Position numbers and translations under genes: made by a program. From Oscillospiraceae bacterium (GTDB lineage: Bacteria; Bacillota; Clostridia; Oscillospirales; Oscillospiraceae), in assembly GCA_017516925.1 (NCBI GenBank), contig JAFXAQ010000019.1:1-33423 (forward strand): DNA of 33,423 bases, read 5' to 3'. Below the pieces are notes generated by a model that did not search any database, was not told the origin of the DNA, and was given only the letters and a program-made list of their open reading frames with translations. How positions within the stretch are numbered: position 1 is the first letter of the stretch; each line of letters begins with the position of its first letter. This document shows positions 1 through 33,423 of this stretch, in pieces.

Positions 1-114
1 ATCACGGCCGTTGATGATGATGGAACCGGTGCCGTTCTCGTAAACACGAACACGGGCAACGGAGGACTTACGGCGGCCGGTGCCGTAGTTATACTTCTTC
101 TTGCTCTCGTACAT
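1..114 (-). CDS. rpsI: 30S ribosomal protein S9 (partial, N-terminus only)
   Basis: Only the first 38 codons are inside the window; the rest lies beyond position 1. The translation begins [18 protein letters not shown] and continues with [14 protein letters not shown], the conserved S9 N-terminal region (YGTGRRKxSxARV). S9 is a small-subunit protein whose C-terminal tail reaches the ribosomal P site. The ATG at 114 is preceded by a GGAGGT ribosome binding site at about 122-127 and sits 17 bases after the rplM stop. This is the conserved L13-S9 operon order, so it is probably transcribed from the rplM promoter. Confidence 0.95.
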
Positions 115-131
115 AATCGATTACCTCCAAA

Positions 132-560
132 TTACAGGGTCCAGGCTTCGGGCTTCTGCGCAGCGTGGGGATGCTCGTCACCCTTGTACAGGTGCAGACG
201 GGTCAGGGAGTTGCGGCCAATGGAATTCTTGGGCAGCATACCCTTAACAGCCAGCTCGAAAGCGTAGTCAGAGCGGTTCTCCATCATAATACGAGCCTTG
301 GTTTCCTTTAAACCGCCAATCCAACCGGAAACACGGTAGTAGGACTTCTGGTCCAGCTTCTTGCCGGTCAGAACAGCCTTGTCGGTGTTGATAACGATTA
401 CGTAATCGCCACAGTCCACGTTGGGGGTGAAGTCGGTCTTGTGCTTGCCGCGGAGCAGGTTAGCAACGGTGACAGCGGTACGGCCCAGGGGCTTACCGGC
501 AGCATCGATAACGTACCACTTACGCTCGACGGTCTCCTTTTTGAGAAGTGTAGTAGACAT
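132..560 (-). CDS. rplM: 50S ribosomal protein L13
   Basis: A 142-residue protein, the usual L13 length. It starts MSTTLLKKETVERKWYVIDA and contains the family signatures GKPLGRTAVTVANLLRGKHK, the DCGDYVIVINTDK segment and the C-terminal MLPKNSIGR region followed by LHLYKGDEHPHAAQ. L13 binds 23S rRNA early in assembly of the large subunit. The open frame extends upstream, but the ATG at 560 is chosen because a GGAGG site lies at 569-574 and the homology begins there. It is the first gene of the L13-S9 operon, with a promoter at 637-665 and a structured leader between. Confidence 0.97.
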   Translation of the reverse strand: MSTTLLKKETVERKWYVIDAAGKPLGRTAVTVANLLRGKHKTDFTPNVDCGDYVIVINTDKAVLTGKKLDQKSYYRVSGWIGGLKETKARIMMENRSDYAFELAVKGMLPKNSIGRNSLTRLHLYKGDEHPHAAQKPEAWTL

Positions 561-632
561 TATGCGTTCCTCCAATAGGTAAAATATTTTGACAAATTTG
601 ACTGCAGGCATTACAATGTCTGCAAAACGCTT
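561..632 (-). promoter_or_regulatory. rplM mRNA leader, candidate L13 autoregulatory leader
   Basis: The roughly 70-nt leader between the predicted transcription start (about 630) and the rplM ATG contains a stem-loop at about 604-625 of the minus strand. Its sequence is TGCAGACATTGTAATGCCTGCA, written as arms TGCAG and CTGCA with an inner CATT/ATG pairing and one A-C mismatch. Firmicute L13 mRNAs are known to carry a leader (L13_leader family) that is thought to mediate autoregulation. The GCAGAC and CTGCAGTC elements look like that family from memory. A covariance-model hit was not tested. Confidence 0.45.
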
Positions 633-636
633 GATT

Positions 637-665
637 ATTAAACCACAAGTGGGCGGGATTGTCAA
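637..665 (-). promoter_or_regulatory. Sigma-A promoter of rplM-rpsI
   Basis: Reading the minus strand, a perfect TTGACA -35 lies at 665-660 and TTTAAT as -10 at 642-637, separated by exactly 17 bases. The predicted start near 630 leaves a leader of about 70 nt before rplM. Confidence 0.8.
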
Positions 666-782
666 CATCCTTTTGGATAATTTTTATAAAAACCGAAAAG
701 AACTCCGGAAAACGCCTGAATTCTTTGAAATGCTCTTAAATGCTCACTTTCGATTTTACAAAAATGTAGGGGGAAATCTCTT

Positions 783-1519
783 GTGCAAAGACTGATTGGG
801 TTGGTTCGTCGCTGTGTGGAGGACTACCGGATGATTGAATCCGGAGATAAGATTGGTGTCGGTGTGTCCGGCGGAAAGGATTCCCTGGCGCTTTTGGTTT
901 TTTGGCAGAGCTTCGGAAATTCCACAGTGCCAGCTTTGAACTGGAAGCGATTACCGTAGATATGGGCTTGGGGATGGACTATTCCGGCATCGAAGCATTA
1001 TGCCAAAAGCTGGATGTGCCGTTTACCCTGGTGAAGACGGAAATTGGTCCGGTGATTTTTGACTACCGCAAGGAAAAGAACCCCTGCTCTATGTGCTCTA
1101 AAATGCGCCGTGGAGCATTAAACCAGGCATTGCTGGACAAAGGACTTAACAAGCTTGCGCTGGGACATCACTATGACGACGCAGTGGAAACCTTTATGAT
1201 GTCGCTTATATATGAGGGACGTATCAGCTGTTTTCAGCCGGTAACAAACTTGGACAGAACCGGCATTATTCAAATACGCCCTATGCTGTATATCCGTGAG
1301 CAGACGATTGATAACTTTGCCGGACGTATGAATTTGCCGGTACTGGAGAACCGCTGTCCTGTGGACAAGCAGACCAAGCGTGAGGAGATAAAAAAGCTGA
1401 TTTATGACCTGTCAGCTACATATCCTGACCTGAAGGACCGGGTGTTTGGGGCAATGCAGCGCTTTCCGCTCCCGGAATGGGAACCCAAGGGTCGTTACAA
1501 GCCCCCAAAGGATGTATGA
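783..1519 (+). CDS. TtcA-family tRNA 2-thiolation PP-loop ATPase, apparent frameshift
   Basis: The gene reads in two frames. From a GTG at 783 (GGGGG site at about 768-772) the protein begins MQRLIGLVRRCVEDYRMIES and reaches the ATP pyrophosphatase P-loop SGGKDSLALLVF. At a run of six T (898-903) the homology jumps to the -1 frame at 902, continuing LAELRKFHSASFELEAITVD. The second part has the C-x-x-C pair of the TtcA group (PCSMCSKMRRGAL) and GHHYDDAVETFMMSL, and ends at 1519. The joined product is about 245 residues, normal for short Clostridial TtcA-like proteins. TtcA thiolates cytidine 32 of tRNA using an iron-sulfur cluster. One extra T in the run would restore the frame, so a homopolymer sequencing error is likeliest. 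A true disruption or frameshifting remains possible. The exact tRNA target is not certain. Confidence 0.85.
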
Positions 1520-1561
1520 TGCCGGAAGAACTGGGGAATACTGCCAAGGGAGGCGGTAGAA

Positions 1562-1810
1562 ATGGTAAAAGGCATATCCCGGCAGGTGATTGTGGTGCAG
1601 TCCCCGGAACCGGAGTTGTTTGAACAGGCGATTTTTATTTTAAAGGACGGTCAGCCGAAGGTTTCGGATGAAACGCTGCTGAAGGAAGCGAAAAGCTTAA
1701 TCAACCACGCAGGTGGCAGAAAACGGAAGAATTATCTTTACGGTCCTGTTTGGGCCTGCGGAGGTGCTTTGGCAACCAGCTTTTTGTGGCTGCTTTTCAG
1801 CATTATTTGA
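1562..1810 (+). CDS. Small conserved protein with C-terminal membrane segment
   Basis: An 82-residue protein starting MVKGISRQVIVVQSPEPELF. The first 50 residues look like a small alpha/beta domain (VIVVQSPEPELFEQAIFILK, then a predicted helix SDETLLKEAKSLI). A basic stretch GGRKRKN follows, then one hydrophobic segment of about 20 residues at the very end, so it is probably a tail-anchored or single-pass membrane protein. The ATG at 1562 has a GGGAGG site 9-14 bases upstream. It lies 42 bases after the TtcA-like gene and probably shares its transcript. Similar small proteins occur in Oscillospiraceae as uncharacterised proteins, by recollection. No function can be assigned. Confidence 0.75.
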   Translation: MVKGISRQVIVVQSPEPELFEQAIFILKDGQPKVSDETLLKEAKSLINHAGGRKRKNYLYGPVWACGGALATSFLWLLFSII

Positions 1811-1836
1811 CTTTGCAAGCCGCACTGTGTTATAAT
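1807..1836 (+). promoter_or_regulatory. Sigma-A promoter of dusB
   Basis: TTGACT at 1807-1812 and a perfect TATAAT at 1831-1836, 18 bases apart. The -35 overlaps the stop codon of the preceding small gene (TGA 1808-1810). Transcription would begin near 1843, just upstream of the GGAGGTGAT ribosome binding site at 1848-1856, giving a very short leader. Confidence 0.7.
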
Positions 1837-1860
1837 CCTCTCAATTTGGAGGTGATCGCA

Positions 1861-2823
1861 GTGCGGCTTGGCCATTTTGAATTGCATAATCCGTTGTTTT
1901 TAGGACCCATGGCGGGTGTAACAGACTGGGCGTTTCGCAACATTTGCGGGGAATTGGGTGCAGATGTGACAGTGACGGAAATGGTTTCCTCCAGAGCCTT
2001 GGTGTATCAGGATAAGAAAAGTCAGGCGCTTTTAAAGAAAAGTGGCGGCAGTCTATGCGGCGCACAGATTTTTGGAAATGACCCAGAAATTATGGCGCAG
2101 GCAGCATGCCTGGCGCTGGAGCATTCCGGTTGTGATTTTTTGGACATCAATATGGGCTGCCCTATGCCCAAAATTGCCAATTCCGGTGACGGCTGCGGTC
2201 TGATGCGCACCCCGGAGCTTGCAGGGGAGATTGTAAAGGCAGTTACAAAGGCGGTGAATGTTCCGGTGACGGTAAAATGCCGTCTTGGCTGGGATAAGGG
2301 CAATATCAACGTACTGGACTTTACCGCTCGAATGGAGGACTGCGGCGCAGCTTTGATTACGGTTCATGGACGTACCCGGAGTATGCTTTATTCCGGTACG
2401 GCGGATTGGGATATGATTGCAAAGGTAAAGCAGCAAAGAACGATTCCTGTTATCGCCAATGGTGATGTTATCAGTGGGGAGACGGCAGTGCGCTGCCTGA
2501 AATGGACCGGCGCTGACGGACTGATGATTGGAAGAGCCACCTTTGGAAATCCCTGGATTTTTTCAGAGGTGAAAGCGGCTTTGGCAGGGGAGTCTTACAA
2601 AAGACCGCCTCTTAGCCAGCGTGTCGATACTGCCATCCGGCAATTCGAGTTGGCATTGGAAGATAAAGGCGAGCACATTGCCTGCCTGGAAGCCAGAAAG
2701 CATTTTGCCTGGTATTTGCGGGGCGTTGCCTACAGCAATTACTATAAAGAACAAATATCCTCTATTCAGTCAATGGTGGATATTTATCGCATCGGAGACG
2801 GTGTTCGCCGTGACTTGAAATAA
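1861..2823 (+). CDS. dusB: tRNA-dihydrouridine synthase (DusB type)
   Basis: A 320-residue flavoprotein that reduces uridine to dihydrouridine in the D-loop of tRNA, using FMN and NADPH. Visible Dus features in order: the TIM-barrel start LGPMAGVTDWAFRNICGELG; TEMVSSRALVY; the catalytic cysteine motif DINMGCPMPKIANSGDGCGL; the tRNA/FMN-binding VTVKCRLGWD; ITVHGRTRSMLYSGTADWD; VIANGDVISGETA; and the phosphate-binding GADGLMIGRATFGNPWIF. The GTG at 1861 is chosen because the GGAGGTG site lies 4-6 bases upstream and the protein then starts MRLGHFELHNPLFLGPMAGV like its relatives. The open frame extends further upstream into the preceding gene. A dedicated promoter at 1807-1836 precedes it. Confidence 0.95.
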   Translation: MRLGHFELHNPLFLGPMAGVTDWAFRNICGELGADVTVTEMVSSRALVYQDKKSQALLKKSGGSLCGAQIFGNDPEIMAQAACLALEHSGCDFLDINMGCPMPKIANSGDGCGLMRTPELAGEIVKAVTKAVNVPVTVKCRLGWDKGNINVLDFTARMEDCGAALITVHGRTRSMLYSGTADWDMIAKVKQQRTIPVIANGDVISGETAVRCLKWTGADGLMIGRATFGNPWIFSEVKAALAGESYKRPPLSQRVDTAIRQFELALEDKGEHIACLEARKHFAWYLRGVAYSNYYKEQISSIQSMVDIYRIGDGVRRDLK

Positions 2824-2835
2824 TTTCATTGTATA

Positions 2836-2893
2836 AATAATCCACCTTTTCACAGTCTATAACCGAGGTGAGCGTGTGAGAAGGTGGATTATT
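2836..2893 (+). promoter_or_regulatory. Long hairpin enclosing the start codon of the M23 peptidase gene
   Basis: The 19-base arm at 2836-2854 (AATAATCCACCTTTTCACA) is the reverse complement of 2875-2893 with a single T-G wobble (2849 with 2880). The loop of 20 bases (2855-2874) holds the ribosome binding site GAGGTG. The GTG start codon (2876-2878) sits in the 3' arm, one base from the loop. No T-run follows, so it is not an ordinary terminator. If formed in RNA it would leave the ribosome binding site open but bury the start codon and first codons. Confidence 0.7.
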
Positions 2894-3835
2894 ATATTGC
2901 TGTTTGTAGGTCTGTTTGCGATGCCGGTACGTGGCGAGACAATTCGATGGGTGGATTTTGGTGTGCCGTATGAATCTCTGAAATACGCAATGAATGCAGA
3001 TATTGACAGTTATGAAAAGGAAAAGCATATCAGCTGGATTGAAGTGCTGGCGCTGGCTGGCTGTCGAACCGGCGGTAAATGCGGCTTGTCTTCCGTTAAG
3101 AAGGCGGTAAAGGACTTGCAAGGAGATAAATCTCCGGAGGAGCTCCTTGGCAACTTATATAAATACTATAGTTATTATTATGAAGCCTTTAACGGCGCCT
3201 TGGGAGGGCTTTTGGGAAACTTCAGCATTGTGGTTGACGGCGAGCAAAAGCCCTGCTACGGGCTGAAAGCCTACTGCCCAATCGCAGCTGGCTACGGCTA
3301 CAGCCATTGCGCAGATTTTGGCAACAGCCGCAGCTTTGGCTTTACGCGTAAGCACCTTGGTAACGACCTGATGGGCAGTCAGGGAACGCCGATTGTGGCG
3401 GTGGAGGGCGGTGTGGTGGAAGCGATGGGCTGGAACCGCTACGGTGGCTGGCGGATTGGCATTCGCTCCTTTGACTCGAAACGCTACTATTATTATGCCC
3501 ACCTGCAAAAGGACAAGCCCTTTGCGCCAGGCCTGGAGGAAGGCGATATTGTGCAGGCAGGGGATTTAATCGGCTTTATGGGCAGAACCGGCTATTCTGA
3601 CAAAGAAAATGTCAACAACATCGAAACGGTACACCTGCATTTTGGACTGGAGCTGGTATTCGAGGAGAGTCGGAAAGAGTGCAATTCAGAAATCTGGATT
3701 GACGTTTATAATATTGTCCGCTTACTTTCTGAGCACCGCAGTACGATTGTGAAAACCGAGGGCGGCTGGAAACGGAAATATCCTTTTGTGGATTTCGATA
3801 TTTCTGCCTATCCAAAGGACAATATTTTTGTGTAA
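2876..3835 (+). CDS. Secreted M23-family metallopeptidase (LytM-like)
   Basis: A 319-residue protein with an N-terminal signal peptide (MRRWIIILLFVGLFAMPVRG, likely cleaved near residue 20). A helical, lysine-rich region of about 115 residues follows, then a C-terminal M23 peptidase domain. Zinc-binding motifs are present: RKHLGNDLMG (H-x3-D) and VHLHFGLEL (H-x-H), with the domain glycines GTPIVAVEGGVVEAMGWNRYGG and YYYYAHLQK between. M23 enzymes cut peptide bridges of peptidoglycan or act in sporulation and division signalling. The helical central region is not recognised. The start is the GTG at 2876, with GAGGTG 7-12 bases upstream, lying inside a long hairpin. It is 52 bases after dusB and could be co-transcribed. 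Confidence 0.88.
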   Translation: MRRWIIILLFVGLFAMPVRGETIRWVDFGVPYESLKYAMNADIDSYEKEKHISWIEVLALAGCRTGGKCGLSSVKKAVKDLQGDKSPEELLGNLYKYYSYYYEAFNGALGGLLGNFSIVVDGEQKPCYGLKAYCPIAAGYGYSHCADFGNSRSFGFTRKHLGNDLMGSQGTPIVAVEGGVVEAMGWNRYGGWRIGIRSFDSKRYYYYAHLQKDKPFAPGLEEGDIVQAGDLIGFMGRTGYSDKENVNNIETVHLHFGLELVFEESRKECNSEIWIDVYNIVRLLSEHRSTIVKTEGGWKRKYPFVDFDISAYPKDNIFV

Positions 3836-3845
3836 AAAAAGAATG

Positions 3846-3883
3846 CCACAGAGTTTGACAAAGTTCTTGCTCTGTGGTATACT
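3846..3883 (+). promoter_or_regulatory. pyr operon promoter with overlapping palindromic operator candidate
   Basis: A perfect TTGACA (3855-3860) and TATACT (3878-3883) with 17-base spacing lie upstream of pyrC. A perfect 8-base inverted repeat, CCACAGAG (3846-3853) and CTCTGTGG (3870-3877), brackets the -35: the left arm ends one base before it and the right arm ends at the base before the -10. The predicted start near 3890 leaves a leader of about 27 nt. That is too short for a PyrR-type attenuator, so control would have to be at initiation. The palindrome looks like a repressor site, but the repressor is unknown. Confidence 0.75.
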
Positions 3884-3916
3884 TATTCGGATAAAAATGA
3901 ACAGGAGGAGCATACA

Positions 3917-5125
3917 ATGATGAGCGCAAAGATGAAAATGAAGTCCGTTGGCTGTTGCGTTAGTGATATTGTTTCTTCCGGTCATTCCTTTGCAGAGGCA
4001 TTGTTTTCTTTTAATTCCCCTGAATATGTTGTTTTTCCCGGCTTTTGTGATGTGCACGTGCATTTCCGTGAGCCGGGATTTTCTTATAAAGAGACAATGA
4101 AGACTGGAAGTGAAGCCTCTGCCCGGGGCGGCTACACTGCCGTTTGCACAATGCCCAACCTTAATCCGGTGCCGGACAGCCTGGAGCACCTGCAGCAGCA
4201 GCTGGACCTGATAGACCAAAATGCGGTAATTCACGTCTATCCCTATGGCGCCATCACAGTGGCAGAGCAGGGTGAGACTTTGGCGGACCTTGACGGCATG
4301 GCACCACAGGTGATTGCCTTTTCTGACGATGGCAGAGGCGTGCAGAGTGATGATATGATGCGTAGCGCAATGCGCCGCGCCAAAGCACTGGATAAAATGA
4401 TTGTGGCCCACTGCGAGGTGAACAGCCTGTTAAACGGCGGCTATATCCACGATGGTGAGTATGCAAGGCTTCACAATCATAAGGGCATTTGCAGCGCCAG
4501 CGAGTATGAACAGATTGCCCGGGATTTGCGCCTTGTGGAGGAAATTGGCTGCAGGTATCATGTGTGCCATATTTCCACCAAGGAGAGTGTGGAGATTATT
4601 AGAGCTGCCAAAAAACGTGGTGTGGACGTTACCTGCGAAACGGCACCCCATTACCTTGTAATGAACGATATGGACTTGCAGGAGCACGGGCGCTTCCGTA
4701 TGAACCCGCCCATCCGTAGCGAGGAAGACAGAAAGGCGCTTTTGGAAGGTGTTTTGGACGGTACCATTGATATGATTGCTACCGACCATGCTCCCCACAG
4801 TGCGGAAGAAAAGGGGAAAGGTCTCTCTGGCAGCGCTTTTGGTGTTGTAGGTATTGAAACTGCCTTCCCGGTGTTGTATACTTATCTTGTAAAACCTGGG
4901 ATTTTGACATTGGAAAAGCTGATTGACTTGTTGGTTTTCAACCCCAGAAGCCGTTTCCGGATTCCTTTGGGCGAGGACTACACAGTTTGGAATTTGGAAA
5001 AAGAGATGACGGTTGACCCAGCAGACTTTCTCTCTATGGGTAAAGCCACTCCCTTTGAAGGCTGGAAGGTTTTCGGCGAGTGTGTGCTGACTGTTTGTGA
5101 CGGAAATATAGTTTACAGAAAATAA
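3917..5125 (+). CDS. pyrC: Dihydroorotase
   Basis: A 402-residue amidohydrolase that closes carbamoyl-aspartate to dihydroorotate, third step of UMP synthesis. Metal site motifs: HVHFREPG with H47 and H49, the substrate-binding TMPNLNPVPDS, VAHCEVNSLL, YHVCHIST, and the catalytic ATDHAPHS. VTCETAPHYLVMNDMD and FRMNPPIR match class I (Bacillus-like) dihydroorotases. The protein is somewhat short at the N-terminus: the usual first beta-strands before the HVH motif are reduced to about 45 atypical residues. An AGGAGGAG site at 3903-3910 precedes two adjacent ATG codons; the first, at 3917, has the better spacing. It is the first gene of the pyr operon and 21 bases before carB. Confidence 0.95.
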   Translation: MMSAKMKMKSVGCCVSDIVSSGHSFAEALFSFNSPEYVVFPGFCDVHVHFREPGFSYKETMKTGSEASARGGYTAVCTMPNLNPVPDSLEHLQQQLDLIDQNAVIHVYPYGAITVAEQGETLADLDGMAPQVIAFSDDGRGVQSDDMMRSAMRRAKALDKMIVAHCEVNSLLNGGYIHDGEYARLHNHKGICSASEYEQIARDLRLVEEIGCRYHVCHISTKESVEIIRAAKKRGVDVTCETAPHYLVMNDMDLQEHGRFRMNPPIRSEEDRKALLEGVLDGTIDMIATDHAPHSAEEKGKGLSGSAFGVVGIETAFPVLYTYLVKPGILTLEKLIDLLVFNPRSRFRIPLGEDYTVWNLEKEMTVDPADFLSMGKATPFEGWKVFGECVLTVCDGNIVYRK

Positions 5126-5146
5126 ATTCAGGAGGATTTTTACGAT

Positions 5147-8100
5147 ATGGCTAAGCGTAATGACATCAAAAAGGTACTCATTATCGGTTCCGGTCCCATT
5201 GTTATCGGACAGGCTGCCGAATTTGACTACGCAGGAACTCAGGCCTGTTTGGCGCTGAAAGAGGAAGGGTATGAGGTTGTTTTGTGCAACTCCAATCCTG
5301 CCACCATTATGACCGATACCACCATTGCGGATAAGGTCTATATGGAGCCTTTGACTTTGGAATACATTGCAAAAATCCTCCGTTATGAACGTCCGGATGC
5401 GATCATTCCCGGTCTGGGTGGTCAGACCGGTCTGAACCTGGCTATGCAGCTGGAAAAGAAGGGTGTCTTGAAGGAGTGCGGTGTGGAGCTGTTGGGCACC
5501 AGCAGTGCATCGATTGAGCGCGCCGAGGACAGAGACCTGTTCAAGCAGATGTGCGAAGATATCGGTGAGCCGGTAATCCCCTCTGAAATTACCTACTCCA
5601 TTGAAGAGGCAAAGAAGGCTGCTTTGCGGATTGGTTATCCGGTTGTGCTGCGCCCTGCCTTTACCCTTGGCGGTACCGGCGGTGGCTTTGCCTACAACGA
5701 GGAAGAGCTGGTGGAAGTGGGTCTGAATGCCTTTAAGCTTTCTCCTGTGCATCAGGTCCTGGTTGAAAAGAGCGTAAAGGGTTATAAGGAAATTGAATTT
5801 GAGGTTATGCGTGACAGCAATGACCACGCAATCACCATTTGCGGTATGGAGAACATTGACCCGGTTGGTGTTCACACCGGTGACTCCATCGTGGTAGCCC
5901 CCATTATGACCCTTTCCGACCACGACCAGAAAATGCTCAATGACTCCGCAATTAAAATTATCCGTGAGCTTAAGATTGAGGGCGGCTGTAATGTGCAGTT
6001 TGCACTGAATCCCCACTCCAGCGAATATTATCTCATTGAGGTCAATCCCAGAGTTTCCCGATCCTCTGCCTTGGCATCCAAAGCCTCCGGTTATCCTATT
6101 GCCCGTGTTACTGCCAAGATTGCTGTGGGTATGGCTTTGGAGGATATTTCCATTGCCAATACCAATGCCGCCTTTGAGCCTCAGCTTGATTATGTGATTG
6201 CCAAGCTGCCCCGATTCCCCTTCGATAAGTTTACCGCAGCCTCCAATTTGCTGGGCACCCAGATGAAGGCAACGGGTGAAGTAATGGGCATAGGCTCTAA
6301 TCTGGAGGAGGCGCTGCTGAAGGGCATCCGTTCTCTGGAAATTGGTGCGAACCATATTTATCACAGCAAGTTTGACGATATGCCCAATGATGAGATTCTT
6401 GCCTATATCCAACAGTTCCGGGATGATAACATTTTCGCCATTGCTGAGCTGCTGGCTCGTGGTGTTACTGTGGAACTGATTCATCAGATTACCCAGATTA
6501 CACCTTTCTTCCTGGAGGCAATCAAGAAAATTGTGGATATGGAGGAAACCCTGAAGGCAAATCCCAAGGATTTAGCCGTTCTTACAGAGGCGAAGAAGAT
6601 GGGCTTCAGCGATAAGTATGTTGCCCGTATGTGGAAGTGCACGGAACTGGATGTATTCCATTTCCGCAAGGAGCATAACCTGTTCCCTGTGTTCAAGATG
6701 GTGGATACCTGTCACACCGGGGCTTATATTCCGTATTTCTACTCCTCCTACAATGGCGAGAATGCGTCTGTTCTTACCGATAAAAAGAAAATTGTTGTCC
6801 TTGGTGCCGGTCCTATCCGTATCGGTCAGGGTGTGGAATTTGACTATTCCACTGTCCACGCAGTGACCACTATTAAGAATTCCGGCTATGAAGCAATTAT
6901 TATCAACAACAATCCGAAAACTGTTTCCACCGACTATACCACGGCGGATAAGCTCTACTTCGAGCCGCTGACACCGGAAGATGTTATGAACATCATTGAG
7001 TTTGAGAAGCCTGAGGGTGTTATTGCTTCTCTGGGCGGTCAGACCGCAATCAACCTTGCGCAGCCCTTGATGGACCGGGGTGTTAAGATTATCGGTACAG
7101 ATTGCGCTGCCATTGACAAGGCAGAAAACCGTGATGCCTTTGAAAAACTGCTTTCCGAACTGAACATTCCGCAGCCTATGGGCAAGGCTGTTACCAACAT
7201 TGAAGACGGTCTGGCAACTGCGGCAAGGATTGGTTATCCTGTTCTGGTGCGTCCCAGCTTTGTCCTTGGTGGCAGAGCAATGCAGATAGTTGCAAACGAA
7301 AGCCAGCTGCGTCACTACCTGAAAACCGCTGTGGAAATTGACGAGGACAAGCCTGTGCTGGTGGATAAGTATATTCAGGGTAAGGAAGTGGAAGTTGACG
7401 CAATTTGCGACGGTATCAACGTCTTCGTTCCCGGCATTATGGAGCTGGTAGAGCGTACCGGTGTTCACTCCGGCGACTCTATGAGCGTGTATCCTTCCTT
7501 CTCCATTTCCAATAAGGTTAAGGGAATTATTCTTCAGTATGCAAAGAAGCTGGGTCTGGGTATCGGTATTGTGGGTCTTTACAACATTCAGTTTATCGTG
7601 GATGAGGATGACAACGTGTTTATTATTGAGGTCAACCCCCGGTCCTCCCGTACGGTACCTTTCCTGAGTAAAGCTACCGGCTATAGTCTGGCGGATATTG
7701 CAACCGAGGTTATCCTTGGCAAGAGCCTGAAGGAGCAGGGCTTGTTCGATATCTATCCGGAGGAGAAGGACCGCTGGTATGTCAAGGCACCTGTGTTCTC
7801 CTTCAATAAGCTCCGTGGTCTGGATGCGTACCTGTCTCCTGAAATGAAGTCTACCGGCGAGGCAATCGGCTATGACGATAAGCTTAACCGTGCACTTTTC
7901 AAGGCATTGCAGGCTTCCGGTATGCACTTGCAGAACTACGGTACTGTCTTCGCCACCATTGCGGACAAGGATAAAGAGGAGGCGCTGCCTCTGATTCGCC
8001 GGTTCTATAATCTGGGCTTTAACATTCAGGCAACGGTAGGTACTGCTCAGTTCCTGAAGTCCAATGGAATCCGGACCCATATTCTGGGCAAAATCAGCGA

Positions 8101-8320
8101 GGGTAGCGAGGAAATTCCCGAAGCCCTGCGTCAGGGGCATATTGCCTATGTAATCAACACCAGAGACCCCGGTGCGGACAGCCCCAACAATGACGGTCAC
8201 CAAATCCGCTTGCTGGCAACGGAGTGCAACGTAACTATCTTTACTGCGCTGGATACGGTTCGTGTGCTTTTGGACGTTCTGGAAGAAACCACCCTGACCA
8301 TTTCCACCATTGATGCCTAA
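5147..8320 (+). CDS. carB: Carbamoyl-phosphate synthase large subunit
   Basis: A full-length 1057-residue CarB. It has the duplicated ATP-grasp structure: an N-terminal carboxyphosphate half (VLIIGSGPIVIGQAAEFDY, EVNPRVSRSSALASKA), an oligomerisation region, and a second carbamoyl-phosphate half (VVLGAGPIRIGQGVEFDY, EVNPRSSRTVPFLSKA). A C-terminal MGS-like allosteric domain follows (about residues 935-1057). The enzyme makes carbamoyl phosphate from bicarbonate, two ATP and ammonia that is normally channelled from the glutaminase CarA. No carA is adjacent or anywhere in the window, so CarA must be encoded elsewhere or the enzyme uses free ammonia. AGGAGG lies upstream of the ATG; pyrK follows after 9 bases. 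Confidence 0.97.
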   Translation: MAKRNDIKKVLIIGSGPIVIGQAAEFDYAGTQACLALKEEGYEVVLCNSNPATIMTDTTIADKVYMEPLTLEYIAKILRYERPDAIIPGLGGQTGLNLAMQLEKKGVLKECGVELLGTSSASIERAEDRDLFKQMCEDIGEPVIPSEITYSIEEAKKAALRIGYPVVLRPAFTLGGTGGGFAYNEEELVEVGLNAFKLSPVHQVLVEKSVKGYKEIEFEVMRDSNDHAITICGMENIDPVGVHTGDSIVVAPIMTLSDHDQKMLNDSAIKIIRELKIEGGCNVQFALNPHSSEYYLIEVNPRVSRSSALASKASGYPIARVTAKIAVGMALEDISIANTNAAFEPQLDYVIAKLPRFPFDKFTAASNLLGTQMKATGEVMGIGSNLEEALLKGIRSLEIGANHIYHSKFDDMPNDEILAYIQQFRDDNIFAIAELLARGVTVELIHQITQITPFFLEAIKKIVDMEETLKANPKDLAVLTEAKKMGFSDKYVARMWKCTELDVFHFRKEHNLFPVFKMVDTCHTGAYIPYFYSSYNGENASVLTDKKKIVVLGAGPIRIGQGVEFDYSTVHAVTTIKNSGYEAIIINNNPKTVSTDYTTADKLYFEPLTPEDVMNIIEFEKPEGVIASLGGQTAINLAQPLMDRGVKIIGTDCAAIDKAENRDAFEKLLSELNIPQPMGKAVTNIEDGLATAARIGYPVLVRPSFVLGGRAMQIVANESQLRHYLKTAVEIDEDKPVLVDKYIQGKEVEVDAICDGINVFVPGIMELVERTGVHSGDSMSVYPSFSISNKVKGIILQYAKKLGLGIGIVGLYNIQFIVDEDDNVFIIEVNPRSSRTVPFLSKATGYSLADIATEVILGKSLKEQGLFDIYPEEKDRWYVKAPVFSFNKLRGLDAYLSPEMKSTGEAIGYDDKLNRALFKALQASGMHLQNYGTVFATIADKDKEEALPLIRRFYNLGFNIQATVGTAQFLKSNGIRTHILGKISEGSEEIPEALRQGHIAYVINTRDPGADSPNNDGHQIRLLATECNVTIFTALDTVRVLLDVLEETTLTISTIDA

Positions 8321-8329
8321 GAGGGAATT

Positions 8330-9064
8330 ATGAAACAGGGATTATTTGAAATTATTGAAAATAAACCGCTGACTAAAAATGTTTTTCAGATGACCCTTCG
8401 CGGTGATGTTTCTCACATCACCGCCCCGGGGCAGTTTGTAAATATTTTGCTGGACGGCCTGTATCTGCGACGCCCGATTTCTGTATGTGATTTGGGGGAG
8501 AGTACGCTTACCATTGTGTATAAAGTGGTAGGCAAGGGTACCAGGCAGATGTCTATGCTGCAATCCGGCACGCTGGATGTGCTTACCGGTTTGGGCAACG
8601 GTTATGACCTTGCTCTTTCCGGGGATAAGCCTGTGCTGCTGGGTGGCGGTGTGGGTGTTCCCCCTATGTTCCTGCTGGCGAAAAGGCTGATTACCCAGGG
8701 AAAGCAGGTTCGTGTGATATTAGGTTTTAACACCGCAGACGAGGTATTCTACGAAGCAGAGTTTAAAAAGCTTGGCGCTGATGTCGTTGTGACTACGGTA
8801 GACGGCTCCTACGGAATGAAAGGCTTTGTCACGGATGCTTTGGCAGAAATGGAGTATTCTTATTTCTACACCTGCGGTCCGGAGCCTATGCTGAAGGCAG
8901 TGTATAAGGCTTCCAAAACCTCCGGTCAAATGAGCTTTGAAAAACGTATGGGCTGCGGTTTTGGCGCCTGTATGGGTTGCTCCTGTAAGACCATTACCGG
9001 CTATAAGCGGATCTGTAAGGAAGGTCCGGTTATGCAGAAGGAGGAGATTTTATGGGAAAATTAA
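8330..9064 (+). CDS. pyrK: Dihydroorotate dehydrogenase B, electron-transfer subunit
   Basis: A 244-residue iron-sulfur flavoprotein of the ferredoxin-reductase family. It passes electrons from PyrD to NAD in class 1B dihydroorotate dehydrogenase. FAD-binding motif LRRPISVCDL near residue 46, the NAD-domain glycines LLGGGVGVPPMFLLAK, and the C-terminal [2Fe-2S] cysteines MGCGFGACMGCSCK plus a fourth cysteine in KRICKEG are all present. It ends inside the start of pyrD, a 13-base overlap that suggests translational coupling of the two subunits. Confidence 0.95.
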   Translation: MKQGLFEIIENKPLTKNVFQMTLRGDVSHITAPGQFVNILLDGLYLRRPISVCDLGESTLTIVYKVVGKGTRQMSMLQSGTLDVLTGLGNGYDLALSGDKPVLLGGGVGVPPMFLLAKRLITQGKQVRVILGFNTADEVFYEAEFKKLGADVVVTTVDGSYGMKGFVTDALAEMEYSYFYTCGPEPMLKAVYKASKTSGQMSFEKRMGCGFGACMGCSCKTITGYKRICKEGPVMQKEEILWEN

Positions 9065-9963
9065 GTGTTAATCTCTGCGGAATTACACTGGATAACCCCG
9101 TGATTCCCGCCTCCGGTACCTTTGGTTACGGCTATGAGTTTGCAGAGCTGTATGATATCAACTGTTTAGGTACATTTTCCTTTAAGGGAACCACAAAAGA
9201 CCCTCGCTTTGGCAACCCCACGCCCCGCATTGCTGAGTGTACTGCCGGTATGATCAATGCTGTCGGTTTGCAAAATCCCGGTGTGGAGCAGGTGATAGCC
9301 CGGGAGCTGCCACTTTTGAAAAAGTGCTTCCACAAGCCGGTTATGGCAAACGTCAGCGGCTTTTCTGTGGAGGATTATGCCTATACCTGCGAAAAGCTGG
9401 ATAAGGAAGAACAGGTTGGTTGGCTGGAGGTGAATGTCAGTTGCCCCAATGTCCATGGCGGTGGCATGAGCTTTGGTACTGACCCCAAGGCAGCGGCTGA
9501 GGTAACAGCTGCTGTGAAAAAGGTAACAACCAAGCCTGTGATTGTGAAGCTAAGTCCCAATGTAACAGACATTGTTTCGATCGCAAAGGCTTGTGAAGAT
9601 GCAGGCGCTGACGGAATCAGCCTGATTAACACAATGCTTGGTATGCGGATTGACCTGCGGAGCAAAAAGCCTGTGATTGCCAACAAAATGGGAGGCTTTT
9701 CCGGTTCTGCCATTTTCCCGGTTGCTGTGCGGATGGTTTATCAGGTGGCAAATGCCGTAAGTATCCCGGTAGTGGGTATGGGCGGCGTTAGCAGCGCGGA
9801 GGATGTTGTTGAAATGATGCTGGCCGGTGCAACCGCAGTGGAAGTGGGCGCAGCCAATCTGGTGAATCCCTTTGCCTGCCGGGATATTATTGAAGACATT
9901 CCCCGTGTTATGGAGGAATATAACATCAGTTCTCTTTCTGAAATTATAGGAGGTGCAAAATAA
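9052..9963 (+). CDS. pyrD: Dihydroorotate dehydrogenase B, catalytic subunit
   Basis: A 303-residue FMN TIM-barrel enzyme oxidising dihydroorotate to orotate, class 1B, working with PyrK. Typical motifs: NPVIPASGTFGYG, NAVGLQNPGVE, the active-site loop VNVSCPNVHGGGMSFGTD with the catalytic-base cysteine of class 1, KPVIVKLSPNVTDI, GADGISLINTMLGMRID, MGGFSGSAIFPVAVRMV and the FMN-phosphate-binding VVGMGGVSSAEDVVEMMLAG. The GGAGGAG site lies inside pyrK. Its stop TAA shares one base with the ATG of pyrF. Confidence 0.97.
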   Translation: MGKLSVNLCGITLDNPVIPASGTFGYGYEFAELYDINCLGTFSFKGTTKDPRFGNPTPRIAECTAGMINAVGLQNPGVEQVIARELPLLKKCFHKPVMANVSGFSVEDYAYTCEKLDKEEQVGWLEVNVSCPNVHGGGMSFGTDPKAAAEVTAAVKKVTTKPVIVKLSPNVTDIVSIAKACEDAGADGISLINTMLGMRIDLRSKKPVIANKMGGFSGSAIFPVAVRMVYQVANAVSIPVVGMGGVSSAEDVVEMMLAGATAVEVGAANLVNPFACRDIIEDIPRVMEEYNISSLSEIIGGAK

Positions 9964-10661
9964 TGGGTAAAGATGTAATTGTGGCTTGTGACTTTGCCAG
10001 TGCAGAGCAGACCTTTGCTTTTCTGGATAAATTCACCGGCAGAAAGCCTTTTGTGAAAATCGGTATGGAGCTTTACTATGCCGAGGGTCCGGAGATTGTG
10101 CGTCAAATCAAGGCCAGAGGTCATAAGATTTTCCTGGATTTGAAGCTGCACGACATTCCCAATACTGTCAAAAAGGCTATGGCAGTGCTGAAGAATTTGG
10201 ATGTAGATATTACCAACTTGCATGCTGCCGGTGCCACCGCAATGATGCAGGGCGCATTGGAGGGCTTGACCCGCGAGGATGGCACACGTCCTCTGTTGAT
10301 TGCTGTAACCCAGCTGACCTCCACCGATCAGGAAAGTATGGAACGGGACATTCTCATTAAGGAGCCCATTGACAAGGTGGTTATGCATTATGCAATGACC
10401 GCCAAAAACGCAGGGCTTGACGGTATTGTCTGTTCTCCGCTGGAGGCCGGTAAGGTTCATGATACCTGCGGTAAGGATTTCCTGACCATTACCCCCGGTG
10501 TGCGTTTTGCCGATGGGGAAGTGGGGGATCAGAAACGTGTTATGACCCCTGCACAGGCAAAGGAAATCGGTTCCGACTACATTGTTGTGGGTCGTCCTAT
10601 TACTGCAGCCGCTGACCCCGTTGCAGCTTATGAGCGTTGTGTTGCAGAATTTTGCGATTAA
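9963..10661 (+). CDS. pyrF: Orotidine 5'-phosphate decarboxylase
   Basis: A 232-residue decarboxylase that forms UMP from OMP, the last pathway step. It has the catalytic K-D-x-x-K-D type motif in FLDLKLHDIPNTVKKAM, the N-terminal VIVACDFASAEQTFAFLDKF with the substrate-binding aspartate, a LLIAVTQLTS strand, and the phosphate-binding C-terminus ITPGVRF followed by YIVVGRPITAAADP. This is the group I bacterial form. It overlaps pyrD by one base (TAATG) and precedes pyrE by 11 bases, so it is part of the tightly coupled operon. Confidence 0.97.
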   Translation: MGKDVIVACDFASAEQTFAFLDKFTGRKPFVKIGMELYYAEGPEIVRQIKARGHKIFLDLKLHDIPNTVKKAMAVLKNLDVDITNLHAAGATAMMQGALEGLTREDGTRPLLIAVTQLTSTDQESMERDILIKEPIDKVVMHYAMTAKNAGLDGIVCSPLEAGKVHDTCGKDFLTITPGVRFADGEVGDQKRVMTPAQAKEIGSDYIVVGRPITAAADPVAAYERCVAEFCD

Positions 10662-10672
10662 GGAGAAAAGAA

Positions 10673-11326
10673 ATGGAAGCTTATAAAAGAGAATTTATTC
10701 AGTTCCTTGAGAGTGCTGGTGTTTTGAAGTTTGGCGACTTTACTGCCAAATCCGGCAGAAAGATTCCCTACTTTGTTAATGCCGGTATGATCAAGACCGG
10801 TGACCAGATTACCAAAATGGGCGAATTTTACGCTAAGGCATATCTGGAAAAGCTGGGCAATAAGAAGGCGGTTCTGTACGGACCTGCCTACAAGGGCATT
10901 TCTTTGTCCATTTCTGCCGCCGTTGCCCTGAGTAAGGGTGGCTTGGATTTGCCTTTCTTTTTTAACCGTAAAGAGGTCAAGGACCACGGCGAAGGCGGTA
11001 CCTTTGTGGGCTATGTACCTCAGTCCGGTGAGGAGATTGTCATCATTGAGGATGTGATTACTGCCGGTACTGCTATCCGGGAAAGCATGGAGATTTTAAG
11101 TCACCTGGAGGGCACCAAGGTTGTGGCAACCTTCATTATGGTGGACCGCAAGGAAAAAGGACAGTCTGATAAGGGCGCAATGCAGGAAATCGAGGAGCTG
11201 TTCGGCTTCCCGGTATATTCTGTTGTGGATGTTTATGACATCATTGAATATCTGGAGGAGGACCCTGCCAACGCAGAGAATGTTCAGAGAATCCGCAACT
11301 ATCTTGCGGTGAACGGAGCAAAGTAA
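10673..11326 (+). CDS. pyrE: Orotate phosphoribosyltransferase
   Basis: A 217-residue type I phosphoribosyltransferase converting orotate and PRPP to OMP. The PRPP-binding motif [15 protein letters not shown], the catalytic loop region [15 protein letters not shown] and the [11 protein letters not shown] strand are all present. The start ATG at 10673 follows AAGGAGA at 10660-10666 and gives [18 protein letters not shown]; the longer open frame upstream overlaps pyrF without a binding site. It is one of the shorter Clostridial PyrE proteins with an extended C-terminal helix. The last base overlaps the first base of pyrB (TAATG). Confidence 0.96.
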
Positions 11327-12414
11327 TGAGAAGCTTAATTGATATTACGGATTTTTCCGTGGAAGAGGTCGACCAGCTTTTAAAGACTGCCTGTGATATC
11401 AGTGAAAACCCCGGGAAGTACAGCAATGCCTGCCGTGGCAAAAAGCTTGCAACCTTATTCTTTGAGCCCTCTACCCGCACCCGCCTGAGCTTTGAGGCGG
11501 CAATGTATGAACTGGGTGGCAATGTGTTGGGCTTTAGCGATGCCGGTACATCCTCCGCCTCCAAGGGCGAGAGTGTCGCCGACACTGCTAAAATGATTAG
11601 CTGCTATGCGGATATTATGGCAATGCGTCACCCCAAGGAGGGCGCCCCTTATGTGGCTGCCCGCAGTGCGTCCATTCCGGTGATTAACGCCGGTGACGGC
11701 GGTCACTGCCATCCCACCCAAACCTTGGCAGACCTTTTGACCATTTATCGGGAATTGGGTAGGCTGGAAAACCTGACTGTGGGCTTTTGCGGAGACCTGA
11801 AGTATGGCAGAACGGTCCATTCTTTGATTTCGGCCCTTGCACGCTATCATAACATTAAGATTGTGCTGATTTCTCCGGAGGAGCTGGCGCTTCCCAAGTA
11901 TGTCAGGTATGAGGTGCTGGATAAATACAATATGTCCTATGAGGAAACCACATCCCTTGAAAACGCATTGCCTCAGCTGGATGTGCTGTATATGACTCGT
12001 ATCCAGCGGGAGCGTTTTGACAGCTTTGATGAGTATGAACGGTTGAAGGACAGCTATGTTCTGACTGCAGAAAAGATGACCTTGGCGAAAGAGCATATGC
12101 GAGTGCTGCATCCTCTGCCCAGAGTGAATGAAATTTCTGTTAAGGTGGATGAAGATTCACGTGCCGCATATTTCCGTCAGGCACTGAACGGCAAGCTAAT
12201 GCGTATGGCTTTGATTCTGAAGCTGTTAAAGGAAGCGGAAGAGGGCAAGCAGATGGAAGAACCTAAGGATGTTGTAGTGGACGCGCTTCACTGCGACAAC
12301 CCCCGCTGCATTACGTCTACAGAACAGGAAATTGTGCATACCTTCAAGTGCGTGAACCGTGAAAACGGCATTTATCGCTGCATTTACTGCGAGGCAAAGA
12401 AGAAGAAAAACTAA
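11326..12414 (+). CDS. pyrB: Aspartate carbamoyltransferase fused to a PyrI-type zinc domain
   Basis: A 362-residue protein. Residues 1 to about 302 are a complete ATCase catalytic chain: [16 protein letters not shown] (carbamoyl phosphate site), [39 protein letters not shown] and [10 protein letters not shown]. Residues from about 318 match the C-terminal zinc domain of the regulatory chain PyrI, with four spaced cysteines C323-x4-C328 and C352-x2-C355 ([12 protein letters not shown] and YRCIYCEAK). The N-terminal nucleotide-binding domain of PyrI is absent. In E. coli the PyrI zinc domain contacts catalytic chains and the allosteric domain binds CTP/ATP. This fusion should therefore keep the structural contact but lack nucleotide control (inference). 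It is the last gene of the operon. Confidence 0.95.
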
Positions 12415-12420
12415 TATAAC

Positions 12421-12480
12421 AATCCCCATAGTGGAAACCACCAAAATTTTCACAAAAAAGGTGGCGAAACTATGGGGATT
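12421..12480. repeat. 60-bp interrupted palindrome after pyrB
   Basis: The outer arms are perfect 12-base inverted repeats: AATCCCCATAGT (12421-12432) and ACTATGGGGATT (12469-12480). Inside them CCACC (12438-12442) pairs with GGTGG (12460-12464). An alternative small hairpin GTGG-AAA-CCAC exists at 12431-12441. It starts 6 bases after the pyrB stop. No T-run follows on either strand, so it is not a classical terminator. It could stop RNA decay, end the pyr transcript in a factor-dependent way, or be a small repeated palindromic element. Confidence 0.6.
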
Positions 12481-12522
12481 GGTGTATAAAAAAACAAAAA
12501 TTAAAAAGAAAACGGTTGTTTC

Positions 12523-12551
12523 TTGACAGTGCTTTTTCTCCATGTTAAAAT
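12523..12551 (+). promoter_or_regulatory. Sigma-A promoter of the purine operon
   Basis: A perfect TTGACA at 12523-12528 and TAAAAT at 12546-12551 with 17-base spacing. The region 12487-12515 upstream is nearly all A with a few other bases and may act as an UP element. Transcription would begin near 12558, leaving a leader of about 140 nt that holds the ZTP riboswitch. Confidence 0.85.
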
Positions 12552-12575
12552 AAACGGGTAGTTAAATACTGCTTT

Positions 12576-12646
12576 CTGCGACTGACGGATTGATGTGGAG
12601 CACCACAGAGGAACAGGAAGTTTTATTTGCCGGCCGTCTGGGTGCA
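12576..12646 (+). promoter_or_regulatory. ZTP (pfl) riboswitch aptamer
   Basis: The leader contains the conserved halves of the pfl/ZTP motif. The 5' part is GCGACTGACGG (12578-12588). The hairpin TGTGG-AGCA-CCACA lies at 12594-12607. The 3' part is TTTGCCGGCCGTCTGGGTGCA (ending 12646), whose CCGTC (12634-12638) pairs with GACGG (12584-12588). The CCGYCTGGGY core and the ACTGRCGG 5' strand are the diagnostic conserved blocks. ZTP/ZMP (AICAR) accumulates when 10-formyl-tetrahydrofolate is short; ligand binding turns purine and folate genes on. Here it heads purE and the genes that make and consume AICAR. Confidence 0.88.
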
Positions 12647-12683
12647 TTTAGCGTATAGGCTAAGTGTACCCATTTATATTTTT
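12640..12683 (+). terminator. Riboswitch-controlled intrinsic terminator upstream of purE
   Basis: A 13-base-pair stem is formed by GGGTGCATTTAGC (12640-12652) and GCTAAGTGTACCC (12659-12671), with two G-U pairs and a 6-base loop. A T-rich tract ending TATTTTT at 12683 follows. The 5' arm reuses the GGGTGCA end of the ZTP aptamer, so aptamer folding and terminator folding exclude each other. Ligand-bound aptamer should allow read-through into purE. Confidence 0.88.
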
Positions 12684-12697
12684 CAGGAGGTTTTGCT

Positions 12698-13186
12698 ATG
12701 AAAAAAGTTGGTATTGTTATGGGAAGCGACAGCGATTTGCCCATTATTCAAAAGGCAACGGATATGCTTAAAAGCCTGGAAATCCCTTTCGAGGTGCACG
12801 TATATTCTGCCCACAGAACCCCCGTCGAAGCTAGGGATTTTGCGCTATCCGCAAGAGATAACGGCTTCGGCGTTTTAATTGCTGCAGCCGGTATGGCTGC
12901 CCATCTGGCCGGCGCCATTGCCGCCAACTCCACCTTGCCGGTAATCGGTATTCCCTGCAAGGGCCCCGTGCTTGACGGTATGGATGCGCTTTTGGCAACT
13001 GTACAGATGCCCACCGGTATTCCTGTGGCAACTGTGGCTATCAACGGCGGCGCCAATGCAGCGCTTTTGGCGGCCCAGATTTTGGCAGTGTCAGATGAAG
13101 CGCTTGCCAGAAAGCTGGATGAAAAGCGTATTAAGGATGCCAAGGCTGTTCTTGAAAAGGACACCGGCATTTTGGAAAGACTGTAA
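12698..13186 (+). CDS. purE: 5-(carboxyamino)imidazole ribonucleotide mutase / AIR carboxylase
   Basis: A 162-residue PurE of the small octameric type, acting at the carboxylation step that gives CAIR. Motifs: [17 protein letters not shown] (phosphate and substrate binding), [11 protein letters not shown] with the catalytic-region histidine, [15 protein letters not shown], and [24 protein letters not shown]. The ATG at 12698 follows AGGAGG at 12685-12690, directly after the U-tract of the riboswitch terminator. No purK is present in the operon. Whether it works as an N5-CAIR mutase with a remote PurK or carboxylates AIR directly with CO2 cannot be settled by eye. Confidence 0.95.
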
Positions 13187-13227
13187 TAACTGGTCGAAAA
13201 GACCTGATGATAAAGGAGAATTGTATT

Positions 13228-13914
13228 ATGGAAAAGAAGCTTGTGTATACTGGTAAGACCAAGAACGTTTACGCTCTTGAAAATGGCAATTATTTGCTTA
13301 AGTTCAAGGACGACTGCACCGGCAAAGACGGTGTATTTGATCCCGGTGAAAACTCTGTGGGTTTGACCATTGAGGGCGTGGGTGATGTGAACCTGCGTAT
13401 GTCCATTTATTTCTTCGAAAAAATCAATGCTGCCGGCATTAAGACTCACTATGTCAGCGCTGATTTGGCTAATACCACAATGGAAGTTCTTCCCGGTAAG
13501 GTTTTTGGCAAGGGCCTGGAAGTTATCTGCCGTTACAAGGCTGTAGGCTCCTTCTACCGCCGCTATTCCGATTATTGCACAGAAGGTCAGGATTTGCCTG
13601 CCTATGTGGAAACCACCTTCAAAAACGACGAGAAGGGTGACCCCCTGGTAACTAAGGACGGTCTGGTAGATTTGGGCGTTATGACTGCCCAGCAGTATGA
13701 TGACCTGAAGGCTATGACCCAGGCTATCACCAAAATTGTTGCCGATGATTTGAAGGAAAAGGGTCTGGATATGTATGATATCAAGTTTGAGTTCGGTTAT
13801 GACGCAGATGGCAAGGTGATGCTTATTGACGAGATTGCTTCCGGTAATATGCGCGTATACAAGGATGGTCAATATATTGACCCCATGACCTTGAACAAGC
13901 TGTTCTTCGCATAA
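13228..13914 (+). CDS. purC: SAICAR synthetase
   Basis: A 228-residue ATP-dependent ligase joining CAIR and aspartate to give SAICAR. Features: [20 protein letters not shown] (the K-x-K-x-V-Y start of the family), [20 protein letters not shown], the central [16 protein letters not shown], and the metal/ATP site [16 protein letters not shown] near the end. AAAGGAGAA at 13213-13221 precedes the ATG at 13228; an open frame continues a little upstream without a better start. It follows purE by 41 bases and precedes purF by 21. The adenylosuccinate lyase (PurB) needed for the next step is not in the window. Confidence 0.95.
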
Positions 13915-13935
13915 TTATCCAAAAGGAGTTTCGCA

Positions 13936-15357
13936 ATGGGAGGCTTTTTCGGAATCGCATCCAGGCAGGACTGCATGATGGATGTGTTCTTTGGCGTGGA
14001 TTATCATTCCCATCTGGGCACACGCCGCGGCGGTATGGCCGCCTATGATCCGCAGATTGGTCTGCAACGAAAGATTCATAACATCGAAAATGCGCCGTTT
14101 CGCACCAAGTTTGAGCATATTTTCGATGAAATGCAGGGAACTTCTGCCATTGGCTGTATCAGTGACAGCGACCCGCAGCCGATGCTGATTCGTTCCAAGC
14201 TGGGCACATTTGCCGTTGCCACAGTTGGTATTGTGAACAATGCCGAAGAGTTGATTGAAAAATACCTTACGCACGGTGGCCACTTTGACGCAATGACCGG
14301 CGGTAAGGTTAATGCAACGGAATTGATCGCGTCACTTATTTCTCTGAAAAACAATTTTACCGAGGGCATTCAGTTTGTTCAGCAGGAGATTGACGGTACG
14401 GCGAATATTCTTATTTTGGAAGAAAACGGTAATTTGATTGCCGCCCGCGACCGCTTGGGTAGAATCCCTGTTCAAATCGGAAAGAATGAAGACGGTTACT
14501 GTGCTTCTTTTGAACAGTTTGCTTACACAAAATTGGGATTTGAACACGTTTGCGAGTTAGGTCCCGGTGAAATCGTCGAGCTTTCCGCAAGCGGTATGCG
14601 TCAGCTATCTGCACCAGGAAAGGATATGCGGATGTGCGCATTCCTTTGGAGCTATTATGGCTATCCGACTTCCACCTATGAAGGCATCAATGTGGAGGCA
14701 ATGCGCTATCGTAACGGCGCGGCCATTGCCGAGCGTGATATGGCGCAGGGCAGAAGTATGGATATTGATTATGTGGGTGGAGTTCCGGATTCCGGTACGC
14801 CTCATGCAATCGGCTATGCCAACCGTACCGGCAGACCCTTTGCACGGGCATTTATCAAATACACCCCCACTTGGTCCAGAAGCTTTACTCCGGCTCGTCA
14901 GTCGGACAGAAACAAAATTGCCAAGATGAAGCAAATTCCGGTTCATGAGCTGATTGTGAACAAGAACCTGTTATTTGTGGATGATTCGATTGTTCGCGGC
15001 ACTCAGCTTCGCGAGACCGTTGAATTTCTCTATGAAAACGGAGCGAAATCTGTGCATATGCGCTCTGCTTGCCCGCCGATTATGTACGGCTGTAAGTTCT
15101 TGAATTTCTCCAGAGCTACCAGCGATATGGAGCTGATTACACGTCAGACGATTATGGAGCTGGAAGGGGAAGCGGGATTTGCACATTTGGAGGAATATGC
15201 CGACGGAAATACCGAACGCGGTAGGAAAATGCGGAAGGCAATTTGCGAAAAATTCAAGTTTGATTCTTTGGGCTTCCAAACAGTGGATGGTGTCGTAAAA
15301 GCCATTGGTTTGGAGCCGTGCAAATTGTGCACCTATTGCTGGAACGGTAAAGAATAA
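13936..15357 (+). CDS. purF: Amidophosphoribosyltransferase homologue lacking the catalytic cysteine
   Basis: A 473-residue PurF-family protein (PRPP + NH3 to phosphoribosylamine, first purine step). Normal PurF exposes an N-terminal cysteine (C-G-x-F-G) after processing; here the start reads [12 protein letters not shown], with glycine in its place. The start is fixed by AAGGAG at 13921-13926. Other glutaminase residues are changed too: the usual HRGQ segment is [12 protein letters not shown], and the HNGNL glutamine-binding loop is IVNNAEEL. The phosphoribosyltransferase half looks intact, with the PRPP motif [13 protein letters not shown] (about residues 345-357) and [13 protein letters not shown]. 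The cysteines that hold the 4Fe-4S cluster in the Bacillus type seem kept ([19 protein letters not shown]). It probably uses free ammonia or a separate glutaminase (inference). Confidence 0.9.
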
Positions 15358-15374
15358 TTTTAAGGAGAAACAAT

Positions 15375-16424
15375 ATGGCTGAGAAGAGCTATTCTGCAAG
15401 CTACGCCGCAGCAGGCGTGGATATTACTGCCGGTTATCGCGCGGTAGAGCTGATGAAGAAACACGTTGCCCGCACCCGTAATGAGGGCTGCCTGGATGAT
15501 GTAGGCGGCTTTGGTGGCTGCTTCGGTCTGCCGGTTGCCGGTATGGAAGAGCCGGTGCTGGTCTCCGGCACTGACGGCTGCGGTACCAAGGTGAAGCTGG
15601 CAATTTTAATGGACAAGCACGATACTATCGGCATTGATGCTGTGGCCATGTGTGTCAATGATATTATCTGTGTTGGCGCAAAGCCCCTGTTTTTCCTGGA
15701 TTACATTGCCTGCGGCAAGAACATCCCTGAAAAGATTGCCCAGATTGTTGCCGGTGTGGCAGAGGGCTGTGTTCAGTCCGGTGCTGCCCTGATTGGCGGC
15801 GAAACCGCAGAGCACCCCGGTATGATGCCTGTGGAGGAATATGACCTTGCGGGCTTTGCGGTTGGTATCGTGGATAAGAAAAAGATTTTGGACAACACCA
15901 AAATGGCTGTGGGCGATGTAGTCATTGCACTGCCCTCCACCGGCATCCACTCCAACGGCTTCAGCCTGTGCCGTAAGGTGTTTGATATCGATAACAACAA
16001 CCCTGACCTGTATGTGCCGAAAGCAGAGTTGGGCGGCAAAACCACCGCTGAGGCTTTGCTGACTCCTACTAAAATTTACGTAAAGCCCGTACTGGCACTG
16101 CTGGAAAAGGTAAATGTAAAGGGCATCAGTCACATTACCGGCGGCGGCTTCTACGAGAATATTCCCCGCAGCATTCCCGACGGTTTAGGCGCAAAGATTA
16201 ACCGCAGTGCGGTTAAGGTGCTGCCGATTTTTGATTTGATTGCCAAAACCGGCAATATTCCTGAGCGAGATATGTTCAATACCTATAATATGGGTGTTGG
16301 TATGAGCATTGTTGTACCTGCGGACCAGGTTGAGAATGCCATTGCTATTTTGAAAGAAAATGGCGAAGATACATACGTGATTGGCGAAATTATTGCCGCT
16401 GAGGATAAAATTATTATCGAATAA
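15375..16424 (+). CDS. purM: Phosphoribosylformylglycinamidine cyclo-ligase (AIR synthetase)
   Basis: A 349-residue member of the PurM/PurL ATP-binding superfamily that closes the imidazole ring to give AIR. Recognisable parts: [40 protein letters not shown], the substrate loop [67 protein letters not shown] and the C-terminal [14 protein letters not shown]. It starts with ATG at 15375 after TAAGGAGA, 17 bases after purF. Confidence 0.97.
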
Positions 16425-16439
16425 AAAGGGGAGAGGGCT

Positions 16440-17048
16440 ATGGAGAAGGCGAGAATTGCGGTCCTGGTATCCGGTGGCGGAACCAATCTGCAAGCGCTGA
16501 TTGATGCGCAAAATTCCGGAAGGTTGTGCAGCGGTGAGATTAAGCTTGTCATTGCCAACAACGCAGATGCATATGCGCTTACCCGTGCAAAAACAGCCGG
16601 TATTGCCACAGAAATTGTTTTGAAAAAGTCCTGCGGCAGTCAAGAAGCCTTCGAAGAAAAAATCAAAAAGCTATTAACGACGCATAGAATTGATTTAATC
16701 GTACTGGCAGGCTTTATGTCCATTCTCAGCGAGAATTTTACTTCTGCCTATCCCAAACGCATTCTCAATGTCCACCCCTCTTTGATTCCCGCATTTTGCG
16801 GTGCTGGCTTTTATGGGCTTCGTGTCCACCAGGAAGCCCTAGCCTATGGTGTAAAGGTGACCGGCGCTACTGTACACTTTGTCAATGAAATTCCTGACGG
16901 CGGAGAAATTATTTTCCAAAAAGCCGTGGAAGTTCAAGAGGGTGATACACCGGAGGTTTTGCAAAAACGTGTTATGGAGCAGGCAGAGTGGATCATTCTC
17001 CCTGCTGCAGTCGAAAAAGTCAGTCAGTCAATTGTGAAAGGAAGCTAA
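16440..17048 (+). CDS. purN: Phosphoribosylglycinamide formyltransferase
   Basis: A 202-residue folate-dependent GAR transformylase. N-terminal AVLVSGGGTNLQALIDAQNS binds the substrate phosphate. The catalytic residues lie in ILNVHPSLIPAF (N and H) and VHFVNEIPDGGEII (D). The LIVLAGFMSILS strand is also typical. It uses 10-formyl-tetrahydrofolate, the same cofactor as the AICAR formyltransferase two genes downstream, which fits folate-status control by the ZTP riboswitch. The start ATG at 16440 follows AAAGGGGAGAGG; it is 15 bases after purM and 4 before the next gene. Confidence 0.96.
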   Translation: MEKARIAVLVSGGGTNLQALIDAQNSGRLCSGEIKLVIANNADAYALTRAKTAGIATEIVLKKSCGSQEAFEEKIKKLLTTHRIDLIVLAGFMSILSENFTSAYPKRILNVHPSLIPAFCGAGFYGLRVHQEALAYGVKVTGATVHFVNEIPDGGEIIFQKAVEVQEGDTPEVLQKRVMEQAEWIILPAAVEKVSQSIVKGS

Positions 17049-17052
17049 GCAT

Positions 17053-17766
17053 ATGAACGTGTATGAAACCGGTAATTTAAGCCAGATGCTGTCCACCAAT
17101 ACATATCCCGGACGTGGCATTATTTTGGGTGTAACCCCTGACGGCACTAAGTCTGTGGCAGCGTATTTCATTATGGGACGCAGTGTCAACAGCCGCAACC
17201 GGGTGTTCGTGCAGGAGCCTGACGGAATCCGCACCGAAGCCCACGACCCCAGCCTGATGAAGGACCCGCATTTGATTATCTATCATCCTGTCCGTGAGGC
17301 AGGCTGTGGACTGATTGTCACCAACGGTGACCAGACAGACACCATTTGGGAATATCTTGCCAGGGGCGAAAGCTGGGAAAGTGCATTGCGTACCCGGATG
17401 TTTGAGGATGACGGTCCCAACTGGACACCCCGTATTTCCGGTTTGCTTGCTAAAGATGGCAGCTACAAAATGTCCATCCTGAAGTCAGCGGATGCTGAGG
17501 GCAGTGCCTGCGCCCGCTTCTTCTATGAATACCCCGGAATTGCCGGCTTGGGTCATTTTATCCATACCTATGTCTGCGACGGCAATCCGGTTATTCCCAC
17601 CTTCCAGGGGGAGCCGGAGCGTGTTGCCTTGGACAACGATATGGAAGCCTTTACCAATATGCTGTGGGAAAATTTGAATCCGGACAATAAGATTTCTCTG
17701 TTTGTCCGTTACACCGATTTGAAGACCGGTGAATATTCTCAGAAAATTATTAACAAGCACGCATAA
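17053..17766 (+). CDS. IMP cyclohydrolase, PurO-like
   Basis: A 237-residue protein of the stand-alone IMP cyclohydrolase family related to archaeal PurO. It closes FAICAR to IMP, the last step of the pathway. It begins MNVYETGNLSQMLSTNTYPG and contains PGRGIILGVTPDGTKSVAAY, the IMGRSVNSRNRVF segment and HDPSLMKDPHLIIYHPVRE; the latter two are conserved in this family as I recall it. It has no similarity to the N-terminal MGS-like domain of bifunctional PurH. Its position directly before the AICAR formyltransferase gene supports the role. An AAGGAAG site lies at 17038-17045 just inside the end of purN. Confidence 0.88.
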   Translation: MNVYETGNLSQMLSTNTYPGRGIILGVTPDGTKSVAAYFIMGRSVNSRNRVFVQEPDGIRTEAHDPSLMKDPHLIIYHPVREAGCGLIVTNGDQTDTIWEYLARGESWESALRTRMFEDDGPNWTPRISGLLAKDGSYKMSILKSADAEGSACARFFYEYPGIAGLGHFIHTYVCDGNPVIPTFQGEPERVALDNDMEAFTNMLWENLNPDNKISLFVRYTDLKTGEYSQKIINKHA

Positions 17767-17779
17767 AGGAGAGAAAGAT

Positions 17780-18964
17780 ATGAAAGAGTTTGAACTGAAG
17801 TATGGCTGCAATCCCAATCAGAAACCTGCAAAACTGTATATGCACGATGGCAGTGACTTGCCCTTTACCATTTTGAACGGACGTCCCGGCTACATTAACT
17901 TTATGGATGCCCTGAACTCCTGGCAGCTGGTTAAGGAGTTGAAGGAAGCCACCGGTATGGTTGCCGCAACTTCCTTTAAGCACGTTTCTCCCACCTCTGC
18001 TGCTGTGGGCAAGCCTCTGGATGCAGACCTGAAGAAGGCTTGCTTTGTAGATGATGTGGAAGGTCTTGACGAGAACCCTCTGGCCTGCGCGTATGCCCGT
18101 GCCCGTGGCACCGACCGTATGTGCTCTTTTGGCGACTGGGTAGCCCTTTCCGATGTTTGTGACGAAATGACTGCCAAACTCATTGCCCGTGAGGTTTCTG
18201 ACGGTGTGATTGCCCCCGGCTATACCGAGGAAGCACTGGCAGTTCTCAAAACCAAGCGTAAGGGTAGCTACAACGTAGTTGCCATCAACCCGGATTTTGT
18301 ACCTGCGGTTGAAGAAAATAAGCAGGTGTTCGGCATCACCTTCCAGCAGGGGCGCAATAACTTTAAGATTAACGAGGAATTGCTGCAAAATGTGGTTACC
18401 GAAAACAAGGAAATTCCCCAGAGCGCAAAAATCGACCTGATTGTTGCGCTGATTACGCTGAAATATACCCAGTCCAACTCTGTTTGCTATGCTGTTGACG
18501 GACAGGCTATCGGTGTCGGCGCCGGTCAGCAAAGCCGTATTCACTGCACCAGACTGGCTGGCAGCAAGGCAGATACCTGGTTCCTGCGTCAGCACCCCAA
18601 GACTCTGGCGTTGCCCTTCCGTGAGGATTTGGGCAGACCCAATCGTGATAACGTTATCGATGGCTACATCAACGGAAATGAAGAGGATGTCTGCGCTGAG
18701 GGTATTTGGCAGAACTACTTTACAACCCAGCCCGAGCGCTTGACGGAGGAAGATAAGAAGGCATGGCTTGCCAGCCGCCAGAACGTGGCTTTGGGCTCAG
18801 ATGCATTCTTCCCCTTCAGTGACAATATTAAGCGCGCTTATGCTTCCGGTGTGAAGTACATTGCGGAACCCGGCGGCTCTATCCGGGATGATCTGGTCAT
18901 CGAGGAGTGCAATAAGAAGGGAATTGCCATGGCATTTACCGGAATGCGTCTGTTCCATCACTAA
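17780..18964 (+). CDS. purH: Stand-alone AICAR formyltransferase (PurH C-terminal domain type)
   Basis: A 394-residue protein equivalent to the transformylase part of PurH only. It formylates AICAR with 10-formyl-tetrahydrofolate to FAICAR. The Lys-His catalytic pair is in SFKHVSPTSAAVG (K67, H68). KYGCNPNQKPA, DRMCSFGDWVALSD, YTQSNSVCYAVDGQ, IGVGAGQQSRIHCTRLAG and EPGGSIRDDLVIEECNKKG all match the transformylase. The MGS-like IMP cyclohydrolase domain that normally precedes it (about 200 residues) is missing and is replaced by the adjacent PurO-like protein. The ATG at 17780 follows AAAGGAGAG. It overlaps the upstream edge of the purD region by one base. Confidence 0.93.
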   Translation: MKEFELKYGCNPNQKPAKLYMHDGSDLPFTILNGRPGYINFMDALNSWQLVKELKEATGMVAATSFKHVSPTSAAVGKPLDADLKKACFVDDVEGLDENPLACAYARARGTDRMCSFGDWVALSDVCDEMTAKLIAREVSDGVIAPGYTEEALAVLKTKRKGSYNVVAINPDFVPAVEENKQVFGITFQQGRNNFKINEELLQNVVTENKEIPQSAKIDLIVALITLKYTQSNSVCYAVDGQAIGVGAGQQSRIHCTRLAGSKADTWFLRQHPKTLALPFREDLGRPNRDNVIDGYINGNEEDVCAEGIWQNYFTTQPERLTEEDKKAWLASRQNVALGSDAFFPFSDNIKRAYASGVKYIAEPGGSIRDDLVIEECNKKGIAMAFTGMRLFHH

Positions 18965-18975
18965 TGGAGGAAGCT

Positions 18976-20241
18976 ATGAAGATAATGGTTGTCGGTGGTG
19001 GCGGCAGAGAGCACACCATCATCAAAAAACTAAAAGAAAATCAAACCATCACAGAAATTTTTGCATTGCCCGGTAATGGCGGTATGGCAAAGGATGCTAC
19101 CTGTGTCAATATTGCTGCGACGGATTTAGACGGAATTGTTGCCTTTGCGAAGGAAAACGCTATTGACTATGCTGTGGTTGCGCCTGATGACCCTCTGGTT
19201 TTGGGTTGTGTGGACCGCTTGAATGAAATTGGCATTCCTTGCTTCGGTCCCAATGCAAAGGCGGCAATTATCGAGGGAAGTAAAGCTTTTTCCAAGGATT
19301 TGATGAAAAAGTATAATATTCCTACCGCTACCTACGAAACCTTTACTGATATTGAAAAGGCATTGGCATACGTTGAAAGCTGCGCCATTCCTGTAGTTGT
19401 CAAAGCAGACGGCTTGGCATTGGGTAAGGGCGTTATTATTGCCCAGAATCGTCAGGAAGCCATTGATGCGGTAACGGATATGATGGCAAATGCTAAGTTC
19501 GGTAAATCGGGCTCTACTGTGGTGATTGAAGAATTTTTGACCGGTCCAGAGGTATCTGTCCTTGCTTTTACCGACGGTAATGTGGTCAAACCTATGGTGT
19601 CCTCTATGGACCATAAGCGGGCAGGGGACAATGACACAGGCCTGAATACCGGCGGTATGGGTACCATTGCGCCCAATCCTTATTACACTGAGGACATAGC
19701 CAAAACCTGTATGAAAACCATTTTTCTGCCCACAATTGCGGCAATGAATGCGGAGGGGCGAACCTTCCGGGGTTGTCTGTACTTTGGGTTGATGCTTATC
19801 CCCAACGGGCCTAAGGTCATTGAATATAACTGCCGCTTCGGAGACCCGGAAACACAGGTAGTCCTGCCCTTGCTGGAGAGTGACTTGCTGACAGTTATGC
19901 AGGCAACTACCAATGGTACACTGGCTGATACGGAGGTCAAATTCTCTGACAAGTGTGCTTGCTGTGTTGTTACTGCTTCTGCCGGATATCCGGCAAGCTA
20001 TGAAAAGGGCTTTGAGATTACAATGACCGAGGAAGCGGAGAAGCATACTTACGTTGCCGGTGCGAAACTGGAAAACGGAAAGCTTGTTACTTCCGGCGGT
20101 CGTGTCACCGGAACAACAGCGGTTGCGGACACCCTGCAGCAGGCGGTTAGTGAGGCTTACCGCCTTGCTGACGGCGTTTGCTTCCAAAATGCTTACCGCA
20201 GAAGCGATATCGGTCAGCGTGGATTAGCCGCATATAAATAA
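18976..20241 (+). CDS. purD: Phosphoribosylamine-glycine ligase (GAR synthetase)
   Basis: A 421-residue ATP-grasp ligase making GAR from phosphoribosylamine and glycine. It has the N-terminal MKIMVVGGGGREHTIIKKLK and CFGPNAKAAIIEGSKAFSK. The ATP-grasp core includes VVKADGLALGKGVIIA, VVIEEFLTGPEVSVLAFTDG, DHKRAGDNDTGLNTGGMG and EYNCRFGDPETQVVLP. An in-frame ATG at 18964 overlaps the previous stop, but GGAGGAA at 18966-18972 serves the ATG at 18976, which also matches the usual family start. It lies immediately downstream of the AICAR formyltransferase gene. Confidence 0.96.
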   Translation: MKIMVVGGGGREHTIIKKLKENQTITEIFALPGNGGMAKDATCVNIAATDLDGIVAFAKENAIDYAVVAPDDPLVLGCVDRLNEIGIPCFGPNAKAAIIEGSKAFSKDLMKKYNIPTATYETFTDIEKALAYVESCAIPVVVKADGLALGKGVIIAQNRQEAIDAVTDMMANAKFGKSGSTVVIEEFLTGPEVSVLAFTDGNVVKPMVSSMDHKRAGDNDTGLNTGGMGTIAPNPYYTEDIAKTCMKTIFLPTIAAMNAEGRTFRGCLYFGLMLIPNGPKVIEYNCRFGDPETQVVLPLLESDLLTVMQATTNGTLADTEVKFSDKCACCVVTASAGYPASYEKGFEITMTEEAEKHTYVAGAKLENGKLVTSGGRVTGTTAVADTLQQAVSEAYRLADGVCFQNAYRRSDIGQRGLAAYK

Positions 20242-20256
20242 GGAGGTTTTACCCCC

Positions 20257-23200
20257 ATGGTTTATCGTATTTTTGTTGAAAAAAAGAATGGTCTGGATAA
20301 TGAAGCAAAGGGACTTTTGAATGAGGCAAAGAATCTGCTGGGTATCAATACCTTGGAGAATATTCGGCTATTTAATCGTTATGATGTGGAGAATATTACC
20401 GAGGAACTGTTTGGGTACGCTGTCAAAACTGTATTTTCGGAGCCTCAGCTGGATAACACCTATGCTGATTTGCGGCTGCCTGGTGCATATGTATTTGCGG
20501 TGGAAGCGTTACCCGGTCAGTTTGACCAACGAGCTGATTCAGCTGCCCAGTGTATTCAAATTATCTCTCAGGGAGAGCGTCCTTTGGTTCGCACTGCCAA
20601 GGTTTACGGCTTGTACGGCAATTTAAGGGATGCTGACGTCGAAGCGTTTAAGAAGCACGTGATCAATGCTGTGGAAAGCCGGGAGGCGGATTTGGCATGT
20701 CCTGAGACACTGGCAGTACAATATGCTGCACCAGAGACCGTTGCGACCGTCACCGGTTTTATCGGTATGAATGATGAGGCATTGGCTGGACTGCTGGAAG
20801 AAAAAGGTCTGGCAATGGACCTGGACGACCTGAAGTTCCTGCAGGCCTACTTCCGTGACGAAGAGAACCGTGATCCCACGATTACGGAAATTCGTGTGGT
20901 TGATACCTACTGGTCCGACCACTGCCGCCATACCACCTTCTCTACCCATATTGATAACGTGCGGATTGATGACCCTGCGGTCCAGGCTGCCTATGAACGG
21001 TATCTGGATGCCCGTGTAGAGGTTTACGGTGAGGAAAAGGCAGCAAAACGTCCTCAAACCCTGATGGACATTGCTACCATTGGTACCAAGACCCTGAAAA
21101 AGCGTGGTCTTCTGCCGGAATTGGACGAATCCGAGGAAATCAATGCTTGCTCCATCCACGTGACGGCTAATGTCAACGGTGAGGACCAGGATTGGCTTTT
21201 GATGTTTAAAAACGAAACCCACAATCACCCCACGGAGATTGAACCCTTTGGCGGCGCAGCCACCTGTATTGGCGGTTGTATTCGCGACCCTCTTTCCGGA
21301 CGTGCATATGTCCATCAGGCGATGCGTGTCACCGGTGCAGGTGATCCCAGAAAGGCAATTTCTGAAACCCTGGCAGGCAAGCTGCCCCAGAGAAAGATTT
21401 GCCAGACTGCCGCAGCGGGTTATTCATCCTACGGCAATCAGATTGGTTTGGCTACCGGTCACGTGGCGGAAATTTACCACGATGGCTATGTTGCCAAGCG
21501 TCTGGAGTGCGGTGCGGTAGTTGCTGCGGCACCTGCATATAATGTTCGCCGTGAGCGCCCCGCTGCCGGAGATGTGGTGGTTTTGCTGGGTGGTAGAACC
21601 GGTCGTGACGGTATTGGCGGCGCTACCGGTTCCTCCAAGAGCCACAATATGAAGTCCTTGACTACCATGGCATCCGAGGTCCAGAAGGGTAATGCGCCTG
21701 AAGAGCGCAAGATTCAGCGCCTGTTCCGTAACCCGGAGGTCACCCGGCTGATTAAGCGTTGTAATGACTTTGGTGCCGGCGGTGTTTCCGTTGCCATCGG
21801 TGAGCTTGCTCCCGGACTGAAGATAGATTTGGACGCTGTCCGTAAGAAGTATGAGGGTCTTGACGGTACGGAGATTGCCATTTCGGAATCTCAGGAGCGT
21901 ATGGCAGTCGTTGTAGAAGAAAAGGATGCGGATGCGTTTATTGCAATGGCGCAGGCTGAGAACCTGGAAGCCTATCGTGTTGCTGTTGTTACCGAAGAGG
22001 AACGTATGGTAATGACCTGGAAGGGAAATACCATTGCGGACCTGAGCCGTGCGTTTCTGGACACCAACGGCGCAGTAAAGCACACAGAAGCGCATGTTAC
22101 CGAGAAGGATTTGTCTGTTTTGAGCAAAGCTCTGTATGGCAACCTGCGAGAAATGGCTTCTGATCTGAAAACAGCCTCCCAAAGAGGTCTTGTGGAGCGC
22201 TTTGATGCCACCATTGGCGCCGGTTCGGTAACAATGCCCTTTGGCGGAAAGCGCCAGCTGACACCTGCCCAGTCTATGGCAGCGGTGCTGCCGGTGCTGC
22301 CCGGCCAGGAAACTGACCAAGCCTCTGTATTTAGCTGGGGCTGTGATCCGGATTACCTTTCCGTGGATCCTTACTCTGGCGCCCATGCAGCAATTTATCA
22401 TTCTGTTGCCAAGCTGGTTGCGGCTGGCTGCGATTACAAACAGGCTTATCTGACGCTGCAGGAATTCTTTGAGCGCCTGCGAAATGAGCCGACTCGCTGG
22501 GGCAAGCCCTTTGCAGCGCTGCTGGGCGCCCTGGATGCCCAGCTGGAATTAGGTGCCGCTGCTATCGGTGGCAAGGATTCTATGTCCGGAACATTCCTGG
22601 ACCTGGATGTTCCTCCCACACTGATTTCCTTTGCCATTGCGCCGATTAAAAAGCAGGATGTGTTAACACCGGAGTTCAAGGAAGCCGGACACCCTGTATA
22701 TCTGTTTGGCGCAACAGATGAAAGTGCGGATAGTCTCAAGACAGCTTGGGAAGCCTTCCATACCCTTCATAAGGCAGGCAAGGTAAAGGCTGCCTGGGCG
22801 GTTGAACATGGAATCGGCGAGGCTGTTATGAAGATGTCCTTCGGTAACAATGTAGGTTTTGACTCCTGCACTGACACCGATGACTGGCATTGCCGTCTGT
22901 GGGGCTTCCTGGTAGCGGAGCTGACGGAGGATGTGAATATCCCTGGCGTTATGAAGCTGGGCGAAACCACAGCTGAGCCGATTATCACGCTGGGTGCTGA
23001 TACAGCCACAATTGCTGAGTTGTATAAGCTGAATGCCCAAACCCTCGAGAGTGTTTATCCTGTTCAGGCAAGAGAAGAACCCGGTAAGATGCCCACCTTC
23101 TCCTTTGAGGGTAAGTGCAATATTGCGCCTGCAATCAAGGTTGCAAAGCCCAAGGTTCTGATTCCGGTTTTCCCGGGCACGAACTGTGAATATGACTCTG

Positions 23201-23943
23201 CCCGGGCTGTGGAAACGGCAGGGGCTGAGGCAGAAATCCTTGTTGTGCGCAATCTCACCGCTGAGGATGTTAGCCGAAGTGTTGCGGAATTCTCTGCAAA
23301 AGTGAAGAATGCTCAGATGATTTTCATTCCCGGCGGTTTTTCCGGCGGTGACGAGCCGGATGGCTCCGCAAAGTTTATCACCGCCTTCTTCCGCAATCCT
23401 GCGGTAAAGGATGCGGTTACCGATTTGTTGGACAACCGGGACGGTCTGATGTGCGGTATTTGTAACGGTTTCCAGGCGCTGATTAAGCTTGGCTTGGTTC
23501 CCTACGGCAAGATTGTTGACACCGATGAGAACTGTCCCACCTTGACCTTTAACAATATTGGTCGCCACCAGAGCCGCATAGTTCGCACCCGGATTGCCTC
23601 CACAAAGTCTCCCTGGCTGAGTCGAATGCATGTTGGTGATGTGGTAAATGTTCCCATTTCCCACGGTGAAGGCAAATTCCTTGCTTCTGCGGAACTGATT
23701 GCGCAGCTGGCTGCCAACGGACAGATTGCTACGCAGTATGTGGATTTGGATGGCAAGGCTACTGCCGACATTGATTTCAATCCAAATGGTTCTTTGTGTG
23801 CAATTGAAGGCATTACCTCTCCGGACGGCAGAGTGTTCGGTAAAATGGGTCACAGCGAGCGTATTGGTAACGGCCTGTACAGGAATGTTCCCGGTAATTA
23901 TGATATCGAAATGTTCAAGGCCGCTGTAGATTATTTCAAGTAA
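20257..23943 (+). CDS. purL: Phosphoribosylformylglycinamidine synthase, single-chain
   Basis: A 1228-residue large PurL that converts FGAR to FGAM with ATP and glutamine. The N-terminal PurS-like part (about 1-170) is followed by two PurM-like halves with DTYWSDHCRHTTFSTHI, NETHNHPTEIEPFGGAATC, VVLLGGRTGRDGIGGATGSS and LGAAAIGGKDSMSGTF. A class I glutaminase domain starts at about residue 965 (VLIPVFPGTNCEYDSARAV). It keeps the nucleophile C1069 in CGICNGFQALIKLG and the H1136/E1138 pair in PISHGEGKF, so unlike PurF in this operon it can use glutamine. AAGGAGG precedes the ATG at 20257. It is the last gene before the bidirectional terminator. Confidence 0.97.
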   Translation: MVYRIFVEKKNGLDNEAKGLLNEAKNLLGINTLENIRLFNRYDVENITEELFGYAVKTVFSEPQLDNTYADLRLPGAYVFAVEALPGQFDQRADSAAQCIQIISQGERPLVRTAKVYGLYGNLRDADVEAFKKHVINAVESREADLACPETLAVQYAAPETVATVTGFIGMNDEALAGLLEEKGLAMDLDDLKFLQAYFRDEENRDPTITEIRVVDTYWSDHCRHTTFSTHIDNVRIDDPAVQAAYERYLDARVEVYGEEKAAKRPQTLMDIATIGTKTLKKRGLLPELDESEEINACSIHVTANVNGEDQDWLLMFKNETHNHPTEIEPFGGAATCIGGCIRDPLSGRAYVHQAMRVTGAGDPRKAISETLAGKLPQRKICQTAAAGYSSYGNQIGLATGHVAEIYHDGYVAKRLECGAVVAAAPAYNVRRERPAAGDVVVLLGGRTGRDGIGGATGSSKSHNMKSLTTMASEVQKGNAPEERKIQRLFRNPEVTRLIKRCNDFGAGGVSVAIGELAPGLKIDLDAVRKKYEGLDGTEIAISESQERMAVVVEEKDADAFIAMAQAENLEAYRVAVVTEEERMVMTWKGNTIADLSRAFLDTNGAVKHTEAHVTEKDLSVLSKALYGNLREMASDLKTASQRGLVERFDATIGAGSVTMPFGGKRQLTPAQSMAAVLPVLPGQETDQASVFSWGCDPDYLSVDPYSGAHAAIYHSVAKLVAAGCDYKQAYLTLQEFFERLRNEPTRWGKPFAALLGALDAQLELGAAAIGGKDSMSGTFLDLDVPPTLISFAIAPIKKQDVLTPEFKEAGHPVYLFGATDESADSLKTAWEAFHTLHKAGKVKAAWAVEHGIGEAVMKMSFGNNVGFDSCTDTDDWHCRLWGFLVAELTEDVNIPGVMKLGETTAEPIITLGADTATIAELYKLNAQTLESVYPVQAREEPGKMPTFSFEGKCNIAPAIKVAKPKVLIPVFPGTNCEYDSARAVETAGAEAEILVVRNLTAEDVSRSVAEFSAKVKNAQMIFIPGGFSGGDEPDGSAKFITAFFRNPAVKDAVTDLLDNRDGLMCGICNGFQALIKLGLVPYGKIVDTDENCPTLTFNNIGRHQSRIVRTRIASTKSPWLSRMHVGDVVNVPISHGEGKFLASAELIAQLAANGQIATQYVDLDGKATADIDFNPNGSLCAIEGITSPDGRVFGKMGHSERIGNGLYRNVPGNYDIEMFKAAVDYFK

Positions 23944-23946
23944 ATC

Positions 23947-23978
23947 AAAAAAACATCCCCATTTGGGGATGTTTTTTT
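23947..23978. terminator. Bidirectional intrinsic terminator between purL and the deacetylase gene
   Basis: A run of seven A (23947-23953), a perfect stem CATCCCCA (23954-23961) and TGGGGATG (23964-23971) with a 2-base TT spacer in the apparent loop, then seven T (23972-23978). It reads as a terminator on both strands and serves the convergent purine operon and the minus-strand block. The stop codon of the deacetylase gene (23977-23979) overlaps its right edge. Confidence 0.93.
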
Positions 23979-24816
23979 ATATATGTAGTGTTTCACCGGG
24001 ACCGACTTTATAAAGGTTGCCGGGTCTGTCAGCGAACCAAACGGTTCGGCAGGTGGGATTAAAGATTGTATTCCCGTCGGCGCTGCTTTCCAGCTGGTGG
24101 AAGTCTCTCCATGCCAGATAAAGCTCCATATTGGTGGCATACCAGATATCGTCACGATTGCCCAGCTTCTGCGCAAAATCCTCAATTACATTCCAGTTTT
24201 CCTTGCTGTCAAATTCGTAGCTGTGTCCCCAAAGGAAGAACATACGAGGAGCAAAAGACGGCTTCATATTGATGAATTCTTCAATCATTTCCGGAAGCCT
24301 GGGGTCATTGTGGTGGCAGGTTGGTGTCAAGCGTAACCAATCGTTGGGCAGACCGAAATCACCCTTACTCTTGACAACTCGGCTATACCAAATGCCGCAA
24401 AGTCTGCAGATTTCAGCCACATCGTCGTTGACACTACCAAATGGATAGGCCATACCGTGTATAGGCCTTCCAAACATTTTTTCCAGCGCAATGCGATCAT
24501 TGAGAACTTGTCCGCAGGCTACGGCGGTGTCACACATTGCCAAATGGGGATGGTTGTAGCCGTGACAGGCAATTTCAAAGTCATCATCCACATACAAGGC
24601 TTTGGCTTCGTTATAAGTCAATCTTCCGGGGACCTTTGTTCTGTTTGGCGCATCTTCTTCGCTTGTGAAGCAGCCGTAGCTGATATTGAATGTACCCTTC
24701 AGTCCATTCTTTTTCATAATTTCCATCAAGCGTTTGTCTGCCAATACACCGTCATCGTAACTAAGGGTAACGACTTTTGCTTTTCCTCCGGGGAAACGTA
24801 GAAATCTTGAATTCAT
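23977..24816 (-). CDS. Polysaccharide deacetylase family protein (CE4-like)
   Basis: A 279-residue protein with a NodB-type fold. The metal and catalytic motifs are VVTLSYDDGVLADKRL (aspartates D21, D22) and IACHGYNHPHL (H85 and H89, H-x3-H), with later conserved HGMAYPFGSVND and FFLWGHSYEFD. There is no signal peptide or membrane segment, so it appears cytoplasmic. That is unlike cell-wall deacetylases and suggests a soluble sugar or other amide substrate. The ATG at 24816 follows AAAGAGGA; an upstream TTG at 24834 is in frame but lies within that binding region. It is the last gene of the minus-strand block, 4 bases after trmO. The substrate cannot be told from sequence. Confidence 0.88.
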   Translation of the reverse strand: MNSRFLRFPGGKAKVVTLSYDDGVLADKRLMEIMKKNGLKGTFNISYGCFTSEEDAPNRTKVPGRLTYNEAKALYVDDDFEIACHGYNHPHLAMCDTAVACGQVLNDRIALEKMFGRPIHGMAYPFGSVNDDVAEICRLCGIWYSRVVKSKGDFGLPNDWLRLTPTCHHNDPRLPEMIEEFINMKPSFAPRMFFLWGHSYEFDSKENWNVIEDFAQKLGNRDDIWYATNMELYLAWRDFHQLESSADGNTIFNPTCRTVWFADRPGNLYKVGPGETLHI

Positions 24817-24820
24817 AGCA

Positions 24821-25492
24821 TTATCCTCTTTCAATATTAAAAACGGTCAGAATTTTGTTTTGAACGGTAAAACGGATATTCATATCAGCAAATCGCAAGC
24901 CGTAGATTCTGTCACTGTCCTTTTGGTAGGAGGGCCTTGGGTCGTGGGATAAAACCTCCCTTAACGCTTGACGCTTATTCTCCGGAACTTTTTGGAGCAA
25001 TTCCTCCGGGAACACAACGTCCAGTAAAAAGTCCTCTGCGTCGTCAGTAAAGCCTCCGGTGGCATCTGTGTGACAGTCACTGTAGGGGATATAGGGTTTA
25101 ATGTCCAAAATAGGTGTGCCGTCCATCAAATCTGCCCCTGCAACATGGATTACCGTTCCATACGCCTTAGTTTCCTCAAGACTAAGAATTTTTACGCTGG
25201 AAAGCCCGATGGAATTGGGACGAAAAGGGGACCGCGTTGCAAAAACACCGAGACGTGTATTGCCGCCTAATCTGGGTGGGCGGACAGTGGGAGACCAGTC
25301 CTCCCGGACAGCTTCAGAAAACTGCCAAATGATCCATAGGTGTGAGAAGTTCTCCAGTCCGCGCAGCGCATCCGGATTCCGGTATTCCGGCTCAAAGATG
25401 ATTGTGGAGACAAGCTCTTTGGCCAAACCGCTTTGTCTGGGAATACCGAATTTATCGGGGAAGTCACTTTTCATCCGGGCAACCGCGCGCAT
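24821..25492 (-). CDS. trmO: tRNA (N6-threonylcarbamoyladenosine37-N6)-methyltransferase, TrmO/TsaA family
   Basis: A 223-residue SAM-dependent enzyme adding a methyl group to t6A at position 37 of tRNA. Signatures: DFPDKFGIPRQSGL, GLENFSHLWIIWQFSEA, RLGVFATRSPFRPNSIGLSS, and TPILDIKPYIPYSD, then a C-terminal domain with HDPRPSYQKD. An ATG at 25507 is also in frame (MKDIK added). I prefer the ATG at 25492 because AAGGA lies 7-11 bases upstream and the protein then begins MRAVARMKSDFPDKF like its relatives. It abuts the znuB stop and is probably co-transcribed with the metal transport genes, without an obvious functional link. Confidence 0.92.
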   Translation of the reverse strand: MRAVARMKSDFPDKFGIPRQSGLAKELVSTIIFEPEYRNPDALRGLENFSHLWIIWQFSEAVREDWSPTVRPPRLGGNTRLGVFATRSPFRPNSIGLSSVKILSLEETKAYGTVIHVAGADLMDGTPILDIKPYIPYSDCHTDATGGFTDDAEDFLLDVVFPEELLQKVPENKRQALREVLSHDPRPSYQKDSDRIYGLRFADMNIRFTVQNKILTVFNIERG

Positions 25493-25507
25493 TTTAATGT
25501 CCTTCAT

Positions 25508-26347
25508 TTAACGACCAACCTTTCTGAACAGAAACGAGATGGCGAAGAACAGCGCCATTACAAGAGAAATGGAAGCGCCTGCGGAAACACCAAGGAAGTA
25601 GGAAAGAACCAAACCGGCAATTCCGGATATTAAGGCAAATACCACTGAAAACAGATGATATTGCTTTAAATTCTTCGCAATATTTCTGGAAGTGGCACCG
25701 GGCAAAACCATCAGGGAGTTGAGTATCAAAAGTCCAACCCAGGAGATAGCCAAGGTCACCACAATGGCAATGGCGGTGGTGAAAACAGCTTGGGTGATGC
25801 CAACAGAAACTCCCCGGGAGGAGGCAAGCTGTGGATGAATAGAAGACAGCGACATTTTATTTGAAAACAAAACCCAGAATATCACCACTGCCAAAAGTAT
25901 TAACCCCAGTATTCCAATTTCTCCGGGAGTCACAGATAGAATATCACCAATAAGATATTTGTTGTATTTTGTGAAGCTGTTTCCGTTGAAGGTAGCGATG
26001 AAAATACCCAAAGCTACGGCAGTGCTGGAAAACACACCGATCAGTGTATCTGCAGCCTGGTTGCTGCGGTGACGCACATAAGAAAACAGCAGCGCAAAAA
26101 ATGCTGAGAAAGCTACTGCGACCCAGGTGGGGCTTGCAATACCGAAAATTGCGCCAATGGCAATTCCGGTAAAAGCAGAGTGCCCAAGGGCGTCTGAGAA
26201 GAAGCTCATTTTTCCGGTTACAATCATCGTGGACATTAAACCAAAAAGTGGCGTCATTAACAGCACAGCCAGAAAGGCATTTTTCATAAAGTTCCAGTGA
26301 AGAATATCAAGAGGAAGCGCATCACAAATAGCATACCAAAGACTCAT
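25508..26347 (-). CDS. znuB: Zinc/manganese ABC transporter permease
   Basis: A 279-residue ABC-3 family membrane permease with about eight hydrophobic segments. Family features include FLAVLLMTPLFGLMSTMIVTG, FFSDALGHSAFTGIAIG, the AADTLIGVFSSTAVALGIF loop and SWVGLLILNSLMVLPGATSRNIAKNL. It forms the channel of a high-affinity Zn or Mn importer with ZnuC and ZnuA. The ATG at 26347 overlaps the znuC stop (ATGA), so the longer open frame upstream, which runs through the znuC end, is not used. Zn versus Mn specificity cannot be decided from the permease alone. Confidence 0.93.
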   Translation of the reverse strand: MSLWYAICDALPLDILHWNFMKNAFLAVLLMTPLFGLMSTMIVTGKMSFFSDALGHSAFTGIAIGAIFGIASPTWVAVAFSAFFALLFSYVRHRSNQAADTLIGVFSSTAVALGIFIATFNGNSFTKYNKYLIGDILSVTPGEIGILGLILLAVVIFWVLFSNKMSLSSIHPQLASSRGVSVGITQAVFTTAIAIVVTLAISWVGLLILNSLMVLPGATSRNIAKNLKQYHLFSVVFALISGIAGLVLSYFLGVSAGASISLVMALFFAISFLFRKVGR

Positions 26348-27096
26348 ACGCCGCCTCCTTTTCTGTGAAAGACAGCATGAAACGCTTTCGATTCCAGTAC
26401 GTCCTTTGGGCTGCCCTGGCAAATGATGCCCCGGTCAATCAAGACAACCTGATCAGCGTATCTGTCAAGCATTCCGAAATCGTGGGTAGTCATTAAAATA
26501 GAAAGGTCATAATCTCGACGGATTTCGTCCAACATTTCCATCAGGCTTTCCATGCCCTCCACATCCACACCGGATAAGGGTTCATCCAGAATAAGAATAT
26601 TTGGGATAGGTTCAAGTGCCAGTGCAAGAAGAACTCTTTGCAGCTCGCCGCCGGACAGGGTGCCGATGCGCTTGTTTATCAAATCCTCACCGTGAACTCT
26701 TGACAGACATTCCAGAATGGTCTGCCGCATTTTTTTGGAAGCGCCTAAAAATACCGGACGCTTACTCATACAGCAGCAAAACAAATCCGCAACACTAACC
26801 GGGTCACCGGGATCGAAGACTGGGCTTTGGGGAACATAACCGATTTTCATTTTTCGGTTTCGTTGTCCGGGAACGGAAAAGGAAATCACACCGGTGTAGT
26901 CTTGCTGACCCAAAATGGACTTTATCAGCGTGCTTTTTCCGGCACCGTTAGGACCGATTAAGGCAACCAGTTCACCGCAATGCGCATGCAGATTTATCTT
27001 TTCCAGTATCGTTTCATTTCCGATTTTAACACCCAGGTCTTCAATGCGCAGGCAACAGGAATGACCGCAGCTGCCGCCATGGGAACCGATATTCAT
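26344..27096 (-). CDS. znuC: Zinc/manganese ABC transporter ATP-binding protein
   Basis: A 250-residue ABC ATPase. Walker A GPNGAGKST (48-56), Q-loop YVPQSPVFDPGDPVSV, signature LSGGELQR (147-154), Walker B NILILDEPLSG (166-176) and the H-loop TTHDFG are all intact. It has an unusual N-terminal extension rich in His and Cys (MNIGSHGGSCGHSCC) before the normal start of the fold (LRIEDLGVKIG), which looks able to bind metal. A cysteine triplet (LFCCCMSK) lies near residue 107. The ATG at 27096 overlaps the znuA stop (ATGA). Confidence 0.93.
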   Translation of the reverse strand: MNIGSHGGSCGHSCCLRIEDLGVKIGNETILEKINLHAHCGELVALIGPNGAGKSTLIKSILGQQDYTGVISFSVPGQRNRKMKIGYVPQSPVFDPGDPVSVADLFCCCMSKRPVFLGASKKMRQTILECLSRVHGEDLINKRIGTLSGGELQRVLLALALEPIPNILILDEPLSGVDVEGMESLMEMLDEIRRDYDLSILMTTHDFGMLDRYADQVVLIDRGIICQGSPKDVLESKAFHAVFHRKGGGV

Positions 27097-27968
27097 TCCA
27101 GCGCCTCCTTTAGCGTATCAATGTTGTGCTTCATAGCATCGAAATAATTTCTGTGGGACATACACATATCCAAATCGTAAATTCTTGCGCCAGTTTCTGC
27201 GGAGATAATCTCGGCTGCAGAGGTGCTGCCGTTGCATTCGGTAAAAATTGCAGGCAGGTTGTGTTCGGCAACCATCTTTGTCAGAGAAATCAGCTCTGCT
27301 GCGGAAGCTTCACTGCCGGATTCTTCCTCAATTGCATGAATGATGTGCAGGTCAAAGGCTTGCGCCATATAGGAAAAGCCGTCGTGGAAGGTGATAATAT
27401 CACGGCAAGACAGTACACCCAGTTTTTCCTTTCCATAGGCAGATAGTTCTGCCAAGCTTTCCTGAAGCGCAGAGAAGTTTCGTTTGAAGATTTCTTTGTT
27501 TGCAGGATAGATGGATGATAGCGATTTATAAATGTTTTCTGCCATAATGGATGCATTGGCAGGGGAGAGCCAGATATGACTGTCTGTATCGTGGTGGTGA
27601 TCTTCGTGGTGGTGCGCATCTTTATCAGGGCAAATCAGCGTAATCCCTTGCGAGCAATCCACGGTTTTTTTTGCAGCCAACAGGCTATCCTCCAGAAAGT
27701 CTTCCATACCGGCACCGGACAGTACCACAACCTCTGCCCCTTCGATTGCCCGCATTTGGCTGACCTGCAAGGTATAATCGTGCAGACAAGATACGCTTTC
27801 GGTAATAAGCTTGGAAACCGTAATACCGGTGCCCTCACAAATTGCCGTTGTAAAATCATACACAGGTTGTGTTGTGGCAACAATCTGTGTCTCTGGCTTA
27901 TCTTGCCGGCATCCCAATAAGCACCCGACAATTGTCAAACAGAGAAAAATGCATCCAATCCTTTTCAT
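27093..27968 (-). CDS. znuA: Zinc/manganese-binding lipoprotein of ABC transporter
   Basis: A 291-residue cluster A-I solute-binding protein. It begins with a lipoprotein signal (MKRIGCIFLCLTIVGCLLGC, lipobox LLGC with lipidated C20). The mature part has ATTQPVYDFTTAICEG, the ligand region SCLHDYTLQVSQM (H63), a His-rich loop AHHHEDHHHD (residues 118-127), DSHIWLSPANA (H131) and HDGFSYMAQAF. The His-rich loop favours zinc over manganese. The open frame continues upstream without a sensible signal peptide, so ATG 27968 is chosen, with a weak GGATGG site. It lies 31 bases after the hexosaminidase gene, with no promoter seen between. Confidence 0.92.
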   Translation of the reverse strand: MKRIGCIFLCLTIVGCLLGCRQDKPETQIVATTQPVYDFTTAICEGTGITVSKLITESVSCLHDYTLQVSQMRAIEGAEVVVLSGAGMEDFLEDSLLAAKKTVDCSQGITLICPDKDAHHHEDHHHDTDSHIWLSPANASIMAENIYKSLSSIYPANKEIFKRNFSALQESLAELSAYGKEKLGVLSCRDIITFHDGFSYMAQAFDLHIIHAIEEESGSEASAAELISLTKMVAEHNLPAIFTECNGSTSAAEIISAETGARIYDLDMCMSHRNYFDAMKHNIDTLKEALE

Positions 27969-27999
27969 TATCAACCATCCAAATAGTCTTTTGTTCCGA

Positions 28000-30306
28000 T
28001 TACAGCTTGATACCCTCCAAACGACCCAGGAACACCTTTGCGTCAAAGTCAGGATTCTGCTCCAGCGTGATTGCAGCGATAGGTGCCTTTCGTGTTGGAA
28101 TGTACTCATAAATATACAATGTTTCCGGTTCGCCCTGAGGATTTACCACAGTTTCGCTGTCACAGTACCAGACGGCGGTGTAGCCGGTATGACGATAGGT
28201 AGGGTGCGGCAGCGGAGCATTTTGCCGGCGATTAAAATAGCCCACATTTCCACCGTAGGTCACTGGAACCTTTTCAGTTGTCCCATCAGCATAGCGAATA
28301 TTATAATTTGCCACCACATCCAGCTTTGTCCAGGGCTGACGTGTAATGCGGCGCTTGGCTGCGTGGGAGAAAATGATACTGTCGTATTGACCGTTAACCT
28401 GTACAGTGTCGCCGGGTGTCTCGGCCAGCAATACTCTTTGGGCGCTCCGTTGTAGAGACGGGTAGGAAATGTGTTGCAGCTGCTGACGAAGCTGGGTGAT
28501 TATTCTGCGCAAAATTCTGTCATAGCATAGACGGAAATTGTGGTGGTACCTTTCTGCCCATAGAAGCTGCGCTGTCAGCAGCAGGTCATAGAGTTTTCCT
28601 TCCTGTTGCAGCGCTTCTTCGTTGGTTGCTACCCAGGCGGAGATTTGGCCGCCGTGGATACCAGGCTTGCGGATACGGCTTTCATAGCGGGGGAAATGGC
28701 TGGAATAGAGGTTGCCAATCATAACATCAAAGCCCTTTTCCAGCAGATTATCTTCAATATCCTTGGTAAGATGGAAGTACCAGATAAAGTCCAGCATCAC
28801 AATATCCTTGGGAATCATATTAATTGCTTCCGGGGTCTGGTACTTGGTTACCGGCTGGAGCATATCCGCCCATATCATCATCCTTAGACCCTTTGAAGCC
28901 AGATAATCGTGGATTTTGCATACATCCTCCGCAAACAGCTGGGCGGGTGTTTTTTTCTTGCAGATGGGGCAGGCACCGATGGTGCGGACCTCGTCGTGAC
29001 CCATATGGACAAATTCTCTCGGCTCAAACACCTCTATAATCTCATCAATTACATCGAAGAGAATCTCATAGCTACGGGGGTTGGAGGGGCAGTAATCGTG
29101 ACGATAAAACTGGCTGGGCAGCATATCTTCAATCCGTGTGTCCACAGCCTCAGTTGCTTCATCCGCAGCAATTTCTGCAATTTCCGGATAGGCAATGGTG
29201 AGATATTGCACGTGTGCCAGACTTTGTACCTCCGGAATAACGTCAATGCCAAAGCTGCGGATATAATGGATATAATCCTTCAGCATTTCCTTGGTGATTG
29301 GCTTTCCTTCAGCAATACCGTTGTGGGGGAATGCGGGCCAGCCATGCTTATTCATCTCAACTGCATGGGCAAAAGCCTCGCTGATTTTCGGGTGCCGCTC
29401 ATAGATCATACCGCCGGAAACCTGCAAAATCACCGTGTTATAGCCCATCGGGGAGATGATATACTTAATCAAGCGCTTTGCAAAATCCATCTGTTCTTCA
29501 GAAGGAATGAATAAATGCACACCACGGAAGCTTTTAAAGGGACTGTCGCTGATCTTAACGGAAGGGACAGTCTTATCACCCAACAGCTTTATAAAGGTCT
29601 CTGCGCCGCTGACAAAGCCCCGGAGGTTTGCTGCCTGAATTTTTGCGCCTTGGGTGTCAACCTCCAGCTCATAGCCGTCAGCAGGCAAGGAGGAATTTGT
29701 TATAAAGCGAATATTACCTGAGCTTTCGGAAAGAGGCAGACCGGATTTCTCACGGAATTTTTCGCAGAGTATCTCCGCAGCTCTCTTTTCGTCGCTGCTT
29801 TCGGCAGTGCAGCCGGTAAAGGAAGTAAGCGAGATGTCGGCACCGGTTACCTGAATTGTATTTGGTGTTGGAAATAGATCAATTCCTTCATCCAGCGCAC
29901 CGTACAGTGTGATGCCCTCGACCTTCAAGTGGGCAAAGTCAGAGCAAAGGACGATTTCCAGACTCTGGCAAAGGGTATTTGCTTCCAAGGTCAGAAGTTG
30001 GTCCGTTATGTTCTTGCCTGTTTCTGCGGTATGTCGATACAGCAGCTGGTTGCCACAGTAAACAGCTGCGGAACGCAAACTGGGTTTTGCACCCAGTTGC
30101 AGCTCTACCGTATCCACATAGCAGGGCTTTGGCAGCTTCAGGCAGAGTGTTACATCCTGGTCACCGATAACATTCCAATTCAGCTGTAATAAATGTCCTT
30201 CTACGGGGTTGCCGGAGAATTCAGCCTGAGGGACAATGCTTGTTCCGGTGTAGGAATAAGAAAAATCTATTATGTCCAGAAGTTCATTGAGTTTGCCGAT
30301 TTTCAT
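28000..30306 (-). CDS. Glycoside hydrolase family 20 beta-N-acetylhexosaminidase-like
   Basis: A 768-residue protein. Residues about 25-135 resemble a discoidin-like beta-sandwich. Residues about 145-245 resemble the GH20b domain, and from about 255 a TIM barrel begins (FRGVHLFIPS). The catalytic Asp-Glu pair lies in EFVHMGHDEVRTIG (D438, E439; H-x-G-x-D-E motif of GH20). Further barrel parts are VIPEVQSLAHVQYL, MMIWADMLQP and GGQISAWVATNEE. A C-terminal beta-rich region of about 150 residues follows. There is no signal peptide, so it should act in the cytoplasm on imported N-acetylhexosaminides such as host-glycan or chitobiose-type fragments (inference). The ATG at 30306 has AGGAGG upstream and a promoter at 30337-30365. 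Confidence 0.9.
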   Translation of the reverse strand: MKIGKLNELLDIIDFSYSYTGTSIVPQAEFSGNPVEGHLLQLNWNVIGDQDVTLCLKLPKPCYVDTVELQLGAKPSLRSAAVYCGNQLLYRHTAETGKNITDQLLTLEANTLCQSLEIVLCSDFAHLKVEGITLYGALDEGIDLFPTPNTIQVTGADISLTSFTGCTAESSDEKRAAEILCEKFREKSGLPLSESSGNIRFITNSSLPADGYELEVDTQGAKIQAANLRGFVSGAETFIKLLGDKTVPSVKISDSPFKSFRGVHLFIPSEEQMDFAKRLIKYIISPMGYNTVILQVSGGMIYERHPKISEAFAHAVEMNKHGWPAFPHNGIAEGKPITKEMLKDYIHYIRSFGIDVIPEVQSLAHVQYLTIAYPEIAEIAADEATEAVDTRIEDMLPSQFYRHDYCPSNPRSYEILFDVIDEIIEVFEPREFVHMGHDEVRTIGACPICKKKTPAQLFAEDVCKIHDYLASKGLRMMIWADMLQPVTKYQTPEAINMIPKDIVMLDFIWYFHLTKDIEDNLLEKGFDVMIGNLYSSHFPRYESRIRKPGIHGGQISAWVATNEEALQQEGKLYDLLLTAQLLWAERYHHNFRLCYDRILRRIITQLRQQLQHISYPSLQRSAQRVLLAETPGDTVQVNGQYDSIIFSHAAKRRITRQPWTKLDVVANYNIRYADGTTEKVPVTYGGNVGYFNRRQNAPLPHPTYRHTGYTAVWYCDSETVVNPQGEPETLYIYEYIPTRKAPIAAITLEQNPDFDAKVFLGRLEGIKL

Positions 30307-30336
30307 AAAGCGCCTCCTGCGTATTCATATAGACAC

Positions 30337-30365
30337 ATTTTAGCAAAATGGACTGTAAAAGTCAA
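30337..30365 (-). promoter_or_regulatory. Sigma-A promoter of the hexosaminidase-znu block
   Basis: On the minus strand, TTGACT (30365-30360) and TAAAAT (30342-30337) with 17-base spacing. The predicted start near 30330 leaves a leader of about 24 nt. It is the only clear promoter seen upstream of the hexosaminidase, znuACB, trmO and deacetylase genes. No Zur-type palindrome was recognised in it. Confidence 0.78.
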
Positions 30366-30388
30366 TTTCACAGACATATTTTCACGAC

Positions 30389-30416
30389 AAAAAGGAGGCT
30401 GCTGGCTGCAGCCTCC
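30389..30416 (-). terminator. Intrinsic terminator of the small minus-strand gene
   Basis: Read on the minus strand: GGAGGCTGC, loop AGCCA, GCAGCCTCC, then TTTTT (stem 30394-30402 with 30408-30416, T-run 30393-30389). It lies 6 bases after the stop of the 76-residue gene and separates it from the hexosaminidase promoter. Confidence 0.9.
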
Positions 30417-30421
30417 AAATA

Positions 30422-30652
30422 TCAGTGGTTTTCCAACCACTCGTTTACCTTTGCCTTACCAATACGCTGGATATCCTCCTGAGGGTAGGGAGATGCCTCA
30501 CCACCGTTTACGTACAGAAAGTAAAGACCTGCAGGTGTCTGATACAGTGTTTCTTCGTAACCGACAGGGTCACCGAAGCTTCCGAAGGTTGTCTTCTTAA
30601 TCAGGGTTGCGGTTTCGGTATCATATTCTTTTTTGCAAATAATTTTTTTCAT
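30422..30652 (-). CDS. Small conserved protein of unknown function
   Basis: A 76-residue soluble protein starting MKKIICKKEYDTETATLIKK, with YEETLYQTPAGLYFLYVNGG in the middle and a C-terminal helix (KAKVNEWLENH). It resembles, from memory, a widespread group of small uncharacterised Firmicute proteins (KKIINGKxYDTETA... TLYRKKTGEYFLYGEGG), often found near mobile or phage genes. No function is known to me. ATG 30652 follows GGAGGA. It is a complete single-gene unit with its own promoter (30684-30711) and terminator (30389-30416), which argues that it is really expressed. Confidence 0.85.
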   Translation of the reverse strand: MKKIICKKEYDTETATLIKKTTFGSFGDPVGYEETLYQTPAGLYFLYVNGGEASPYPQEDIQRIGKAKVNEWLENH

Positions 30653-30683
30653 TATGTATTCCTCCATAGTTTAATACACAATC

Positions 30684-30711
30684 ATTATATCGTGGATATT
30701 GGCAAAATCAA
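30684..30711 (-). promoter_or_regulatory. Promoter of the 76-residue small protein gene
   Basis: On the minus strand, TTGATT (30711-30706) and a perfect TATAAT (30689-30684), 16 bases apart. The leader to the ATG at 30652 is about 25 nt with GGAGGA before the start. Confidence 0.75.
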
Positions 30712-30741
30712 GAGGTTTTCTGGCACATTTCCGGTAAATTC

Positions 30742-30770
30742 TGGACGAAATGGTTAAATTATGTTATAAT
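30742..30770 (+). promoter_or_regulatory. Promoter of the GNAT acetyltransferase gene
   Basis: TGGACG (30742-30747, 4 of 6 matches to TTGACA) and a perfect TATAAT (30765-30770) with 17-base spacing. It stands back to back with the promoter of the small minus-strand gene. The predicted start near 30777 leaves a very short leader with GAGGAAGG before the GTG at 30793. Confidence 0.65.
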
Positions 30771-30792
30771 TCTTGCAGAGGAAGGTGTTATT

Positions 30793-31443
30793 GTGCAAAA
30801 TATTCCAATGTTTACCACAGAAAACGGTATAGCCAGCTTGACCTTAAAGGAAATTCCGTACACCCATAAAGCGTATATTACCATCCAGGATGCCAGTCAG
30901 CCAAGGGAGCTCTTGGCGGAATGTGTGGATTTTTGCCGTGCTGTGGGTGCGGAGGAATTCTATGCAACCGGACATAACTTTTTGGAGAGCTTCCCGTTGC
31001 ACACAACTATCTATGAAATGAAACGTCCTATTTCTGATTTGCCGGAAACGGATGCTTGTCTGTTTCCGGTGCAGGAGAAGACAATGGAACAATGGCGCAA
31101 TATTTACAACTGCAGGATGTCGGGAGTGTCCAATGCTGCTTTCATGACAATTGCGGATGCGCAAAGACATATCCGGGAGGGAAATGCCTATTTTGTGCAT
31201 AGAAATGGCACACTTTTGGGGATTGGCATTGCCGGTGGAGAAAGAATAGAAAATGTGATTTCTGTCGTACCCGGTTCGGGACAGGCTGTTCTTTCTGCTT
31301 TGCTTTCTGTACTGTCCGGTGAAATTGCCGGCTTGATAGTTGCCGATGATAACCGGAGGGCAGTTGCGCTTTATGAGCGACTTGGTTTTGTAAAAACCAG
31401 AGAAATATCACGTTGGTATAAAATTTTTCTGGATGTCAAGTAA
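30793..31443 (+). CDS. GNAT-family N-acetyltransferase
   Basis: A 216-residue protein. The C-terminal half has the acetyl-CoA fold: the beta-strand region NAYFVHRNGTLLGIGIAGGE, and VADDNRRAVALYERLGFVKT, the typical end motif (N-x-x-A-x-x-L-Y-E-x-x-G-F). The canonical Q-x-x-G-x-G/A loop is represented by VVPGSGQAVLSALLSVLSGE. The N-terminal 100 residues are divergent and may form a second, degenerate GNAT-like domain. The substrate is not predictable. The GTG at 30793 is used, with GAGGAAGG 8-15 bases upstream. It stands alone between divergent promoters and the ylxM promoter. Confidence 0.82.
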   Translation: MQNIPMFTTENGIASLTLKEIPYTHKAYITIQDASQPRELLAECVDFCRAVGAEEFYATGHNFLESFPLHTTIYEMKRPISDLPETDACLFPVQEKTMEQWRNIYNCRMSGVSNAAFMTIADAQRHIREGNAYFVHRNGTLLGIGIAGGERIENVISVVPGSGQAVLSALLSVLSGEIAGLIVADDNRRAVALYERLGFVKTREISRWYKIFLDVK

Positions 31444-31449
31444 AAACAC

Positions 31450-31478
31450 TTGACAAACCAATCAATGTGTAGTATCAT
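31450..31478 (+). promoter_or_regulatory. Sigma-A promoter of ylxM-ffh
   Basis: A perfect TTGACA (31450-31455) and TATCAT (31473-31478) with 17-base spacing, starting just after the stop of the acetyltransferase gene. Predicted transcription start is near 31485. Confidence 0.82.
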
Positions 31479-31486
31479 ACATCAGG

Positions 31487-31508
31487 TGTCAAGGAAGAAG
31501 CCTTGACA
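31487..31508 (+). promoter_or_regulatory. 5'-end hairpin of the ylxM-ffh mRNA
   Basis: A perfect 8-base stem TGTCAAGG (31487-31494) and CCTTGACA (31501-31508) with loop AAGAAG. It lies at the predicted 5' end of the transcript and directly before the GGGAGG binding site (31509-31514). There is no T-run, so it is not a terminator. It may protect the message from decay or tune ylxM translation. Confidence 0.55.
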
Positions 31509-31520
31509 GGGAGGTCTTTT

Positions 31521-31865
31521 ATGGGCGCATTGGAGATGACGCTGCTTTTTGATTATTACGGCGAATTGCTGACAGAGCGTCAGCGCATGTGCATTGACCT
31601 GCGGCATAATCAGGACCTTTCTCTGGCAGAAATTGCTCAGGAGTTAAATGTGAGTCGTCAGGGTGTTCACGATAACCTGACAAGGGCTGAAGCGCTCCTG
31701 CGAAATATGGAGGAGAAGACTGAGTGTGTTCGCCGTGACCTGGCTTCCCGAAAGGCAATCGCCAGAATTCTGGAGATTGCAAAAGAACTCGAAACGAACA
31801 AAGATACCTATGTGTCCGACCTGGCAGGGCAGATTATTGCCGTTGCTGAGGGTGTGGAGGAATAA
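31521..31865 (+). CDS. ylxM: YlxM-family DNA-binding/SRP-associated protein
   Basis: A 114-residue helix-turn-helix protein of the UPF0122/YlxM family, which is nearly always encoded just before ffh. The HTH part is LLTERQRMCIDLRHNQDLSL followed by AEIAQELNVSRQGVHDNLTR, resembling sigma-70 region 4. The rest is a charged helix. YlxM has been linked to the signal recognition particle in Gram-positives; that role is family knowledge, not visible here. ATG 31521 follows GGGAGG at 31509-31514; a TTG further upstream at 31503 is in frame but lies in the leader hairpin. It is 2 bases before ffh. Confidence 0.93.
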   Translation: MGALEMTLLFDYYGELLTERQRMCIDLRHNQDLSLAEIAQELNVSRQGVHDNLTRAEALLRNMEEKTECVRRDLASRKAIARILEIAKELETNKDTYVSDLAGQIIAVAEGVEE

Positions 31866-31867
31866 CA

Positions 31868-33217
31868 ATGGCATTTGAAGGATTAACTGAAAAAATTTCT
31901 GCTGCCTTCAAAAAGCTCAGAGGTAAGGGACGCTTGAAGGAAGCGGATGTTAAGGAGGCTATGCGGGAAATCCGTATGGCGCTTCTGGAAGCGGATGTCA
32001 GCTACAAGGTCGTTAAGGATTTTACAAAATCCGTTACGGAGCGCTGTGTTGGCACAGATGTTTTGGAATCCTTAAGCCCTGCCCAGATGATTGTAAAGAT
32101 TGTCAATGAAGAGCTGACTGCGCTGATGGGCAGCGATACAAAGCATATTACTATCAATCCAAACGGACCTACCGTTGTAATGCTGGTGGGCTTACAGGGC
32201 GCTGGTAAAACTACCAACGGCAGTAAGCTGGCAGGACTTATGAAGCGTCAGGGAAAGAACCCTTTGCTGGTAGCCTGCGATATATATCGCCCTGCTGCGA
32301 TTACGCAGTTAAAAGTCTGCGGTGAAAAGCTAGGCATTCCCGTATTTGAAAAGGGCACGCAAAGCCCTGTACAGACGGCAAAAGAAGCGGTGCTATACGC
32401 ACGTCAACACGGTCACGATATGGTATTTCTGGATACTGCCGGCCGTTTGCACGTGGACGAAGCGCTTATGCAGGAGCTTAAGGATATCAAGTCCACGGTC
32501 CAACCGGATGAAATTTTGCTGGTTGTGGATGCAATGACCGGTCAGGATGCAGTTAATGCAGCGCAGAGCTTTAACGAGTGGCTGGATATCGATGCAGTTA
32601 TGCTCAGTAAGCTGGACGGTGATGCCCGTGGCGGCGCAGCCTTGTCTGTCCGCGCTGTGACAGGAAAGCCCATTAAATTTGCCGGTATTGGCGAAAAGCT
32701 TGAGGATATTGAACCCTTCCATCCGGACCGTATGGCCTCCCGTATTTTGGGTATGGGCGATGTGCTCACCCTGATTGAGAAGGCAGAAAAGGCTTACGAT
32801 GAGAAGAAAGCCGCTGAGATGGAGGAAAAGCTTAAGTCCAATAAGTTCACCCTTCAGGATTTCTATGACCAGATGGTACAGATGAAATCCATGGGCTCGA
32901 TGCAGGATATTTTAGCACAGCTGCCCGGCGGCGCAGGTTTGAAGAATGTCCAGCTGGATGAAAAAGCAATGGCGCACACCGAGGCAATTATCCTCTCCAT
33001 GACCCCGAAGGAGCGGGAAAATCCCGGCATTATCGGAGCCAGCAGAAAGAAACGGATAGCCAATGGCTGTGGCTTAAAGGTTGAGGATGTCAACAGGCTC
33101 CTGAAATCCTTTGAGCAAATGCGTGCTATGATTAAACAATTCTCCGGACCCGGCGCTGGAAAGAAGATGAAGCGTATGCGTGGCTTTGGAGGCCTGGGTG
33201 GTTTCCCGGGATTTTAA
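31868..33217 (+). CDS. ffh: Signal recognition particle protein Ffh
   Basis: A 449-residue SRP54 GTPase that binds signal sequences and 4.5S/scRNA and delivers ribosomes to FtsY. N domain residues 1-95. The G domain has the P-loop GLQGAGKTT (108-116), ACDIYRPAAITQL, FLDTAGRLHVDE, LSKLDGDARGGAALS and FAGIGEKLEDIEPFHPDRM. The methionine-rich M domain has FYDQMVQMKSMGSM, MTPKERENPGII and SRKKRIANGCG. It ends in a Gly/Phe-rich tail (GFGGLGGFPGF). The GGAGG site lies in the end of ylxM, 2 bases separate the genes, and they are surely coupled. rpsP follows after 64 bases. Confidence 0.97.
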   Translation: MAFEGLTEKISAAFKKLRGKGRLKEADVKEAMREIRMALLEADVSYKVVKDFTKSVTERCVGTDVLESLSPAQMIVKIVNEELTALMGSDTKHITINPNGPTVVMLVGLQGAGKTTNGSKLAGLMKRQGKNPLLVACDIYRPAAITQLKVCGEKLGIPVFEKGTQSPVQTAKEAVLYARQHGHDMVFLDTAGRLHVDEALMQELKDIKSTVQPDEILLVVDAMTGQDAVNAAQSFNEWLDIDAVMLSKLDGDARGGAALSVRAVTGKPIKFAGIGEKLEDIEPFHPDRMASRILGMGDVLTLIEKAEKAYDEKKAAEMEEKLKSNKFTLQDFYDQMVQMKSMGSMQDILAQLPGGAGLKNVQLDEKAMAHTEAIILSMTPKERENPGIIGASRKKRIANGCGLKVEDVNRLLKSFEQMRAMIKQFSGPGAGKKMKRMRGFGGLGGFPGF

Positions 33218-33281
33218 TATGTTCGCTGTAAGCAAAAAGAGCTTTGCGATATAGATACACTACATTTGGAGGTGAAAAGAA

Positions 33282-33423
33282 ATGGTTAAAATTAGACTTA
33301 GAAGAATGGGTGCCAAGAAGAATCCCTACTACCGTATTGTTGTTGCTGATTCCCGCAGCCCCCGTGACGGCCGCTTCATCGAAGAGCTCGGCACTTACGA
33401 TCCCATGGCCGACGGCGCGAAGC
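33282..33423 (+). CDS. rpsP: 30S ribosomal protein S16 (partial, N-terminus)
   Basis: The first 47 codons are inside the window. The translation [20 protein letters not shown] followed by [21 protein letters not shown] is the conserved S16 start. S16 is an assembly protein of the small subunit body. The ATG at 33282 follows GGAGGTG at 33269-33275. Placement after ffh is the standard Firmicute order (ylxM-ffh-rpsP, usually then a KH-domain protein, rimM and trmD). The gene runs off the window at 33423. Confidence 0.97.

Follow-up and report, generated by a model that had tools for sequence, protein, structure and literature searches.

A gene of the main purine operon of an Oscillospiraceae draft genome encodes a PurF homolog that has lost the N-terminal cysteine, and we estimate a probability of roughly 70% that its product is a PurF-derived synthase that forms 5-phosphoribosylamine in an ammonia-dependent reaction and that probably serves as the organism's only PurF. 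Cys1 is the glutaminase nucleophile of PurF. The loss of this nucleophile and of the glutamine-binding residues, together with the retention of the PRPP loop and of the cysteines and the location at the purF place, points to such a synthase. The phosphoribosyltransferase half would combine PRPP with free NH3 to give phosphoribosylamine; the domain that once was the glutaminase (N-domain) would be retained as a structural or regulatory part bearing a conserved site of a new kind. Likewise, the carB that co-occurs without carA would provide carbamoyl phosphate from NH3, and the purine and pyrimidine pathways would both start from ammonia. More tentatively, and at somewhat less than even odds, a widespread group of gut Clostridia may start both pathways from free ammonia. 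In these bacteria, a new conserved site, perhaps one for ammonium or a regulatory ligand, would have taken the place of the glutaminase site of PurF, and the enzyme would work alongside a carA-less carB, the two genes forming an operon in one family.

The Cys1-less gene and its operon

The window analyzed, a stretch of 33,423 nucleotides, is contig C14 of a 1.65-Mb draft genome (G000; 83.55% complete) and carries a pyrimidine gene cluster followed by the purine operon, with the operon genes, the riboswitch, and carB on the forward strand. A ZMP-ZTP riboswitch (RF01750, 12568–12650; 53.6 bits, gathering threshold 39) precedes purE (12698–13186; TIGR01162, above cut-off), a divergent purC (13228–13914; TIGR00081, 112.6 bits, cut-off 189.9) and the Cys1-less gene (13936–15357), followed by purM (15375–16424; TIGR00878), purN (16440–17048; TIGR00639), a PurO-like IMP cyclohydrolase (17053–17766; PF07826), a stand-alone AICAR formyltransferase (17774–18964; NF005492), purD (18964–20241; TIGR00877) and purL (20257–23943; TIGR01857). 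The Cys1-less gene thus holds the purF place of a ZTP-riboswitch operon with genes for most later purine steps. The glutaminase domain of PurL (GATase_5) is intact, with the motifs GICNG (1067) and HGEG (1136), in agreement with the initial annotation. Both purC and the IMP cyclohydrolase scored well under their NCBIfam cut-offs, so that part of the operon is of a divergent type.

ORF translation and domain and profile searches assigned a product of 473 aa, with Gly at the position of Cys1, to the Cys1-less gene (referred to as MGG type after its first residues). The start had been described as fixed by an AAGGAG site, and this holds: the ribosome-binding site, read from the sequence, lies at 13923–13928, 7 nt upstream of the ATG. 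The purC stop codon (TAA, 13912–13914) is in frame with this ATG and, by eye, neither a Cys codon nor an alternative start lies between the two, so an upstream start cannot restore Cys1; a misassigned start hiding Cys1 was ruled out on these grounds. Among the matches listed, every MGG-type relative carries G or S in place of Cys1 and none carries C. In the MSG variants, Ser2 was considered as a candidate new nucleophile.

Homology to PurF extends over nearly the whole protein: hhalign aligned residues 3–472 to a profile of seven canonical PurF proteins from related genomes (probability 100, E 1.5e-52). The NCBIfam purF model (TIGR01134) gave 168 bits, below its cut-off of 350, and the closest solved relative was B. 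subtilis PurF (206 bits with the family profile). The reported loss of the glutamine-binding loops was confirmed by alignment to canonical PurF, with HLGT in place of HRGQ, TVGI in place of HNGN, a deletion of eight residues around Arg73, and Asp127 not kept. Arg73, Asn101, and Asp127, which we take to be glutamine-binding residues in E. coli PurF numbering, are deleted or replaced in the window protein. Codons 22–33 (13999–14034) occupy the HRGQ region; D22, Y23, H24, S25, H26, and L27 are invariant in both alignments (A1 and A2), and the N-terminal motif DYHSHLGT is new, conserved, and common to MGG-type relatives.

The PRPP motif and the iron-sulfur cysteines had correctly been described as retained. 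The PRPP loop DDSIVRGT (codons 349–356; 14980–15003) is invariant across the MGG alignment, as are the flexible-loop residues Q322, R325, and K332. The four predicted cluster cysteines (B. subtilis type) are Cys234 at the first ligand position (14635–14637), Cys386 (15091–15093), Cys465 (15328–15330), and Cys468 (15337–15339), all 100% conserved both among the MGG sequences and among the 14 sequences of the canonical set. Two further features were specific to the family, namely KYTPTW at codons 308–313 (14857–14874), where canonical PurF has KNxY, and an insertion at codons 403–428 (15142–15219) absent in canonical PurF, recognized by alignment and profile comparison, with R403, G411, and Y421 conserved.

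Conservation of the former glutaminase domain

Residues were tabulated for 125 MGG-type members (length >440, score >450, GG or SG at positions 2–3; duplicates and L039 removed) and for the 14 canonical sequences, which include the divergent L134 without a CG motif. In the MGG set, 124 columns reached an identity of 99% or more; the N-domain accounts for 49 of these, and two of the columns, M1 and G3, were forced by the construction of the set. Fifty-six columns conserved at this level differed from the canonical majority, among them D22, Y23, H24, H48, P54, R56, T57, K58, F59, D77, and N126, as well as W238, Y243, T310, T312, and W313. In a tree of 42 MGG members and 14 proteins of the canonical set, one long branch (support 0.84) split the two groups.

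The N-domain is under purifying selection. Its dN/dS was 0.071, 0.057, and 0.063 in three comparisons, at high dS values of 1.9–2.3 (dS was saturated in the other two), vs. 0.036 and 0.034 for the transferase half in two comparisons (dS was saturated in the other three). By this measure, constraint is weaker on the N-domain than on the transferase half, yet the new motif is nearly invariant, which suggests that some ligand is bound. A pseudogene or a decaying domain was ruled out by the N-domain conservation.

Gene neighborhood and a possible partner glutaminase

Across 93 purine-operon loci (some genomes counted twice), the gene preceding the MGG-type purF was purC in 62, purE in 27, a canonical purF in 2, and none within the locus in 2; the gene following it was purM in 88, a canonical purF in 4, and none within the locus in 1. 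A canonical purF therefore adjoined it in 6 of the 93 loci (L044–L046, L101, L137, L145). ZTP riboswitches were present in 4 of 8 operon loci scanned. The flanking gaps were mostly short; the 816 nt upstream of the gene in L051 hold one 89-aa ORF, the 367 nt downstream of it in L047/L065 hold no ORF, and purB lies within an operon gap in L046 and others. In addition, the gene was located outside the purine operon in 14 loci of the order.

Split pairs of synthase and glutaminase, such as CarA-CarB and PurQ-PurL, are common, and the initial annotation had named a partner amidotransferase among its options. The MGG-type protein would then be the synthase half of a two-part enzyme, receiving ammonia from a separate glutaminase in trans, which we regard as unlikely. 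A candidate partner is encoded on another contig of the window genome (C28; L052:775–1818): this stand-alone protein of 348 aa starts with MCNIAGYAG, with an N-terminal Met-Cys, and resembles a class-II amidotransferase by eye, with a weak purF match (E 0.077) and no Pfam match. However, no family was common to more than two of the 14 stand-alone loci, the two best-shared pairs being from same-genus genomes, and no glutaminase was found among the ORFs examined in gaps >300 nt of the 93 operon loci (by eye, with Pfam on 7). In 20 distant loci, the recurrent neighbors were carB and an unrelated-looking protein on the opposite strand, both confined to five loci of family f43, so that the sole recurrent same-strand non-purine neighbor was carB, without carA beside it. 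A scan for known RNAs near these 20 copies gave nothing in common: 4 of the loci had hits, namely one SAM riboswitch, three matches to the c-di-GMP-I riboswitch, and one tRNA. One distant locus (L187) has an AsnB-like gene on the opposite strand.

Family f43 lies outside the class of the window. In its five loci, from four genomes, the MGG-type gene starts 31–91 bp downstream of a second carB that has no neighboring carA, and the single above-cut-off carA of each genome adjoins the other carB. One genome (G380; L188, L189) holds two copies of the pair of orphan carB and MGG-type purF. On account of this pairing, the loss of carA was examined across the order (see below).

Distribution among genomes

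In a sample of the phylum, 28 of 398 genomes had a match of at least 729 bits and the next match scored 233.1; the MGG label rests on this gap between at least 729 and <234 bits for other matches, and PurF was labeled canonical above 350 bits. The order sample comprised 148 genomes, all at least 95% complete except that of the window. The MGG type was present in 84 of these genomes and in 53 of 91 genera of the order, as well as in some genomes elsewhere in the phylum; 44 genomes lacking a match were assigned by subtraction. Canonical PurF was present in 110 of the 148. Both types occurred in 51 genomes, the MGG type only in 33, canonical PurF only in 59, and neither in 5; purD was present in 51/51, 32/33, 56/59, and 3/5 of these, respectively. 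Because purD was absent from just 3 of the 59 canonical-only genomes, missed genes should be few. In one carrier (G055), purD, carB, and carA were all absent; its sister G131 has these three genes on one contig, which is likely missing from G055. Among the best 80 of 231 named relatives, all were labeled MAG or uncultured, the nearest were labeled Oscillospiraceae, and many titles named herbivore gut sites.

For 33 of the 84 carriers in the order, the search thus found no PurF other than the MGG type, which favors genuine phosphoribosylamine synthesis with ammonia. In the remaining 51 carriers it occurs together with canonical PurF. The same is true of 21 of the 23 carriers outside the order set (the exceptions were G574 and G522), so that the MGG type is often a second enzyme. 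The simplest account would be an ammonia-dependent phosphoribosylamine synthase that is the only PurF in the 33 genomes and a second enzyme elsewhere.

The frequent co-occurrence with canonical PurF, the 14 loci outside the purine operon, the 56 family-specific conserved columns, and the C-terminal insertion would also fit a protein whose function has changed, an enzyme or regulator that binds PRPP but is not a source of phosphoribosylamine. We consider this quite unlikely, since purD accompanies the MGG type in all but one of the 33 carriers with no other PurF found, no variation is seen in the PRPP loop, in Q322, R325, and K332, or in the four cysteines, and the place of the gene in ZTP-riboswitch operons is that of purF. 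The search of the window genome gave no canonical PurF, and that one sits in the missing part of this draft, leaving the MGG-type protein as an accessory second PurF, is very unlikely: the 83.55% completeness would allow it, as would the presence of both types in seven of the ten same-genus genomes with a completeness of at least 95%, but none was found in two others of these ten, G021 (99% complete) and G011 (97%, protein search only), which are MGG-only (the tenth, G006, has a canonical-like match only), nor beside purC or purM in the window operon, its place in the six loci named above.

Frequent loss of carA in genomes relying on the MGG type

The initial annotation regarded the loss of glutaminase function as selective to PurF. 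This did not hold, since the same genome has a carB without carA and the pairing recurs. In the window, carB (5147–8320; TIGR01369, 1404.9 bits) is directly preceded by a dihydroorotase-like pyrC (3917–5125, by eye) rather than by carA, and no match to carA at E 1e-60 was found in the genome.

In the order sample, carA was absent from 28 and carB from 8 of the 148 genomes; carA was called at E up to 1e-60, which includes G052 (273 bits, under the cut-off), and 8 of the carA-less genomes were assigned by subtraction. Among carB-bearing genomes, carA was missing in 16 of 31 MGG-only genomes, compared to 1 of 50 with both types and 3 of 58 canonical-only genomes, i.e., 4 of 108 with canonical PurF (Fisher p 2e-9 for MGG-only vs. 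the other two groups). The 16 genomes, that of the window among them, span seven families, and 16 was not attained in any of 20,000 permutations within families (mean 6.9, maximum 13). Adjacency gave a similar picture: among the 150 best carB matches, a carB without adjacent carA was found in 18 of 28 MGG-only genomes, 5 of 45 with both types, and 4 of 50 canonical-only genomes, the cases in G152 and G079 being at contig ends. The single genome with both types and no carA has a carB that begins near a contig end; of the four canonical-PurF genomes with carB and no carA, one (G152) is a contig-end case.

A dihydroorotase-like gene precedes the orphan carB in the window and 18 other orphan carB genes examined by eye. 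In a carB tree of hand-chosen loci, these 19 orphan pyr-type genes formed one clade (support 0.82); another (support 1.0) united the f43 orphans with those of G187 and G099, two genomes that carry the MGG type. As the 19 examined orphans form one clade, the joint loss of carA and of the PurF glutaminase may reflect few events, a problem that permuting within families removes only in part. Two further observations count against the ammonia reading: carA is present in 15 of the 33 MGG-only genomes, and carB occurs without carA in the four canonical-PurF genomes, three of them canonical-only.

Gut ammonia is high. From the distribution and the residues, we infer that ammonia is probably used at the PurF step. 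The CarB subunit forms carbamoyl phosphate from ammonia, although the E. coli enzyme requires very high ammonia (PMC6245113). In E. coli PurF, replacement of Cys1 by Ala or Ser abolished the use of glutamine and left that of ammonia (PMC3261824). A PurF without Cys1 and a CarB would thus both use ammonia, and both changes would drop a glutaminase from an ammonia-capable enzyme. Among the three options of the initial annotation (free ammonia, a partner amidotransferase, or an altered function), the carB evidence favors ammonia.

Comparison with known systems and implications

The canonical enzymes (B. subtilis 1ao0/1gph, E. coli 1ecb) share with the MGG type the homology over residues 3–472, the PRPP loop, the four cysteines, and the purine operon; the MGG type differs from them in lacking Cys1, the glutamine-binding residues, and the Arg73 loop, and in having DYHSHLGT and the insertion at 403–428. 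The E. coli Cys1 mutants demonstrate that ammonia works without Cys1, but they are laboratory mutants (cited in PMC3261824), whereas the MGG type is a family that occurs in nature, is conserved, and has had its entire glutamine site rebuilt.

The nearest published case is the crenarchaeal PurF' (PMC3261824), which resembles the MGG type by description in lacking the N-terminal Cys and being located near purine genes, and for which ammonia-dependent synthesis was proposed. According to the same paper, many PurF' have Ala or Val at this position and each of the Crenarchaeota studied also has a canonical PurF. By contrast, the MGG type has Gly or Ser, is linked to carB without carA, and often occurs with no other PurF found, as in 33 of 84 order carriers and in the incomplete window genome. 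Neither the bacterial MGG family nor a link between it and the loss of carA was found described in the open literature, with subscription papers mostly outside this search; the loss of carA accompanying reliance on the MGG type is new here.

E. coli CarB alone is said, in work by Rubino from 1987 cited in PMC6245113, to be a synthase half working with ammonia; here, the carA-less state is natural and tracks the change in PurF. In the textbook pathway, nitrogen 9 of purines comes from glutamine through Cys1 of PurF. If it came from ammonia in these bacteria, their supply of both purines and pyrimidines would depend on ammonia in the gut, the MGG-type enzyme would escape glutamine analogues that target PurF, and the similarity-based name "glutamine amidotransferase" would mis-state the reaction. 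The family would also constitute a natural test of the ammonia proposal for archaeal PurF'.

Further observations in purine and pyrimidine loci

At least 10 loci have a small gene resembling formate/nitrite transporters between purM and purN, confirmed with PF01226 in L051:11193–11801, L091:10464–11081, and L107:4152–4769, and recognized by eye in L093, L102, L106, L110, L118, L120, and L127. It may perhaps provide formate for purine formylation, or transport another small nitrogen or carbon species. A third, divergent PurF-like protein of 410 aa (L134:6026–7255, minus strand; G072) occupies the purF place of a purine cluster; it scored 225 bits against TIGR01134 and lacks the usual CG start.

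In the pyrimidine cluster of the window, positions 11326–12414 read by eye as an aspartate carbamoyltransferase with a C-terminal cysteine motif resembling the regulatory chain, and several relatives have two separate pyrB-matching ORFs. The carA-linked carB of L246 (G053), L249 (G050), and L257 (G092), of approximately 1,340 codons, appears by eye to be an odd CarB-DapF fusion, in which the C-terminal approximately 290 residues resemble diaminopimelate epimerase; many more frames of 1,340–1,370 aa were present among the carB matches.
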